Of a stretch of DNA of 64,000 bases, positions 1-64,000 are shown piece after piece. Every line of letters begins with the position of its first letter. Within the stretch, counting starts at the first letter, position 1. The translations under genes were made by a program, and so were the position numbers. Source of the DNA: Aquitalea aquatilis (GTDB lineage Bacteria > Pseudomonadota > Gammaproteobacteria > Burkholderiales > Chromobacteriaceae); contig NZ_CP039731.1 of NCBI RefSeq assembly GCF_005155025.1, positions 744,001 through 808,000 on the forward strand. Direction: 5' to 3'. The notes beneath the pieces were generated by a model, which was not told where the DNA came from, did not search any database, and was given only the letters and a program-made list of their open reading frames with translations.

Positions 1-2079
1 GTTGGCAACCGTCATCGCACCGCCATGCGCTTCGATGATGGTGCGGCAAATATTCAGCCCCAGGCCCAGCCCGTCTGGCTTGGTGGTAAAAAACGGGGCA
101 AAAATCTGTTCGCGCTGCTCGGGGGGAATACCCGGCCCCGCGTCAGCCACGCTGACGGTCAAAACCTGCCCCACCCGCTGGCAGCTCAGTGTAATGGCGC
201 GGCAGTGTGCCGGCTGGCCCTGCATGGCGTGCAGCGCATTGTGGATGAGATTGACCAGCACCTGCTCCAGCAATACCGTGTCGCCGCGCACCGGGGCCGC
301 CGCATCGTCCAGCAGCAGCTGCAACTGTACGCGGTGGCGTTGCAATTCCGGCTTCAGCAGCATCGCCGCATGGGAGATGACATTCTCCATCCGCAGGCTT
401 TCGTAGTGGGCCCGTTGCGGGTTGATGAACACCCGCACCCGCTTGACGATTTCACTGGCCCGCCGTGACTGCTCGACGATTTCGTCGAGGGTGCCGGCCA
501 GCATGTCGGTAGCCCCCTGCGCCGCCAGCGCACGGGCGGCAACGGCAAAATTGGACAGCGCCATCAGCGGCTGGTTAAGTTCGTGCGCCAGGGTGGAGGC
601 CATTTCACCCACGCTGGCCAGCCGGGCACTGCGTGCCAGTTGCAGCTCCTGGTCGCGCTGGCGGGCTTCGGCCTGCTTTTGCGCGGTAATGTCCACCACC
701 GAGCTCATCCAGCCACGGTGCACGCCCTGTGCATCCACCAGCGGTGCGGTGTACACCATGGTCATCACATCCCGTCCGTCCTTGTGGCGGATGCGTGATT
801 CGAAACCCTGCGGGGCAGCACGCCCCTGCAGCACTTCGTCGCTCTCGCGCGCCTGTTTTTCCAGATCATCCGGATGCCAGTAGGGATAAGGCGGCCGGCG
901 CCCCAGCAACTCTTCCGGCGCATAGCCGACCATGGCACAGAGTGCCGGATTGACATAGATGATGGTGCCCGCCGGATCCCTGGCCCGCATGCCTACCAGC
1001 AAGGAGTCTTCCATCGCCTTGCGGAAGGTGTGTGCCTCTTCCAGATCGCGCGTGCGCTCCTCCACCCGCCGCTCCAGTTCCAGCCGCGCGGCGCGCTGCT
1101 CGACAAAGCGCTTCTCGCGCAGCCGCCAGTACAGTATGCCCAGCAACAGCAGCGCCACCGCCAGGGCGCTGAGCATCAGCGCCGCCTGCCGTGCCTGCGC
1201 GACTTCCTTCATGTCGGTCGTGACCGTCAGGGTCCAGCCCAGTTCTGGCAACGGGGTATCGAGCGCAAACAGCGCGCGGCGCTGGCCTTGCACCGTGGTA
1301 TGCAGGACAAACCCTGCCCCGTCAGCGACCGGCTCGCGCTGCCAAGGCAGCACGGCAAAGCGCTCGCGGCTGCCATATTGGCGATGGCCGGTAATCCAGC
1401 GCACATCAGCCGGCGGCACCGGCTGGATACTCTGAAACAGCCATTCGGGCACCGCGCTTAGAAAGACAATGCCATGGCCATCGCGCAGCACCACCGGGTC
1501 GCTGCCACGCATCCACGCGGCCTGCAAAGGCTCCAGGCTGATCTTGACCACCACCACGCCCAGGATGACGCCCTGTACCCGCACCGGCTCGGCAATGAAC
1601 AGGCCCGACTGCCCGGTGGTCAGGCCAAGACCGTAAAACAGCCCCCGCCGGCCATGCAGGGCATCTTCGAAATAGGGCCGCTGCCGATAAGACTGGCCGA
1701 CAAAGCTCGACGGCAGCTGCCAGTTACTGGCGGCAAGCGTCAGCCCGCCACGGTCGATGAGAAACAAGGCGGCCGCTCCGGTGGTGCGCTGCAGATCGGC
1801 AAAGTAGGCATTGACCCGGCCCTGCAAGGCGGCATCCTGCGGGGTGTCGAGCAGGTTTTGTACGTCGGGCTGGCGGGCGGCGGCATAGGGCAGAAAATCG
1901 TGTTTCTCCACCAGGCCACGCAGACCCAGCACATGTGCAGCGGCGGCCTGGCGCAAGGCCACCGTTTTGGATTGCATCTCATGCTGCGCGGCCCAGTTGC
2001 CCGATGCCACGATCAGAACGAGTGCGCCGGCCAGCGTGATCAGCCTGCGCCAGTGGCGTGCATTGAACCAGGCAAGCAT
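1..2079 (-). CDS. PAS-domain sensor histidine kinase, DctB-like (3' end beyond window)
   Basis: Membrane sensor kinase read on the minus strand from ATG at 2079; about 693 residues are visible and the protein runs off the window. A first membrane segment lies at about residues 13-30, a periplasmic sensing domain follows, and a second membrane segment lies at about 292-315. A PAS domain spans about 345-465. The H-box contains LAHELNQP near residue 499, with the phospho-accepting His. An N-box (NLIHNALHAM), a G1 box (ADAGPGIP) and a G2 box (GLGLGLNICR) are present. This order and the ELNQP motif are typical of the DctB/AauS type that senses C4-dicarboxylates or acidic amino acids and phosphorylates an NtrC-family regulator. 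The regulator is probably just outside the window. The gene stands opposite a KgtP-like permease, which suggests it controls dicarboxylate uptake. Family is confident; the ligand is inferred. Confidence 0.88.
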   Translation of the reverse strand, partial: MLAWFNARHWRRLITLAGALVLIVASGNWAAQHEMQSKTVALRQAAAAHVLGLRGLVEKHDFLPYAAARQPDVQNLLDTPQDAALQGRVNAYFADLQRTTGAAALFLIDRGGLTLAASNWQLPSSFVGQSYRQRPYFEDALHGRRGLFYGLGLTTGQSGLFIAEPVRVQGVILGVVVVKISLEPLQAAWMRGSDPVVLRDGHGIVFLSAVPEWLFQSIQPVPPADVRWITGHRQYGSRERFAVLPWQREPVADGAGFVLHTTVQGQRRALFALDTPLPELGWTLTVTTDMKEVAQARQAALMLSALAVALLLLGILYWRLREKRFVEQRAARLELERRVEERTRDLEEAHTFRKAMEDSLLVGMRARDPAGTIIYVNPALCAMVGYAPEELLGRRPPYPYWHPDDLEKQARESDEVLQGRAAPQGFESRIRHKDGRDVMTMVYTAPLVDAQGVHRGWMSSVVDITAQKQAEARQRDQELQLARSARLASVGEMASTLAHELNQPLMALSNFAVAARALAAQGATDMLAGTLDEIVEQSRRASEIVKRVRVFINPQRAHYESLRMENVISHAAMLLKPELQRHRVQLQLLLDDAAAPVRGDTVLLEQVLVNLIHNALHAMQGQPAHCRAITLSCQRVGQVLTVSVADAGPGIPPEQREQIFAPFFTTKPDGLGLGLNICRTIIEAHGGAMTVAN

Positions 2080-2137
2080 GGCATTTCCCACAAGGCAGAG
2101 CAGACGAACATAACAGCTGCCCCCACGCTTTGGAACA

Positions 2138-2161
2138 CTTCTCCGTAGTCTTACGGAGAAG
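2138..2161. promoter_or_regulatory. Inverted repeat between sensor kinase and kgtP
   Basis: Perfect 10-bp arms, CTTCTCCGTA (2138-2147) and TACGGAGAAG (2152-2161), separated by GTCT. It lies between the two divergent genes, about 100 bp upstream of the permease start. The two-half-site layout with a 4-bp spacer resembles upstream activating sites of NtrC-family regulators, so it may be the binding site of the kinase's partner regulator. The function is inferred. Confidence 0.5.
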
Positions 2162-2262
2162 CATGCGACGAAGTTGCGGATGCTCGCCCGGCCCGTGGCT
2201 GCGATAGTAAAAGGCCAAAAACGGGGGAAACATGCCATCTCCCGCACAACAAAGGAGACAAT

Positions 2263-3594
2263 ATGAGCACCGCTTCCACCAGGCCGGCCAGCCAGAGCCA
2301 GGCCAGCGAACGCATTTCCGGCAAACGCTTGCGCGCCATCTTTGTCGGCTCGGCCGGCAATCTGGTCGAATGGTTCGATTTTTACTGCTATTCCGCCTTC
2401 GCCCTGTACTTTGCCAGCGCCTTTTTCCCGGCGCAGGACCCAACCGCGCAGATGATGTCCACCGCCGGCATTTTTGCCCTGGGCTTTTTCGTACGCCCCC
2501 TGGGTGGCGTGCTGTTTGGTCACCTGGGTGATCGCCACGGCCGCAAGACGGCACTGATGACTTCGGTGCTGCTGATGTGCTTTGGCTCGCTACTGATTGC
2601 CTGCGCTCCTACTTATGCCTCGGTCGGCATCCTCTCGCCGTGTATCCTGCTGCTGGCACGCCTGCTGCAAGGCCTCAGCCTGGGCGGCGAGTACGGTGCC
2701 AGTGCTACTTATCTGTCCGAAATGGCCGACTCCAAACACCGGGGTTTCTATAGCAGCTTCCAGTACGTCACCTTGATTGGCGGCCAGTTGCTGGCACTCT
2801 TGCTGCTGCTAGTGCTGCAGAAATTCCTGCTGGATGCCGCAGAACTGCGCGCCTGGGGCTGGCGCATTCCCTTTGTCATCGGTGCCGGGCTAGCCATCCT
2901 GGCCCTGCGCATGCGCCACAACATGCCGGAAACACAGTCTTTCGAAACCGCCCGCAAACAGGCAAAACCGATGGGCGGCCTGAAGCAGCTGGCACGTCAC
3001 CCCAAGGAAGTGTTGCTGGTGGTGGGCCTGACCATGGGCGGCACACTGGCCTTCTATGTCTACACCACCTATATGCAGAAATTCCTGCGCCTGTCGGTTG
3101 GCCTGACCGACGGACAAACCACCGCCGTCTCCGCCGCCTCGCTGCTGTTCGCCATGTGCTTGCAACCCCTGTACGGCGCGCTGTCCGACCGCATTGGCCG
3201 CAAGCCGCTGCTGATCGGCTTTGCCCTGTTCGGCACCCTATTTACCGTGCCGCTACTCACCGCCATCCGTCACGCCAGCGGCCCGTGGGAGGCCTTTGGC
3301 CTGATTGCCTGCGCCTGGATCATCGTCTCTGGCTATACCTCGATCAATGCGCTGGTGAAGGCCGAGCTGTTTCCCGCCACCATTCGCGCCACCGGAGTGG
3401 GCGTCCCCTACGCCTTTGCCGTATCGGTGTTTGGTGGCACTGCCGAATACCTCGCCTTGTGGTTCAAATCGATCAATATGGAAAGCGGCTTTTACTGGTA
3501 TGCCACCGCCGTGATCGGCTGCTCTTTGCTGGTCTGCTGGTTTATGCGTGACACCGCAGCCCATTCGCAGATTGATGCGGAAGCACGAGGATAA
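2263..3594 (+). CDS. kgtP: MFS metabolite/H+ symporter, KgtP (alpha-ketoglutarate permease) type
   Basis: 443-residue inner membrane transporter of the major facilitator superfamily, metabolite:H+ symporter branch. The N-terminal part has the family pattern GNLVEWFDFY, followed by the loop motif GHLGDRHGRK, the LLQGLSLGGEYG segment and a second MFS loop copy, LSDRIGRKP. These are the marks of KgtP/ProP-type symporters that take up alpha-ketoglutarate or related carboxylates with protons. ATG at 2263 has a good ribosome site (AAAGGAGA, 5-6 bases upstream). The divergent DctB-like kinase and the inverted repeat at 2138-2161 suggest induction by extracellular dicarboxylate. Family is sure; the exact substrate could be another organic acid such as shikimate, proline or citrate. 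Confidence 0.85.
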   Translation: MSTASTRPASQSQASERISGKRLRAIFVGSAGNLVEWFDFYCYSAFALYFASAFFPAQDPTAQMMSTAGIFALGFFVRPLGGVLFGHLGDRHGRKTALMTSVLLMCFGSLLIACAPTYASVGILSPCILLLARLLQGLSLGGEYGASATYLSEMADSKHRGFYSSFQYVTLIGGQLLALLLLLVLQKFLLDAAELRAWGWRIPFVIGAGLAILALRMRHNMPETQSFETARKQAKPMGGLKQLARHPKEVLLVVGLTMGGTLAFYVYTTYMQKFLRLSVGLTDGQTTAVSAASLLFAMCLQPLYGALSDRIGRKPLLIGFALFGTLFTVPLLTAIRHASGPWEAFGLIACAWIIVSGYTSINALVKAELFPATIRATGVGVPYAFAVSVFGGTAEYLALWFKSINMESGFYWYATAVIGCSLLVCWFMRDTAAHSQIDAEARG

Positions 3595-3806
3595 GCATGC
3601 GGCAGCCAGCCCGACCACAGCGGCCGGGAAGGGCTGGGGCATGACCGAATGTGGCAGCCGTCGGCAGGGGGCAGGTCACTCAGGCGATGACTGAGCGCGG
3701 TAATTTACAGCGCGCCATTGCATGAGGCCAAAGGCCCACTTGGGTCATGCTGTTCACACAATAATTTTTGGCTAGCGTTTTGACTGAAAGAACCGCTGAA
3801 AACACC

Positions 3807-3847
3807 AAAAGCACCGTTTCCACTATATGGAAAGGGTGCTTTTTTTA
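3807..3847. terminator. Rho-independent terminator (works in both directions)
   Basis: AAAGCACC pairs with GGTGCTTT, with inner arms TTTCCA/TGGAAA, then a run of T on the plus strand and A-rich sequence on the other side. It lies about 210 bp downstream of kgtP. A very similar hairpin recurs at 4607-4647. Confidence 0.75.
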
Positions 3848-3992
3848 ATCGCAGCAGACGATGAACAGGTTCTTACCGTCTGCACTGTTGTTTGAACAGT
3901 TTTTGCCTTGCCGTCACTGGACTTGGCACAAGAAGACGGCAATCCAGACAGAAACCGATCAAAAATCCCGGACCTAGCGACGACACCTTCGT

Positions 3993-4140
3993 CCCCGTCA
4001 AGCATGCCGACGGGTGGCACTGCTGCGGTTTTAAACGGCTGGCTGTTTGAGCGATTGGACGTTAGCCAATCGCGAGTTCCAGCCGTGCCGCAGCAGTGAC
4101 GGGCCCCGGAGGGGAGCCGCAGGCCATGCTTGCCCGGGGT
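3993..4140. ncRNA. Candidate structured RNA: four nested perfect stems
   Basis: A long nested fold is visible directly: CAAGCATG (3999-4006) pairs with CATGCTTG (4125-4132). Inside it CACTGCTGCGG (4018-4028) pairs with CCGCAGCAGTG (4088-4098), then CGGCTGG (4036-4042) with CCAGCCG (4079-4085), then GCGATTGG (4051-4058) with CCAATCGC (4066-4073). Outermost CCCC/GGGG at 3993 and 4136 can also pair. No convincing protein is encoded. It could be a structured RNA, a non-coding repeat element, or DNA-level palindromes of a mobile repeat; the strand is not known. Confidence 0.4.
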
Positions 4141-4152
4141 GGCCTGGGAGGT

Positions 4153-4340
4153 GAAGGAGGGATTGGCCACACAATCCCTCCTTCCCGTTTGCCGCGCGGC
4201 AGCGGCGTGAAAAACATCATCCGCGCTAGCGGATACCAGCCCGGTGTTCTCCAGCGCAAGTGCAAGGACAAAGCCAAGTTCGCGGGTCTCGCCCCGCCGT
4301 CGAGCTTCTTTCTTTTGCTTCGCCTGCCAAAAGAAAGAAG
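4153..4340. repeat. Two further perfect hairpins in the non-coding stretch
   Basis: GAAGGAGGGATTG (4153-4165) pairs with CAATCCCTCCTTC (4172-4184), 13 bp with a 6-base loop. CTTCTTTCTTTTG (4305-4317) pairs with CAAAAGAAAGAAG (4328-4340), 13 bp with a 10-base loop. Together with the fold at 3993-4140 they fill the 1.15 kb without genes between kgtP and the ArsR-type regulator. No RBS-led reading frame with a recognisable protein is seen here. Confidence 0.5.
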
Positions 4341-4606
4341 CAGCCAAAGAAAAGGCAACCCGCAGCGCTTCGAATTCCCGCCCCGGCCACACCGCCCAGC
4401 CGGAACTGGCGGCGCACTAGCGTCGCGCCGCTGCGAACAGCCGACCGCTTAAGACCCTGGGCGACATATCCGTGTCGGCTCGCACTGACGGGACCGGGTG
4501 GCAGCGCTTTTGTTTTGGCTTGCCGCAAAATAGGGCTTCTGCAGCGAATGCCATGCAGTTAAAGACTACGTGCTGGTTCTTCTGCTGGAGGAGTCGCTGA
4601 AATCAC

Positions 4607-4647
4607 AAAAAAGCACCGTTTCCCATACTTCGAGACGGTGCTTTTTT
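4607..4647. terminator. Rho-independent terminator, near copy of the one at 3807
   Basis: GCACCGTTTC and GAGACGGTGC form the stem (with T-G wobble), followed by TTTTTT on the plus strand and preceded by an A-run, so it can act in both directions. It lies downstream of the minus-strand ArsR-type gene. The sequence from CGCTGAAA to the stem matches that at about 3793-3820, so the 0.75 kb between is flanked by two related terminators. Confidence 0.7.
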
Positions 4648-4744
4648 ATTAAGTAAACAGCCCTAGCCCACTTGGGCATCTTTGATTTACCGCCACCCGC
4701 AAATAGCAGGCTTGGCTACCCCACCGTCGCCGGCGGACCACGCT

Positions 4745-5074
4745 TTATGGGGCAATATCCTTGTCGGCTTCTTGCAGGATCAGGCCAAGCAAGCCCGGAA
4801 AGCGTTGTTCAATATCCTGACGACGCAACTGGGCCATGCGGCTGTTACCGCGATCCACCTGACGGATGAGGCCGGCTTCACGCAGGATGCGAAAGTGGTG
4901 TGAACGCGTCGCCTTGCTTAACTGCAAGCCAAACGAAGTGCAATGCCGTTCGGCATATTCCACATCTTCCAGCAGCGCCTTGACCACCCGGCGACGTGTC
5001 GGGTCTGCCAGTGCCATCAATACTTTACCCAGTTCAATTTCATCCCGTTCAGGGTGGCCTTGCTCATCCGGCAT
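4745..5074 (-). CDS. ArsR-family HTH transcriptional regulator
   Basis: About 109-residue winged-helix regulator. The segment LMALADPTRRRVVKALL is the usual start of an ArsR-type HTH, and the recognition helix region reads LSKATRSHHFRILREAGLI, close to the LSHHLK/LRxAGLI pattern. No paired Cys metal site of the classical ArsR kind is obvious, so the effector is probably not a metal. I chose ATG 5074 because GGAGAGG lies just upstream; ATG 5104 in the same frame has no ribosome site. It is divergent from the AfsA-like operon, and the palindrome at 5134-5151 between them is the likely operator. It probably represses the operon and itself; that is inference. Confidence 0.8.
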   Translation of the reverse strand: MPDEQGHPERDEIELGKVLMALADPTRRRVVKALLEDVEYAERHCTSFGLQLSKATRSHHFRILREAGLIRQVDRGNSRMAQLRRQDIEQRFPGLLGLILQEADKDIAP

Positions 5075-5133
5075 TCGTTCCTCTCCAAATAATTCATTTG
5101 ACATACTGCATGATGCTGTTCTATAAAGCACTA

Positions 5134-5151
5134 GTTCGAAGATATTCGAAC
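5134..5151. promoter_or_regulatory. Perfect palindrome, likely ArsR-type operator
   Basis: GTTCGAAGATATTCGAAC has perfect 7-bp arms around GATA. It lies in the 158-bp divergent region between the ArsR-type regulator (start 5074) and the AfsA-like gene (start 5233), where it could control both promoters. A further half-like TTCGA follows at 5153. Confidence 0.6.
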
Positions 5152-5232
5152 CTTCGACAAGTGTCAAACCATATGCGCATGACGATAGTGCGAGCCGCAA
5201 GATCTAGTGCACTTAAGAGCAGGAGTTGATCG

Positions 5233-6270
5233 ATGAAGATTGATCTTGGCCACGCATCGCCGGGCCTGGCTTACGAAAGCACCGTTCCGCGTCATATGGT
5301 GCACCGCGCCGCAGTCAGCGAAGTGTTTCTGACTGGCGGCCTGCCCTGCAGTGATCTGCATTTCCAGTGCAGTGCGCAATTACCGCGCGCGCACCGCTAT
5401 TTTAGTGATCACACCCACCCGCAGTCACACTACGACATGCTGCTGTTGCTGGAGGTGTTCCGCCAGGCTTCCATTTATGTCTCGCACGCTTTTCTGCATG
5501 TCAGCATCCAGGACAAGTTTATCTATCTGGATGGCGATACCCGGCTGCTGCAACGTTCCGCGCTATTGATGCGGGATTGCCCGGCCACCGCGCTGGTGGA
5601 TGTGAAAGTAGTGGATGAGTATGTGCGCAACGGCGTGCGTGCTGGCGTGACGCTGGACATGACCTTGCTGATCCAGGGCGAGGCCGCCGCGCACAAGCGC
5701 ATGGGCATCCGCTGGCTGGATGATGCAAGCTGGAGCCGCATGCGCGCCAAGGCAATACATAAAGTTGTCGTCAATAGCGACCCGCAGATTCAACTGCCCG
5801 CTCCTGCGCAGCCCTCGCTGGTGGGACGGGCTTACGCGGGTAATGTCGTGGTGGGAGGCGCTATCCAGGAGCAGGCTGGCGCGCTGACCGTCCCGGTGAT
5901 TGTCGATCAGGGCAATGCCGGCATTTTCGATCATCCGCTCGATCATATTCCCGGCATGTTGCTGCTGGAGGCCTTCCGTCAGACCGCGCTGATCGCGGCC
6001 AATCGTTACCAGGGCATCAATCCGGAAGAGGTCTTGCTGTCGCGCTGCCAGGTGCGCTTTACCCGCTTTGGCGAATTCGGCCTCGCCACCACTTGCCGTC
6101 TGACCAGCGATGCGGTGTGCCTGGCCGACAACCATGAAACGGTGATGATGTCCTTGCTGATCGAGCAGGAAGGCCAGGTGATCGCCACGGCGTCGCTGGA
6201 ACTGGCGGCGCTGGCCGCCAGTGCCGATGTGCGCCTGACCGCGCCGCTGACGCAGACAGCAGGGGTGTGA
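5233..6270 (+). CDS. AfsA-like (ScbA/BarX/MmfL family) butyrolactone/furan signal synthase
   Basis: 345-residue protein with two AfsA-type hot-dog repeats. Repeat one (about residues 20-165) opens with the family signature VHRAAVSEVFLT and carries RAHRYFSDH and LLLLEVFRQAS. Repeat two (about 195-330) carries IFDHPLDHIPGMLLLEAFRQTA; the Glu-x-x-Arg-Gln element recurs in each, as in the AfsA family. Known AfsA enzymes (Streptomyces A-factor, MmfL in methylenomycin furans) condense a beta-ketoacyl thioester with dihydroxyacetone phosphate to a phosphorylated butenolide or furan precursor. It starts an operon with a HAD phosphatase, a P450 and an exporter, and an AGGAG site precedes ATG 5233. AfsA proteins are classically actinobacterial, so finding a complete one here is notable. 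Product structure is inferred. Confidence 0.8.
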   Translation: MKIDLGHASPGLAYESTVPRHMVHRAAVSEVFLTGGLPCSDLHFQCSAQLPRAHRYFSDHTHPQSHYDMLLLLEVFRQASIYVSHAFLHVSIQDKFIYLDGDTRLLQRSALLMRDCPATALVDVKVVDEYVRNGVRAGVTLDMTLLIQGEAAAHKRMGIRWLDDASWSRMRAKAIHKVVVNSDPQIQLPAPAQPSLVGRAYAGNVVVGGAIQEQAGALTVPVIVDQGNAGIFDHPLDHIPGMLLLEAFRQTALIAANRYQGINPEEVLLSRCQVRFTRFGEFGLATTCRLTSDAVCLADNHETVMMSLLIEQEGQVIATASLELAALAASADVRLTAPLTQTAGV

Positions 6271-6271
6271 A

Positions 6272-6952
6272 ATGCGTACTCCGAAAATGATCTGGTTTGA
6301 TTTCGGCGGCGTGCTGTCGCCACCCATTCCGGCATTGTTCCAGCAATACCAGCACAAGACCGGCCTGGCCCCGGCGGTATTGCAGCAAGCCATGCGTGAT
6401 GTGGCCGATGACATGCACCTGCCCATGCTGGCCCCGGTGGAAAATGCTGTCATCAGCGAGGCCGAATGGGGCGAGCGCCTGGAAAACGCCTTGCGCATGC
6501 GCCACCCGGACATCGATTTGTCACGCGCCCGGCTGCGCGAATTCGGTGCGCAGTGGTTTGCCGGTGTCACCCCGAATCGGGCCATGGTACAAGCGGTACG
6601 CCGCCTGAAGGCGGCGGCATACCAAGTGGGCATCCTGACCAATAATGTGCTGGAGTGGGAGCCCCACTGGCGGCCCATGCTGCGGCTGGATAGCGTGGTG
6701 GACCTGGTGGTGGACTCATGCAAGGAAGGCTGCCGCAAACCCGATGCCCGCTTTTTTGCCATTGCAGCGCAACGGGCCGCTGTCGAGCCGGCCGATTGCC
6801 TGCTGATCGATGACGTGGGCGAAAATATCGAGGCCGCGGCCAGTCTGGGCTGGCAAACCCTGTTGTTCCAAGACAATGCCCAGGCACTGCTGGAGCTGGA
6901 AAACATCACCCGGGTGGTCCTGCGTGAGCAAATGGAGCTGGCCGCATCATGA
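6272..6952 (+). CDS. HAD-superfamily hydrolase (phosphatase) of the AfsA operon
   Basis: 226-residue haloacid dehalogenase fold protein. Motif I is IWFDFGGVLS near the N-terminus, where the first Asp would be the nucleophile but the usual second Asp (DxD) is Gly. Motif II is ILTNN, the Lys of motif III is in CRKPDARFF, and motif IV is LLIDDVGENIEAA. The cap lies between about residues 17 and 95, as in subclass I. It starts one base after the afsA-like stop and overlaps the P450 start by ATGA, so the three genes are tightly coupled. In the MmfL/MmfP furan pathway a HAD phosphatase removes the phosphate left by the AfsA step, so the same role is proposed here. The DFG instead of DFD is also seen in dehalogenase and epoxide-hydrolase-like HADs, so phosphatase activity is not certain. 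Confidence 0.75.
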   Translation: MRTPKMIWFDFGGVLSPPIPALFQQYQHKTGLAPAVLQQAMRDVADDMHLPMLAPVENAVISEAEWGERLENALRMRHPDIDLSRARLREFGAQWFAGVTPNRAMVQAVRRLKAAAYQVGILTNNVLEWEPHWRPMLRLDSVVDLVVDSCKEGCRKPDARFFAIAAQRAAVEPADCLLIDDVGENIEAAASLGWQTLLFQDNAQALLELENITRVVLREQMELAAS

Positions 6953-8166
6953 ACGCACCTGTCTCTGCCTTGGCACCGGTACGGGTGGGCGACATCCCTC
7001 ATCTGGATGCCACACCGGTATATCAAACCACCAGCCCGGCCAACGGTATCGCGCGCATCATCTTGCCCAGCGGCCATGTGGCTTATCACCTGACCCGCTA
7101 TCAGGAAGTGCAGCAAGCGCTGACCGATGCCCGCTTGGTGCGGCGGCCCTGCAATACCGAGGACGGGCCGAGCTTTCTGCCCACCATCACCCCCAACGAG
7201 CTGTTACTTAACAATGATGGCGCCAGCCATGCGCGCTTGCGCAAGGTGGTGGTGAAGGATTTCAGCGCCGCCGGGGTGGCGACACTGCACCATGCGGTGG
7301 TACGGGCCACCCACGCCAGGCTGGATGCCCTGCAATCGCGGACAGGTGCGGTCGACTTGCTGGGCCTGGTGCTGGAGTCCATTCCATCAGAAGTGGACTG
7401 CCGTTTGCTGGGTATTCCACTGGCGGATCGCAGCTATTACCGGCCGTTGACCCATACCGTACAGATTGCCGACCCGCGTGATGTGCCGGAGTTGTTGCGC
7501 CAGTTCTGGCTGGTATACGACTACCTGATGGATCTGGTGACCGGCCGCCGTACCACAGTCCCCGACGGGCTGATTCACCGCTTTGTCGCCGCGCGGGACG
7601 AAAGCACGCCCCCGCTGAACGATGAAGAACTGGTCGGTATTCTGCTGGGCATTCTGATTGGCGGTGACCAGAACATCCTGACCGTGCTGTGCAAGGTGGT
7701 CTATACGCTGCTGGCCGCACCATCCTTGTGGCAGTCGCTGCATGAGCAGCCAGAGGATATTCCCGCCATGGTGGAAGAACTGCTGCGGCTGATTCCGCTG
7801 GGGACCACCTCTACCTTCCCGCGCATCGCCCTTGAAGATGTCCATGGCAGCTTTGGTGTCATCCCGGCAGGCAGCGTGGTGTATGCCGATGTGTTTGCGG
7901 CCAATCGCGATCCCGAGGTGTTTGCCGACCCCCTGCTGATTGATCCACAACGCAATGGCAGCAAGCATTTGCAGTTCGGTTACGGCATGCATCACTGCAT
8001 GGGTGCCGCGCTGGCGCGTATGGAAATCACCACCGTGCTGGAAATACTGCTGCAGCGCATGCCAGACCTGCAACTGGCGGTGCCCGCCGCCAGCGTGCCA
8101 TGGACCGACGGCACCATTCTGCGCAGGCCCTCATCCCTGCCGGTCTGTGGGTCAACCCTTCGTTAA
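6949..8166 (+). CDS. Cytochrome P450
   Basis: 405-residue soluble bacterial P450. The heme loop FGYGMHHCMGAALAR near residue 348 contains the Cys thiolate, and the K-helix ExxR is in MVEELLRLIP. The I-helix reads ILIGGDQN where most P450s have AGx(D/E)T(T/S), so the Thr that helps protonate the bound oxygen is replaced by Gln/Asn. It overlaps the HAD gene by ATGA and lies 18 bp before the exporter. It probably hydroxylates or oxidises the AfsA-derived molecule, as P450s do in avenolide-type signal pathways. An electron-donor gene is not encoded nearby, so it must borrow ferredoxin and reductase. The altered I-helix could mean unusual chemistry, for example peroxide use or a substrate-supplied hydroxyl. 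Confidence 0.88.
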   Translation: MNAPVSALAPVRVGDIPHLDATPVYQTTSPANGIARIILPSGHVAYHLTRYQEVQQALTDARLVRRPCNTEDGPSFLPTITPNELLLNNDGASHARLRKVVVKDFSAAGVATLHHAVVRATHARLDALQSRTGAVDLLGLVLESIPSEVDCRLLGIPLADRSYYRPLTHTVQIADPRDVPELLRQFWLVYDYLMDLVTGRRTTVPDGLIHRFVAARDESTPPLNDEELVGILLGILIGGDQNILTVLCKVVYTLLAAPSLWQSLHEQPEDIPAMVEELLRLIPLGTTSTFPRIALEDVHGSFGVIPAGSVVYADVFAANRDPEVFADPLLIDPQRNGSKHLQFGYGMHHCMGAALARMEITTVLEILLQRMPDLQLAVPAASVPWTDGTILRRPSSLPVCGSTLR

Positions 8167-8184
8167 CAGGAAACGAGAATTACC

Positions 8185-9711
8185 ATGAAGCAATCCATTG
8201 CAGACAAAGGACTGCTGGCGGTCATTTTGCTGGCCATCTTTGTCGTGCCCAGTTCCATTTCCGGCACCGCCCTTGCACTGCCAGCCATTGGTCGAGACAT
8301 CCATGCCCCACTGACCAGCCTGCAGTGGGTGGTGAATGCCTTCAACCTGACCTTTGCCTGCTTCACCCTGTCATGGGGGGCGCTGGCGGACAGCTTTGGT
8401 CGCCGGACCTGCTTTAGCCTGGGCGCGGTGCTGTATGCGCTGGCTTCCTTGCTGTCGGCGCTGGCAGACAGCCCCATGCTGCTGGATCTGTCGCGGGCGC
8501 TGGCGGGTATTGGGGCGGCGGCGGTGTTCTCCTGCGGCATTGCCATTCTGTCTACCCGCTTCGAAGGGGCGGCCCGCTTGCGCGCCTTTGCCCTGTTCGG
8601 CACCGTCGCCGGGCTGGGCGTGAGTCTGGGCCCCACGCTGTCCGGGCTGATTCTGGAGCATTTCAGCTGGCGCACCATTTTCTGGTGCCACACCCTTGCC
8701 CTGCTGCTGGTCTTGCTGGGCAGCTCCATCATTCCGCGCGATCTTCCCCATCTCGGGCAAGGGCTGCAGTTTGATACCGTGGGTGCCGGCCTGTTCGTTC
8801 TGATGCTGCTCGCCCTGATGACTGCCATCGTGCAAAGCTCGCAATGGGGCTGGAACAGTGCGGGCATTCTGGCCCTGCTGGCGTTGGCCGTGGCCCTGCT
8901 GGTGCTGTTCATCTGGCAGGAAAAGCACCACCCCAAGCCCATGCTTGATCTCTCCTTGCTCACCAATCAGCGCTTTGTCGGCATGGCACTGGTGACGGTG
9001 GCCGCGTCCTTCGGCTTTGTCACCTTGCTCACCTATCTGCCCAGCTATCTTGCTGGCGTACTGCAATTGGCCCCCACCCGCACCGGGCTCACCATGTTGC
9101 TGCTCACCCTGCCCATGCTGGTCTGCCCGCTGCTGGCGGGCAAGCTGGTGGCCCATGGCGTATCCGCCAACCGCGTGCTGCATGCCAGCCTGCTCAGCTT
9201 GTTGCTGGGCATCATCTTGCTGGCCGCTGTCAGCCATCCGTCCAGCAGTTGGTGGCAACTATCCCTGCCCATGCTGCTGCTGGGCTGCGGCATGGGCCTG
9301 TCAGCTGGGCTGGTGGATGGGATGGCGCTGAAGATGGTGCCGGCGGAAAAGGCGGGCATGGCCGCTGGTTTGCTCAACACTTTCCGTCTGGGCAGCGAAG
9401 CGGTGGCCGTGGCGCTGTATGGTTCGCTGCTGGCCACGCTGCTGGGTGATGCGGCACACGGTGCGCTGACTGCCATGAGCAGCGATGCGGAACAAATACG
9501 CAACTGGATCAATGATGCAGCGGCAGGCAATCTGGCAGCGCCCGCCTCGCTCGCGGCCAGTCAGCTACAGGGCATTCTGATCCAGGGCTATGACCAGGCC
9601 TTCCATGGCGTGCTGTGGGTGCTGACCGCCATCATCATGGTGTTGACGGTGCTGATTGCCTGGCTGATCCGCCCGGCAACACAGCCCTCAGCAGCCACGC
9701 AGTCCTTGTAA
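8185..9711 (+). CDS. DHA2-type MFS exporter (14-TM) of the AfsA operon
   Basis: 508-residue inner membrane drug:H+ antiporter of the DHA2 family. It has SISGTALALPAIGRDIHAPLTSLQWVVNAFNLTFA in TM1-2 (motif D-like), GALADSFGRRTCF (motif A) between TM2 and TM3, and the motif C-like GLGVSLGPTLSGLI. The length and the hydrophobic pattern fit 14 membrane segments. It is the last gene of the operon, 18 bp after the P450, and most likely exports the pathway product, or gives resistance to it. ATG 8185 is preceded by AGGAAACGAG. A separate drug-efflux role is possible but the operon context favours product export. Confidence 0.85.
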   Translation: MKQSIADKGLLAVILLAIFVVPSSISGTALALPAIGRDIHAPLTSLQWVVNAFNLTFACFTLSWGALADSFGRRTCFSLGAVLYALASLLSALADSPMLLDLSRALAGIGAAAVFSCGIAILSTRFEGAARLRAFALFGTVAGLGVSLGPTLSGLILEHFSWRTIFWCHTLALLLVLLGSSIIPRDLPHLGQGLQFDTVGAGLFVLMLLALMTAIVQSSQWGWNSAGILALLALAVALLVLFIWQEKHHPKPMLDLSLLTNQRFVGMALVTVAASFGFVTLLTYLPSYLAGVLQLAPTRTGLTMLLLTLPMLVCPLLAGKLVAHGVSANRVLHASLLSLLLGIILLAAVSHPSSSWWQLSLPMLLLGCGMGLSAGLVDGMALKMVPAEKAGMAAGLLNTFRLGSEAVAVALYGSLLATLLGDAAHGALTAMSSDAEQIRNWINDAAAGNLAAPASLAASQLQGILIQGYDQAFHGVLWVLTAIIMVLTVLIAWLIRPATQPSAATQSL

Positions 9712-9928
9712 GCAGGCGAAAACCCGACAGGGCTAGCCGCCGCCGGCAGACCGGTTTGGCGGAGCCTTGTCATCAGCGCCGCTAACAACACCTCGCCACG
9801 TACCTGGGCCAAAGTGCCACGCAGGGGCGGGGGTTTTGTTAGCGGGTCTTAGTGGTAACAAGACTGATCCAGCCATGCGGCAACATCAGCATGCTTTGCT
9901 ATCTGGCCAAATTACTGTCGGGGGCTTT

Positions 9929-10174
9929 ATGTCCAAGTTAGTTATTGATGATGGAAAAGTGCTGCTTGATCCACTGCGCCTGAAAAAATTGCGCAAAAAC
10001 AAATGCTTTAGTCAGGATGACCTGGCAAGGCATGCCAGCAACAGTCGCTGTCCGGTATCCAGCGCCTCGATCAAACGGGCCGAACTGGGCTCGCCGGTAC
10101 GCTACCGCACCGCCAAAAACCTGGCCTTGGCCCTGGATGTGGAAGTCGACAGCCTGTTTGCCCGCTTCGAATAA
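9929..10174 (+). CDS. Small XRE-type HTH regulator
   Basis: 81-residue protein, mostly one Cro/C1-type HTH. The pattern LRLKKLRKNKCFSQDDLARHA...VSSASIKRAELGSPVRYRTAKNLALALDVEVDSLF matches helix 1 through helix 5 of the XRE fold, including the usual ending 'ALA..L.v....L'. ATG 9929 follows GGGGG at a workable distance; longer in-frame starts exist up to 9767 but add sequence without domain support. It lies 145 bp upstream of an unknown secreted-like or cytosolic 355-residue gene on the same strand and may regulate it. Confidence 0.7.
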   Translation: MSKLVIDDGKVLLDPLRLKKLRKNKCFSQDDLARHASNSRCPVSSASIKRAELGSPVRYRTAKNLALALDVEVDSLFARFE

Positions 10175-10318
10175 TAAATCGACGATAATCATTTGCGACC
10201 GGTTTGATATTTATCTGATACCAAGATGATGCGGATGTGATGCTGAAAGTCATTCTCCAGATTTGTATATTTAATGTGCTGATGACTCAGCATATTATTC
10301 ATTTTGGAGAAATTGCAA

Positions 10319-11386
10319 ATGGCACAGACTTACAATATCTATGTAATCAATAAATCAGCAAATACACAGAATTTCTGGTTGTTTTTGAAACCACCGCAAG
10401 CGCTAGAGGCTGACCCTGCCGTATTTGCCAATTCCAGCGCTTGCCTGACTATCGACAGCAATTCGCAAAGTTTGAATAATTTCGGCGTTCCGCTGCAATA
10501 TCGTGTGGGCTCGGGTGCCAGCAATCAGGCTGTCGGCCTGGAGGTGCAGATTTCTTCCAATGTTTCACTGGATGCAGATATTAACCAGGCCTTTCAGGCC
10601 AATTACCAGGAAACGGTTCCGCCAAAAAAAGGGCCGACCATGAAACAAACCGGTGCTTCCACTAAGGATGGCACCATTCAGATCACCAGCAATAATTTTG
10701 ACAAACCCGGCAACGAAGAAAACAGCTGGTTTTCCAATATGAGTTTCGGCATTCAATCGGCAGCCGGTTTTATTGGCATGACCTGGTCGCCGGCACCGGG
10801 CATGACCCGTACCCTGGAGCCGAAGTTTTCCTTTTATATCAGCACCGGCTCCTTCGATTACAACTCACTGGCGCAATGGACCGATGTATCCAGCCAGGCG
10901 GCTACCGTGCAGCTGTCCGACTTCAAGCAATTCAATTGCACGGTGACCCTGCTGCCCAATGGCACATGGACTGTTTCCCCGGGCCGCCCGCCGCAGCAAG
11001 TCTCCGCCCAGGCTTATCAGGCACTGGTTTCCAGCCACCAGGCACTGTGCAATTCCCATGCCGAACTGATCAGCCTAGCTGATGCCATTGCTCCGCTGGG
11101 TGACGGCCTTGCCGCCACAGCCCAGCTGGATGTGATTACCGAAGTGGACTGGGATAATCAGCTCAAAGCAGTGAACGGCCCCCTCACATTCCTGTCCGGC
11201 CGCCTGCGCGTGGGCACGGCATTGGCAGCCGGCTTTGGCTTTTTCATCCTCAGCGGGGTGCGCTTTACCATCAAGAACGGTAGCTCGGGCGGTACGCAAT
11301 TCGACTTTGAATACAACGGCACCCAGAGCGCCCAAAACATCAAGGATCTGCTGCATGCCGGAGTAGAAGCAGAATTCCGTAAATAA
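10319..11386 (+). CDS. Unknown 355-residue beta-rich protein
   Basis: I do not recognise the family. ATG 10319 has a clear ribosome site (TTTGGAGAAATT). There is no signal peptide. Residues 1-215 are rich in Ser, Thr, Asn and aromatic residues with alternating patterns typical of a beta-sandwich (for example NIYVINKS, FWLFLKPP, SWFSNMSFGI, FIGMTWSPAPG). Residues 235-355 differ: a helical stretch full of Gln/His/Ala, then a small-residue hydrophobic segment (GTALAAGFGFFILSGV) and a C-terminal strand-rich end. The pattern of a beta domain plus a hydrophobic hairpin would fit a pore-forming or carbohydrate-binding protein, but that is only a guess. A strong terminator follows, so it is monocistronic or paired with the XRE gene upstream. 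Confidence 0.7.
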   Translation: MAQTYNIYVINKSANTQNFWLFLKPPQALEADPAVFANSSACLTIDSNSQSLNNFGVPLQYRVGSGASNQAVGLEVQISSNVSLDADINQAFQANYQETVPPKKGPTMKQTGASTKDGTIQITSNNFDKPGNEENSWFSNMSFGIQSAAGFIGMTWSPAPGMTRTLEPKFSFYISTGSFDYNSLAQWTDVSSQAATVQLSDFKQFNCTVTLLPNGTWTVSPGRPPQQVSAQAYQALVSSHQALCNSHAELISLADAIAPLGDGLAATAQLDVITEVDWDNQLKAVNGPLTFLSGRLRVGTALAAGFGFFILSGVRFTIKNGSSGGTQFDFEYNGTQSAQNIKDLLHAGVEAEFRK

Positions 11387-11409
11387 ACCGGCATCTCGCC
11401 ACTGACCCG

Positions 11410-11440
11410 GCCCGGATGTCGCGCGATGTCCGGGCTTTTT
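11410..11440 (+). terminator. Rho-independent terminator
   Basis: GCCCGGA (11410-11416) pairs with TCCGGGC (11429-11435) followed by TTTTT; it lies 24 bp after the unknown gene ending at 11386. Confidence 0.85.
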
Positions 11441-11483
11441 ATCTGGCGGGCCTGGCTTGGTTAATCAGTATCCAAAGAAATAC

Positions 11484-12371
11484 TCAGTAGCGCCGCAAAC
11501 CATGCAGATAGCCATCCACAGCATGGCTGACCACTTCCGACAAACGTTCACAGCCCGTGGCAGCCGCTGACTCTGCACGATAGAGCATGAGGCGAATCTC
11601 TGGCAGTGCGGGTAGATCCTGACGCAGCTGCAGCGTATCCGGCAGGCCAAGCGGAGTCCGTACCGTCAGCCCCAGCCCGGCGGCAACCGCGGCCCAAATG
11701 CCACTCAGGCTGCTGCTACAAAACGCCTGCCTCCAGCCAAGGCCGGCTTGTTCCAAGGCAGTACAAGCGGCAGCGCGCATCAGGCATGGTGCCTCAAACG
11801 CCACCAAGGGAATGGCGCTGTCTGGCACACAGGTCACAGGGCTGGACTTGCTGTCTATCCAGCACAGCGGCAGCGTCCCCATCACCTGCTGATAGGGCCA
11901 TTGCTGGCCACCATCCCAGGCCAATACCAGATCCAGCTCTCCCCTGGCCAATCCATCCAGCAGTTGCTGATTGCGCGCCACTTTTACATCCAGACGAAAC
12001 TGCGGATGGGCCCGCGTGAATTGCCCAAGAATGGCCGGCAACAGTGATTCGCCAAAGTCGTCCTGCATGCCGAAACGTAGCCATCCTTGCTCCAGCCCGC
12101 TGCCCTGCACGGCTTGCACCGCCTCATCATTCAGTGCCAGCAGCCGGCGTGCATAGGCCAGCATGATTTCCCCGGCGGGCGTCAGCGCCAGTCCCCTGCC
12201 CGCCTTGCGCATCAGGGCTTGGCCAGCCTGTTCTTCCAGCTTTTTCAGTTGTGCGCTGATGGCCGATGTCGACCGGTTCATCCGCTGCGCGGCCAGCGCA
12301 AAGCTGCCCAGCTCCACACCAGCGACAAAACTGCGCAACACATCCAGATCCAGACTGATGCGACTCGCCAT
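11484..12371 (-). CDS. LysR-family transcriptional regulator
   Basis: 295-residue LysR regulator. The N-terminal winged HTH is complete: LDVLRSFVAGVELGSFALAAQRMNRSTSAISAQLKKLEEQAGQALM, followed by the linker GRGLALTPAGEIMLAYARRLL. Residues from about 92 on form the two-lobed effector-binding domain (GWLRFGMQDDFGESLLPAILGQF). It is divergent from a carboxymuconolactone-decarboxylase-like gene and DUF4865; such LysR/CMD/DUF4865 groups recur in proteobacteria, so these two are the likely targets. The palindrome at 12408-12422 is a candidate binding site. The effector is unknown. Confidence 0.88.
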   Translation of the reverse strand: MASRISLDLDVLRSFVAGVELGSFALAAQRMNRSTSAISAQLKKLEEQAGQALMRKAGRGLALTPAGEIMLAYARRLLALNDEAVQAVQGSGLEQGWLRFGMQDDFGESLLPAILGQFTRAHPQFRLDVKVARNQQLLDGLARGELDLVLAWDGGQQWPYQQVMGTLPLCWIDSKSSPVTCVPDSAIPLVAFEAPCLMRAAACTALEQAGLGWRQAFCSSSLSGIWAAVAAGLGLTVRTPLGLPDTLQLRQDLPALPEIRLMLYRAESAAATGCERLSEVVSHAVDGYLHGLRRY

Positions 12372-12407
12372 GACAGTCCTAAAAAATTGAACAATTAATC
12401 AAAAACA

Positions 12408-12422
12408 TTTTGATTATCAAAA
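12408..12422. promoter_or_regulatory. Palindrome TTTTGATTATCAAAA, candidate LysR box
   Basis: Seven-bp arms around a central T, with the T-N11-A spacing expected of LysR-type sites. It lies in the 103-bp divergent region between the LysR gene (start 12371) and the CMD-like gene (start 12475), in very A+T-rich DNA. Confidence 0.55.
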
Positions 12423-12474
12423 TTATTCTGACTGGCTAAGCTGGCTTCTGTCAAAACCGGCCAAGGAGTCCACC

Positions 12475-12732
12475 ATGACCACCGCTTCGTCAAACAGCAT
12501 GCAGAGCATGGCCACCGCAGCGGCCAAGCTGGCCAACATCACCCCATCACTGTTAGTTGGCGGCATCTGGCAACGCACGCGACTCAGCCCGCAGAAGCGC
12601 AGTATCGCGACAGTAGCGGCGCTGATCGCGCGGTACCGGCGGGAGCAGCTGCCCTGTCCTTTGCAGCTGGCCATGGATAACGGCGTCAGCCGTGGCGAAC
12701 CGGGCAAACGCATCACCCACCTGGCCTTTTAG
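12475..12732 (+). CDS. Short carboxymuconolactone-decarboxylase (CMD) family protein, C-terminally truncated
   Basis: 85 residues. The part LSPQKRSIATVAALIARYRREQLPCPLQLAMDNGVS...KRITHLAF matches the CMD/AhpD-like core in order, but the protein stops at 'THLAF' where relatives continue with a Tyr-Ala-Gly-Trp stretch of another 15-40 residues. Typical family members are about 100-150 residues. The first helix pair is therefore present but the end is missing. The stop TAG is part of the AGGAG site of the next gene, so the shortened form is stably placed in the operon. The AAGGAG ribosome site before ATG 12475 is good. It may be a decayed gene or a reduced functional version; the activity is doubtful. 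Confidence 0.65.
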   Translation: MTTASSNSMQSMATAAAKLANITPSLLVGGIWQRTRLSPQKRSIATVAALIARYRREQLPCPLQLAMDNGVSRGEPGKRITHLAF

Positions 12733-12742
12733 GAGTAAACCC

Positions 12743-13306
12743 ATGCTTGCCATGCAATACCGCTTTACCCTGCCAGCCGACTACGACATGGCCATCATCA
12801 GGCAGCGCATCCATGAGCGTGGACATCTGCTGGATGGCTTCCCCCACCTTGAGTGGAAGGCTTATCTCTGGTCGCAAAAGGATGGCCGACACCCAGGCTC
12901 GGTCAATGCCTATGCCCCGCTTTATCTGTGGCAGGACAACGCAGGGATCAACCAGTTTCTGGCCAGCCCCGGCTTCCGCGCCGTGTGCGAAGACTTTGGC
13001 AGGCCGCAAATCGATATCTGGTCGGTATGGGACTGCACGGGAAACCAGGCCATGCCTGCTGCTGCGATTTGCTACCAACAAACGCAAGCCATTGCACCAG
13101 GGACATCGCTCGCCGCGCTGCGCCAGCAGGAACACGAACAGGCCGCCAGGCTGCTCCAGCAAGGAGCCTTGTCCGTGCTAAGCGCTTACGACCCCCAACA
13201 ATGGCGCACATTGCGCATGTCGGCTTGGCCTAATGAGCAAGAGTTCATGCCACAGCCAATCCACGGCGAGTGCTATCAGATTGGCTATGTGGCGATGAAG
13301 CGATGA
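12743..13306 (+). CDS. DUF4865 family protein
   Basis: 187-residue protein of unknown function. It begins MLAMQYRFTLPADYDMAIIRQRI, and carries LDGFPHLEWKAYL, YAPLYLWQDNAGINQFL and FGRPQIDIWSVWD, all in the order of the DUF4865 family, which has a monooxygenase/ferredoxin-like look with an aromatic core. ATG 12743 follows AGGAG closely; an upstream in-frame start at 12692 is not needed. It is co-transcribed with the CMD-like gene and probably controlled by the divergent LysR regulator. The substrate is unknown. Confidence 0.8.
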   Translation: MLAMQYRFTLPADYDMAIIRQRIHERGHLLDGFPHLEWKAYLWSQKDGRHPGSVNAYAPLYLWQDNAGINQFLASPGFRAVCEDFGRPQIDIWSVWDCTGNQAMPAAAICYQQTQAIAPGTSLAALRQQEHEQAARLLQQGALSVLSAYDPQQWRTLRMSAWPNEQEFMPQPIHGECYQIGYVAMKR

Positions 13307-13454
13307 TGGCGCTGAATTACCATGCAGGAGACGCCTCCAGCATGGACTGTCCAGCATCCTGCAAACCTTGAAACCGGAAATTTCCTGGCCATCCAGGCCA
13401 GCAATAGCCAGCGCGGTGGCCGCGCCATTCACAAATGGTCAGTCGGCCGCGCCA

Positions 13455-14132
13455 CTACCCGGCCACCATGCGCTGCATCGATAGCTCATCGTGCAACCAG
13501 GTGTCGTCGAAGAAGGTCACTTCGCCAGTGGCCAGATTGTGTTTGGCACCGATGATGCCGATCTCGCCGGCGGCGATCATCTGCCCAAGGATGTAGCTGC
13601 GGTTGATGATGGACCGCACCGAGCGGCGCACATTGAGGTCGGCAACATTCTCCACAAAGGTGGTGTTCTGCGAATTGCGCCTGGCCGGGTCCAGGGTGTG
13701 GCTCTCTTCGTACACCGCAGGCTGGATCTTCGACAGTAGCTCGGTCAGATTGCCCAGCTCCACATGGTCGCAGGCCCCCTTGATTGCGCCGCAGGAGGTG
13801 TGGCCGAGCACCACAATGAGTTTTGATCCGGCCACGTGGCAGGCAAACTCCAGGCTGCCGAGGATGTCGGTGTTGATCACATTGCCGGCAATGCGTACCG
13901 AGAAGATGTCGCCCAGGCCTTGGTCGAAGATCAACTCGGCCGATGTGCGGCTGTCGATACAACTGACGACGGTGGCAAATGGCCATTGGCCGTCGCGCGT
14001 CTCGTTGGCCTGCTGCAGCAAATCGCGGCTGGCACGCAGGTTATTGACGAAGCGGGCATTGCCTTCCTTGAGCAACTGCAAGGCAAGTGGCGGGCTGCAA
14101 GTGGCTTGGGTTTCGGAGGTATGTGTTTTCAT
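13455..14132 (-). CDS. Beta-class carbonic anhydrase
   Basis: 225-residue beta-carbonic anhydrase, which interconverts CO2 and bicarbonate with an active-site zinc. The zinc ligand and dyad motif CIDSR and the second ligand pair in GHTSCGAIKGA are intact, as is the RIAGNVIN segment. I chose ATG 14132; a TTG 27 bases upstream (14159) is also open. An N-terminal extension of about 20 residues is polar and not a convincing signal peptide. It stands opposite a CbbR/CynR-like LysR gene, which probably controls it, as in cyn operons or carbon-assimilation genes. Confidence 0.9.
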   Translation of the reverse strand: MKTHTSETQATCSPPLALQLLKEGNARFVNNLRASRDLLQQANETRDGQWPFATVVSCIDSRTSAELIFDQGLGDIFSVRIAGNVINTDILGSLEFACHVAGSKLIVVLGHTSCGAIKGACDHVELGNLTELLSKIQPAVYEESHTLDPARRNSQNTTFVENVADLNVRRSVRSIINRSYILGQMIAAGEIGIIGAKHNLATGEVTFFDDTWLHDELSMQRMVAG

Positions 14133-14239
14133 GGCCGGACGTATCTTGATTGGCGACAATGGCGTGTGGTGGCCATGTTAACCACAACAGAAAATAATTA
14201 ATAATCGATAATAGTTATCCCACGTATAGTTAAAAACCT

Positions 14240-15154
14240 ATGAATGCCACTTTTCGCCAGCTACGCCTGTTTCTGGCACTGGCCGAGCACGGCAGTGTCA
14301 CTGCAGCCGCCAAGGCATGCCATGTCACCCAGCCCACCGTGTCGATGCAATTGCGCGAGCTGGCCGACGCCGTCGGCCTGCCCCTCTATGAACAGATCGG
14401 CAAGCGCCTGCATCTGACCGAAGCTGGCGAAACGCTCGCCAGGACGGCGCGGGCCATGCTCGACGAATGGAGGGAGTTCGAGCAGGACATCAATGCGATG
14501 AAGGGGCTGGAGCAGGGGCGCTTGCGCGTGGCCCTGGTCAGCACCGCCAAGTACTTCGTCCCGCGCTTGCTGGGCAGTTTTTGTGCCCAGCACCCAAACA
14601 TCGAGATTGCGCTGGAGATTCTCAACCGCGATGGCGTCGTCGCACGCCTGCGCGAAAACCGCGATGATCTTTACATCATGTCGATGCCGCCCGACAGCCT
14701 GGACCTTGAGCAACATGCCTTCCTGCACAACCCCTTGGTGTTGATTGCCCCCGCAGAACACCGGCTGCAAGGGCGGCGGCTGGCGCTCACAGACCTCCAG
14801 CAAGAACGATTCATCCTGCGGGAACGCGGTTCTGGCACGCGCCTGGCCTGCGATGCCTGCTTCGCACGCAGCGGCTTCCAACCGGTGGTGCGGCTGGAGT
14901 TGGGCAGTAATGAGGCGATCAAGCAGGCCGTATCCGGTGGCCTTGGCCTTGCGGTGATCTCGCGTCATGCACTGGCCGCCCGCCTGGAGGATGATCAACT
15001 GACCATTCTCGATGTGGCCGGCTTCCCGCTGCAGTCGCACTGGTTCACCCTGTATCCGCGCGGCAAAAGGCTTTCCCCGATTGCGGCCGTCTTCCTCGAG
15101 CATCTGCAGCAGTCGGCAGCCGAATGGAGCGAGCGCCGCGAATCTGGCATATAG
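14240..15154 (+). CDS. LysR-family regulator, CbbR/CynR-like
   Basis: 304-residue LysR regulator. N-terminal HTH: TFRQLRLFLALAEHGSVTAAAKACHVTQPTVSMQLRELADAVGLPLYEQIGKRLHLT. The effector domain starts at about residue 92 (GRLRVALVSTAKYFVPRLLGSF), with the Ser-Thr-Ala-Lys-Tyr-Phe stretch and LVLIAPAEHRL typical of CbbR. The gene is divergent from the carbonic anhydrase, with 107 bp of A+T-rich DNA between the starts (AAATAATTAATAATCGATAA). Regulation of the anhydrase in response to carbon supply is likely but inferred. Confidence 0.88.
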   Translation: MNATFRQLRLFLALAEHGSVTAAAKACHVTQPTVSMQLRELADAVGLPLYEQIGKRLHLTEAGETLARTARAMLDEWREFEQDINAMKGLEQGRLRVALVSTAKYFVPRLLGSFCAQHPNIEIALEILNRDGVVARLRENRDDLYIMSMPPDSLDLEQHAFLHNPLVLIAPAEHRLQGRRLALTDLQQERFILRERGSGTRLACDACFARSGFQPVVRLELGSNEAIKQAVSGGLGLAVISRHALAARLEDDQLTILDVAGFPLQSHWFTLYPRGKRLSPIAAVFLEHLQQSAAEWSERRESGI

Positions 15155-15407
15155 CAAAAGCCAATGCCGGCTGCCTGCCTGCAAGTAGCCATCGTGGGCC
15201 ACGGTTCGTGTCAGTTCCGGCTATTGGGGCCTAGCGGCCGGACAGGGCGCCTTCGCTTGCGAGAGGATTGGCAGCAGCGAGCCAGCTGCAGCCATCAACA
15301 CATGATGTAGAAAGCCGACGTTTAGTCAGTTGCAGCGCTGACAAAATATCCGTCTACCATAAGTAGTGTTTGCATCTGTCCAATCCTTGTTCTGGAAGGC
15401 CCTGATA

Positions 15408-17027
15408 ATGGGAAATCTCAAGATTTCAAGTCGGCTATACATATTGCTGGTGATTACGACGGCAGCCTTCTCGCTCATGCTGCTGATTACCCAGTTCGGC
15501 ATGAGCTATCTTGGTGACCTGCAGGACGCTGGCTATAAACGCAACAGCGAAAGTAACGAGATGCTGATCACCGCAAAGATCGGCCCGGTCATGTATCGGG
15601 TCATTGCCGACAGCATCATCAACCGCAATTTGACTGAATCAGCCAAAGACTGGGCTGAAATCAAGATCACGACAGAAAAGATGCTGGCCCGTGCCAGCGA
15701 GCTTGCGGATACCCCGGAAGAGAAGAAGTCGGCAGAGCAGGCCAAAACGGCTCATCGGGCACTCATCTCCTTATACGAATCGCAAGTTCTGCCCCTCCTC
15801 AAGGCCGATGCCGATCTCAAGCAAATCAGGCCGCTTGACGACGAAATGGACAAATATGTCACCGCCATTAACGACGCCTTGACCCCTTTTGCCTCATCGC
15901 TGACAGCGGACGCCGAGGAAGCAGACAAGCAGTTTGATGCGACACGCGCACGCATCATCTCGGGCAGTCTGGCCACGGCCCTGGTGATGCTCAGTGCCTT
16001 GATCACCATCTCGCTGTATGTCAGAAAAAGCATTATTCAACAGCTGGGTGGGGAACCACGTTATGCCATGGAGGTTTCCCGCCGCATTGCCGCTGGTGAT
16101 CTCTCGACCCGCGTGGAGATAGCGGGTACCAGCCAGGACAGTCTGATGGCCTCGATCAAGGTCATGCAGGAGCAGTTGGCGCAATTGATCCGCAAGGTGC
16201 TGACCAGCTCGGCCAATGTCTCCAGTTTGGCTGCCGAGCTGGCTGCGGCCTCCAGCCAGGTGTCAGCCAGTGCATCGCAGCAAAGTGATGACACCGTGTC
16301 CGTGGCAGCCTCGATTGAACAACTGACAGTCAGCATCGACATCGTGGCGGGGAATGCCCAGGAAGCTGAACAGATTGCCACGGAGTCAGGTAGCCGCTCT
16401 GACCAGGGGGCATTGCAAGTCAAGGACGCGACGGACGAAATGACCCGTATTGCCCATAACGTCAAGGAAACAGCCCAGCAAATGGCTACGCTCACTGCGC
16501 AGTCGCAACAGATCAGTAGTATTGCCAACGTGATCAAGGAAGTTGCCGACCAGACCAACCTGCTGGCCCTGAATGCAGCCATCGAGGCCGCCCGTGCTGG
16601 CGAGCAAGGCCGTGGATTCGCCGTGGTGGCCGATGAGGTCAGAAAGCTCGCGGAACGAACGACCCGATCAGCAGACGAAATTTCATCGATGATCGCCAGC
16701 ATCCAGAGCCACACTGAGCACGCCACAGCGGCAATGCAACAAGGCAACCAACGGGTAACGGAAGGCGTGGTGCTGGCCGGCCGTGCGGGTGACTCGATGC
16801 GCCTGATCAGTGAAGGCTCCAAAGGTGTGGTGCAGGCAGTGACCGGGATTTCTCACTCTTTGCGTGAGCAAAAATCAACGAGCGGTGCCATTGCCAAGCG
16901 TGTCGAGCACATCGCCCACATGACTGAAGAAACCAGTACGGTGGTCTCGCAGGTGGCGGCAAATGCCGATCGCCTCAAGTCAATGGCGGATGAACTTAAA
17001 CAGGCCGTTGCGGGTTTCAGGGTCTAG
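15408..17027 (+). CDS. Methyl-accepting chemotaxis protein
   Basis: 539-residue chemoreceptor. TM1 is at about residues 10-30, then a four-helix-bundle periplasmic domain to about 187 (rich in Lys/Glu and Ala), TM2 at about 190-210, a HAMP domain (about 212-265) and the cytoplasmic signalling rod. The hairpin tip is canonical: [22 protein letters not shown] then [18 protein letters not shown]. It belongs to the class with a 4HB_MCP-type sensor. There is no C-terminal NWETF pentapeptide, so it relies on other receptors for CheR tethering. ATG 15408 has GGAAGG upstream; a start at 15366 is open but unneeded. It stands alone; a ligand cannot be named. Confidence 0.92.
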
Positions 17028-17104
17028 CCTGGACAGGGCGGCATAGCCGCCGATAAACAGCGGAAGACTAATTAAAGGGTAGCTTTCACCGGCCGTTTCT
17101 GACG

Positions 17105-17258
17105 CGAGAAGATCAACTTTAATCTTCTCGACAGACCAAACTGGGTCGGCAGCCATCGCTCACCCGTGGCGCATTGGCCGACCGCTTTGTCCGACGCACT
17201 GCCCCTCATCCCTTCCCCGCATCATCCCCAACGAAAAGAGGCCCTTGCGGGCCTCTTT
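17105..17258. terminator. Two hairpins after the chemoreceptor gene; second is a terminator
   Basis: CGAGAAGAT (17105-17113) pairs with ATCTTCTCG (17122-17130). AAAGAGGCCC (17235-17244) pairs with GGGCCTCTTT (17249-17258) around TTGC, a strong terminator able to work in both directions. The rest of the 630 bp up to the potF-like gene shows no gene; the last 130 bp before it are A+T-rich and probably hold its promoter. Confidence 0.65.
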
Positions 17259-17659
17259 AGATGTGCATCTGTTGGCAACAAGCTGGTCAGGTCAACGTCC
17301 TGCCGACTTCATTCTTTCTGACCACCCGTCACCTGACTACACCGAATCAAGTTCGTCGGAACATGGCAGAAGTATTTGATTCCAAATCACCTACATCTCG
17401 TTCGAAAGTCCGTCGGAGCCTAGCCCTAGTTCCTACCCACATCTGAGCTGCGAAATAAAAGTTTGTCGACCAATCCATACGTTTGCTGTGCTATCGCAGA
17501 TAGGTTTCTAGTATTCGATGCATGAAAATAGTTGATCATTTCAATTACATAACATCACTTTTTTTCATCACTGCTTGATGGCAAAAATGTCAGCTCAAGA
17601 AAGCCAAGGCGCAGGTAGCAGCCTGGCTGCCATGACGTCAACAAGGGATGAGGAAATCG

Positions 17660-18766
17660 ATGATGAAATCAATGCCAATGGCGAGCATTCTGCTAACCGG
17701 CTTGGCCATGCTGTTGCACAGTGGATTGGCAGCAGCCGATGACAAGCAATTGAATGTGTACAACTGGTCTGACTACATTGCTCACGATACGGTACGCGGC
17801 TTTGAGCAGAAGACCGGTATCAAGGTGAAATACGATGTGTTTGACAGCGACGATACGCTGCAAACCAAGCTGCTAACCGGCAAAACCGGCTATGACGTGG
17901 TGGTGCCGTCATCCACCGCCATGGCGCGTCAGATAGAGGCCGGCATTTACCAGAAGCTGGATAAAAGCAGGATGCCCAATTTGGCCAATCTGGACAAAAG
18001 CCTGATGCAACTGGTGGCCAGTGCCGATCCGGGTAATCAATACGGCGTGCCGTGGGCCTATGGCACGGATGGTCTGGGGTATAACCTGACTCGCGTACGT
18101 TCCGTGCTGGGCAAGGATGCCGTGCTGGATAGCTGGGATGTTCTGTTTGATGTTGAAAAGCTAGGCAAGCTCAAAGGGTGTGGCGTGTCCGTGCTGGATC
18201 AGCCTTCGGAAATTTTCCCCATTGTTCTCAATTACCTGCACAAGGACCCGAATAGTCACAATGCCGCCGATTATCAAGCAGCGCTGGAGCTGTTGAAAAA
18301 AATCAGGCCCTACATCACCCAATTCAATTCCAGCGGCTATATCAATGATCTGGCCAATGGGGATATCTGCTTTGCCGTGGGCTGGTCTGGTGATGTGAAT
18401 ATTGCCCGTCACCGTGCCCAAGAGGCCAAGCGCCATTATCAGATTGCCTACATCATTCCGCGCGAAGGTGCGCCCGTGTGGTTTGACGTGATGGTGATCC
18501 CCAAGGATGCACCCCATCCGGAAAATGCCATGAGTTGGATCAACTACATCCAGTCGCCGGAAGTCAACGCGGCCATTACCAATGAGGTGTTTTACCCCAC
18601 GGCCAATGCGGCAGCGAGAAAGCTGGTCATGCCTGATGTGGCCAATGATCCGTCTATTTATCCGGGAGAGCAGACCCGGAAAATCCTGTTCTCCCTCAAG
18701 CCGATGCCGCCGGATATTTCCCGACTGGAAAACCGGCTGTGGGCCCAGTTGAAAACCGGTCGCTAA
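17660..18766 (+). CDS. potF: Periplasmic polyamine-binding protein, PotF/SpuD type
   Basis: About 368-residue ABC transporter substrate-binding protein. A Sec signal peptide (about residues 1-27, ending GLAAADD) is followed by the PotF-like start LNVYNWSDYI, the DSDDTLQTKLLTG segment, VPSSTAMARQIEAGIYQKLDKS, GVPWAYGTDGLGYN and the C-terminal binding loop region GVPVW-like FDVMVIPKDAPHPENA. It captures putrescine, agmatine or spermidine for import. No permease or ATPase gene accompanies it here. I prefer ATG 17660, which has AGGAAATCG in front, to 17648. It and the second copy at 21853 flank the agmatine catabolic genes, so agmatine is a likely ligand. A terminator follows. Confidence 0.88.
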   Translation: MMKSMPMASILLTGLAMLLHSGLAAADDKQLNVYNWSDYIAHDTVRGFEQKTGIKVKYDVFDSDDTLQTKLLTGKTGYDVVVPSSTAMARQIEAGIYQKLDKSRMPNLANLDKSLMQLVASADPGNQYGVPWAYGTDGLGYNLTRVRSVLGKDAVLDSWDVLFDVEKLGKLKGCGVSVLDQPSEIFPIVLNYLHKDPNSHNAADYQAALELLKKIRPYITQFNSSGYINDLANGDICFAVGWSGDVNIARHRAQEAKRHYQIAYIIPREGAPVWFDVMVIPKDAPHPENAMSWINYIQSPEVNAAITNEVFYPTANAAARKLVMPDVANDPSIYPGEQTRKILFSLKPMPPDISRLENRLWAQLKTGR

Positions 18767-18817
18767 GGAGCAGTGCCCGTCGTGGAGACGTTTTCAGGCT
18801 TCTGGCCATGACGGTTT

Positions 18818-18845
18818 CGGGCTGCCATTGTGCAGCCCGCTTTTC
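18818..18845 (+). terminator. Rho-independent terminator after potF-like gene
   Basis: CGGGCTGC (18818-18825) and GCAGCCCG (18832-18839) form the stem, then CTTTTCTTG. It separates the plus-strand potF-like gene from the convergent LysR gene. Confidence 0.75.
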
Positions 18846-18859
18846 TTGCGTCCCTGTGC

Positions 18860-19753
18860 CTATGCCTCGTCAGGCATGGCTGCGTGAGCACGCAACCAGT
18901 CAAAAACCTGACTGACCTTGGCCGAACGCGCCTCGCCCGCTACCCGGGATAGCCACCAGTTCTGACCGGGTAAAACCGGATAGCCGTTTACCCTTGCCAG
19001 CTTCCCGCTTTGCAAACTGTCCATGGCCGCCAGTTTTGACACCAGCGCCATGCCCCGTCCCCGTTCTACGGCATCCAGTACGCAGCGCTGGTCATCATAG
19101 ATGGCCGCCATGTGAAAGCGTTGCAGCCATTGCCTGAATAGCGGTCCGGTTTGCTCGCCGGTGAGGTGTTCCTCCAGACATACCAACGGACTGTGCACAG
19201 CGTGCTCCTCAAGTGGCAGCGTATTCAGTCGCTCGGCGATGTCCTGTCTTGCCACGACGACCCATTGGTCTTGGAACAGCGGCACCTCCAGCAAGTCGGG
19301 CTGCTGAATGGGACGGTTGCCTATGGTGATGTCCACATCGATTTCATCGACATAGCGGGCTGTTTCATCGGTAGACAACAGCGGGCACAAGCCTGGCAAG
19401 TCGTGTTGCAGCTGTTCCAGTTGCGCTTGCAGCCAGCCATGCAGCAGGGGGGCCGGACACACCAGTACCACCAGACCGGGGTCCAGATAAGTGGCAATGC
19501 GTCCAAGCCCGCTGCGCAGGGTTTCCAGCGAGCGTTGCACCGTTCTTTGCAGTACCTCCCCCGCCATGGTCAGCTCCACCCCCCGTCCTATCCGGCGGAA
19601 CAGGGCCTGACCGGTTTGTTCTTCCAGCTGCTGTATCTGATGGCTGATGGCGGATTGGGACAGGCACAGCTCGTCCGCTGCCCGGGCAAAGCTGCCCAGG
19701 CGCGCGGCGGCTTCAAAACCCATCAAGAGCTTGAGGGAAGGAATACGGTGCAT
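18860..19753 (-). CDS. LysR-family regulator, GcvA-like
   Basis: 297-residue LysR regulator with HTH PSLKLLMGFEAAARLGSFARAADELCLSQSAISHQIQQLEEQTGQALFRR, very close to the GcvA subgroup. The effector domain follows from about residue 92. It stands divergent from aguA with 110 bp between the starts, so it most likely controls the agmatine operon aguA-aguB-potF. The divergent region contains an ATTGGTTT/AGCCAAT inverted element and A+T-rich promoter-like sequence. The inducer (agmatine or N-carbamoylputrescine) is inferred. Confidence 0.88.
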   Translation of the reverse strand: MHRIPSLKLLMGFEAAARLGSFARAADELCLSQSAISHQIQQLEEQTGQALFRRIGRGVELTMAGEVLQRTVQRSLETLRSGLGRIATYLDPGLVVLVCPAPLLHGWLQAQLEQLQHDLPGLCPLLSTDETARYVDEIDVDITIGNRPIQQPDLLEVPLFQDQWVVVARQDIAERLNTLPLEEHAVHSPLVCLEEHLTGEQTGPLFRQWLQRFHMAAIYDDQRCVLDAVERGRGMALVSKLAAMDSLQSGKLARVNGYPVLPGQNWWLSRVAGEARSAKVSQVFDWLRAHAAMPDEA

Positions 19754-19863
19754 GATCGCAACTCATGAGAAAAGTTGATCTATTTAGCCAATAAACGTCA
19801 ATTTTTATCAAGAGTGATTGGTTTCATACTGCGTCTACCTACCCAATCCCGAGGAGACAAAAA

Positions 19864-20931
19864 ATGATGTCATTTGATGCCCGCCGTAGCGGCTTTCGCA
19901 TGCCCGCCGAGTGGGAAACCCAGCAGGCCACCTGGCTGGGATGGCCGGTGGCGGAATACCGGGAAGGGCTGTGGGGTGAGCATTACCCGCAGGTCTGCGC
20001 CGAATTTGCGCTGGTCGCCCAAACCATTGCGCGTTTTCAACCCTGCATCGTCACGGCCCATTTCAGTCAGGCAGAGCAGGCACAAGCGCTGTGCGGGCCG
20101 ACAGTGCAAGTACTGGCAGTAGCTGCTGAAGATAACTGGGTACGCGACTGTGGCCCGATATTCCTGCAAGGCAAGCACGGGCAATTGGCTGCCGCCGTGT
20201 TCCGCTTCAACGCATGGGGCGAAAAATACCAGCCTTACGATGGTTGCCAGCAATTGGCTCAGGATATGGCCCGTTATGCCAATGCCACCATTTTCAATTC
20301 CCACCTGATCCTGGAGGGTGGCTCGTTTTACGTGGATGGGCAAGGCACTTTGCTGACCACGGAAAGTTGTCTGCTACACCCCAACCGCAATCCGGCATGG
20401 AGCCGTTCCGAAATCGAGACCGAGCTGCGCCGTATGCTGGGGGTGGAGAAAATCATCTGGCTACCGGGTAACCCGGACGAAGTGGAAACCAATGGCCACG
20501 TTGACGGCATTGCCTCGTTTATTGCGCCGGGCAAACTGTTGTGCCAGTCGGCCACGGAAGATCAGGGCGAGTACTACCGCATCATGCGGGAAAACCGCCG
20601 AGCGCTGGAACTGGCAAGTGATGTGCATGGCAACCGGTTTGAGCTGCTGGACCTGCCTTCCCCCATTGTCAGCGAGCGTTATGAGTCGGAACGCTACTGC
20701 GACTGTTACGCCAACTACATTCTGGTCAATGGCGCGGTGATCTCAACGGCGTTTGGCGGCCCGGAAGACGAGGCGGCAACACAGGTATTTGCCCAGGCAT
20801 TTCCTGACCGGGACGTGATTCTGCTGCCGGTTACCCATATTTCCATTGGCGGCGGCAGCATGCATTGCTCCACCCAGCAACAACCGCGTGTTGTGGCCTC
20901 TCATTGGAAACAAGGAAATACACATGACTGA
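19864..20931 (+). CDS. aguA: Agmatine deiminase
   Basis: 355-residue agmatine iminohydrolase that converts agmatine to N-carbamoylputrescine and ammonia in the cytoplasm. Family features in order: FRMPAEWETQQATWLGWP, DNWVRDCGPIF, FRFNAWGEKY, LILEGGSFYVDGQGTLLTTESCLL, HPNRNP, NGHVDGIASF and the catalytic Cys in GGGSMHCSTQQQP. All residues of the guanidino-group-modifying fold appear intact (Asp, His, Cys). Start at ATG 19864 (MMSF) follows GAGGAGA; the second ATG is equally possible. The gene overlaps aguB by 8 bp. Confidence 0.95.
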   Translation: MMSFDARRSGFRMPAEWETQQATWLGWPVAEYREGLWGEHYPQVCAEFALVAQTIARFQPCIVTAHFSQAEQAQALCGPTVQVLAVAAEDNWVRDCGPIFLQGKHGQLAAAVFRFNAWGEKYQPYDGCQQLAQDMARYANATIFNSHLILEGGSFYVDGQGTLLTTESCLLHPNRNPAWSRSEIETELRRMLGVEKIIWLPGNPDEVETNGHVDGIASFIAPGKLLCQSATEDQGEYYRIMRENRRALELASDVHGNRFELLDLPSPIVSERYESERYCDCYANYILVNGAVISTAFGGPEDEAATQVFAQAFPDRDVILLPVTHISIGGGSMHCSTQQQPRVVASHWKQGNTHD

Positions 20932-21856
20932 ACGAACCCTGACGGTGGCTTCGGTACAGATGGCATCCGGTAGCTGGCATCTGGAAGACAATATGGCACG
21001 GGCGGAGCGGCTGATTCGGCAGGCAGCCAAACAGGGGGCCCAGCTGGTGTTATGCCCGGAATTGTTCATGATGCCGTACTTCTGTCTGGACCAGAATGCA
21101 CGCCATCTGGAGCTGGCCGAGCCTTTTGCCGGCAATGCCCGCATTACCCGGTTTGCCGCATTAGCCGGTGAATTGGGCATTGTGCTGCCGATTGGCTTCT
21201 TTGAGCGCGCCGGCAATGCGGCTTACAACTCCATCGCCGTGGCCGATGCTGACGGCACGGTGCTGGGTGTCTATCGCAAGACCCATATTCCGGATGGTCC
21301 CGGCTACACCGAAAAATTCTATTTCACACCGGGCGATACCGGCTTCAAGGTATGGGATACGCGCTTTGGCCGTATCGGCATTGGTATCTGCTGGGACCAG
21401 TGGTATCCGGAAACGGCCCGCACATTGGCGCTGATGGGCGCAGAGGTACTGTGTTTCCCCACCATCATCGGTTCCGAACCGTTTGATGCCGCTTACGACT
21501 CCTCCGGCCATTGGCAACGCACCATGCAAGGCCATGCCGCCGCCAATATGATGCCGGTGGTTGCGGCCAACCGTATTGGCGCAGAGACCGGCTTTGGCAA
21601 TGGCAACGACAGGCAGCAAGGACTGACCGGGGTATTTTATGGCTCCAGCTTCATTGCCGACCATACCGGTGCCAAAGTGGCCGAGGCCAATCGCAGCGAC
21701 GAAACCATCCTGCTGCACACCTTTGACCTGGATGCCATCAAGGCGGATCGTCAATCCTGGGGATTCTTCCGCGACCGTCGTCCGGAAATGTACCGCACTT
21801 TGCTGACCAGCGACGGGCAGGCCTCCTGTTATCGCAAGACCGGAGAGTCCGCATGA
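20924..21856 (+). CDS. aguB: N-carbamoylputrescine amidase
   Basis: 310-residue nitrilase-superfamily enzyme that hydrolyses N-carbamoylputrescine to putrescine, CO2 and ammonia. The Glu-Lys-Cys triad is visible: CPELF (about residue 43), YRKTHIPDGPGY (about 115) and GICWDQWYPE (about 154). The sequence around EKFYFTPGDTGF and the C-terminal DRRPEMYRTL are typical of AguB. It starts at ATG 20924 inside the end of aguA after AAGGAAA and ends in an ATGA overlap with the second potF-like gene. Together AguA and AguB feed arginine-derived agmatine into putrescine. Confidence 0.95.
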   Translation: MTERTLTVASVQMASGSWHLEDNMARAERLIRQAAKQGAQLVLCPELFMMPYFCLDQNARHLELAEPFAGNARITRFAALAGELGIVLPIGFFERAGNAAYNSIAVADADGTVLGVYRKTHIPDGPGYTEKFYFTPGDTGFKVWDTRFGRIGIGICWDQWYPETARTLALMGAEVLCFPTIIGSEPFDAAYDSSGHWQRTMQGHAAANMMPVVAANRIGAETGFGNGNDRQQGLTGVFYGSSFIADHTGAKVAEANRSDETILLHTFDLDAIKADRQSWGFFRDRRPEMYRTLLTSDGQASCYRKTGESA

Positions 21857-22950
21857 AATCCAAACGCCTGGTATTGCTTGCTGCGCTGATCTTGTCGTCC
21901 CTGGCACACGCCGCAGAGGAAAAAGTCCTTAATCTCTACAATTGGTCCGACTATTTTGCCCCCGATACGCTGGCGCAATTCCAGAAGGAAACCGGCATCA
22001 AGGTGCGCTATGACAGCTATGACAGTGATGAAACGCTGCAGGCGAAGCTGTTGACTGGCAACAGCGGCTACGATCTGGTGTGGCCAAGTAATGACTTCAT
22101 GGCAAAACAGATAGAGGCTGGAGCCTTTCGCAAGCTGGACAAGAGCCGGCTTGCCAATCTGGCTAATCTTGATCCTGCACTATTGAAACTGATGGCTCAC
22201 TCCGACCCGGGCAATCAGTACGGTGTACCCTATATGTGGGGCACCGTCGGAACCGGTTATGACCGCAAGAAAGTAGAATCCATCCTGGGCAAGGACATGC
22301 CGGCTAACAGCCTGGATTTGTTGTTCGATCCGGTGATCGCAAAACGACTGGCTGCTGGCCACTGCGCATTGGGGCTGCAGGACTCTGCCAGCACCATCTT
22401 GCCGCTTGCCCTGCACTATGCCGGACGCAAAGTGCAAAATGCGGATAGCAAGGATTATCAGGCGGTGCGCAGCATGTTGATGAAGGTTCGGCCGGCCATC
22501 AGCCTGTTTGCCAATTCGGCCAACGCCAATGAGCTGATGGATGGAGAACTATGCGTGTTCGCCGGGTATTCGGGAGCAATCAATCTTGCCGCGCAAAAGA
22601 ATCGCGAAGCGGGCAAGGGACGCGAACTGGTGTACAGCATCCCCAGCATAGGCACGCTGATGTGGTATGACAGCATGGTGATACCAAGAACAGCCCCCCA
22701 CCCGGGCAATGCCCACCTGTTCATCAACTTCATCCTGCGGCCGGACGTTATTGCACATATTTCCAATGCCACCCGCTACGCCAATGCCAATTGGAAGGCG
22801 CAGCCGCTGCTTGACCAGGCGCTGCGCCAGAATCCGGGGGTTTACCCCCCAGAATCCGTGCGCCGTACCTTGTTCACACTCAGTACCCAGAGTGCAGAAA
22901 GCAGTCGGCAAGAGAACCGGCTATGGACTGCATTCAAAACCGGAAAGTAA
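21853..22950 (+). CDS. potF: Second periplasmic polyamine-binding protein, PotF/SpuD type
   Basis: 365-residue solute-binding protein with a Sec signal peptide (MKSKRLVLLAALILSSLAHAAEE) and the same fold markers as the copy at 17660: LNLYNWSDYFAPDTL, DSDETLQAKLLTG, VWPSNDFMAKQIEAGAF, GVPYMWGTVGTGYD and WYDSMVIPRTAPHPGNAHLF. It is translationally coupled to aguB (ATGA), which ties it to agmatine or putrescine uptake. It differs from the first copy at ligand-loop positions (MWGTVGT instead of AYGTDGL), so the two may prefer different polyamines. No transporter membrane genes are nearby. A perfect hairpin follows the stop. Confidence 0.88.
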   Translation: MKSKRLVLLAALILSSLAHAAEEKVLNLYNWSDYFAPDTLAQFQKETGIKVRYDSYDSDETLQAKLLTGNSGYDLVWPSNDFMAKQIEAGAFRKLDKSRLANLANLDPALLKLMAHSDPGNQYGVPYMWGTVGTGYDRKKVESILGKDMPANSLDLLFDPVIAKRLAAGHCALGLQDSASTILPLALHYAGRKVQNADSKDYQAVRSMLMKVRPAISLFANSANANELMDGELCVFAGYSGAINLAAQKNREAGKGRELVYSIPSIGTLMWYDSMVIPRTAPHPGNAHLFINFILRPDVIAHISNATRYANANWKAQPLLDQALRQNPGVYPPESVRRTLFTLSTQSAESSRQENRLWTAFKTGK

Positions 22951-22962
22951 TGGCAAACCCGT

Positions 22963-22988
22963 ACTGCCAGCCAGGCTGGCAGTATTTT
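22963..22988 (+). terminator. Perfect hairpin with short T-run between potF-like and exported deiminase genes
   Basis: ACTGCCAGCC (22963-22972) pairs with GGCTGGCAGT (22974-22983) around a single A, followed by ATTTTG. It lies 12 bp after the potF-like stop and 17 bp before the next RBS. It may be a weak terminator or attenuator that lowers expression of the exported agmatine deiminase. Confidence 0.6.
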
Positions 22989-23004
22989 GCAAGGAAAATA
23001 CCCG

Positions 23005-24111
23005 ATGAATAGCCGACGTGATTTTATCAAGCAGAGCCTGATACTGGCCGGAGGCGGTTTGCTCTCTGGCGGCATGGGCCTGATGGCAAACGCTTCCCAG
23101 GCTGCATCCACAGCGTGGCGGATGCCTGATGAGGGCGAATCACATGCTGCCACCTGGATGGCATTCGGGCCGGATGAAGAAATATGGGGTAGTCGCCTGC
23201 AGACAGGCGCTAGAGAGGCACTGGCCGAAATTGCGCGTGCCATTGCGCAGTTTGAACCGGTCAACATGCTGGTTCGACCTGAAGAATACGATGTGGCAGC
23301 ACGCATGTGCGGTGACAAGGTCAAGCTGATTGAAGCGGCCATGGATGATTTGTGGCTGCGCGATACCGGGCCTGTTTTCGTAAAAAAGGCGAATGGAGAA
23401 CGTGCGGCGGTCAGCTTCAATTTCAATGGCTGGGGTAACAAGCAGCCTCATGCGGATGACGCCAGGCTGGCCGGGCTGATTGCGGACAAGACTAGCGTTT
23501 CGCTACTGCACAGCAAGCTGGTACTGGAAGGAGGCGGTATCGAGGTGGATGGTGAAGGCACCGCCATCATTACTGAAAGCTGCGTACTCAATCCAAACCG
23601 CAATCCCGGGGTGAGCAAGGCCGCTTGTGAGGCCCAACTGAAGGCACTGCTAGGGCTGGACAAGATCATCTGGTTACCCGGCATTGCGGGTAAGGACATC
23701 ACCGATGGCCATACCGATTTTTATGCCCGTTTTGCTAGCCCTGGCGTAGTGGTAGCAGGACTGGATAACGACCCGTCTTCGTATGATTATGCGGTTACCC
23801 GTCGTCATCTGGGCATATTGCGCAATGCCAGCGATGCCCGTGGCCGCAAACTGAAAATTGTTGAAATGCCTGGCCCATCGTCAATTCGTAAAAAATACGA
23901 AAATGACGAGTTTGCCGCCGGCTATATCAATTTTTATGTCTGCAACAAGGCGGTGATTGCCCCCCAGTTTGGTGATACCAAATCGGACAGCAACAGTCGA
24001 GCTATCCTGAGAGAGCTATTTCCTGGTCGCGAAGTTATCCAACTCAACATTGATGCCATTGCCGCAGGTGGAGGCGGGATTCATTGCACGACTCAACAAC
24101 AGCCTGGATAG
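23005..24111 (+). CDS. Agmatine deiminase-like protein with a Tat-type signal peptide
   Basis: 368-residue paralogue of AguA with an export signal. It begins MNSRRDFIKQSLILAGGGLL, a twin-arginine motif SRRDFIK followed by a hydrophobic stretch and ANASQA, a signal peptidase site. The mature part has WRMPDEGESHAATWMAFG, DDLWLRDTGPVFV, FNFNGWGNK, LVLEGGGIEVDGEGT, NPNRNPG, TDGHTDFYARF and the catalytic Cys in GGGGIHCTTQQQP. So the active site is intact and should work in the periplasm. It shares the operon with potF and aguAB, which suggests that external agmatine is partly deiminated before uptake. Such Tat-linked deiminases occur scattered among proteobacteria. ATG 23005 has AAGGAAAA upstream. 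Confidence 0.88.
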   Translation: MNSRRDFIKQSLILAGGGLLSGGMGLMANASQAASTAWRMPDEGESHAATWMAFGPDEEIWGSRLQTGAREALAEIARAIAQFEPVNMLVRPEEYDVAARMCGDKVKLIEAAMDDLWLRDTGPVFVKKANGERAAVSFNFNGWGNKQPHADDARLAGLIADKTSVSLLHSKLVLEGGGIEVDGEGTAIITESCVLNPNRNPGVSKAACEAQLKALLGLDKIIWLPGIAGKDITDGHTDFYARFASPGVVVAGLDNDPSSYDYAVTRRHLGILRNASDARGRKLKIVEMPGPSSIRKKYENDEFAAGYINFYVCNKAVIAPQFGDTKSDSNSRAILRELFPGREVIQLNIDAIAAGGGGIHCTTQQQPG

Positions 24112-24440
24112 CTTTGGCGATGGCGATTGGTCCTAATGCCTGTAGACATCACCCCGGACTGCTTTACATCGCAAAGCAGACAGTCTCTTTTAATAGGCTC
24201 GAATAACAACTCAGGCCGATGATGGCTCAGTTGGCAGTGAAGACTCGCTGCCAACCATTGGCCTCGTGCCAACACCTATCTAGATTTCAATCTGCTCTGA
24301 AATTCCCAGAGCATGATCGACTTCGATACTGAATGGCTGTATTTCTCTGCAGCTTAGGTCGCTTTCGACTCTCGAAGAGACGTTCACATTAATGGAACTC
24401 AGACTTTCGAGAGCATTGCAATGAGGGATGCGGGCGGTCT
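24112..24440. other. 329-bp stretch without a gene
   Basis: It separates two convergent genes (exported deiminase and Slam-like protein). Short imperfect inverted repeats are present (for example TCTGCTCTGAAATTCCCAGAGC near 24292), but no clear T-run terminator and no reading frame with an RBS. I see nothing else in it. Confidence 0.5.
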
Positions 24441-25775
24441 TTAGCTACCAAAATCGTAACGCACACTAAAATTTGAATCAGCTCTACGATAATCGAAAAG
24501 GCGGATATTAGAGCGCTGACGAGAAGCTGATACCTGGCCGCGAATACTCAGTCCACGATAAATGTTCCAATTAAGCCCCACTGTCAAGTCCTCGAGAATA
24601 TCGTATCGTTTTTCCATAAAGACCGGGTTGCTGTGATGATAATGACTATCTACTCGGCCAAACCAGCTGAACCATTCGAAATTTCTGAAAAGAGGACCAC
24701 TTGCCAATAGCCGCATTCCGACCATATCCCGGTTACCATCGGCTCGTCGTACCGTGGCGGCATCTTGTCCGGCTAGTAGTGCCCAGCCAATAGAATTACG
24801 TCCAAGAGGAAAGGTATTGCTTATGGTCAGTACTCTCTCAACAAAACCATCCATTGCCGGCGGCCCCCCTATATAGTGGTAGTTACCGATATCCATGCCA
24901 ATGACTGGCCAGATTGGGGAGTTGCGCACCGCTTGCCAATTCAGACTGCCAGTCAGTGATCTGCGTACTTGCTGACCTGCTTGCAATAATTGTCCATACT
25001 GCATTCCCGCAGACCATGCGCCCATGACCGTAGAATAATTGCCATTCGCACTCATGCTACGATCTTCTGTCGAAAAAACATGCAGATCATCATAGTTTCT
25101 GCGCGTATAACCTGCACTCAAATACACATCCATCGTAGGCGACAGCACCCATTCTCCACGGGCATGCACGGCGTTTCCCCAATAGTTGTCACCATTCTGG
25201 CGTGACAAGGGGTTAAGCTGAAAGCGTATATTTCCAAGTGCCGGCACTATAATTGAAGTCACATCGGTTGCCTGATTGGCATTACTATCGTACCCACGCA
25301 CGGCCTCCACGCTAAAACCCCAATGTAGACCGCCACTCCTCATCTTCCCTGCAGGGAGTTCCGGAGAGTTATGCAAGGCCTCTAGTACAGCTTCGTCATC
25401 ACCCAGCATTAACCAGGCCTGCGCTAGTGCGCGCCATCCTGCCTTATCCTGCGGGGCTTGTGTTACTGCACGCTCCAGTGGCAATAAGGCATCGGCGGGT
25501 CGCCCGGCCATCAGTAGTGCCTCGCCCAAAACGAGGTTATTTCTGGCCCTATCGGCACATTGCAGCTCTTGCTGTTGTAATCGGTGGGCTACTTCGATGA
25601 CTCGACCTGCACGCCAATCTGCCTCCGCACCATCCAGTACTTCTTCACATACGCCAGCCATCGCCCGTGGTACTTGCAGCATGCCCACGCTGCACCACAC
25701 CAATGGCAAGAGCATCAAGCGCCAAGGAGACCCAATACTGTACCGGCTGCAGTATCCTACTCCTGATGCAGTCAT
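24441..25775 (-). CDS. Slam-like outer membrane protein: TPR domain plus C-terminal beta-barrel
   Basis: 444-residue protein with a signal peptide (hydrophobic segment about residues 20-40, ending AMAG). Residues about 42-140 are helical TPR-like (ALLPLERAVTQAPQDKAGWRALAQAWLMLGDDEAVLEAL). From about 150 the sequence becomes a long series of amphipathic strands starting GFSVEAVRGYDSNANQATD and ending DSNFSVRYDFGS. This two-part layout and the D-N-x-N-Q-A element after the TPRs match the Slam (surface lipoprotein assembly modulator, DUF560) family, the transporter of type XI secretion. It overlaps the FecR/barrel gene upstream by ATGA, so that protein is its likely cargo. It could also be another TPR-barrel protein; the Slam assignment is an inference from architecture. 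Confidence 0.65.
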   Translation of the reverse strand: MTASGVGYCSRYSIGSPWRLMLLPLVWCSVGMLQVPRAMAGVCEEVLDGAEADWRAGRVIEVAHRLQQQELQCADRARNNLVLGEALLMAGRPADALLPLERAVTQAPQDKAGWRALAQAWLMLGDDEAVLEALHNSPELPAGKMRSGGLHWGFSVEAVRGYDSNANQATDVTSIIVPALGNIRFQLNPLSRQNGDNYWGNAVHARGEWVLSPTMDVYLSAGYTRRNYDDLHVFSTEDRSMSANGNYSTVMGAWSAGMQYGQLLQAGQQVRRSLTGSLNWQAVRNSPIWPVIGMDIGNYHYIGGPPAMDGFVERVLTISNTFPLGRNSIGWALLAGQDAATVRRADGNRDMVGMRLLASGPLFRNFEWFSWFGRVDSHYHHSNPVFMEKRYDILEDLTVGLNWNIYRGLSIRGQVSASRQRSNIRLFDYRRADSNFSVRYDFGS

Positions 25776-27460
25776 GGACGGCTGACCACCGCCGCTCCGC
25801 CAACCTTCTGCCCGCTGGTAATCTGCAGCCCGTAACTGGTGATGATGCCTTTGCCGGAGTTGCCGATAATCACTCCAGCAGCACTGCCAGCGCCTGTTCC
25901 ACTACCGCAACCGTCACCACTGCATTGCACAGTAAGCGGCAACTTTCCCGCCCGGAATGTTGGCAGATCGACCGAGCCGTTGAATTGCGCATTCCATGTC
26001 CGCGCCTGGCTATCACTGGCATTAAGCTGATACGAAGTAACCCTTATTTGCGGACCGAATTGCACGCCGATTTGCAATGCATTGAGCTGTCCCCCTGCAC
26101 CACCGCGCTCGTCGGACAGCATGGTCGAGCCGACCAAATTACCGAATGTTGCCGTTCCGGACAGATTATTCAGCACGGCACTGGGGGTAACACCGCCGGG
26201 TGCGTAAACAAAGTGATGGAAGTCAACATTGCGAATTGCACCACTGCCCGGGTCCACATCATTACCCCCGCCATACAAGCCCCAAATTACATCGGCGCCA
26301 TCGACTTTGGCGAAGCCAAAATCGTACAAAATACTTACATCATCGGTGAAAAAATTAAATCCATTACTGGTATCGGCCACTGCAGATGGCAAACCCCACA
26401 CTGGATCAAGCACAATTACCGATCGATTGCGGCGATGATTGATAACACCACCCACTCGAACGTCGTTGCCATCTAGATCCTGACTTGAGCCGACATAGGC
26501 TGATCCTCTCGGAGCCTGCGTTGTCATGTCGACATTTTGTACAATCGTATTCAGCGGCTTAAGAAAAATGGCAGCGGATCCCGAATCATCCACACTATTC
26601 AACTGATTGATGACCGCCTGAGCGGCCGTTGGATGCATAAGAGCCGACGGCAAATGCTGTAACAATTGCGGCGCTCCACCCCCCAGTGGCACAAATCCGG
26701 ATTGGGATGGATCCAGATCAAGCGAACCTGTGCTACTAGTCAGCGTAGTACCACCTGCAAGTACGCGGTTGTAGGTGCCGGCAGCCACACCCGGCAGTGC
26801 TTGCGGAACATGAAATACCTCATGCGACGTCCCCCGCACACCGATTTGTGCCAACGGGGTATACAAGGCATACAGCTCTTTATGGATATGGCCGATTGCA
26901 CCGGTAATGGCGTGTACGCTTCCCCAGGCCAAGGTGGCAGAGAAGCGCTCACTGCCATTCATGCTGTCCGGCAAGACAAAGTGATCAAGATGCAAGCGGC
27001 TGTGTGCACGCAAATCCAGTCGTCCACCATCCGCCATTGCCAGCTGCACCTGGCTGCCCTGTCCGGTATCGATACGGTCACCTTCACAGATCGGTTGGCC
27101 CGAGCTTAGGTTACGCGTTCCACCCACGCTGTTTTCTGCCAGTACGGTGCCATGGGCAAACATCACGCTGCCGGCAAACGGAACCCGGATTGGTGTACCA
27201 GTTCCTCCGATTCCCCCGTTGCCATTGGCAGCAAGTGCTGGCGTCGCCGGTGCGCCGCTGCCCCCGATACCACCTGTGCTGTTGGCCGACAATGCGGGGC
27301 CGGCCGGGGAGCCAGTACCACCGAGACCACCACGACCGGTATCACTATCCAGTACGAGTACTTTGTGTGAAACCGGATCGATTTCACATATCGGTGCAGC
27401 CATTGCCGCGCTTCCGATTAGCGCGAGCATTAGTAGACTAAGCTTAGCGAGGTTCTTCAT
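25772..27460 (-). CDS. Secreted FecR-domain protein with glycine-rich repeats and TbpB-like C-terminal barrel
   Basis: 562-residue exported protein. Signal peptide about residues 1-21 (ALIGSAAMA), with no lipobox Cys at the cleavage site. Residues about 42-92 carry three imperfect repeats of GGxGGxGxPxxPxLxAN. A FecR domain follows (about 105-215: GQPICEGDRIDTGQGSQVQLAMADGGRLDLRAHSRLHLD, then IGVRGTSHEVF). The C-terminal 230 residues resemble the small beta-barrel of TbpB/hemophilin-like Slam cargo: SGTATFGNLVGSTM then GGQLNALQIGVQFG, ending GGAAVVSRP. I start at ATG 27460 since it gives the signal peptide at the N-terminus; it overlaps the DUF6502 gene by 17 bp. It is probably secreted to the surface or medium by the Slam-like partner. 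Ligand unknown. Confidence 0.65.
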   Translation of the reverse strand: MKNLAKLSLLMLALIGSAAMAAPICEIDPVSHKVLVLDSDTGRGGLGGTGSPAGPALSANSTGGIGGSGAPATPALAANGNGGIGGTGTPIRVPFAGSVMFAHGTVLAENSVGGTRNLSSGQPICEGDRIDTGQGSQVQLAMADGGRLDLRAHSRLHLDHFVLPDSMNGSERFSATLAWGSVHAITGAIGHIHKELYALYTPLAQIGVRGTSHEVFHVPQALPGVAAGTYNRVLAGGTTLTSSTGSLDLDPSQSGFVPLGGGAPQLLQHLPSALMHPTAAQAVINQLNSVDDSGSAAIFLKPLNTIVQNVDMTTQAPRGSAYVGSSQDLDGNDVRVGGVINHRRNRSVIVLDPVWGLPSAVADTSNGFNFFTDDVSILYDFGFAKVDGADVIWGLYGGGNDVDPGSGAIRNVDFHHFVYAPGGVTPSAVLNNLSGTATFGNLVGSTMLSDERGGAGGQLNALQIGVQFGPQIRVTSYQLNASDSQARTWNAQFNGSVDLPTFRAGKLPLTVQCSGDGCGSGTGAGSAAGVIIGNSGKGIITSYGLQITSGQKVGGAAVVSRP

Positions 27461-28277
27461 CGGAGGCCTCATGATAGAAATACACTCCGAAATTAAAGCG
27501 CTCACCTTGTTCTGCCTTATCGCCATTTGATTCGAGCATTTGCTGCGCCAACCTGTTTACTTCGTGCAAGGCATCCATTGCACGTTGCGTCGCAAGTGTC
27601 TGCAAGACCGAGATTTGTTCTGGCGTCAGTCCGTCATAGAACACACAGCGCTCCATGAAGGGAGAGGGCGTTTCACGCAAGTTGGCACCGATGGCGGCCA
27701 GGTGGTCATGCACATTGCGTCCCATGAATTCAAGCTTGTCGTGAGCACTAGCCAACGGTACCGCGGCGCTCACATGCAGATGTACACCATCATTTTCATC
27801 CAGGGTGACCACTCCTGCATTCAACCACTCGTCTAGCAGCGCTCGCGGACGAATGTCTTTGCTGACCGACTGCACCAAAGATTCAAATGAAACCTCAAGC
27901 CCGGGACGGGCAAAGCGTGGCAACACGCGCGCTTGCTGCTGCTCATCCAGATAGCGGGCATCACCGGTCCAGCGTCCTAATACCTGTGCCGCCAGTGGTG
28001 CATCGAGCTTCGCCGGTTCCGCCCCATCACTACGCAGGCGTTTGACATCTTTCCGATGCACGCCAGTCAGCAGACTGATGCGACTGTCGGTTTGGGCCTT
28101 GCCTTGCAGTTTGAAATAACGGTCGGCGACATGCACATAGCTGGCTTTCAGTAGCTCGATCTGCGCGGGATAGCTCACGCCATGATCCAGCAGCAGGCGG
28201 ACCAGCGGCTGCAACAGATGTTCGATGGTGCTCAGAAAGCGCCGTTCAGTCTGTAGAGGAGGTGGCGTATCGGACAT
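27444..28277 (-). CDS. DUF6502 family protein, probable HTH regulator
   Basis: 277-residue cytoplasmic protein starting at ATG 28277 (MSDTPPPLQTERRFLSTI). Residues 15-85 hold a helical domain with LLLDHGVSYPAQIELLKASYVHVADRYF and SRISLLTGVHRKDVKRLRSD, the typical DUF6502 N-terminal HTH-like element. The C-terminal half has LTPEQISVLQTLATQRAMDALHEVNRLAQ, a coiled helix. It heads the three-gene operon with the FecR/barrel and Slam-like genes; DUF6502 genes are often found next to FecR genes. It may bind the operator pair at 28330-28372 just upstream of its start and autoregulate; that is inference. Confidence 0.75.
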   Translation of the reverse strand: MSDTPPPLQTERRFLSTIEHLLQPLVRLLLDHGVSYPAQIELLKASYVHVADRYFKLQGKAQTDSRISLLTGVHRKDVKRLRSDGAEPAKLDAPLAAQVLGRWTGDARYLDEQQQARVLPRFARPGLEVSFESLVQSVSKDIRPRALLDEWLNAGVVTLDENDGVHLHVSAAVPLASAHDKLEFMGRNVHDHLAAIGANLRETPSPFMERCVFYDGLTPEQISVLQTLATQRAMDALHEVNRLAQQMLESNGDKAEQGERFNFGVYFYHEASDEEPR

Positions 28278-28329
28278 GGTTGTACACGCTGAAAATATTG
28301 AGGCAATTCTAGCATGCTCATTGATGTGT

Positions 28330-28372
28330 GAAATATTCCCACGTATAATTTCATAAAACGCGGGAATATTTC
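28330..28372. promoter_or_regulatory. Inverted operator pair flanking a TATAAT in a divergent promoter
   Basis: GAAATATTCCC (28330-28340) and GGGAATATTTC (28362-28372) are perfect 11-bp inverted copies. Each is itself nearly palindromic (GGGAATATTTCCC). TATAAT lies between them at 28344-28349. The region separates the DUF6502-FecR-Slam operon (minus) from the VirK-like gene (plus), so one factor could control both. Confidence 0.65.
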
Positions 28373-28378
28373 CCACAA

Positions 28379-29440
28379 ATGGAGCGAAATATGCTGAGTA
28401 CGCTGTGGAATGCCACCTATCTGTATGGCCGTGAAAGAAACAAAATCTCCCTGCTGCGCCGCACAAAGTTCCTGTTACGCGCATTGATACAACTACCTCA
28501 CTCGGTACAGTGGTTCCGCTTCTTGCAGGAACAGCCGGAGCTGGCCGCAGCGCTACCGCAACAGCGGCAATGGCTGCACAAACTGCAGCGTCCTTATCTG
28601 TGTGCAGACTATGACAGCCATAGCAAGCTGCAACTGCTGCATCAGCACTTTTCCATTTTTCTGCGGCTAATGCCAAAAGAGTTGCGTTTATCATTACTGC
28701 AAAATCAGGCTTTGCGAATGGCGTCGATAACAGGCAAAAATGGCGCGCTCTACCACATCAAGCTTTCACTGACGCAAACGATGGATAAAGAGGGTGAGTT
28801 GATGCTCACGCTGGTGGAGGAGTCCGGTGGATGCAACCTGGCCACGCTGGCTTTTTCCTTTGGCATTGACCAACAACAGGCGGCCAGAATCCATATCGGC
28901 TGTTTGCAAGGACCAAGCCATCAAGGTGGACGGGAACAATTCCGCGCGATCACCAAAGATCTGCACGGCTTGATGCCCAAGGCATTACTGATGAAGGCCT
29001 TGTATGCGCTGGCACGGCCGATGAACATCGATACCGTACTGGCAGTCAGCAACCGTGCGCATGTACACCAAGCTGCCTGGCACCGTTACACCGTCATTCA
29101 GGCAGATTACGATGCATTCTGGATCATGTTGGGCGGCTCCAGGCTCAATGATAGGCACTTCCAGCTAAAAACCACCGCTATAGAACGCCCACTCACGGAA
29201 GTCCCCGCCAATAAACGCGCGCAATACCAACGACGCCGCGCACTTGAAAACAGTATTGCCCAACAGTTCGCGGAGTTTTGGCAAGTAGAGCAAGAGGTAA
29301 AGTACTCTCAAACCACAACCCGTTCGGTCCTGGCAGGTTCAGCCTCCCCCGGCACAGACGTCCCTGACCACCGCAGGAACAGCTGGCCGCAATCTCCGCA
29401 AACCACCCCGAGCCATGAAGCGGGCCTGAGGCTGGCTTAA
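28379..29440 (+). CDS. VirK/YbjX (DUF535) family protein
   Basis: 353-residue protein (349 if ATG 28391 is used). It shows the DUF535 order: TKFLLRALIQLPHSVQWFRFLQEQPEL, YDSHSKLQLLHQHFSIF, YHIKLSLTQTMDKEGELMLTLVE, LATLAFSFG, HIGCLQGPS.QGGREQFRAITKDLHGLMPKALLMKALYALA and AWHRYTVIQADYDAFWIMLGG. The final 55 residues are low-complexity polar sequence. In enterobacteria VirK/YbjX helps outer membrane integrity and virulence-protein localisation and belongs to the PhoP regulon; here it is cytoplasmic by lack of a signal peptide. The divergent operator pair links it with the FecR/Slam operon. Confidence 0.85.
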   Translation: MERNMLSTLWNATYLYGRERNKISLLRRTKFLLRALIQLPHSVQWFRFLQEQPELAAALPQQRQWLHKLQRPYLCADYDSHSKLQLLHQHFSIFLRLMPKELRLSLLQNQALRMASITGKNGALYHIKLSLTQTMDKEGELMLTLVEESGGCNLATLAFSFGIDQQQAARIHIGCLQGPSHQGGREQFRAITKDLHGLMPKALLMKALYALARPMNIDTVLAVSNRAHVHQAAWHRYTVIQADYDAFWIMLGGSRLNDRHFQLKTTAIERPLTEVPANKRAQYQRRRALENSIAQQFAEFWQVEQEVKYSQTTTRSVLAGSASPGTDVPDHRRNSWPQSPQTTPSHEAGLRLA

Positions 29441-29463
29441 GTGTTTCGTACAGTCCATTCAGC

Positions 29464-30126
29464 ATGCAGCAAGCACACGTGGCACTGCGGCTCGAAATCC
29501 GCATACTTCTGGCATTGCGCGGAATTATCGATGTGGCATTGCACTCCAGCATCAGCCACCCGCCATACGGCATGCTTGGCGATGGTTTTGGCCGCTGCGC
29601 CGACTATGCCATTCTTGGCAGCAGGATTCTGAAGCGACTTACCGGTGGCGGCTATCACACCGTGGCGGGTTCAGAGATGCTCAACTGCCACGAAGGCAAG
29701 CGGCTGTCCATCTCCGCAGACCGGAAAAGCCGCCGTACGGCCACACATCTGTCACCGCTATCCATGTTCCATTGCTGGATCGAAGCACAACACCTCGTAG
29801 GTACCCCCAACATCCGTGAGGAAATCATCGACTTCATCATCCGGCATGCGCATGCAACAGCCAACCAACTGGGTATTTCATACACGCTAGCGCCTCCTTC
29901 GCAACCTTTTCAATGGATATGGCGTGACGAGTTACGCCTGCCGGACCACCGGTGTGGACATCCGAGGCTGCGAAATACCGATGCCAGCCTGAAAACAGCC
30001 GATGTCGACTGCACCCGTTTATTGCATGCGTACGAAGTAGAAAATCCCATCTACTTCAGTCAACTGGAAGCCAGCGCCATGGAGCGCCGTGTCGACCAAC
30101 TGATCCTGCCCCACGCTGAGACTTAG
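29464..30126 (+). CDS. Hypothetical protein with transglutaminase/DUF2026-like Cys-His-Asp pattern
   Basis: 220 residues, no signal peptide. I do not firmly recognise it. A likely catalytic set is visible: Cys in GFGRCADYAILGSRIL (about residue 45), His in LSPLSMFHCWIEAQH (about 103) and Asp in REEIIDFIIRHA (about 122). This Cys helix, His strand, Asp strand order is that of transglutaminase-like and DUF2026 proteins. The start ATG 29464 lacks a good ribosome site and lies 24 bp after the VirK-like gene, so translation may be coupled. The bases show ordinary coding use. Function unknown; peptidase or acyl-transfer chemistry is possible. Confidence 0.5.
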   Translation: MQQAHVALRLEIRILLALRGIIDVALHSSISHPPYGMLGDGFGRCADYAILGSRILKRLTGGGYHTVAGSEMLNCHEGKRLSISADRKSRRTATHLSPLSMFHCWIEAQHLVGTPNIREEIIDFIIRHAHATANQLGISYTLAPPSQPFQWIWRDELRLPDHRCGHPRLRNTDASLKTADVDCTRLLHAYEVENPIYFSQLEASAMERRVDQLILPHAET

Positions 30127-30468
30127 CCAGATGCCAAGCCTCCGACTCGCTCTCGCTGTTGTATTGCTGCTGATCCACACCAATATCAGCGAAGAAATAT
30201 TGCCAGCCTCCGACATGCCAGGCGGATCCCGACTTTACCTTCACGGACCAGTTCTCCATGCAACGGGGCACGCATGCGCGTTCTGGATTCGGACCTGGCG
30301 AGCCTATTGTTTGCTCCGTAAGCCACGGCAGTCTAGATGATCACTCTCTGGCCAAAGAGTGTCAGAAATATTGTATAAACCCGCCGTTACTCCCCGCCTA
30401 GCGGACCGTTTTGGCCAAAAGCCCCCTTCCTCGAGCTTTCTGCTTGCACTTCTCTACATTCGTTGGCC

Positions 30469-30498
30469 AAAAAAGCAGAAGGGGCCAATGGCCCCTTC
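30469..30498 (-). terminator. Probable original glmS terminator, stranded left of the transposon
   Basis: GAAGGGGCC (30478-30486) pairs with GGCCCCTTC (30490-30498) around AAT; on the minus strand it is followed, after CTGC, by TTTTTT. No minus-strand gene lies just upstream within the chromosome part, but glmS ends in this direction across the 26-kb insertion. If the element is removed, this hairpin lies about 80 bp after the glmS stop. Confidence 0.6.
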
Positions 30499-30511
30499 AT
30501 TTCACTCAGAC

Positions 30512-30551
30512 TCCGACCAACTTTATTCGGATCCGACAGACTTTATTCGGT
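30512..30551. repeat. Two tandem 20-bp repeats beside the left end
   Basis: TCCGACCAACTTTATTCGGA and TCCGACAGACTTTATTCGGT stand head to tail and stop at the target-site copy of the transposon. They belong to the chromosome side. Purpose unknown. Confidence 0.6.
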
Positions 30552-30556
30552 GTAGT
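30552..30556. repeat. Left copy of 5-bp target-site duplication GTAGT
   Basis: GTAGT here matches GTAGT at 56705-56709, the expected 5-bp duplication of Tn7-type insertion. Confidence 0.7.
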
Positions 30557-30564
30557 GCAGGCGG

Positions 30565-30709
30565 TAAATAGAAGTGTTGGCGCACAAAGCCACAAAGCAC
30601 TAACACACTGAAATTCAATAAAATTTCTCACAAAACCAACACTTCACACTTGTAAAAGAACCCCACCTTTCAGGCTTTTTCGCTCTTGGGAAATAAATGC
30701 GTTGATTTT
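30565..30709. promoter_or_regulatory. Left-end TnsB-type binding sites
   Basis: Three related sites: AAATAGAAGTGTTGGCGC at 30566-30583, an inverted copy CAAAACCAACACTTCAC at 30631-30647, and AAATAAATGCGTTGATTTT at 30691-30709. They match the right-end motif AGAAGCGTKGGTTTT. Mixed orientation differs from the all-direct layout of Tn7 itself. Confidence 0.7.
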
Positions 30710-30885
30710 GACATCCCCTAACCTGAAAAATCAGCTCCTTTGGCGGCAAATTTGCCTGACTACCGCTCACACAGCTCGTGAGATGCCTGGTGCGCACCCC
30801 AGACCTCTCACGATGCCCCCATGCCCTACTAAGCGCCCAGTCAACAGCAGAGATATCAAACTAAGCTACACAGGCACATGCCAAC

Positions 30886-31227
30886 TTGGTTGCCGCCGTG
30901 CTGCGGGAAAGCCAGCCAACTCTCATCTACGACCATTCAAAGTTTATCCGAGACATCCTCGACGCAGCCGAACTTGTTGGCCAGGATGCTTTGGATGAGA
31001 TTCGCTCGGCAATTACTATGGCGACATACTCCGGAGTTCGTGGAGGAGCTCCCGGAGAGCCGTTTCCTGAGGACATCCGAATGCAACAACACTGTGAGCA
31101 GATGTTGGCATCACTGAGCCGGGCAGAACCAGCATTTGACCTATATGACGGACTACTCAAGGACGCGTGCTATGCAATTGCACGCCAACGTAAATCCAGG
31201 GAAGCGCTTGAGGAGGACGATGACTAA
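30886..31227 (+). pseudogene. Unknown acidic protein, probably 5'-truncated
   Basis: A reading frame of about 113 residues that opens at TTG 30886 with no ATG and no ribosome site; a stop lies 24 bases upstream. It is predicted helical (DILDAAELVGQDALDEIRSAI, QQHCEQMLASLSRAEPAFDLYDGLLKDACYAIARQRKSREALEEDDD) and ends in an acidic tail. Codon use looks coding. I do not recognise the family. The missing start and the position close to the left end suggest the C-terminal remnant of a larger cargo gene. Confidence 0.4.
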
Positions 31228-31502
31228 CCAAGCGCCAAGCCAACATATCTATTGATACGGCACAGGATATTGAACTTTACGCTTGCAACAGCGAGTAGGG
31301 GCGTATCAAGCATGGGAGCCGCCGGCATACATACCGCCTGACAGGACAGGAGCTTGCGACTCCCTCGGAAGTGTCGAAGGCGCCGTGCATAACACCTCAG
31401 CCAAAGGCCAGGGTTCGTTGTATTCTGTCTTGAACATCGTTCGCCTCCGTCAAGCTTTAACGTGTACGGAGGTGCAGAAGAAATTGAGCGGGAGAGCACA
31501 CA

Positions 31503-32453
31503 TTGTGGCCAGAAGAAATACTGCTAGACACCATAGTCACTGAACTAGCCGGTGAGCCTGTGCCTGAGTACGGCAACGGTCAGAAAGGAATTGCGTATCT
31601 AAAGCACCGAGCAAAAGGTGCTCAAGCCCTGGCACGTCTGATACTACAAGGCAAAACACCCCAGTTTTATACGGGAGATTACGCAAATGCCAAAGCTATC
31701 GAACCAGAGGCTCTTCGTAAGAATATACTAGGTCGCTACGTCCAAAATGCGGATATAGAATCAAGGGCTTTTGGTGTGTGGATAAGTCACGTTGTAAATC
31801 AAGGTTATCGCATACCGCTCAATCTTTATTCTCATGTGCAACTGCCTATCGGATTTCGAACAGCCCAGTTTAATAAACGACTAGTCCGATACTGGCCACA
31901 TGATAAGTCATGCAATGACGCAGGCAGTCAGATTTTGCGCGATGTCTTGGCACGTGAGCGGTTGCGTAAAATGGAGTTCCCCCTATGGAAACAATGGCAA
32001 AGACGTGGGTTGCCATTCCCTTCTCCAACTGACACCTATACCGTAGGCATCGCCCAGTCGCCTGTTCCTCTAGCATGGTGCTTCAAAGATGAATGGGACC
32101 GACTAAAGCCGGATAAGCGCTCTTCCCAAGTTGACGACGTTATCGCCCATGAACAGCCTGAGGAACCAGCAATACAACTAGTGGATAACAGTCGCATTGG
32201 CTGGCGCAAAACAGTTGCCGACTTGTTTCCGCTCGCACCTGAAGAACTCCGCAAGGGCAACCCGAAAGGCTTACTAAAGTGGATGAGCGCGCACCGCGAC
32301 AACGATACCTTGAAGCCATATGATGGACGTAGTGACCAGTTCAGATGGACACTCAACAAAGGAAAACCAAAGACCGCCAGCATCCGCACACTGGGTAATT
32401 TCCTGTCTGAATTGCGTCAAAGTGCCACACCTAGTCGCACCTCTCACGGCTAG
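31503..32453 (+). CDS. Unknown cargo protein, 316 residues
   Basis: Open frame from TTG 31503 with GGGAG 7 bases upstream. No signal peptide or membrane segment. The middle has a Tyr/Trp-rich segment (YVQNADIESRAFGVWISHVVNQGYRIPLNLYSHVQLPIGF) and a basic stretch (LARERLRKMEFPLWKQWQRRGLPFPSPTDTY), and the C-terminal quarter is basic (KGNPKGLLKWMSAHRDNDTL). I do not recognise a family. Lower G+C than the flanking chromosome fits a cargo gene. The basic ends would suit nucleic-acid contact, which is a guess. Confidence 0.5.
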   Translation: MWPEEILLDTIVTELAGEPVPEYGNGQKGIAYLKHRAKGAQALARLILQGKTPQFYTGDYANAKAIEPEALRKNILGRYVQNADIESRAFGVWISHVVNQGYRIPLNLYSHVQLPIGFRTAQFNKRLVRYWPHDKSCNDAGSQILRDVLARERLRKMEFPLWKQWQRRGLPFPSPTDTYTVGIAQSPVPLAWCFKDEWDRLKPDKRSSQVDDVIAHEQPEEPAIQLVDNSRIGWRKTVADLFPLAPEELRKGNPKGLLKWMSAHRDNDTLKPYDGRSDQFRWTLNKGKPKTASIRTLGNFLSELRQSATPSRTSHG

Positions 32454-32568
32454 CCGCACAGCTAGCTTCACGCTTCACACCTACCAAGACGCACACTCCT
32501 CACTCACGGCATAGTTGGCCCCGTCAAAGCCGAGCCATCCCGGCTCGGCTACGTACGAGAAACCGATA

Positions 32569-32844
32569 ATGCATAATACCCCCAGTAGCGGCCTAGTAGC
32601 CGCGCCCGTCAGCCCCGCGAACCAAGATACAGCCGAAGTTCAAAAGCTATTGGCTATCCTGCAACGCGGTCAGAAACCATCACTCGATTGGCTACTTGAG
32701 GAAGGTTTCAGCAGCCCAGTTATACAGAGAGTCCTTCGACACCCTCATGTTTTCACAATCAGTAGCGTGCGCATCGCAGATGGTGCCGCCATTCAGCGAC
32801 TCTACTGGCAAGGAGAAGGGGAACGAGATGCAGAGCAATTTTAA
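32569..32844 (+). CDS. Small unknown protein, HTH-like C-terminal half
   Basis: 91 residues from ATG 32569 (MHNTPSSGLV); a longer start at 32515 is open. After a Pro/Ala-rich leader, residues 35-80 read LLAILQRGQKPSLDWLLEEGFSSPVIQRVLRHPHVFTISSVRI, compatible with a winged-helix fold. It overlaps the next gene by 17 bp, so the pair is coupled. Such small pairs are common in phage-like or mobile regions. Function unknown. Confidence 0.5.
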   Translation: MHNTPSSGLVAAPVSPANQDTAEVQKLLAILQRGQKPSLDWLLEEGFSSPVIQRVLRHPHVFTISSVRIADGAAIQRLYWQGEGERDAEQF

Positions 32845-33076
32845 CTTGTGCCCATCACTACGTGCCTGTCTGGATATTCTGCGAGAAGGTCCAGTACTCC
32901 GTGAAGACTTGGACGATAAACTCGGGGTGTCGAACTCGCCCGGCTTGGTACGCCGGTTGCGTGCTGCAGGCTATGATATTGAGTGTCAAATGGAGCCACG
33001 TCCCTTTGGAAAGAAAAAGCCCAACGGAGACAAGCTCGCCGGACGCTACGCACTACGCGCCATAGATGATTATTGA
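32828..33076 (+). CDS. Small winged-helix-like protein
   Basis: 82 residues from ATG 32828, with GGAGAAGGGG just upstream. The sequence SLRACLDILREGPVLREDLDDKLGVSNSPGLVRRLRAAGYDIECQM reads as a helix-turn-helix with a wing, as seen in small mobile-element DNA-binding proteins; the end GRYALRAIDDY would be the last strand. It is coupled to the preceding gene. Target unknown. Confidence 0.6.
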   Translation: MQSNFNLCPSLRACLDILREGPVLREDLDDKLGVSNSPGLVRRLRAAGYDIECQMEPRPFGKKKPNGDKLAGRYALRAIDDY

Positions 33077-33089
33077 GCCATAGTCCAAA

Positions 33090-33113
33090 GCGCCGGTTTA
33101 GTATGGCCGGCGC
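33090..33113 (+). terminator. GC-rich hairpin after the small-gene pair
   Basis: GCGCCGG (33090-33096) pairs with CCGGCGC (33107-33113), 14 bp after the stop at 33076. No long T-run follows (AGGTTCTTACTTTC), so termination would be weak. Confidence 0.4.
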
Positions 33114-33440
33114 AGGTTCTTACTTTCGAAATCAGGCAGGTCTACCTCTTCCTACTTATCAATCAAGTCGCCGGCTGACATCTTTTTCGTGGCTTGACAA
33201 TCCACATGCATGGTTTTCTGAGCTCAATACGTCCTGAGCTGCTTGTAGCGCACCATTACAACCTCGCATACGACAAATCTGTGTGACTTCAACTCGACCA
33301 ATGCATGTATTGGTATGACATACCGCATGGACTGATGCCCGGGTTTGTGGGAAACTATAAAAATGAAATTGGCATAAAATGTTCTAATCGCAACAAAAAT
33401 AACTTACCTACAGAGTGTAGCTCCAGCGCTTATGCACATA

Positions 33441-33500
33441 GTGTGTAGACAACAAAAATAAACGTGCAGAACAGCAAAACCCGTGTGTAAGACAAGAAAA
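33441..33500. repeat. Direct repeat upstream of the ABC-3C operon
   Basis: GTGTGTAGACAACAAAA (33441-33457) recurs as GTGTGTAAGACAAGAAAA (33483-33500), 42 bp apart, about four helical turns. It lies in the A+T-rich 510-bp region before the ABC-3C genes and may be a regulator site; otherwise this region shows no gene. Confidence 0.4.
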
Positions 33501-33585
33501 GTGTTTGCTACAACCCGCATTATTTGCTACTCGCTTAGTTGTTCTGTACTTCTGGCCGATACAGGCCATAGCACGGTGAATATCC

Positions 33586-34803
33586 ATGTCAACAAGTTCG
33601 GGCGACCTTTTCTCGGCAGGCGAACAAGGCCTTGGTTACATTTATCAGCCTAGATTGGCACTCTTTCAACTCCTTCAGTTACCAGAAGATACATCTGTCC
33701 TGATTGAGAAAGATGATGACCTAGATTTCATTGACAATAACGGGGTCAAAACCCTGGGCTCACTTAAGCATAAGGCCGAGGGCGAGCGGGTTACTGACCT
33801 TTCAACCGACTTCTGGAAGTCGGTTCGAATTTGGTTGTCACGCTACAACCGTGATGGTTGTCGTGAGGCAAGCCTCCGCTTCTTCCTATTCACAACCGCC
33901 TCCGTTTCTGAGGCTTCATTTTTGCACCGCTTAGTCAATGGAATAACAGCTCATGAGGAAGAAAAAATGCTTTCTGAGCTGGCTCGTGATGCTTTAGCCA
34001 AAACTAAGTCGGAGCTCATTCAGTCGATTGGTGCTGAGTTCACAAAGTTGGATGAAAAGGAACAAGAGGACTTTCTTTCTCGCATAGTGATTTTTGATGG
34101 CAGTCCACGAATTCAGAACCTACCCCCTCTGATAAAGGACCTTATGCGCAGCATAAGGCGCGAACATCGCGATGCGGTCTTCGAACGCCTTGAAGGATGG
34201 TGGAACGAATCCATCATCAACCTACTGGTTGGCAAGCGCACAGAGGCGATGACTGGATTCGAAGTATCAGACAAGCTGGCTGCCTTCGCCGAGGAGTACC
34301 AAGCGGATAATCTTCCCATCAATTTCAGACGCTCAGAGCCTGCCGGCGGCGTGAGTGTTGATAGTGACTCGCGCCTATTCGTTCGACAGCTTCGAGAGAT
34401 TGGTGTCACATCAGACCGTCTCCGCAATGCAATTCTCGATTACTACCGTGCTTTTGAACAACGGTCTTTATGGGCTCGCGAAAACCTATTGGTCTCTGGC
34501 GAGCTTGAGGATTACGAAGAACGATTGGTTGATGAATGGTCACGCTACCGCGACGTTGTCTTTGAGGAACTCGATGAGAGTAGCGCCGAAGACGTCTTGG
34601 TAAAAGCAGGTCGGGCCTTGTACCGATGGGCGGACCTGGAGAGTGGCAATATCGCAGCACTACGCATCCGAGAAAGGGTGGCAGAACCATATGTCGTACG
34701 TGGAGGATTCCACATACTCGCCAACTTCGGCCCGCCACCAAAGGTCTATTGGCACCCTCGTTTTCTTGAGCGGCTAGAACATGCTTTGGGGGCCAAGAAA
34801 TGA
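33586..34803 (+). CDS. ABC-three-component (ABC-3C) system, effector/C-terminal-domain component
   Basis: 405-residue protein, first gene of a three-gene overlapping operon. The N-terminal 160 residues (GEQGLGYIYQPRLALFQLLQLPEDTSVLIEKDDDLDFI...KTLGSLKHKAEG) look like the nuclease-like start seen in ABC-3C and DUF4297-type effectors: an acidic strand, then a strand ending in a Lys-x-Lys. The rest is helical with many charged residues and ends in ILANFGPPPKVYWHPRFLERLEHAL, a pattern typical of ABC-3C components. It overlaps the middle component by ATGA. ABC-3C systems are predicted anti-phage systems in which an SMC-like ATPase controls the effector. Nuclease activity is inferred, not proven by motif. 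Confidence 0.7.
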   Translation: MSTSSGDLFSAGEQGLGYIYQPRLALFQLLQLPEDTSVLIEKDDDLDFIDNNGVKTLGSLKHKAEGERVTDLSTDFWKSVRIWLSRYNRDGCREASLRFFLFTTASVSEASFLHRLVNGITAHEEEKMLSELARDALAKTKSELIQSIGAEFTKLDEKEQEDFLSRIVIFDGSPRIQNLPPLIKDLMRSIRREHRDAVFERLEGWWNESIINLLVGKRTEAMTGFEVSDKLAAFAEEYQADNLPINFRRSEPAGGVSVDSDSRLFVRQLREIGVTSDRLRNAILDYYRAFEQRSLWARENLLVSGELEDYEERLVDEWSRYRDVVFEELDESSAEDVLVKAGRALYRWADLESGNIAALRIRERVAEPYVVRGGFHILANFGPPPKVYWHPRFLERLEHALGAKK

Positions 34804-35288
34804 AGGCTTGGAACCAACGACCATTTGAAGTCCGCAATCTGTTCAATCCAGCATTCTGCGGCTTGATTCTCTTTAAAGCGTTACGTGGTTATGAAGAACT
34901 AGACGATGAAGGTATGCCTTTCTCACTTGCGTTGTTGGTGCTCCCTCTGTGCTTGCATAAGGAGTCACGTGAAACGCTCGAAAAGGGCAACCGCGGCTAT
35001 CTCCTTCGAGTTATCGAAAAGAACCCCAAACTTCTGATTAACTTTGCATCACGAGCCGCCGACCTACTTCCCTTTACTCATGAAGCATTTGGCATGCTCA
35101 TGGAACGCGGCTGCATCTTGGTGACACCTGATGGGCGCCTACGAACTGTTCCTAACCTCGTACGTAAGTCCGACACCGGCACGGCAGAGTCTGTCTCTTG
35201 CCAACGGGTCGCACGCTTCGTTGGAAAGGAGTTTGCTCGTATCGATGACCGTGTCACGGTGTATACCACCTTCGGAGTTCGCCCATGA
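34800..35288 (+). CDS. ABC-3C system middle component
   Basis: 162-residue protein that starts within the stop of the first component and overlaps the ATPase gene by 4 bp. It reads EVRNLFNPAFCGLILFKALRGYEELDDEGMPFSLALLVLPLCLHKESRETLEKGNRGYLLRVIEKNPKLLINFASRAADLLPFTHEAFGMLMERGCI, which fits the 'middle component' families of ABC-3C systems: a small all-helical adaptor with an FNPAF start. Its role is thought to be linking ATPase and effector. The end (VTVYTTFGVRP) is also typical. Confidence 0.7.
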   Translation: MKAWNQRPFEVRNLFNPAFCGLILFKALRGYEELDDEGMPFSLALLVLPLCLHKESRETLEKGNRGYLLRVIEKNPKLLINFASRAADLLPFTHEAFGMLMERGCILVTPDGRLRTVPNLVRKSDTGTAESVSCQRVARFVGKEFARIDDRVTVYTTFGVRP

Positions 35289-37246
35289 AAATCAAGTCAA
35301 TCCACATTTACAGCAAGGACGGCCAACGCAGGGATGTCACATTTTTTACCGAAGGTTTGAATGTCATCACGGGCCGCTCATCGACAGGCAAATCGGCCAT
35401 CTCGGACATCCTCGAATACTGCATGGGGCGCTCTACCTTTAATGTTCCAGAGGGCGTTATCCGAGATAAGGTAGCTTGGTTCGCCGTTGTCTTCCAGTTC
35501 CCCCAAGAGCAGGTCCTTGTCGCAAAGCCCACCCCCCCGAATGGAGGAGAGAGCTGCAGCATGGCGATGTATCGCCGTGGGGTGGATATTGCCATTCCTC
35601 AGCTTGAGGATTTAGCAGCTAGCTCTGATGACGAGGCCGTCGAATCCCTGCTGTCTCGGCTTCTCGGTATTCCAGAAAATCTAACCGATGTTCCACAGAA
35701 CAACTCGCGTACCAGTTATGACGCAAATATCAAACATACCCACTTCTATCTCTTCCAGAAGCAAACACTGGTTGCAAACAAGGACCAGCTCTTCTACCGC
35801 CAGAATGAGAGTTTTTTGGCACAAAGCATCCGAGACACCCTGCCTATCCTGCTGGGCGTTTCATCCAGCGAGAGGTACGAATTAGAAGTTAAGCTGCGGG
35901 CTGCCCAGCGTGAGTTGAAGCTGTCCTCGAAACGCTTAGAGCAAGCTCAAGCGACCATTGACGTAGCACAGCAGCAGGCCATCAGCCTTTACTCGGAAGC
36001 CATGGCGGTAGGGGTTCTTTCTAGTCAACGCGAACAGGAAGGTCCAAGCGAAGTCATCGAAGCGCTGCGCTCCGCATTGACTTGGACGCCAACTTCGATT
36101 CCGGACAACGATAGTGGCCGTATTGGCCGCTTGGAGAAAGAAATACTAGACCTCCGCAAGGAGCGTCGTGAGGTTCAGTCGAGAATAGACGCTGCACGCC
36201 AGTTTGCACGAAAGGCGGGAGGCTTTGAGAGTGAGGCCGGCGAACAGAGGGACCGCCTTGCATCAATTAAGGCATTTCCCAAAAATCCCTCCACCGGTGA
36301 GTGGCAGTGGCCATTCTGCGAGCAGAACCTAGCGATGAATTCTCCCCTTGCAGAGGTTCTTCTGAAGGAGCTTAAGTCGCTCGACGAAGAGCTAGAGGTT
36401 GTCGTAGGGGAGCGTCCTAAACTTGATGCTTATCTAGTCGACCTTGAGAAGAAAGTTGCCGAAACTACCAATGGTATCAAGAACAAAGATGTGGAATTGT
36501 CTGCTGCCATCGCTGCGAACGAACTACTGTCCCAAATGGGCTCGAGGAATAACGCAGCTGCACGTGTCGTTGGACGAATTAGCTTGTTTTTGGAGAATCT
36601 TGTCTCTGACTCCGAGCTCAAGGCGCGCGAAATCGAGCACCAGCGGCTCAAAGCTAAGGTTGATGCACTTGAAGAGAAAATTGATGCTGACAACAGCCGA
36701 GAGCGCTTAACCTCCATTCTGAGTAGCATCTCGGCTCAAGTCGCTCGCTTCATTGCCGGCTTTGAAGCAGAGTTTAAAGGTGTACCCGCTCGGATAGACC
36801 TAGCACGCTTGACTGTCGTATTCGACCGGCCGGAGCGGGCCGTACCGATGGGGAGAACTGGAGGTGGTGAAAATCACTTGGCCTATCACTTATCAGCATT
36901 GCTAGCACTACATTGGTTTGCGGCAAAGAACAACCGGCCAATTCCCCGTTTTCTTATCATCGACCAGCCAACTCAGGTCTATTTCCCTTCGGAAAAGGTC
37001 TATAAGGCAGTCGATGGCTCAGTTGAAAAAACAGAGGAGGATGCTGACTTAACTGCAGTCAGGCGGCTCTTTGCTTTCCTTCTTAACTTCACTAAAGAAG
37101 AGGTTCCTGGTTTCCAGATTATTGTGACCGAGCACGCCAATTTGCGAGACCAATGGTTCCAAGATGCGCTAGTTGAAGAACCATGGAGTAAACCTCCTTC
37201 CCTAGTCCCTGAGGATTGGCCAAACCTGAGTGAGCCCAAGGGCTAA
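35285..37246 (+). CDS. ABC-3C system SMC-like ATPase (DUF3732)
   Basis: 653-residue SMC/Rad50-like ATPase. Walker A GRSSTGKSAI is near residue 36, followed by LEYCMGRSTFNVPEG, a DUF3732 hallmark. Two long coiled-coil stretches (about 195-300 and 360-490) flank a hinge region around residue 345 (SLDEEL area preceded by WPFCEQNL). The C-lobe has the altered signature GRTGGGENHLAYHLSALLALHWF and Walker B FLIIDQPTQVYFPSEKVY, where Gln follows Asp as in the family. It ends the ABC-3C operon. In this class the ATPase is the presumed sensor or switch of the defence system. An IS3-family element is inserted 37 bp after its stop. Confidence 0.85.
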   Translation: MKIKSIHIYSKDGQRRDVTFFTEGLNVITGRSSTGKSAISDILEYCMGRSTFNVPEGVIRDKVAWFAVVFQFPQEQVLVAKPTPPNGGESCSMAMYRRGVDIAIPQLEDLAASSDDEAVESLLSRLLGIPENLTDVPQNNSRTSYDANIKHTHFYLFQKQTLVANKDQLFYRQNESFLAQSIRDTLPILLGVSSSERYELEVKLRAAQRELKLSSKRLEQAQATIDVAQQQAISLYSEAMAVGVLSSQREQEGPSEVIEALRSALTWTPTSIPDNDSGRIGRLEKEILDLRKERREVQSRIDAARQFARKAGGFESEAGEQRDRLASIKAFPKNPSTGEWQWPFCEQNLAMNSPLAEVLLKELKSLDEELEVVVGERPKLDAYLVDLEKKVAETTNGIKNKDVELSAAIAANELLSQMGSRNNAAARVVGRISLFLENLVSDSELKAREIEHQRLKAKVDALEEKIDADNSRERLTSILSSISAQVARFIAGFEAEFKGVPARIDLARLTVVFDRPERAVPMGRTGGGENHLAYHLSALLALHWFAAKNNRPIPRFLIIDQPTQVYFPSEKVYKAVDGSVEKTEEDADLTAVRRLFAFLLNFTKEEVPGFQIIVTEHANLRDQWFQDALVEEPWSKPPSLVPEDWPNLSEPKG

Positions 37247-37346
37247 CGATATATTCGTTAGAACAAATGAGATGCTCGAATACTGAATCGTCCCTCCTTT
37301 CCTAGACACTTCGAGAGCCTCACACTAGGCCCCACAAGGAGGTGTC

Positions 37347-37625
37347 ATGAGCAAGCCGCGTTTCCCCGAAGAGTTCAAGATTGAAGCGGTCAAACAGGTA
37401 ACCGAGCGTGGTTACCCAGTGGCCGAAGTCGCCAGCCGCCTCGGCGTCTCTGCCCACAGCCTGTATCAATGGCTGAAACGCTATGACCCCAAGCGCGCCA
37501 CACCGGTCGAATCTGCAGACCAACAAGCCGAAATTCGACGCCTCAAGGCAGAGCTCAAACGGGTCACCGAGGAGCGCGACATCCTAAAAAAGGCCGCCGC
37601 ATACTTTGCCAAGGAGTCCGGGTAA
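37347..37625 (+). CDS. IS3-family OrfA
   Basis: 92-residue DNA-binding part of the transposase: HTH FPEEFKIEAVKQVTERGYPVAEVASRLGVSAHSLYQWLKR, then a leucine-zipper helix (AEIRRLKAELKRVTEERDILKKA). Near its end the heptamer A AAA AAG at 37586-37592 is the usual -1 slippery site, giving the OrfAB fusion transposase. Confidence 0.93.
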   Translation: MSKPRFPEEFKIEAVKQVTERGYPVAEVASRLGVSAHSLYQWLKRYDPKRATPVESADQQAEIRRLKAELKRVTEERDILKKAAAYFAKESG

Positions 37626-38497
37626 GGTATGCCTTCATCCGGGCCCACGCGCAGCAATTTCCAGTTCGACGACTGTGCTGGGTCATGGCAGTGCACCCCA
37701 GTGGCTACTACGCCTGGAGAGCATCCCCGCATTCACCGCGAGCGCGTGAAGACCAGCGCTTGCTGGGGCACATCAAGCAGGCTTGGCTCGAAAGTGGCGG
37801 TGTCTATGGTTATCGCAAGGTGCATGACGACCTGCAGGCTCAGGGAGAGCGCTGTGGCAAACATCGTGTGGCACGACTGATGAAGCAGGAGGGCTTACGT
37901 TCGCAGACGGGTTACCACCGGCGTCCTGGGCATTACAGTGGCCGCCCGGCAGTGGTGGCACCGAATCACTTGCAACGCCAGTTCACTGTGAATGAGCCGA
38001 ATAAAGCCTGGGTGACCGACATCACTTATATCCGCACGCATGAGGGGTGGTTGTACCTGGCGGTGGTGCTGGACCTGTTCTCGCGGCAGGTGATTGGCTG
38101 GTCGATGCAGTCACGTATCGATAGAGAGCTGGTGCTGAATGCCTTATTGATGGCGGTATGGCGGCGTCAGCCCAAGCAGGAGGTACTGGTGCATTCCGAC
38201 CAGGGAAGTCAGTTCAGTAGCTACGACTGGCAAGATTTTTTGAAGGCACATCGCTTGGTACCCAGCATGAGTCGGCGCGGGAACTGCCACGACAATGCTG
38301 TGGCTGAGAGTTTCTTCCAGTTGTTGAAGCGGGAGCGTATCAAGCGAAAAACCTATCACGACCGGGAGGAAGCTCGTCGTGACATCTTCGATTACATCGA
38401 GATGTTCTACAACCCGAAACGCCGGCATGGTTCCGCAAACGGGCTATCGCCGGTAGAGTTTGAGAAGCAATATTTCCAACGGCTCAAGAGTGTCTAG
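37586..38497 (+). CDS. IS3-family OrfB (DDE integrase part, made by -1 frameshift)
   Basis: The -1 frame after the slippery site is open from about 37592; an internal ATG at 37685 gives 270 residues. HTH_21 region (YGYRKVHDDL, HRVARLMKQEGL) precedes the rve core. Catalytic residues: Asp in WVTDITYIRTHEGWLYLAVVLD, Asp in VHSDQGSQFSS, Glu in DNAVAESFFQLLK, with the downstream Lys/Arg helix. All intact, so the element could be active. Confidence 0.93.
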   Translation, partial: KKGRRILCQGVRVRYAFIRAHAQQFPVRRLCWVMAVHPSGYYAWRASPHSPRAREDQRLLGHIKQAWLESGGVYGYRKVHDDLQAQGERCGKHRVARLMKQEGLRSQTGYHRRPGHYSGRPAVVAPNHLQRQFTVNEPNKAWVTDITYIRTHEGWLYLAVVLDLFSRQVIGWSMQSRIDRELVLNALLMAVWRRQPKQEVLVHSDQGSQFSSYDWQDFLKAHRLVPSMSRRGNCHDNAVAESFFQLLKRERIKRKTYHDREEARRDIFDYIEMFYNPKRRHGSANGLSPVEFEKQYFQRLKSV

Positions 38498-38963
38498 AGA
38501 AGCCGGGGCGATTCAGATGCAGCACGCTCGGATTTCCCTTGGACAGCCGCTCAACCTCAGCTACGTAACCAAAACGTTTATGCAATGCCAGGGCAATGGC
38601 GCATGAACGGGAAAATCCACCTTCGCAATGCACAACTAATGAATGAACGTCACCTGGCAAGCCATTCACGAAGTCGAGGGTTTGGGCGGCTTGAGCAGGC
38701 GTGAACGCATCTTGCATTTTTTGCTGGGCCTTCTTGGAGGGCGAGGAATTCAGGAAGTCCACATCCGCGAAGCTCAGGCGGAGCAAGTACGCGAAGCCGT
38801 CAACCGCGGCAATCGGTCGCTCTGGCGCAGTGATGGAAATCATGGCTACCGCTGGCGGTCGGGGCAATTTTTCCGCTTCAGGGCGAGATAACGCAAATAC
38901 CTGACGCCTCCCATCCTTCGGTGGATGGTACAGCTTATCGACTACCTCTTTGAGACGTCTCAC
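38484..38963 (-). CDS. Dual-specificity-type phosphatase, 3' end replaced by the IS
   Basis: 159-residue reading frame from GTG 38963 (GGGGA upstream). The signature VVHCEGGFSRSCAIAL is the HCx5R loop of Cys-based phosphatases; the general-acid Asp could be in SFADVD (about residue 68). The last ten residues (from NRPGF) are translated from the right end of the IS (38484-38515), so the native C-terminus after GNPSVLHL is lost. The catalytic core is complete, so activity may remain. Phosphatases of this kind accompany mobile islands but no partner kinase is adjacent; the kinase triad at 42.5-45.9 kb is on the same strand. Confidence 0.65.
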   Translation of the reverse strand: MRRLKEVVDKLYHPPKDGRRQVFALSRPEAEKLPRPPAVAMISITAPERPIAAVDGFAYLLRLSFADVDFLNSSPSKKAQQKMQDAFTPAQAAQTLDFVNGLPGDVHSLVVHCEGGFSRSCAIALALHKRFGYVAEVERLSKGNPSVLHLNRPGFSRHS

Positions 38964-39296
38964 AGTCCATTCCCCATTGCATATTTACGTACGCTCAAAA
39001 GTACATGTCGTCTGACCGAATCATAGCGTGCTCTGGGAGGGGGATGGAGGAGATAACCGCTAGAGGTGGGGCCTGGGTTCTTTGAAACCGTTCAGCACCT
39101 TGAGAATCATCGCTTACTATTGTGGCTACTGCTACGCAGTGGCAATGTGAGCAGACATCTCCGTAGAACAGAGAAAGCTAAAATACTGACTCAGTTGCCA
39201 GCAGCAGCCCAAGGGACTGGGTCGGTCTCGCTACCACGCTAGGGAAGGTCTGAACAAATCCACCCGCCTTCCCTAAGCAAAAGCCCCAAAACAACG
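38964..39296. other. 333-bp stretch without a gene
   Basis: Divergent region between the phosphatase and the next plus-strand gene. No clear hairpin terminator or operator is seen; it presumably holds both promoters. Confidence 0.4.
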
Positions 39297-40070
39297 ATGA
39301 CAACAAATCCTAATCGGTTAGATTGTGAGACACGTGAGAGCACAATTGCGTCCCTTTGCCATGCATTTCAGTGTTCCGCAGAATCGTTTCTGCCGTTTGT
39401 GCAGGACCCTGTACATGGTCAGGATTACGATGAGCACTGGCGAGACTTGCCTGAATTTCAGCAATACCTCTTCGAAAGAGTCGCCTTACACTTTGGCAAC
39501 CCACAGTTGCCTTCAGAGGTCTGCTGGTTCCATGGGACACGAGTCCCACACGGAACCACATTCCGGGACGGCATTTTTCCCTTGGGGCAGCGGCTTGACT
39601 CCTTAAAAGAAGCCATCCTGGCCACACTGGACAACGACCAACATCAAGAACAAGTTCGTCAGGCTTTTGCCCGCAAAGGCGGTTGTGCCCACCATTTTCG
39701 CGAAAAGATAACAAATTCCATGCACTGGGGACCCTATGCCATTCTGATACGAGAGTTGGCCTTCCATGCAGAATCCTGTTCCCAACATGATTATCTGGCT
39801 ATGCCGGAAATCATTGAAGACCTCTGTGAAGAGATACGTAACGCTTGTAAGTTGGATTTGTTGCCCATCTTCCAGGAACGTTGGCAACCCGCTCTTGTGA
39901 AATTCGTCGCAGTAGCTGATTCGCTGGTGGAAACCTATCTGGGGGTGGCTCTCTGTTATTTGAGGTCAGCCCTATTGGAAGGGGCTCCTGACAGTAATTC
40001 AGTTATGTGCTTTGATGGGGCAAATGTCCCGGTCTCTCCAGAACAAATCATCAGGGTGGACTTTGTCTAG
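39297..40070 (+). CDS. Unknown protein with possible ADP-ribosyltransferase-like motif
   Basis: 257 residues, no signal peptide, not a family I can name. The stretch CWFHGTRVPHGTTFRDGIFPLGQRLDSL (about residues 76-103) has the 'hHGTxx...f..GI.Pl' form found at the NAD-binding His of some PARP-like or RNA-2'-phosphotransferase-like ADP-ribosyltransferases. The C-terminus VPVSPEQIIRVDFV resembles the final strand of that fold. The middle is helical. If the fold is right, it would be a toxin-like effector in a defence island; no antitoxin gene is next to it except possibly the convergent HEPN gene. This is a weak inference. Confidence 0.5.
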   Translation: MTTNPNRLDCETRESTIASLCHAFQCSAESFLPFVQDPVHGQDYDEHWRDLPEFQQYLFERVALHFGNPQLPSEVCWFHGTRVPHGTTFRDGIFPLGQRLDSLKEAILATLDNDQHQEQVRQAFARKGGCAHHFREKITNSMHWGPYAILIRELAFHAESCSQHDYLAMPEIIEDLCEEIRNACKLDLLPIFQERWQPALVKFVAVADSLVETYLGVALCYLRSALLEGAPDSNSVMCFDGANVPVSPEQIIRVDFV

Positions 40071-40244
40071 CACATTACAAGTTTGGCTAAGCTAAAGCGG
40101 CCCAGGACAGGAGCTTTGGGACAGGGCTAGGGTTGAAATTTAATAGTCATACCCGGACTCCCAGCCCTCGTGCTCGGCGTTAGCGTTACTCATGCACCAC
40201 GATAGTGAGTGCCGGCCATGGCAAGGGGAGCGTAGTGTGACTAC

Positions 40245-40898
40245 TCAGATGAGCATGTGCTTATCGTACTCATTGATTACTATTTCATAGGCTATAAGAA
40301 ATTTATTGAAGTTGCGGCTACCTAATGCGGAGCCGTGTGGATAATCTATGAGAAGGCGACCAACACTGAGGCCCTTTCTCGAACCGACGGGCACGCCGAG
40401 TTGGGCAAGAATTTTGTTGTAGTCTGAAACAGCTTTTGGTCCTCCATGGGCGATTCTGTTTCTAACCTTGTGCGCATGTGCCAGAGAGTCATAAGTAGGC
40501 TTGCCAATCAATTTCTCGAACCGACCAAAAAATCCGTTCTTCCCAAAAAGATTCTGCGCCCTGTTCTGGAGCACATTTGGTGATGCCCAGCCCATAACAC
40601 CTGCCAATCCTTTGTCGGAGGAGCCCATGATGTTAACTGCTCGCTTTGGCTCAACCGAGAATTTCTTCCTAATTTCGATTTTGAAAGCCTCGCAGCAAAA
40701 ACTCTCAAATTGCGCGGCAACCTCAAAGAAAATAAATGTGGCCGCATCCCTTCTATCAGGATTCATGAGGGGAGAATAAGCACCTCCATTCAGACTCCCG
40801 CCATTGAGGACGATGCGTGAATACAAATCATTTGCACGCCTAATTGACGCCTTGGCATCTTGTACGAGACGGTCCTTGATTTCTTTTTTGAGTGCCAT
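40245..40898 (-). CDS. HEPN-domain protein (RiboL-PSP-HEPN-like)
   Basis: 217-residue helical protein. The HEPN RNase motif Rx4-6H is visible as HKVRNRIAHGGPKAV (about residues 143-157), with Arg-Asn and His in the right spacing. The first half (RRDAATFIFFEVAAQFESFCCEAFKIEIRKKF) matches the RiboL-PSP-HEPN lead-in. HEPN proteins of this kind cut RNA and are common as effectors in abortive infection. It is convergent with the ART-like candidate and lies in the defence cargo. No MNT-type antitoxin is adjacent. Confidence 0.75.
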   Translation of the reverse strand: MALKKEIKDRLVQDAKASIRRANDLYSRIVLNGGSLNGGAYSPLMNPDRRDAATFIFFEVAAQFESFCCEAFKIEIRKKFSVEPKRAVNIMGSSDKGLAGVMGWASPNVLQNRAQNLFGKNGFFGRFEKLIGKPTYDSLAHAHKVRNRIAHGGPKAVSDYNKILAQLGVPVGSRKGLSVGRLLIDYPHGSALGSRNFNKFLIAYEIVINEYDKHMLI

Positions 40899-41359
40899 GT
40901 ACTTAGCTACCTAGTGCCTAAAGATTTCCATACCAACCCTAGGCCAGTCACTTAGAGCTAGTTGCGGTTAAAAACCTGACCAAAGCATACTGGAGTCAAC
41001 ATTACTATTCATTGGACAGCACTGAGATGATATTCTTTGACCGGGAAAAAGTATCTTCTTGGAACCTTTCTTGGGGGTAGCGCATCATGAATAATCTGGC
41101 GATATCCCCACGTAACAGTTAAGGGACTCGTCACTTATCAACTCGAGACTGACAGCTTTTTTTATTGAAGTGGCCGAGTTACTGCTCTTGGCCGGATGGG
41201 CAGACTATTTAACGGCAGAAAGAACAAAAATAGCCCGCCGCGCCCATGAACCATTTATCAGTCACCTGCCAGTGCGCACTCCCTCTTCAAGGCTTGAACA
41301 GTCTAACCATTGAGTAGAATTCCCACATGAGCCGGGGCTGCTAAAACTACCATGCAGTG
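40899..41359. other. 461-bp stretch without a gene
   Basis: No RBS-led frame of a recognisable protein. It contains a T7 run after a GACAGC at 41150-41164 and the upstream region of the HEPN gene. It may hold a decayed gene; I see nothing definite. Confidence 0.4.
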
Positions 41360-42256
41360 TTAGCTTAGACCGTAGTATTTACTCAATGCATTTGCCAGAA
41401 ATCCCCCTGCGGTTGCAATACTAATATCCCAACCACCGGTAGCAGCCTTACCCACCATTTTCCCTATCCAAGCACTAACCTTTGGTCCGAACTGCGTAGT
41501 AGATTGCGGAATTGGGTCATGATTCAGGGCACGCCCCAATTCTTTAACATCTTCTTCACCCACCCCGTTTTCGGTCAAATGGCGCTCCAGCGAAGAAAAA
41601 TCCGCAGCTACTATTTTCTGCGAATTAGTTTGAGTGACTGATGAGCCACCATCGATGTTACCTAATACGCCTTGAAAATTCTGAATGTTGATGTTATGCA
41701 TAGCTGCCTGCTTTTCTCTTTCAGAAAATAAAATCCCTTCACCTAGAATGCCATCTGCCTCAAGTGCAAGTGCCCAGTCTAAAATGGTTGTCCTTACTGC
41801 ACTTAAAATAGCCGCCACCCTATTCACTCCTACGCTTCGAGTGGGGCGAAACTGAACGTAGTCACGTTGCATAGACATTAACAACTGCTCTTGCTCACGG
41901 GTGAAATCATAAACAACCGTTCCAGTGTTTTCATTATCCAGCAGTTGCTCTAGGGAGTGCACCGATTCAGATACTCTGATTTCAGAAAGCAAGTCATGCA
42001 TCTGATGTGGAACTTGAAGTGGAATTAGCCCGCGCATAGGATTATATGCTTTGAGTTCCCCATGAATAATACGATAGTCAGGAATGTGCTCACGAAATTC
42101 ACCCGTGTATCCGTTTAGCTCTGCTAAAACCCACTGTCGAAATTCAGCGAGTCCTAGCTTGGTTGCGACCATTAGAGCCTTGCGGAGCACATCACCAATG
42201 TCATTGGTACCGCTAGATGCAAGTTCCTGAAGTTCAATAACAACCGATTTTGTCAT
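41360..42256 (-). CDS. AbiTii-domain protein
   Basis: 298 residues from ATG 42256 (MTKSVVIELQ). The N-terminal 190 residues follow the AbiTii family: VIELQELASSGTNDIGDVLRKALMVATKLGLAEFRQWVLAELNGYTG, then IPDYRIIHGELKAYNPMRGLIPLQ. The middle has NIQNFQGVLGNI, then a helical section and a C-terminal glycine-rich helical end (ATGGWDISIATAGGFLANAL) that could insert in a membrane. AbiTii proteins are abortive-infection-linked. The gene stands alone in the minus strand after the kinase. Domain call is good; mechanism is unknown. Confidence 0.75.
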   Translation of the reverse strand: MTKSVVIELQELASSGTNDIGDVLRKALMVATKLGLAEFRQWVLAELNGYTGEFREHIPDYRIIHGELKAYNPMRGLIPLQVPHQMHDLLSEIRVSESVHSLEQLLDNENTGTVVYDFTREQEQLLMSMQRDYVQFRPTRSVGVNRVAAILSAVRTTILDWALALEADGILGEGILFSEREKQAAMHNINIQNFQGVLGNIDGGSSVTQTNSQKIVAADFSSLERHLTENGVGEEDVKELGRALNHDPIPQSTTQFGPKVSAWIGKMVGKAATGGWDISIATAGGFLANALSKYYGLS

Positions 42257-42553
42257 AGCAGGTCTCCAGGGGAGCAATATCACACCCCTCCATTACACCT
42301 TTTTCAAATAATTTTAATTAAATGGCATTTTACAACAACAAGCACATCCAAGCTGCATGACTCTTCGTAATCAACCTTTACCCATCGACCCCGCAATGCT
42401 TTGTCGACTTGGCTCAGTACGATTTCAAATGGCTTGCATTCTGTGTCTCAGTCGCTTTCTCTCAGATGTCTTTGTAATTCATACTTGCCTTTCGTTTCCT
42501 AAAATTTATTTAGCGGCAAGATTGGCAAGTTTTAGCAGTGAAATGATAAGAAT

Positions 42554-44299
42554 TCAAGCATGGCGAGCGGCCAGTAACAGGTACAAAAAAAACAACCCAA
42601 GTCCCCAATACATCCATTTACGAATTCTCCCTTTCTTTCCTGTTACTTGGGTTTGTCGGACATTGGTTCGCGTTACGCTTTGAAAGGAACCAGTTGACTG
42701 TCTCGCTGGAGTTGATGTCGGTGTATGTTGTGCTTTCGGTTGCTGCGGCACCTGCGCTACCGATGTACTTCTATGTGCAATTGGGCTTTGGGCAGCTTGC
42801 TGGCTCTTCAACTTGGCCAGCAATTGTTGATTCGAAGATTGTGGTTGCTGAATTTTCGGCTGGGCCGGTGACTTTTCTGACGAAGGAGTATTTCCACGTA
42901 GTTGCGAAAGCAATTCGCTGTTATTAACGGCACCTCCCCGTGATACCACTTTGGCATTGTTTGGCCTACCAAGGCGATAAAGCGCTTCTTCTCCGTCCAG
43001 CAATAGGATTTGGTTGGGAGCGGAAATGGTTATGCTGATATGTTCATACGGCTGACGAGCTCTCGGTTTGCTACGATAAATAGGGTCAACCAACCCTTTG
43101 GTGCTGACCCATCGCCCCTCCCAACTTTTTGTCGGCTTACTGGAGAATTTGCTAAGGGCGGTACTCCAAATAGTGAGTTTTACGCATTGGCCACGCCAGT
43201 CAGCAAAATTGATGAATACATAGGGTTTGCCGTGCCGCGTCCTACTCTCACTCACTTCAATAATTCGGCCTACGAGCTCCACCATTTGGCCTATATGCCG
43301 CTGAAGCAACAAGTAGTCGCCGCCATCCAGCACAGGGTACTGGCTAAGATATGCTGCGCGTGCCCTGACCTGTGAACCCGTCCCCAAGGCCACTACAGCT
43401 CTGGGGGTGTACTGCCCGTTGATGAACTCTGCTAAGGAGGGGACTTCGCTGTAGCCCCCTTGGCAAATAGCCGCAAAATTTTTAACGTCTCGTTCAAGGC
43501 CGGATAGCTTGAAAAGTTGTGTAAACGCCCCTGATGACGGTGGGTCAATGAAGTCGTTGGCTCGGAAAATTATCGAGTCAGATTCACACTGGGTGGCCAC
43601 CCACAACTGAGGGTGCCCCTGTAAGGCGCGCAGAGCCAAATCCAGCAGAATGAATGAAAACCGGTCCAGTCGACTATCAAAATGCCGAGCACCCCGCTTT
43701 GGGTGTTGGAAATTGAGATGCCCTATTTCCGACGAACCTAGTACCGCGACCTCCGGAACAAACATCCCATCATAGTCAATCAACTGTATGGTTCGACCAT
43801 CTTTCGACACCATCAGGTTACCGGTCTGAATATCCCCGTGAGCAATTCCCTGCTGTTCCAGATATGTCGCCAGCGACCGCAGGGCCTGCTGCAAATTGGA
43901 CAGCTTTTGACGGTCTTTGTGGTGGGCTTCAAGGAACTCGCCCAACGTTTCCCCGGAAGCCCAAGCCATTTTTACCAATGGGAAAACAGCGCCATCAACC
44001 CTAACGCCCTGTGATTGGTATTCGAAAGTTAAGAAATAAGGAGACGCTAGCGACCTCAACCGTTTCGCTATTGCGGTATAACGCTGCTCAAGTGCAGTGG
44101 ACTCTTTATGAAAACACCGTACCGCATAACGGTTGCTCGATACGTCTACACGATAGGTGAGCGCAAAGCCCCCGCTGATAACCTCTGGCAGGCTGAGCAT
44201 ATTGGTCGGTATCGAGCCGGAGGCTAAGGACGCATCAATAAAGGCTGTCCTCGGCGATTGCAGTGCTACTTGGTATTGCTCAAGGCTGGGATAACGCAT
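42554..44299 (-). CDS. Ser/Thr protein kinase-like protein of the vWA/PP2C/kinase triad, membrane-anchored
   Basis: 581 residues. The kinase domain (about 40-290) has the catalytic loop AHGDIQTGNLMV (HxDxxxxN) and QLIDYDGMFVP in place of DFG; the ATP-binding Lys is probably replaced by Arg in YAVRCFHKES. An OB-fold-like segment spans about 330-440 (GQMVELVGRIIEVSESRTRHGKPYVFINFADWRGQCVKLTIW). A Gln/Ser/Pro-rich linker (about 475-555) leads to a C-terminal membrane helix (WMYWGLGLFFLYLLLA). It is 5 bp after a PP2C gene and one operon with a vWA gene, the set called TerY-P triad, linked to stress or phage response. The membrane anchor with a long linker is unusual. Confidence 0.8.
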   Translation of the reverse strand: MRYPSLEQYQVALQSPRTAFIDASLASGSIPTNMLSLPEVISGGFALTYRVDVSSNRYAVRCFHKESTALEQRYTAIAKRLRSLASPYFLTFEYQSQGVRVDGAVFPLVKMAWASGETLGEFLEAHHKDRQKLSNLQQALRSLATYLEQQGIAHGDIQTGNLMVSKDGRTIQLIDYDGMFVPEVAVLGSSEIGHLNFQHPKRGARHFDSRLDRFSFILLDLALRALQGHPQLWVATQCESDSIIFRANDFIDPPSSGAFTQLFKLSGLERDVKNFAAICQGGYSEVPSLAEFINGQYTPRAVVALGTGSQVRARAAYLSQYPVLDGGDYLLLQRHIGQMVELVGRIIEVSESRTRHGKPYVFINFADWRGQCVKLTIWSTALSKFSSKPTKSWEGRWVSTKGLVDPIYRSKPRARQPYEHISITISAPNQILLLDGEEALYRLGRPNNAKVVSRGGAVNNSELLSQLRGNTPSSEKSPAQPKIQQPQSSNQQLLAKLKSQQAAQSPIAHRSTSVAQVPQQPKAQHTPTSTPARQSTGSFQSVTRTNVRQTQVTGKKGRIRKWMYWGLGLFFLYLLLAARHA

Positions 44300-44304
44300 C
44301 AGGC

Positions 44305-45033
44305 TTAAACTTTCACTTCAAATGCCAATCTCACGAGAGTCGTATCATCGACTTTTATCTGTTTCGTCTCGCGAAGTGTCATTACCAGCTGTTCGAATTC
44401 CTCTTCTGAACCGATGGTGAGCAGTTGCTGTAATGTGGAATGGCCCTTTACCGACGCTTCTAGCAACCATTTCCCCAGGGCATCAGTCATCAGCAGGACC
44501 ACTGAGCTGTTGTGGAGGGACCAGGTCGTTGAGTGCTGGCTGTAGAACTGGCTGGCTGTTATAAATTCATTGGCGTTACTACGTGTTGAGAGCAACGTCG
44601 GGTCTACATCGAATTGCTCAGCATGGCTGTAGGGAAAGGTTTTTAAGGCAGTGCCATTTTCGACCAGGACGGCCAGGCTATCGCCGACACAGAGGAGTTC
44701 CAGCTCCACCCGCTCGGGCTGGAACTCTGCCGCCAGCAAGGTAGCAAAGGCCCCTTGCTCAATACCTGACTGTTGAATCCACGATAGCTGGTCGAAGTCG
44801 TAGCTCGCACGGTATTCGCGGATAAGAGCTGTCACCCATTCATGGTTTACCGCCGGAGACTGAAGAAAACGCGCCGTCAGCATGTTCGCCCAGATGCGCG
44901 AATCGTATGCTGTGGAGGCCCCATCAGAAACGGCGAACCTGCCTGCCGCCTCATCGATGGCCAGCGCATCTTCGTTCAGCTCTGGCTGTTCCAGTTCTTT
45001 GGGAACTGACGCATGGAACTCTACACGTAACAT
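44305..45033 (-). CDS. PP2C-family Ser/Thr phosphatase of the triad
   Basis: 242 residues. PP2C metal-site motifs are visible: NEDALAIDEAAGRFAVSDGAST, LLCVGDSLAVLV, LMTDALGKWLLE and VDDTTLVRLAF, so the two-metal centre is complete. The gene lies 8 bp after the vWA gene and 5 bp before the kinase, on one transcript. It should reverse phosphorylation made by the kinase, with the vWA protein as scaffold or target. Confidence 0.88.
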   Translation of the reverse strand: MLRVEFHASVPKELEQPELNEDALAIDEAAGRFAVSDGASTAYDSRIWANMLTARFLQSPAVNHEWVTALIREYRASYDFDQLSWIQQSGIEQGAFATLLAAEFQPERVELELLCVGDSLAVLVENGTALKTFPYSHAEQFDVDPTLLSTRSNANEFITASQFYSQHSTTWSLHNSSVVLLMTDALGKWLLEASVKGHSTLQQLLTIGSEEEFEQLVMTLRETKQIKVDDTTLVRLAFEVKV

Positions 45034-45041
45034 TGAATGCT

Positions 45042-45878
45042 CTACCGCATTTGCGACGGACGTGTGCCGATGTCAAAGAATTCGACAATCTCAGACGCCT
45101 CTGCATTGAACATGAACCCTCGGGATTCATGAGAGACGCTAAACCCTTTGCCTTGGGCATAGCTAACTAGATGCTGGGGCAATTGGCTGGACATTCTGAA
45201 GAGCAGCTTGGAGTACTGGTCGGGTAATCCACCCTCCGCAGCGGGGAAACGGATAGGGTTGCCCGCCTGCACGCTCACATGCAGGTTCAGTAACAACACG
45301 TTACCGTCATTGGTCTGAAATTGACGCAAGGTGTCCGCGACTGCTTCTGGGTCGCCATCTGTGGATTCCCCATCGGTCACATGTAAAACCGTCGGAGGGT
45401 AGCTATCCGGATTCGCATCACACCAGGCAGCGAGCTCTTCGGCCGCTTGAGTCAACGCGGCGCACATGGGGGTGCCGCCATCGGCCTGTGGCTCGAACCA
45501 GATAGGAAATTTGACTGTTTGCTCGATGAGGCCGCCCGCCCCGTCATCCATCTTCTTGCGGCGCTCTTCTATACGTAACGGGTTGGCGCCGATACTGGAA
45601 ATTGGATGCAAAATGCTACCACCCAGAGAGCCTTGAAAACCGTTACAGGCCCCCATGCCCCCGTAACCGATAACACCAATTTGGAAGTAGTCGCGAATCC
45701 CTTCTGGCTTCGAGCAACGAGTGATGAGGTTCATCAGCGTACGGTTGAGCACATCCGCAACGAATTGAGCTTTAGTTTTGTCGGAAGCAGCCATCAAGTC
45801 CCCCATGGAACCTGATTGGTCAACTAAGAACAGAAAAGCGGTCGGTGTACTGCGTTGGATGGAGGCTTGGTATGGCAT
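45042..45878 (-). CDS. vWA-domain protein, TerY-like, of the triad
   Basis: 278 residues from ATG 45878 with AAGGGGA upstream. The MIDAS metal site is intact: FLVDQSGSMG at the N-terminus, a Thr in DGGTPMCAAL and Asp in LHVTDGESTDGDP. The rest continues the Rossmann-like vWA fold. It is first in the vWA-PP2C-kinase operon. TerY-type proteins bind metal and act as assembly platforms. No terB/C/D tellurite genes are present, so this is a stand-alone triad. Confidence 0.88.
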   Translation of the reverse strand: MPYQASIQRSTPTAFLFLVDQSGSMGDLMAASDKTKAQFVADVLNRTLMNLITRCSKPEGIRDYFQIGVIGYGGMGACNGFQGSLGGSILHPISSIGANPLRIEERRKKMDDGAGGLIEQTVKFPIWFEPQADGGTPMCAALTQAAEELAAWCDANPDSYPPTVLHVTDGESTDGDPEAVADTLRQFQTNDGNVLLLNLHVSVQAGNPIRFPAAEGGLPDQYSKLLFRMSSQLPQHLVSYAQGKGFSVSHESRGFMFNAEASEIVEFFDIGTRPSQMR

Positions 45879-46119
45879 GGCGGTCCCCTTTTGATAACGC
45901 ATAATCATTACATTCCAAATTCATGCCCACAAGGCATAAAAATCAAATTTTCATGATATGGAGCACGGAGAAGAGGAAGATACAGGTTCGAGGGAGCTCA
46001 CTGTGCGAACGCCTGCATCTGCTCCTAGCTCTACTGTTCTTGAGAACGTCAATGCCAGGCCGGCAAGGCCATTGCCATAAAATTGGACAAGGCAGTTGCC
46101 GCAATCGGCTTCGATAAGG

Positions 46120-46437
46120 TTAATCTTTCTTCTGTGGCTTACGCTTCTGCGATGCGCGTAGTCGTGGCTTGGCAGCTCGAGTTAGTGTGAGCGGATTGAT
46201 AGTAGGCACTGGGGCAATGGTTTGCAGCCATGACTCCCGGCCCAGGGTGCGAAGCACCCTGAGCAAGGTATTGACTGATGAGCCTTGTCCGCTCTCAAGG
46301 TTTCGCAGAGCACGAACACTTATTCCCGCCCTCGCCGCCAAGGTCTGCTGGTCGATGTTCTTGTTCAGTCGAAGCCTTCTGAGCTTTTCGCCCAGCTCAG
46401 CTTCCATTTCTTCTGACGTTAGATTTGCAGCTGCCAC
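46120..46437 (-). CDS. XRE-family regulator (HipB-like)
   Basis: About 105 residues from GTG 46437; ATG 46407 is an alternative. The HTH EKLRRLRLNKNIDQQTLAARAGISVRALRNLESGQGSSVNTLLRVLRTLGRESWLQTI is a typical HipB/XRE domain, followed by a basic tail of about 30 residues ending KRKPQKKD. No hipA toxin lies next to it. Two palindromes AGGCA-N6-TGCCT upstream of its start are its likely operators. It may be an orphan antitoxin-like regulator or the regulator of the triad operon that follows on the same strand. Confidence 0.8.
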   Translation of the reverse strand: MAAANLTSEEMEAELGEKLRRLRLNKNIDQQTLAARAGISVRALRNLESGQGSSVNTLLRVLRTLGRESWLQTIAPVPTINPLTLTRAAKPRLRASQKRKPQKKD

Positions 46438-46558
46438 AATTTCACTCGCTTGGTTTTCCGAAGCGCCTTGATTGACCGATAACGTACCAAGCTATCAAAC
46501 AGCCGCGCCCAGTGCATCGGCCTAACAATAAAACGAGTAGTATGGTTCGCACCACAAC

Positions 46559-46614
46559 AGGCAAGATTCTGCCTTTAAACGACTTAAACCAGTTTAAGAG
46601 GCAAAATTATGCCT
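46559..46614. promoter_or_regulatory. Tandem palindromic operators AGGCA-N6-TGCCT
   Basis: First at 46559-46574 (AGGCAAGATTCTGCCT), second at 46599-46614 (AGGCAAAATTATGCCT), 40 bp apart centre to centre. Between them TTAAAC and GTTTAA form another inverted pair. They lie 120-180 bp upstream of the XRE gene and about 275 bp from the end of tnsB. The rest of the 450-bp gap has no convincing gene. Confidence 0.65.
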
Positions 46615-46888
46615 GTAATGACGAATGGCCGTATTGCTTTAAACAGGACATGGAATACCACACCCGCCTGGGCAGATGGGTTGCTCCATGTAGGTGTTTT
46701 AGGAGTTAGCGCGCTCATCAAGTTTCGGAGCAACGATACGGGGAAACGACTTGTGCTGCGGTTAGATGGCGAAGGAATGATTCACCTCAAGCTCGCTCTT
46801 TGGCAAGACGCCTCTGTCCGCCGGCGCACACGCGACGGACTATCCATCGGATGAGCTCTCCGCAGCCGTTTCCCATACGTACCAGCCC

Positions 46889-49159
46889 TTAACCATCGAT
46901 GAACAAATCCTGTTCGTCATCAATCCAAACCAAGTCGTTATCGTGACCAATGGGCTTGGCGAAATCGCTCTCCTGTAAGGGCGCCTGCTTGAACTCAGAA
47001 ATAATGGATTTCACCTTCTGGCGTTCTAGGTGTCTCCGGGCCTGCTCTTTCGGTGTACCAACCGTCTCGACCACAGGAACCGCCACTGCTGCGTTACGCT
47101 CAACATTGTCTATCTTGGCTTGTGTGACTTTCGAAACCACCGCGGCATATGCCGCCCTCTCAGCACTAATGGCAGCATTCACGTTCTTGCGGGCGATGAA
47201 TTTTGCTTCTGCAAACAGGTGATTTCGGTAGCAATTTTGGTATTTTGTTAAAAAACCATACCCATCCTCGAATATCTTCTTCGTCGACGCTGTAGCTTCA
47301 AGCAGCCCAAGTCCTTGGCCAGTCAATTCCCAGAACAAGACAAACGGAGCATTTGGTATCTCGTAAGTTTTTATTTTACAAGTGGTCTCATTGTGCATTG
47401 ATTCAAAAGTACGCGCATAGAGCTGAAGTTCTGCCGAAGTATATTTTCTACCATCGATTGTAACAATTCCATTCGAAGCTTTCTGTTCTCGAGGAATACA
47501 TAGCCTTCTAAAAACATCTTCTGGAGCAAGGTCCCACTGGGCATCACCACGTCTACGGTTTTTGTTGTAACGATATATCTCGGCAGGGCAAGCGGGAATT
47601 TTTTCCTTCATCATATCCGATGTCAAAAGATGTCTTGCATCGGTCTCCAGATTACGCCTACTAATTGCCTTAAGCAGGGCTTGCATGAATTTCTCCAAGG
47701 AAACAGCTCCCTTCTTGGCATTTTTTTGTCTTTTCCTGTCCTCATCTTTATCGCCAGTTTTGAATATAGAACCAGACAAATTACTCAGCTCTTCTTGGAA
47801 ATACTTCATCACCTGCTCAGCGTGCCCTTTGGATGGCGGGCTACCCGGAGGAGCCATTTTTGCAGCCACTCTCAACCTATCGACAAGCGACGTTTGTACC
47901 CTCAACGATACTCCAGGCCCCCGGTCAATAAATAAATCAGTGGCACATCCATAAACCATACCGGCCAGATATGGCACCCCCCACCGATGAAGCTCACGAG
48001 TCTTGGACGTGTATGCCGAAAAAACACAATTTAAATATGCATCACCATTTTCAGGACCAAAGCTCACATCCCAACCAACAATAGCCAGGCTTGCCCGGTC
48101 AACCGCCAGCAGGACAGTCGGTTTCCCAACCCCATCAATCCTCACCTCTTCACTACCAAAAAGAAGATAATTGTCTGCAGGAGTTCCATCTATATCCAAA
48201 ATAGACAATTGGTCATGCACAATGTCTTGAGCACTGCCTCCTCTTCGACCTGCCTTAACTTCCCGACTTTCATCTCGCTCAGCCCTAAATTGCTTAAGAA
48301 GCCTCCTGCCAATCCTCTTCATATTATCGTCCCCGGAAAAATTTCTGGGGTCGACTTGGTATGTAACTAGACATCCATCCTTATCACGATTAAATGCCAC
48401 ACGACTAACAAGCCAACGCTGAAATATTTTAGGGAAATTATCATTACTATCCCATGCTTCTTTCCTTAAAAAGCTAGCGTATTTTGCAAGCTGTTGCTTG
48501 GTTAGGCGCTTTCTCTTATATCCTTTACTCCCAAATATCTTCTCGCTATCAGTTCGCCTACCAAGCGGCGTATGAGTTCCATCTTCGTTTCGCAAATCTC
48601 GCCGTGAGACGCCTGGAGCACCTTTTCTCCAATTATGGTCTACAAGCGCATTCTCATGTTCGCCATAAAATTTATGCATTTCAAACCACTGCCGCACTGC
48701 ATTCTCACTAGCGCAGAATCGAGTTGCAGCGTCACTAACGGCTCTTGCATTAATTGCACGGCTCCAAAAAACAGAATCCCCCCAACATCTCTCAATATAC
48801 TCGACAGCGTTTCTTCTCCGGTCCAATTCTGGACTACTTCCTGGAGGGACGCTGCATTGAGTCATTTCCTCTGGGATGCCAAACTCTGCCACATGCACAA
48901 GCATTCCATTCGCAAGAGCATTATCTACAAAACTGCGCGCCCATTTCTTTCTATTACCGACTTTTTTCGAGGGCGAATTCGGTATAAATATTTTACTCAC
49001 TAGAGCATTACCCTTGACCGATTTTACCACCCCCAGCTCAACAACGCAGACACTCAATTCATTATAAGCAAGGACCCTAAATATTAGTTCTTTACCGCGC
49101 CCAACAATAAGTGATAGATTACTGTTGCGTATAATTACCGATTTTTCTGCAGCATCCAC
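46889..49159 (-). CDS. tnsB: TnsB-like DDE transposase
   Basis: 756 residues, starting at GTG 49159 with GGAG 7 bases upstream. It joins the transposon ends to the target. The N-terminal 250 residues contain HTH-type regions (for example SDAATRFCASENAVRQWFEMHKFYG). The rve catalytic core starts near residue 315; the three acidic residues are visible in SILDIDGTP (about 320), LFIDRGPG (about 410) and KGHAEQVMKYF (about 446). The C-terminal beta-barrel and helices follow. It is the last gene of the tns operon, 44 bp after tnsA. In Tn7 tnsB follows tnsA too, but tnsC comes after rather than first. Confidence 0.9.
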   Translation of the reverse strand: MDAAEKSVIIRNSNLSLIVGRGKELIFRVLAYNELSVCVVELGVVKSVKGNALVSKIFIPNSPSKKVGNRKKWARSFVDNALANGMLVHVAEFGIPEEMTQCSVPPGSSPELDRRRNAVEYIERCWGDSVFWSRAINARAVSDAATRFCASENAVRQWFEMHKFYGEHENALVDHNWRKGAPGVSRRDLRNEDGTHTPLGRRTDSEKIFGSKGYKRKRLTKQQLAKYASFLRKEAWDSNDNFPKIFQRWLVSRVAFNRDKDGCLVTYQVDPRNFSGDDNMKRIGRRLLKQFRAERDESREVKAGRRGGSAQDIVHDQLSILDIDGTPADNYLLFGSEEVRIDGVGKPTVLLAVDRASLAIVGWDVSFGPENGDAYLNCVFSAYTSKTRELHRWGVPYLAGMVYGCATDLFIDRGPGVSLRVQTSLVDRLRVAAKMAPPGSPPSKGHAEQVMKYFQEELSNLSGSIFKTGDKDEDRKRQKNAKKGAVSLEKFMQALLKAISRRNLETDARHLLTSDMMKEKIPACPAEIYRYNKNRRRGDAQWDLAPEDVFRRLCIPREQKASNGIVTIDGRKYTSAELQLYARTFESMHNETTCKIKTYEIPNAPFVLFWELTGQGLGLLEATASTKKIFEDGYGFLTKYQNCYRNHLFAEAKFIARKNVNAAISAERAAYAAVVSKVTQAKIDNVERNAAVAVPVVETVGTPKEQARRHLERQKVKSIISEFKQAPLQESDFAKPIGHDNDLVWIDDEQDLFIDG

Positions 49160-49203
49160 AATTAAACTCCAGTCAAATTCAGCAACATAAAAAGCTACAA
49201 TCG

Positions 49204-50139
49204 TCAGTCCCCAACCAAAACCAAGGGCTTATCAGGCAAAATTTCATGTTCATGGTCAAGCGTTAGATAGCCTAAGAAATTCGCAATCGCGAAAATCCGA
49301 TAGCCTGCATCCCTCCCCAACCCTAAATATCCAGCAGCAGCACGAACTCTCTGGTCGCATATTTCAAACTTATTCTCACTCAACAATATGGTCGCCATAT
49401 TTGATGCAACCTCCTGATATGCTGAAACATCATTTACCATTTTCATATACTCAAAAAGACGTCTGTTATTAATATGCTCACGAGTGGAAATTGAATGCTC
49501 AGTCATTATTTCGTGTGTACAACCCCACCAATGAAGCAATTCCACCTCACGTAGATGCCTTTTCTGTACCGATAGCTGTTTTAGCTTTTCATAAGGCTTC
49601 ACTGAAATGGCATGATAGTGAAACCCCGAGCCCCCTGGTATTTTCAAAGTCAGGAGAAAATCAATAGTTATCACGCCACGTTTTGGCATACGCAAATTCA
49701 TTTCTTTGCATTCCTGATACATGCCGCGCTCCCACTCTGGATATTGTGCACGCACCTCAACAACAAATGGATTCATCCCAAAATGATAGAGGCAGCGTTC
49801 CTCAAGTCCAGAATGGTTTGGCGTAAGCCCTCCACCTTTAAAGCCAAAATAATTTCCAGCAATACCAATTTTGCTATCTTGTGCTTTTTTCCAAGCTTCA
49901 AATTTCGGTGTTGATGGATGCCCACGCGGGTCATGTTTCGGTAATTCAGGAGGCCATGACAGAATCGTCTTGCCAACCAAATCCGCCAAATAAAAACCTG
50001 TTGCATTTTCTGGTCGTGGAAAACTCTCAACGTAGTCAAGCTTACCGGTACGGAGAATACGTTTTGCATCATCCGGGGTGTAGGGCAGATGACTACAATC
50101 AGCAATTAACCTGCGTTTTGGGTATGCCATCGTGAGCAT
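49204..50139 (-). CDS. tnsA: TnsA-like endonuclease subunit
   Basis: About 311 residues. TnsA cuts the 5' strands at the transposon ends and so makes cut-and-paste transposition. The PD-(D/E)xK-type core is visible: Glu in SGLEERCLYHFGMNPFVVEVRAQYPEW, Asp in GVITIDFLLTL and Lys in YHAISVKPYEKL; the Gln/Glu two before Lys is Ser here. The C-terminal part is the TnsC-contacting helical domain. I chose ATG 50139 (AGGA 4 bases upstream); ATG 50130 is also possible. It overlaps the second tniQ by 34 bp. Confidence 0.9.
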   Translation of the reverse strand: MLTMAYPKRRLIADCSHLPYTPDDAKRILRTGKLDYVESFPRPENATGFYLADLVGKTILSWPPELPKHDPRGHPSTPKFEAWKKAQDSKIGIAGNYFGFKGGGLTPNHSGLEERCLYHFGMNPFVVEVRAQYPEWERGMYQECKEMNLRMPKRGVITIDFLLTLKIPGGSGFHYHAISVKPYEKLKQLSVQKRHLREVELLHWWGCTHEIMTEHSISTREHINNRRLFEYMKMVNDVSAYQEVASNMATILLSENKFEICDQRVRAAAGYLGLGRDAGYRIFAIANFLGYLTLDHEHEILPDKPLVLVGD

Positions 50140-51635
50140 TTTTCCTGCTTCAGGTCGTTTCCTTTCACCCGCTTCTTCCACTCAGCAAAGGTTTCTGAGC
50201 AAGCAGCAAGTGACATTTGAATACCTTCGCTCGCAAGCACCAAGTTAGTAGTGGTTTCGCACGACACATTGGAGAGAAGATAAGCTTTAGTGATTCGCTG
50301 CATTGGCCTTTCTTTAAGAGATAACTCGTATCTTTTCTGTATATGCCTAGTAAGCTGCTCAATTTTTCGCACATTAATAAGCTCTTGAGTTACATAACAC
50401 CGTTTTCTGGCCCTTGACGGTAGAGTGCGGTCGTACCATGCTTTATCGATATTCAACAGATAGCGGAGTGCAGCCTTGCCGCCAGGTTGCGTTTTCAATT
50501 CTGCTCTATAAATAGCTGGATTTTCATGCAGTAATTCAAGTAACCATTTTCGATATTTCAACCTAAGATTAGCCTGCTGCTCCCACGGAAGACCACCAAC
50601 CCATTCAATGTATTGCTCTTTCGTTCGATGCCTATCCTTTCGGCGCTTGTCAGGGATTTTTTTATCCAACTCAGGATTAGAAAAACGAATACCAACCGTT
50701 TCTTGGCCTACTCGTAGCACATCTGAGAAATTATCAAACCCGCCAAAAACCGCATGTATGACCGCAAGATTTTGAATGGGATTGCGAATAGGACCATAGT
50801 GACCCAAAGAACCTACCAGACGCCTCAAGGTATCCAAGCCGATACCTAGGAACGAGCGATAATCCGGTCCAATAGCCTGATATAGCGCCTCATTCAGCCT
50901 GTCGTGCAGGCTCCGGCAGTTTCCAAAGTAATGGTGCAGAGCCTGTGTGACAGACTCCGAGGACACCATTGAAGAGCCCGTGCCTCGAAGAATTTGGTCG
51001 GCCATACTGGCGACCGATATGGCCATTTCTTGCGTTTTGTTATCTAGCCTTGCGACTACCCTCAAATGGCCGCCACATACACAGCGTCTCATCGGACGCC
51101 AGTTCGTCCGTACACGACGATGACCAGCTTCACAGGCCTCACAGAACGTGAGTAACGGTCGTTTATGTTCTGGGCACGCCAAAATTCCCGGCATCAAGGC
51201 AAGTCGGTGCCAGATGGCATAACCATTCTGGTGGATGTCGCGTTCCATGCACTCTGGGCACATAGTCATCCTTCCTCGAAAAGCGCCATTCGTCATACCA
51301 ACACGAGCAGCCAGCCCCTTTATTGCGATTCCCTTGTGATGCTCACGTAATGCTTTTGAATCTTTTTCCGTCAAGAATTTTGCATAAAGCGGAAATCGAG
51401 TATGACCATCAATTAATTCGTCAACAGGTGGAAGTTTGGCCTGCAATTCCTCCCCTAGGTGGCCAAGCCCAGAGGGGAATATCCATCCTGGTCGTCTTGT
51501 AGAGTCCGCTACAGTGCTTGGCCGTATAAGGACCTTTCCTTGACTCCTCTCAAATGACTGACGCACAATAAATCCAGTCACATCTTCTTCAGGCACTATG
51601 TGCATGGTGAACAATTGCGGATTTCTACGCACCAC
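50106..51635 (-). CDS. TniQ-family target-selection protein (second copy)
   Basis: About 509 residues from GTG 51635 with AGGGG upstream; a TTG at 51641 and ATG 51605 are other options. The TniQ zinc region is clear: MCPECMERDIHQNGYAIWHRLALMPGILACPEHKRPL, then FCEACEAGHR and RRCVCGG. The C-terminal half (about 250-500) is helical, with many Arg/Lys and possible HTH units (TLRRLVGSLGHYGPI). It lies between the larger TniQ protein and tnsA. Having two TniQ proteins suggests two target choices, one for glmS and one for another site, or a joint complex. Which of the two binds glmS cannot be told from sequence. Confidence 0.85.
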   Translation of the reverse strand: MVRRNPQLFTMHIVPEEDVTGFIVRQSFERSQGKVLIRPSTVADSTRRPGWIFPSGLGHLGEELQAKLPPVDELIDGHTRFPLYAKFLTEKDSKALREHHKGIAIKGLAARVGMTNGAFRGRMTMCPECMERDIHQNGYAIWHRLALMPGILACPEHKRPLLTFCEACEAGHRRVRTNWRPMRRCVCGGHLRVVARLDNKTQEMAISVASMADQILRGTGSSMVSSESVTQALHHYFGNCRSLHDRLNEALYQAIGPDYRSFLGIGLDTLRRLVGSLGHYGPIRNPIQNLAVIHAVFGGFDNFSDVLRVGQETVGIRFSNPELDKKIPDKRRKDRHRTKEQYIEWVGGLPWEQQANLRLKYRKWLLELLHENPAIYRAELKTQPGGKAALRYLLNIDKAWYDRTLPSRARKRCYVTQELINVRKIEQLTRHIQKRYELSLKERPMQRITKAYLLSNVSCETTTNLVLASEGIQMSLAACSETFAEWKKRVKGNDLKQEKCSRWHTQNAG

Positions 51636-51660
51636 TGACAATACCCCTAAATTTAAATAA

Positions 51661-53403
51661 TCAATCTGTTTTTTTCTTTAATACCTTACGAATGGTCTCT
51701 TCGCGAAGGCCAGCCTTCTTTGCAATAGCACATGGTCTACCGACAAGCCCAGCAAGGCGCTTGAGACGCGCTCGAACAAAATCATCTCGATGCTCCTCCT
51801 GCTTTTCTACAAAACCGCTATCCTCACACTTCTTCAAGGCATAGAAAGGGACTCGTGTAAGTTCTTGGAAACGATAGCGGGACATGTTGATGCGCTTTTT
51901 ATCTGGCGCAGTACAAACATCAGCTGCCTCAGCGATTGCGCTATTTAAGTTGTAAAGTAATTTGCATGGCGGGCTTGCACGCACTCCATTATTAGGCAAC
52001 TGGGAAGTAGGCTGATTGGCCATAAACCAGTCATGCGCATTTCTATATAAGCGCATCCATAATGTTGGGTATTTTTTCCGTAAACTATTGCGAGACATTT
52101 CAGGATTTGTCTGGATAACATTTAGCCATTCCGCCTTATCAGACTCTATGCGAGCACTCAGCGCTTTCTCGCGAGGAAGCGGTACGTCTGTCAAAATTGC
52201 AAGTTGGCGGTACACGCTTGTTAGCGAAATTTGGAATTTTTCGGCAACTTCTGACGGTGACTTACCATTCGCTAGCTCTTTCTTGATTTGGTTTGCAATA
52301 GATTCCTTCAAAGTTTTAGGACGCCAACTGACATTAAGTTCATAACGTTTGCACAGCACGTTGAGTAGCGAGACACTAATACCCATTGCCATTGCTGTTG
52401 CCTGTAGGGTTTTATGTTTAGCCAGCTCGACTACAACAGCTTCACGCAACGGCATTACCTTTGGACTTGCCATTCTTCTGCGCTCTGCCTCAATGGGTAT
52501 GGCTGCCGTGGACTGGGTTGGACCGGTGTATGGCTGTTGCTCAGCAAACCAAGCAAATAACACACACCATTCGGGGTGGATGCTTTTTTCATTACGCAAT
52601 AGCGCACGTATCGCATTTTCAATATGCCGCTCCGACTGGCATAGAATTTTTAAACGCTCATCAGAAAATGCTCCATCAAAAAAAATCGAAAACTTCCGTG
52701 TAAAATCTATAAGGTGGAACCGATTTCTCTCATCTATCCAACCTGACAATTTAAATAAATGAATAACACTATCTTTGTCGTATCTTGATAGATGCACAGG
52801 CGTCTCCATGCAATATTCAATTCGTTTCCCTAGTTCCATAGTCATAGCCACTTGGTAACTATTTGGTTTTGACTGGCAGTGGGCATCAAAAAGTAGCAAC
52901 TGTCTCTTGCTGGCACACAATGGAACACCATGAATAGGGCAGACATTTACGAATGGCACGCCCATGCGCCGATGGATGAATGAGAATCCAAACTCTCTTT
53001 TTTGCTGCTCTTCACATTCGGAACATTGCAGATAACTCTGTTCACTGACGCTAAAAAGCAAAGGAAGTCGGCAGAGCCGAACAGGCCCCTTATACATATC
53101 AATCAACCTAGCCCGCTGAGCAGAAAACTTCGCCTTGGGCAGGCCGCAGCAAATGAAGTTGAATTCGGTATGCTTATCGATGAGCGTATCGATATCGCCA
53201 TAGAGATAGCCGAGCTCTTGATGGAATAGACCAAGGTAATTTGGCATTCCATCAAGACTGGGGCGTCTATTAAGAAGCTGGCGGCATGCCAGAGACAAAG
53301 AGTGCACGCCGCCATAACTCAGTATGCGAGTGAGGAAGGCGTTCACAATCTCCCCGTCAGGAAAGTGCGGTGCCACCAAAATGTTCCGATTCATGGCGGT
53401 CAT
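51661..53403 (-). CDS. TniQ/TnsD-like target-selection protein
   Basis: 580 residues from ATG 53403, overlapping the tnsC-like stop (ATGA). The N-terminal TniQ domain has PHFPDGEIVNAFLTRILSYGG, then a zinc-finger set YLQCSECEEQQKREFGFSFIHRRMGVPFVNVCPIHGVPL. The C-terminal half carries at least two HTH-like units (ATAMAMGISVSLLNVLCKRY; SPSEVAEKFQISLTSVYRQLAIL) and a basic end (GRPCAIAKKAGLREETIRKVLKKK). This many-HTH tail fits TnsD proteins that read the 3' end of glmS, so it is the better candidate for attTn7 recognition. It is slightly longer than Tn7 TnsD. Confidence 0.85.
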   Translation of the reverse strand: MTAMNRNILVAPHFPDGEIVNAFLTRILSYGGVHSLSLACRQLLNRRPSLDGMPNYLGLFHQELGYLYGDIDTLIDKHTEFNFICCGLPKAKFSAQRARLIDMYKGPVRLCRLPLLFSVSEQSYLQCSECEEQQKREFGFSFIHRRMGVPFVNVCPIHGVPLCASKRQLLLFDAHCQSKPNSYQVAMTMELGKRIEYCMETPVHLSRYDKDSVIHLFKLSGWIDERNRFHLIDFTRKFSIFFDGAFSDERLKILCQSERHIENAIRALLRNEKSIHPEWCVLFAWFAEQQPYTGPTQSTAAIPIEAERRRMASPKVMPLREAVVVELAKHKTLQATAMAMGISVSLLNVLCKRYELNVSWRPKTLKESIANQIKKELANGKSPSEVAEKFQISLTSVYRQLAILTDVPLPREKALSARIESDKAEWLNVIQTNPEMSRNSLRKKYPTLWMRLYRNAHDWFMANQPTSQLPNNGVRASPPCKLLYNLNSAIAEAADVCTAPDKKRINMSRYRFQELTRVPFYALKKCEDSGFVEKQEEHRDDFVRARLKRLAGLVGRPCAIAKKAGLREETIRKVLKKKTD

Positions 53404-54776
53404 ATCCGACTCAAGATTGCTTCGTCCAACCACTCGTGCACCTGAGGCTTTTCAAAAAGCGCCGCTGGAAGGTGGTCGAGATTCTTCAAGACAGCCAACT
53501 TGCCTTTACCAGAGGCCACTTCTTGCGTCCTCGCTATGGCACTTCGGGCACCGGCATGCAGCTGTAACGCCCGCTCAAATATTTGCCTCACGGCGTCTTC
53601 GGTAAGGCGGCCTGGCTGCTGCATCTCAGGTGCCGTCACGAGCGTGACGTGCAGCGCCCGAAACCCCTGAACCAGCCAACCAAATCGACCAAATGTCATG
53701 CCATATACCCACTCAGGGAGCGCAACTGGCATCTCACAATGCTCTGGAAGCACTCCCTCCTGCCACAACCAAGTAACCACTTGCCGCCAGACACCTCTGG
53801 CTTTCGGAACCACGCCATCTACCAACGGAGCAGGCTTGGGAATCGGGTCGAGATGCAGACCAGGGCCGTTGACCAGGTTAGAGGCCGTAGTGCCCATGAA
53901 GCTTGTGCTGTACATGAATGCGCTGGTGCCTGAGATGAGCACTGGGATGCCTGTGTGCTCTCGCAACTTAAGCAGGAATTGCAAGATGGCCGCTGTATGG
54001 CCATTGACGTTTGCAAAGCCACCACCATCGAGGACAACCAGGCCGACATTCAGCAGGGTGCAGATTGCAATCGCCACATTCTCGCCATTCCCTCCCTCTA
54101 TCTCGGACAGTGCGTTGATATCGGTGTCGTAACCTCCAACCACCGACAGCACGCGCTCACGCATATCCCGAAGCATTCCCCGGAGAGTTCCGCAGGTTGG
54201 ATAGGTTAGGTAAAGAACCGGCATCACCCACATACATCGCGGGGCGGGATGCTCTCCCTCGACCAAAAATGGCCTACCCAAGATTTCAACCAACCGCCGC
54301 AAAGTCGCAGTTCGCCCCATTAATGAGGGTCCTGTCAGCCAGAATCCTGTGTCGGTGATAGAACTGAGACATACAGGCAGTGGTCGCAATCTCTCGCCAT
54401 GCAGAACCTCCGCGGTTGCGTGGAAATAACGCCGAAACTCCTCACAACCAAACTGCTTGGCGCGGTATACCTCACGAATTTTGGCTAGAACCTGCGAAAT
54501 AAACGTCAGTGTCTCCGTTAGCGGGAGATAGGCCCCGCTGAAACTGGAGAGGGCTTGGATTTTGGTCTCGGGGTCGGCCTCTCGCAGTTCTGCTGCATGA
54601 GGCACAGCCGGCCACCGCATCTTATTACGCAACTCTGTGGCCGACAGTACCCGCATGATTTCGGCCATGCGGGGGCTCAATAGGTCGCTCACGGCAACTG
54701 AAGTGGAACTCAAGACAACTTCCCGCGGCATCACTTGCGGGGCACGGGAAGCCGTGGTGACCAGTGAGTTATGCAT
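53400..54776 (-). CDS. TnsC-like AAA+ protein with degenerate nucleotide-binding motifs
   Basis: 458 residues from ATG 54776 (GTG 54785 is also open). It lies where a TnsC/TniB ATPase is expected and shares its layout: an N-terminal target-protein-contact part, an AAA+ core (about 150-330) and a helical C-terminus that would contact TnsA/B. In the core the P-loop reads WLTGPSLMGRTATLRRL, so the Walker A Lys is Arg, and Walker B reads VGLVVLDGGGF, so the catalytic Glu is Gly. A sensor-like Ser-Gly-Thr is kept (PVLISGTSAF). Both changes are checked in the nucleotide sequence. It is first in the operon, unlike tnsC of Tn7. It may bind ATP weakly without hydrolysis, or be an inactive form. Confidence 0.75.
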   Translation of the reverse strand: MHNSLVTTASRAPQVMPREVVLSSTSVAVSDLLSPRMAEIMRVLSATELRNKMRWPAVPHAAELREADPETKIQALSSFSGAYLPLTETLTFISQVLAKIREVYRAKQFGCEEFRRYFHATAEVLHGERLRPLPVCLSSITDTGFWLTGPSLMGRTATLRRLVEILGRPFLVEGEHPAPRCMWVMPVLYLTYPTCGTLRGMLRDMRERVLSVVGGYDTDINALSEIEGGNGENVAIAICTLLNVGLVVLDGGGFANVNGHTAAILQFLLKLREHTGIPVLISGTSAFMYSTSFMGTTASNLVNGPGLHLDPIPKPAPLVDGVVPKARGVWRQVVTWLWQEGVLPEHCEMPVALPEWVYGMTFGRFGWLVQGFRALHVTLVTAPEMQQPGRLTEDAVRQIFERALQLHAGARSAIARTQEVASGKGKLAVLKNLDHLPAALFEKPQVHEWLDEAILSRI

Positions 54777-55090
54777 GGTGGCCACCTATCAAGGCAGCTT
54801 CGAACCATGACGCATACAAGCTGCACCGGGAAAAACGATGAGGCAACGGGCAGTAGGTGTGGTCCCTGGACGGGCAACTTACGATAAAAGAGTCTGGGCG
54901 GCGGGAGTATAGGCGGCCGCCATCCTTGACGCGGATAGTCATTTCCATTGATTGCATCCATAGCTTCGCCCCCCTGCAGCCAAAAAATTGCCCGCAGGGG
55001 TTGACAGAGCACGCCATGCATGAAACCATCCCATCTGAATTGGGAGTTTGGGCGGCTTCAAGTTTGGCTTGCCACTAAAACAAACTCAGT

Positions 55091-55123
55091 GGAGGGATTT
55101 CTGGCTGCAACCAGAAACCCTCC
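55091..55123. terminator. Hairpin in the 870-bp gap between tnsC-like and DUF6471 genes
   Basis: GGAGGGATTTCTGG (55091-55104) pairs with CCAGAAACCCTCC (55111-55123) with one bulged A, followed by ATTTTCATTT on the plus strand. It could end a short plus-strand RNA or attenuate readthrough. The rest of 54,777-55,643 has no convincing gene; it probably carries the promoters of the divergent tns operon and regulator. Confidence 0.45.
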
Positions 55124-55643
55124 ATTTTCATTTGTGGTGCATAGATTGTTGGTGCTGCTATCGAATTAGCGATTACATGCTTGTGCTCCAGCCCACTGTG
55201 ATTGAAAAATGGTGTAACGGGGCAGTTGACAAAAGGCCAATCTCCGGTATATCATGGGATAATATCGGGTTTTTTGCCCGCGCATAAAGCAAAAGAATTA
55301 GCATTCTACTGCCCACACCCTCCCCAAAGCAAGGGCTCGCGCTCGCACAGCAGTTCTGTGCGCACGCACACAACCAGCCTGTTGCAATACCCTCGCTTAA
55401 CTCAGCTTGCAAACCGCCAAGCCATCTCTTTGCTCACTCTGTTGCGCCATAAGCTCCCTTCTTAGCCCACATGCAAGCCAGCACACCAACCATTGGCAGA
55501 AACAGCCGACCTTTCTACAATTGAGCTACTTCAACGCTGCTATCGGGGTCCTTGCCCATTCCAGACGGCGAGAGCTCTCCTATAAAATATAGGTATTTAC
55601 AGCGTAAACAATAGACGTAAATTTCGAGAACACAAGGAAATTT

Positions 55644-56162
55644 GTGAGCGAAAAAATTGCTCCCTGGGCAAGCTTGGCTGCCCGTGTCGTTCGCGTTGCC
55701 CTCATGCGAAAAGATGTAGGCTATGCCGAGCTCGCCAGGCGGTTAGCTACTACATTTGGCATGCACGAAGACGAAAAAGCGCTGGCGTCTCGTGTCGCGC
55801 TCGGAAGGGTACGTTTGGAGTTATTCCTGCAGATTCTTCATGTGATTGATGCCGAGCCGCCTATGCTTTGGCAAACAGCATTTGATGTTGCAACCCCATG
55901 GGAAGAGCGTGCTAAAGCTGTCATTCTTAGCGAAATCCGTCAAATCCCACCAGTGAGCATCGATGAGCTTGTCGCTCGGCTAACCACACTTGGCGCCAAC
56001 TTCACACAGAAGACCCTCGCCGCTCACGTAACGTCTGGAAATCTATTCTTACCCGACTTCCTACGATGCCTCGTTATCCTGCGCAGCAGAAGTTTGGACG
56101 CCTTTATTGAATACCGAGACTTGGTTTCGGCCGCAGCATCCACACCTGCAAGCGGCGACTAA
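55644..56162 (+). CDS. Tandem DUF6471-type DNA-binding protein, likely transposon regulator
   Basis: 172 residues from GTG 55644 with AAGGAA upstream. Residues about 10-75 (LAARVVRVALMRKDVGYAELARRLATTFGMHEDEKALASRVALGRVRLELFLQILHVI) match a DUF6471 HTH unit. A second, weaker copy is at about 88-150 (AVILSEIRQIPPVSIDELVARLTTLGANFTQKTLAAHVTSGNLFLPDFLRCLVIL). It lies between the right end and the divergent tns operon, the position of regulators in several Tn7-like elements. It probably controls tns transcription. Confidence 0.7.
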   Translation: MSEKIAPWASLAARVVRVALMRKDVGYAELARRLATTFGMHEDEKALASRVALGRVRLELFLQILHVIDAEPPMLWQTAFDVATPWEERAKAVILSEIRQIPPVSIDELVARLTTLGANFTQKTLAAHVTSGNLFLPDFLRCLVILRSRSLDAFIEYRDLVSAAASTPASGD

Positions 56163-56388
56163 ACAAACCAAGCATCATTGCCATACCCCAAACTTCGTCA
56201 CCCGTTCCTCGACGAAAAAGTATGTATTGACTTACATTTCTACAGAAAGCTACTACCCCTACAGAACCCATTACCAACGTCAGTCAACAGCCCTTACCAG
56301 CTATACCCCCATCGCAGGCTGCAGACCACACATCATCCAAGACGCCCAAGACGGAGGGGCTCAGATGGCCATCTCCCTGCACAACCGA

Positions 56389-56694
56389 AGGCGTGGGTTT
56401 TAAGCTATACGGATATAGCCCACTAGATGTGCTACTCATAAAATCTGCTTGTGAGTAATACCGAAGACGTGAATACCACCGTACTGAGTAGTCAACGCTA
56501 CGGCAGCAAGAGGAGGTTAGGCGGTCGCGCCCAGGACGAATTCTAAAAAGAATGGGGGGTGCTTCTTGTGCAATTCTGGCTGGAAATGTCGCGACAAATA
56601 AATACGTTGGGAAGCTATGCTGGCGTGGGTTTCCAGGCAACCGAGGCTACGAAAACCCACGCTTCTTCGAAACTAAAAACCAACGCTTCTATTT
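56389..56694. promoter_or_regulatory. Right-end TnsB-type binding sites
   Basis: Related sites: AGGCGTGGGTTTTA (56389-56402), AAATAAATACGTTGGG (56596-56611), GGCGTGGGTTTCC (56622-56634), and inverted copies GAAAACCCACGCTTCTTCG (56651-56669) and AAAAACCAACGCTTCTATTT (56675-56694). The last is 10 bp from the terminus, as in the left end. The two inner inverted ones form a 40-bp palindrome-like unit. Confidence 0.7.
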
Positions 56695-56704
56695 ACCGCT
56701 TACA

Positions 56705-56709
56705 GTAGT
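56705..56709. repeat. Right copy of 5-bp target-site duplication GTAGT
   Basis: Matches GTAGT at 30552-30556 and lies 20-24 bp after the glmS stop codon, within attTn7. Confidence 0.7.
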
Positions 56710-56728
56710 CAAGTCATCACACGCCTGC

Positions 56729-58557
<1,829 letters not shown>

Positions 58558-58558
<1 letters not shown>

Positions 58559-59349
58559 TATTTTCTCCTTGCACTGTCACTGTTCGAGGGCGCGCAAATC
58601 AGCGTGATGCCCTTCGCTTTGATCATGTCCGCTGATGCGGCGGGCAGGGCCTCGTCGGTAATCAGGGTGTGAATGTTGTGCCACGGCAATTCCAGGTTGG
58701 GAATGCGGCGGCCTATCTTGTCCGACTCCACCATGACGATGACTTCGCGCGCCACTTCAGCCATGACCCGCGACAGCCCCACCAGCTCGTTGAAGGTGGT
58801 GGTGCCGCGTTCCAGATCGATGCCGTCGGCACCGACAAATAGCTGGTCGAAATCGTAGGAGCGCAGCACCTGCTCGGCCACCTGCCCCTGAAACGATTCG
58901 GAGTGCGGGTCCCAGGTGCCACCGGTCATCAGCAGGGTGGGTTCGTTTTCCAGCTCGCGTAGCGCAGCGGCCACATTGAGCGAATTGGTCATCACCACCA
59001 GGCCGCGCTTGTTACCCAGCAAGGGAATCATGCCGCTGGTGGTGGTACCGCTATCGATGATGATGCGGTTATGGTCGCGAATGCGCTCGGCAGCGGCACG
59101 GGCGATATCCAGCTTGCGGTCGGACAGCTGGCCGGCATCCGGCTCGGCCATCATTTCGCTGGGCAGGGACACCGCACCACCATAGCGGCGCAGCAGCAGG
59201 CCACCGGTTTCCAGCAGGGCCAGATCCTTGCGGATGGTGACTTCAGAGGTGGCAAAGCGGCGGGTCAGCTCGTCCACGCTCACCTCGCCCTGTTCTTGCA
59301 CCAGAGTGGCAATGGCATGGCGGCGCTGCTGAGTGTTTCGTTTGGTCAT
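58558..59349 (-). CDS. DeoR/GlpR-family regulator upstream of glmS
   Basis: 263 residues from ATG 59349 ([59 protein letters not shown]), a textbook DeoR HTH. The C-terminal DeoRC sugar-phosphate sensor has [34 protein letters not shown] and FVGADGID. Its stop overlaps the glmS start as TAATG, so it is made together with GlmS. An inverted pair of 15-bp sites upstream is its likely operator. It probably senses an amino-sugar phosphate and regulates glmS and itself. Similar DeoR-glmS pairs occur in beta- and gammaproteobacteria. Confidence 0.9.
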
Positions 59350-59356
59350 GCCATCA

Positions 59357-59450
59357 TTTCGTTTCGAAAGTTTGCCGATGATAGCAAGGCGGAAAAACCT
59401 TGGCAATGAAACAAAACAACAAATCAAGCAATTTTCTTTCGAAACGAAAG
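59357..59450. promoter_or_regulatory. Inverted pair of 15-bp DeoR-type operators
   Basis: TTTCGTTTCGAAAG at 59357-59370 and CTTTCGAAACGAAAG at 59436-59450 are inverse copies, 80 bp apart. They lie just upstream of the DeoR-type start, so a looped or cooperative repressor binding is likely. Confidence 0.7.
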
Positions 59451-59487
59451 AAAAACGACAACATTGAAAGATAACATCCAGCAAAAA

Positions 59488-59519
59488 CCCGGTGGCTTCC
59501 ATACAGGAAACACACCGGG
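59488..59519 (-). terminator. glmU terminator
   Basis: CCCGGTG (59488-59494) and CACCGGG (59513-59519) form the stem, followed on the minus strand by TTTTTGC. It lies just after the glmU stop at 59545. Confidence 0.7.
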
Positions 59520-59544
59520 CATCGGAGGCTGGCGCTAAGTAGCT

Positions 59545-60909
59545 TCAGCTCTTTTTCTGCGGTCGCTTCCAGCCGGCAATCGTCACCTGCCGTGCACGGG
59601 CCACGGTCAGGGCATCGGCCGGGGCGGTGCGGCTGATCACCGAGCCGGCACCGACTGTTGCGCCGCTTTCCAGGGTAACCGGGGCCACCATCAGCGTGCC
59701 GGAGCCGACAAACACATTGTCGCCAATCACGGTCTTGAACTTGTTCACGCCATCGTAATTGCAAGTCACCGAGCCGGCACCCACGTTCACCTTGCTGCCG
59801 ATTTCGGCATCACCGATATAGGTGAGGTGATTGACCTTGGAACCCAAACCAATGCTGCTCTTTTTCACTTCGACGAAATTGCCGATGTGCACTTCGTCGG
59901 CCAGCACGGCACCAGGGCGCAGGCGAGCATAGGGACCGAGGCGGCAATCCGCTCCGACCACAGCATCTTCCAGATGGGAAAACGCGGCAATGCGGCTACC
60001 GGCGGCGACGCTGACATTCTTCAGGATGCAGTTGGCACCGATTTCGACATTGTCGCCCAGTTCCACCACACCTTCGAACACGCAATTGACGTCAATGCTG
60101 ACATCACGGCCGTGTTGCAGGGTGCCACGAATATCGATGCGGCCCGGGTCGGCCAGCGTGACACCGGCAGTCAGCAGTGCACGCGCCTGGTTTTGTTGCA
60201 GGATGCGCTCCAGTTCGGCCAGTTGCAGCTTGTTGTTGACCCCAGCGGCTTCCCAGGAGGCCGACACGCTGGCGCTTTCCACACTGATGCCAGCCGCAAC
60301 GGCCAGTTCCAGCACGTCGGTCAGATAGTATTCGCCCTGGGCATTGCCATTGCGCAAGGCATGCAGCCAGTCGCCCAGATGACGGTTGGGCAGCACCATC
60401 ATGCCGGTATTGATTTCACGGATGGCCAGCTGCTCCGGCGTGCAATCCTTGTGCTCGACAATGGCCTTGAGCTTGCCATCGGCATCGCGCAGCATGCGGC
60501 CATAGCCAGTGGCATCGTCCAGAATATCGGTCAGCACCGCCATGCCATCACCAGCAGCGGCAATCAGCTGCTGCAGCGTTTCGCTGCGGGTGAGCGGAAC
60601 ATCGCCGTACAGCACCAGGGTCTTACCATCCTGCGGCAAGGCCGACAGCGCCATTTTCAGCGCGTGACCCGTCCCCAGTTGCTCGGCCTGTTCAGCCCAG
60701 ATGATGTCTTCGTCCTTGATGACCTGGCGCACCTGCTCGCCGCCAAATCCGTACACCACCACCAGCCGCGTCGGCTTGAGCGTGCGAGCGGTGGCAATGA
60801 CGCGCGCCAGCATTGGCGCACCGCCGATGGGGTGCAAAACCTTGGGTTTGGCGGAGTACATGCGGGTACCCTTGCCTGCCGCCAGAATGACAATACTGAG
60901 GCTATCCAT
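59545..60909 (-). CDS. glmU: Bifunctional GlmU: N-acetylglucosamine-1-phosphate uridyltransferase / glucosamine-1-phosphate acetyltransferase
   Basis: 454 residues from ATG 60909 ([26 protein letters not shown]). The N-terminal pyrophosphorylase has [19 protein letters not shown] and LYGDVPL; the C-terminal left-handed beta-helix has many hexapeptide repeats ([28 protein letters not shown]) and the acetyl-transfer end [14 protein letters not shown]. It makes UDP-GlcNAc for peptidoglycan and lipid A. Its own promoter lies in the gap after atpC, and a terminator separates it from the deoR-glmS unit. Confidence 0.97.
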
Positions 60910-60933
60910 GCGAACTCTTTGCTGACCAGAAAT

Positions 60934-60962
60934 GAAAAAGGCTGCCACATAAGTGGCAGCCT
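60934..60962 (-). terminator. ATP synthase operon terminator
   Basis: AGGCTGCCAC (60939-60948) pairs with GTGGCAGCCT (60953-60962); on the minus strand TTTTTC follows. It ends the atp operon after atpC, 29 bp before its stop at 60992 in coordinate terms, and before glmU. Confidence 0.85.
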
Positions 60963-60991
60963 GCAACTATACACGATTCGTTCTCGCGCTT

Positions 60992-61414
60992 TTAGTGCAC
61001 ACGCTTCTTGAGGTAATCCAGTGCCTTGAGCTGGGCAATGGCTACTGCCAGGGCAGCGTGCGCCTTTGCCGTGCTCAGGTCATCGGTAGCGTGCTGCAGA
61101 GATTCCTCTGCGGCGCGCTTGGCCTCATTGGCGCGAGCTTCGTCGAGATCCTCGCCGCGGATCGCCGTATCAGCCAGTACGGTGATGTGGGTGGGCTGTA
61201 CTTCCAGCATGCCGCCGGAGACAGCCACCAACACTTCTTCCTTGCTGCCGGGTACTGTCATGCGCAGTACACCGGGTTTGATACGGGTCAGGAGCGGCAC
61301 GTGTCGCGGATAGACACCGATCTCACCTTCCAGCGCCGGAGCGACCAGAAACTCGGCTTCGCCAGAGTAGATGAGTTGTTCGGTGCTCACCACTTCCACA
61401 TGCATCTTGGACAT
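60992..61414 (-). CDS. atpC: ATP synthase F1 subunit epsilon
   Basis: 140 residues; starts MSKMHVEVVSTEQLIYSGEAEFLVAPALEGEIGVYPRHVPLLTRIKPG, the typical beta-sandwich, then a C-terminal helical hairpin with DLDEARANEAKRAAEESL. It belongs to the central stalk of F1 and moderates ATP hydrolysis. It is the last gene of the atp operon, 15 bp after atpD. Confidence 0.97.
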   Translation of the reverse strand: MSKMHVEVVSTEQLIYSGEAEFLVAPALEGEIGVYPRHVPLLTRIKPGVLRMTVPGSKEEVLVAVSGGMLEVQPTHITVLADTAIRGEDLDEARANEAKRAAEESLQHATDDLSTAKAHAALAVAIAQLKALDYLKKRVH

Positions 61415-61429
61415 AAGCCCTCTCCTTAA

Positions 61430-62833
<1,404 letters not shown>

Positions 62834-62866
62834 CTAAACATTTAACTTTTACAGTCTGTGTACGGC

Positions 62867-63733
62867 TTACACCGCTGCGGCACCAGCCACAATCTCAGAC
62901 AGCTCAGTGGTAATCGCCGCTTGACGGGCCTTGTTGTACACAAGGCGCAGCTGCTTGATCGTATTACCCGCGTTGTCGGTTGCGGCTTTCATGGCCACCA
63001 TACGCGCTGCCTGTTCGGAAGCCATATTTTCGGCCAGAGCCTGATACACCACCGACTCCAGGTAACGCTTGACCAAGAACTCCATCAGGCTGGGGGCATC
63101 CGGTTCGTAGAGGTAATCCCACGAATGCGAGTGCTCCACCACCATGTGATGCGGAGTCAACGGCAGGAGCTGTTCGATTGTCGGTTCCTGTTTCATCGTG
63201 TTGATGAAACCGGAATAGACGATGTAAACCGCGTCCAGTTCGCCTTCAGCGTACTGCTTGAACAGCACTGTAAGCGGGCCAATTAGTTTGTCCATCTTCG
63301 GAATATCACCGAGCTGGACGGCGCTAGCCACGACATTGAGACGAGCACGCTGGGTTGCAGCCAGGGCCTTTTGACCCAGGCAGCACACGTCGATTTCGAC
63401 GTTTTGATCCTGCAGTTCCTTGACCTTGGCATAGAAGCGCTTGAACGAGTTCACGTTCAGGCCGCCACACAGGCCCTTGTCAGAGGAAACCAGGATGATA
63501 CCAGCGCGCTTGACAACGTCACGGCGTGCAAGCAGTGGATGACCAAGATCCGCGTTTGCCTGAGCAAGGTGCGCCATAACCGTGCGCACCTTCTCAGCAT
63601 AAGGACGGGCAGCGCGCATACGCTCTTGCGTTTTGCGCATCTTGGAGGTTGACACCATTTGCATCGCGCGAGTGATCTTCTGCGTGTTTTGCACGCTTCG
63701 GATCTTGGTGAGAATCTCTTTACCGACTGCCAT
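62867..63733 (-). CDS. atpG: ATP synthase F1 subunit gamma
   Basis: 288 residues. It has the two long helices of the rotor shaft: N-terminal GKEILTKIRSVQNTQKITRAMQMVSTSKMRKTQERM and C-terminal ENMASEQAARMVAMKAATDNAGNTIKQLRLVYNKARQAAITTELSEIVAGAAAV. Start ATG 63733 follows AAAGGTTC-like sequence after atpA. Normal length. Confidence 0.98.
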   Translation of the reverse strand: MAVGKEILTKIRSVQNTQKITRAMQMVSTSKMRKTQERMRAARPYAEKVRTVMAHLAQANADLGHPLLARRDVVKRAGIILVSSDKGLCGGLNVNSFKRFYAKVKELQDQNVEIDVCCLGQKALAATQRARLNVVASAVQLGDIPKMDKLIGPLTVLFKQYAEGELDAVYIVYSGFINTMKQEPTIEQLLPLTPHHMVVEHSHSWDYLYEPDAPSLMEFLVKRYLESVVYQALAENMASEQAARMVAMKAATDNAGNTIKQLRLVYNKARQAAITTELSEIVAGAAAV

Positions 63734-63772
63734 TCCTGAACCTTTCTTTAGCTACGACGTGAGTCGAAAGGC

Positions 63773-64000
63773 TCAGTTGAAGCTGTAGCCAGCCTTGAAC
63801 GATTCCATCGCCTTGGCCAGTAGCTTCTCGTTGTCGCCGGACAGATCGCCCGAAGCGTTAACGGCTGCCAGTACATCGCTGTGGTTCGCACGCACGTAGG
63901 CGAGGAACTCAGCTTCGAATGCCAGGGCCTTCTTCACCGGAACGTCTTCGTAGCTACCCTTGTTCACAGCCCACAGGGTCAGCGCCATTTCAGCGGTGGC
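63773..64000 (-). CDS. atpA: ATP synthase F1 subunit alpha, 3' part only
   Basis: The C-terminal 75 residues of the alpha subunit, open to the window edge: [35 protein letters not shown] then [17 protein letters not shown], a typical end. The start is beyond 64,000. Confidence 0.95.

Follow-up and report, generated by a model that had tools for sequence, protein, structure and literature searches.

Does an operon headed by an AfsA homologue make a Streptomyces-like hormone in the Gram-negative bacterium Aquitalea aquatilis, and what controls it? We analysed a 64-kb window (the whole stretch of DNA considered here), and its genes point to a compact, mobile set whose most likely task is to make and export a small molecule of the butenolide type, like the hormones of Streptomyces, under a different genetic switch.

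Organisation of the AfsA block

The first-pass annotation described a double-repeat AfsA protein, a HAD hydrolase 1 bp further on, a P450 and a 14-TM exporter, with a divergent ArsR-type regulator; all were confirmed by profile matches, coordinates and hydropathy (Table 1). The four forward-strand genes (5233–9711) face away from arsR; the HAD and P450 reading frames share 4 bp, and the exporter gene begins after an 18 bp gap. Spacings at the Janthinobacterium locus were +1/-4/+20 (AfsA-HAD/HAD-P450/P450-MFS). Since the same order recurs in eight further genomes, it is not a product of chance.

Table 1. Genes and candidate control sites in and beside the AfsA block of the window
Feature	Position	Strand	Basis
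ArsR-family repressor candidate, 109 aa	4745..5074	-	PF01022 5.1e-8, PF12840 1.3e-7
Candidate sigma-70 operon promoter, TTGACA-18 bp-TATAAA	5098..5127	+	read by eye
Candidate ArsR operator, GTTCGAA-N4-TTCGAAC (GTTC-N10-GAAC)	5134..5151	.	inverted repeat
Candidate arsR promoter, TTGACA-17-TATCTT	5139..5167	-	promoter scan
AfsA/ScbA-type phosphorylated-butenolide synthase, 345 aa, two repeats	5233..6270	+	PF03756, NF041195, motif
HAD-IA hydrolase, presumed phosphatase	6272..6952	+	PF00702 1.6e-13, motifs
Cytochrome P450	6949..8166	+	PF00067 1.3e-19, heme motif
DHA2/EmrB-like 14-TM MFS exporter	8185..9711	+	PF07690 1e-45, TIGR00711, hydropathy
Small HTH protein, weak RstR-like match	9929..10174	+	adjoins block in 3/3 Aquitalea loci
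360-aa protein, no Pfam/NCBIfam match	10304..11386	+	adjoins block in 3/3 Aquitalea loci

Recurrence and mobility

Nine genomes from three or more families share this four-gene order, namely three Aquitalea, one Janthinobacterium MAG, one genome putatively placed in Burkholderiaceae (near Caballeronia) and four putatively placed in Pseudomonadaceae. AfsA identity ranged from 47% to 94% across the eight further full-block genomes, and the flank of G931 matched Caballeronia sp. M1242 at 91% over the whole 7 kb queried. A tenth genome (G1138) encodes AfsA and HAD fused in one open frame of 646 aa; the 19.5 kb read there gave neither a P450 nor an MFS match. PF03756 was detected in 4 of 61 Chromobacteriaceae genomes and block-type AfsA in three, all Aquitalea (3 of 10); the block, which the first-pass annotation had proposed looking for in other Chromobacteriaceae, is therefore not a trait of the family.

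The block is a mobile island in Aquitalea. AfsA is absent from G001, G002 and G007, where the match to the window stops just upstream, and in G004 the block lies at a different location. None of the three direct-repeat families found at 3.5–12.5 kb brackets the block, and that interval holds no inverted repeat pair of at least 18 nt. Phage or viral carriage was discarded, with no phage match and none in viral contigs (strict peptide patterns).

Properties of the encoded enzymes and exporter

AfsA carries two PF03756 stretches (2.5e-42), corresponding to two AfsA hot-dog repeats, and scored 207.9 bits against NF041195 (ScbA/BarX, cut-off 200). Each repeat has an ExxRQ motif (E74xxR77Q78 and E246xxR249Q250), kept in both repeats by all 20 two-repeat AfsA proteins compared. 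We take its Glu and Arg to be the active-site residues of each repeat; these positions, on which the earlier reading hinged, are thus retained at the sequence level, while a structure model built on three aligned sequences was of too low a quality (mean pLDDT 42.5) to locate them. Three chance-like PDB matches (best 0.0098) were dropped as homologues. In a tree of 22 rows, some on long branches, ten actinobacterial AfsA proteins formed their own group (support 98/75) with the block proteins outside it, and recent import from Streptomyces was rejected on this basis. The block proteins grouped together with support of only 47/0, too little to establish a single origin.

The hydrolase matched the HAD family (PF00702, 51.9 versus a cut-off of 26.4) and fell under the cut-off of TIGR02247 (118.8 versus 125.4). 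Its motifs are DFGGV (motif I), RKPD and DDVGEN; motif I was without the second Asp of DxD in 10 of 10 proteins (nine blocks and the fused protein), which makes phosphatase activity uncertain. A weak PDB match was to YihX, presumably a phosphatase with a similar motif I. AfsA adjoined HAD in all nine full-block loci, and in three of the four actinobacterial HAD matches opened (of 24 records).

The window P450 has the heme motif FGYGMHHCMG, and the heme Cys motif and ExxR were complete in 9/9 block P450s. In all nine, GGDQN replaces the usual acid-Thr (acid-alcohol) pair of the I-helix, aligning to AGYES in 5uhu, and the reaction may therefore not be a plain hydroxylation. The exporter has 14 hydropathy peaks and matched TIGR00711 (EmrB/DHA2) at 3.7e-48, yet its 164.5 bits lie below the cut-off of 230.2.

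A conserved palindrome beside ArsR

ArsR exceeded the cut-offs of both family profiles, its closest solved chain was 7txm_A (5.8e-19), and it is 69.5% identical to the Janthinobacterium L012 orthologue. Its start was taken as the ATG at 5074, with GGAGAG just upstream, in preference to a longer frame from TTG at 5200. A classical metal-sensing ArsR was ruled against by its one Cys, the lack of CxC and an NF033788 score of 45.2 versus 55 bits. That sole cysteine, Cys45, is kept in 4/4 orthologues, and the Janthinobacterium protein has a second.

All four loci with ArsR have the palindrome GTTC-N10-GAAC in the ArsR-AfsA intergenic region; it was absent from the AfsA upstream regions of all five full-block loci without ArsR. 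It occurs once only in the 64-kb window, 6 bp downstream of the candidate operon promoter and overlapping that of arsR. Among loci without ArsR, none was found in L037, L063, L065 or L108; two copies in L062 and one in L064 lie away from AfsA upstream regions. Shuffles of the intergenic region contained GTTC-N10-GAAC 2, 5 and 2 times per 2,000 for the window, A. aquatica and Janthinobacterium, the three loci covered by the test. Arm length alone was reached 102, 33 and 2 times, respectively, and is weak in the window; the sequence recurring at the same place across loci is the stronger point. This conservation from Aquitalea to Janthinobacterium is a new observation, and we consider the palindrome a candidate ArsR operator.

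The TTGACA of the operon promoter was at the same place in 3/3 Aquitalea; as our scan requires T at the last position, it left this TATAAA promoter unlisted. The scan found one site in the window against a shuffle mean of 0.6, so the candidate arsR promoter is weak by itself, and two in Janthinobacterium against 1.1 expected, at sites other than those favoured by eye. Promoter-like sites are no commoner than in shuffles.

Exchange of control genes between lineages

ArsR was encoded in four of the nine full-block loci (three Aquitalea and Janthinobacterium), and one locus had no regulator gene that we could find. In its place, the four Pseudomonas-type loci have paired ECF sigma and FecR genes together with a TonB receptor gene: Pfam matches on representatives identified an STN-domain TonB receptor, ECF sigma and FecR, and homologues of all three were present in 4/4. 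The receptor heads a sulfur-type uptake operon in all four; among linked genes are those for an M19 dipeptidase, a cystine-type binding protein and a cystathionine beta-lyase. This flanking set resembles FecI/FecR/FecA surface signalling, genes for which are absent from the Aquitalea window; our literature search found no published account joining such signalling with AfsA. Between lineages, synthesis and export are thus kept and control is swapped. No TetR/ScbR-type receptor was found among the ten proteins scanned (2.3–13.3 kb of the window). The earlier proposal that an ArsR protein replaces a TetR receptor thus stands in the window, with no TetR gene nearby and the candidate operator conserved to Janthinobacterium, but not as a rule (4/9 loci).

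Relation to described AfsA systems

An AfsA operon in a Gram-negative, the subject of the first-pass annotation, is already in print: AfsA is known there, and the same four genes (AfsA-like protein, hydrolase, P450, MFS transporter) are listed for an A-factor-like cluster of Pseudomonas Ps664 (PMC8719888). That entry, compared by the published list alone, gives no regulator or product, and its authors likewise note a missing reductase. New here is the ArsR-AfsA palindrome in ArsR-bearing loci.

The nearest analogue is SrrX/SrrP/SrrO/SrrG of Streptomyces rochei, whose locus is described as combining genes for an AfsA homologue, a phosphatase and a P450 (SrrO), the last of which acts at a final step of the SRB pathway (PMC7564063, PMC12301235). 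Compared by description, a dehydrogenase like SrrG, a thioesterase and a TetR-type repressor were not found near the Aquitalea locus, and the block adds an exporter, a Gram-negative host and ArsR or ECF/FecR genes. This comparison serves better than the avenolide-type signal first suggested by the P450, a poor analogy that we dropped because avenolide synthase is reported to be an acyl-CoA oxidase (PMC12301235).

Among Gram-negatives, the gladiostatin/gladiofungin cluster of Burkholderia gladioli is described as holding an AfsA domain and a HAD phosphatase gene (PMC7756379, PMC10574677), and the domain makes a butenolide of the type predicted here in vitro with DHAP (PMC7756379); there AfsA is the chain-release domain of a polyketide synthase, whereas the block has a free two-repeat AfsA and no PKS. 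The GBL cluster of Ruegeria pomeroyi DSS-3, thought to be horizontally acquired, has AfsA, a transporter and regulators by its description, with no P450 mentioned in the main text (PMC7426152). In Chromobacterium subtsugae, of the same family, AfsA adjoins HAD and the CdeAB-OprM exporter set, but the HAD is of the IB type, the regulator is MarR and a P450 is not among the genes named (PMC12114271). Another Chromobacteriaceae genome, G464, resembles that locus in having a 262-aa AfsA beside HAD. Plasmid pFiD188 of Rhodococcus fascians shares a tight AfsA-HAD-MFS-monooxygenase order (HAD 34% identical) but encodes an FAD monooxygenase and an aldo/keto reductase, no P450, and a TetR gene nearby.

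Predicted pathway and alternative roles of the product

We consider it fairly probable that the operon makes and exports a butenolide of the AfsA type, and that ArsR represses it from one palindrome. AfsA would join a beta-ketoacyl thioester with DHAP into a phosphorylated 2-acyl-butenolide, HAD would remove the phosphate, the P450 would oxidise the butenolide, probably on the acyl chain as SrrO does, and the DHA2 pump would carry the product out. ArsR may repress its own gene and the operon from the single palindrome at the candidate promoters until a ligand releases it; the product itself, or some other compound that reacts with thiols, is plausible in that role. The earlier claim that a small lactone or furan is made and exported survives insofar as the gene set fits a DHAP-derived butenolide or furan, and fails in its avenolide analogy. 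The block contains none of the reductases or dehydrogenases used in the A-factor and SRB pathways, and no SrrG was found among the ten proteins scanned (2.3–13.3 kb).

It is a tentative possibility that the product acts against other microbes or is some other reactive metabolite that the cell secretes, with ArsR running self-protection and export: the operon includes an exporter, the butenolide gladiostatin is reported to be bioactive (PMC7756379), the R. pomeroyi AfsA cluster is required for diffusible killing (PMC7426152) and, by analogy, the P. aeruginosa ArsR repressor PyeR is described as controlling an MFS transporter and a xenobiotic reductase (PMC7950407), although no immunity gene was identified. 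That the product serves in quorum sensing, as its Streptomyces counterparts do, with ArsR or the TonB receptor/FecR/ECF relay as receptor, is rather doubtful. Family precedent favours it, as do the regulator genes of 8/9 full-block loci and reports that R. pomeroyi needs afsA to transcribe the cluster that contains this gene (PMC7426152) and that the C. subtsugae AfsA gene is under quorum regulation (PMC12114271). However, enzymes are constant where regulators vary by lineage, no ScbR-type receptor was found close by, the block is rare with a patchy distribution, and a P450 with a dedicated exporter would suit any secreted metabolite.

It is improbable, taken as a whole, that the unreduced 2-acyl-butenolide is a thiol-reactive cue, sensed in Aquitalea and Janthinobacterium by reaction with Cys45 of ArsR, while TonB receptors of Pseudomonas capture the butenolide or its thiol adduct and signal to FecR/ECF, and the M19 dipeptidase, cystine-type binding protein and cystathionine beta-lyase strip adducts in a mercapturate-like manner; the molecule would then be secreted to fish for sulfur, or serve as a surface-read signal, a use of AfsA products undescribed in the literature we found. 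That HAD and P450 lie off the AfsA pathway in a loose co-transferred set, as their non-standard catalytic motifs and G1138 might suggest, is very unlikely, given the unchanged order across nine genomes from three or more families, the overlapping window genes, the AfsA-HAD fusion and the retention of those same motifs across the copies compared.

Implications

If the make-and-export reading is true, the block would open to study a family of P450s whose catalytic helix is altered, and would provide two genetic handles, the operator and the surface-signalling system, for probing the roles of Gram-negative butenolides. Some Betaproteobacteria would exert control through ArsR as a cytoplasmic switch, Pseudomonas-type loci through a relay from an outer-membrane receptor to FecR and the ECF factor. 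Actinobacterial hormone chemistry would then be passing between Gram-negatives in a small cassette that keeps its enzymes and exporter but changes its control system.

Gene content of the block and its predicted product

The first-pass annotation had described an operon of AfsA, HAD, P450 and exporter genes with a divergent ArsR-type regulator, and this description was borne out (see table). Gene spacings within the block were +1, -4 and +18 bp in the window and +1, -4 and +20 bp in Janthinobacterium, and the exporter showed 14 hydropathy peaks.

Features of the window and, where named, of locus L065 of genome G1138
Feature	Position	Strand	Remark
Direct repeats	3807-3845 / 4609-4647		39 nt
ArsR	4745-5074	minus	divergent from AfsA
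Palindrome	5134-5151		between ArsR and AfsA
AfsA	5233-6270	plus	first gene of block
HAD	6272-6952	plus	second gene of block
P450	6949-8166	plus	third gene of block
DHA2-like MFS exporter	8185-9711	plus	fourth gene of block
Small HTH gene	9929-10174		adjoins block
360-aa orphan	10304-11386		adjoins block
L065: fused AfsA-HAD frame	about 8776-10425	minus	646 aa
L065: TraG/TraD-like coupling-protein gene	11889-14042

Both AfsA repeats keep the ExxRQ motif, a feature shared by all 20 two-repeat proteins in the comparison. HAD motif I reads DFGGV, without the second Asp, in ten proteins (nine blocks and the fused protein of G1138); among four aligned actinobacterial HAD neighbours, three have DFGGV or DYGGV and the fourth, an HAD-IB protein, has DVDET. 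The P450 carries the heme and ExxR motifs, and its I helix reads GGDQN in all nine blocks, against AGYES in the nearest solved relative. The ten proteins scanned in and around the block included no A-factor-type reductase or SRB-type dehydrogenase. One report has AfsA and a phosphatase giving a 2-acyl-3-hydroxymethylbutenolide (PMC7756379), and two others describe oxidation of the Streptomyces rochei butenolide side chain by SrrO (PMC7564063, PMC12301235). On our analysis, the best reading is that AfsA and HAD would yield a product of this butenolide type, that the P450 would probably oxidise its side chain in the SrrO-like manner of S. rochei, and that the product would be exported.

Gram-negative AfsA has already been worked on in Burkholderia, Ruegeria and Chromobacterium. 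A study of Pseudomonas Ps664 lists AfsA, hydrolase, P450 and MFS together and remarks on the missing reductase (PMC8719888); the four gene kinds are those of the block, which likewise has no A-factor-type reductase. The Rhodococcus fascians plasmid pFiD188 carries AfsA, HAD, MFS, FAD monooxygenase and aldo/keto reductase genes on one strand with near-zero gaps, a make-and-export set that parallels the block.

Occurrence and genomic setting

PF03756, the AfsA repeat family, was present in 4 of 61 Chromobacteriaceae genomes: window-type AfsA occurred in 3 of 10 Aquitalea genomes, and the fourth genome, G464, from another genus, encodes a 262-aa protein with an adjoining HAD gene. In broader samples, which overlap one another, AfsA matches were found in 3 of 398 genomes of the phylum (one weak), 13 of 299 in the family of G313 (one strong, G931), 1 of 25 in the genus of G118 and 21 of 398 in its family (four strong: G1120, G1138, G1410 and G1417), which we take from 16S patterns to be Pseudomonadaceae; the block's own profile matched 2 of 369 genomes of the class, the window's genome and one weakly. 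A contig-collection scan gave two loci, an A. aquatica contig encoding an AfsA 92% identical to the window's and a Janthinobacterium MAG. Twelve genomes of the G118 family (G1177, G1233, G1357, G1362, G1395, G1403, G1411, G1427, G1429, G1454, G1478, G1493) hold weak AfsA-like stretches, which may be PKS chain-release domains, within open frames 1142-1185 aa long. An AfsA-like match was also seen in a single Klebsiella plasmid record.

The same four-gene order was found in nine genomes, three of them Aquitalea (G000, G004, G006) and the others Janthinobacterium, G931, G1120, G1410, G1417 and G1545. In G1138 a single open frame spans AfsA and HAD, and no P450 or MFS match was found in the 19.5 kb read around it. 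G931 is close to Caballeronia, since 7 kb next to its block align at 91% with a record of Caballeronia sp. M1242. The plasmid-collection search gave no AfsA for that record, with no Caballeronia among the organisms it returned.

The block is an island in the window's genome. DNA alignment with G001, G002, G004 and G007 ends at 3582-3586, coinciding with the end of the upstream MFS gene, and PF03756 had no match in G001, G002 or G007. The G004 block sits about 2.5 Mb from the orthologue of the window's upstream gene, and the small HTH gene and the orphan travel with it; the upstream gene is also present in G003 and G005, neither of which has PF03756. The small HTH gene and the orphan adjoin the block in all three Aquitalea loci, and the orphan had no match in Pfam or NCBIfam. 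The stretch from the upstream MFS gene to ArsR contains two direct repeats, 82% identical and hairpin-like, that end in a T run. Further along, G+C falls to 0.42-0.57 at about 24000-57000 (0.57-0.66 before 10 kb, 0.56-0.63 after 57 kb), a profile that would fit a large insert or a prophage.

Control genes

The 158-bp gap between ArsR and AfsA holds one palindrome, GTTCGAAGATATTCGAAC, and Janthinobacterium has GTAGGTTCTATTTTTATAGAACCTAC at the corresponding place; common to both is GTTC-N10-GAAC, which turned up in 2 of 2000 shuffled versions of the window region, in 5 of 2000 for A. aquatica and in 2 of 2000 for Janthinobacterium. This site occurs once in the window and once in each of the other ArsR-bearing loci (L009, L011, L012), at a distance of 67-71 bp from the start of ArsR and 90-97 bp from that of AfsA. 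Among ArsR-less loci it was not found in L037, L063, L065 or L108, and in L062 (two sites) and L064 (one) it lies outside the AfsA upstream region. In the window, a plus-strand TTGACA-18-TATAAA, read by eye, stops 6 bp short of the palindrome, and a minus-strand TTGACA-17-TATCTT from the promoter scan overlaps it. TTGACA is on both strands in the Janthinobacterium region as well; because the scan chose other sites there, we claim the overlap with candidate promoters for Aquitalea alone. Cys45 is conserved in all four ArsR proteins. The nearest solved chain, 7txm, is annotated only as "Transcriptional regulator"; we suggest a putative likeness of the window ArsR to PyeR (PMC7950407).

In all four Pseudomonas-type full-block loci (G1120, G1410, G1417, G1545), ECF sigma and FecR homologues follow the MFS gene and share its strand, a TonB receptor homologue is divergent from AfsA, and homologues of an aldolase, a family-3 binding protein and an SsuA-like protein are present; Pfam confirmed FecR, ECF and STN/plug/barrel domains in the representatives scanned. 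The longer run, compared in G1417 and G1120, comprises the receptor, class II aldolase, family-3 binding protein, two permeases, cystathionine beta-lyase (TIGR01324, 457 bits, cut-off 366), SsuA-like protein (below cut-off), a second TonB receptor (siderophore type, below cut-off) and M19 dipeptidase. With the first receptor as sole query, 119 genomes gave 27 matches at 1e-150, and the near ones were only the source genome and G1545 (93%; next 48%). G1545 was then found to carry the block, which independently points to a link between receptor and block. G931 had no match to ArsR or to the Pseudomonas-type set. Literature searches covering few subscription papers, on AfsA in Proteobacteria, on AfsA with ArsR, with FecR or TonB, with P450 and butenolide, and with the remaining genes, and on Aquitalea with butyrolactone, gave no account of these circuits among the entries listed.

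We judge the block to be an AfsA-type pathway whose chemistry is of a known kind; in this mobile Gram-negative version, the genes for control vary between a candidate ArsR operator and an ECF/FecR/TonB relay.
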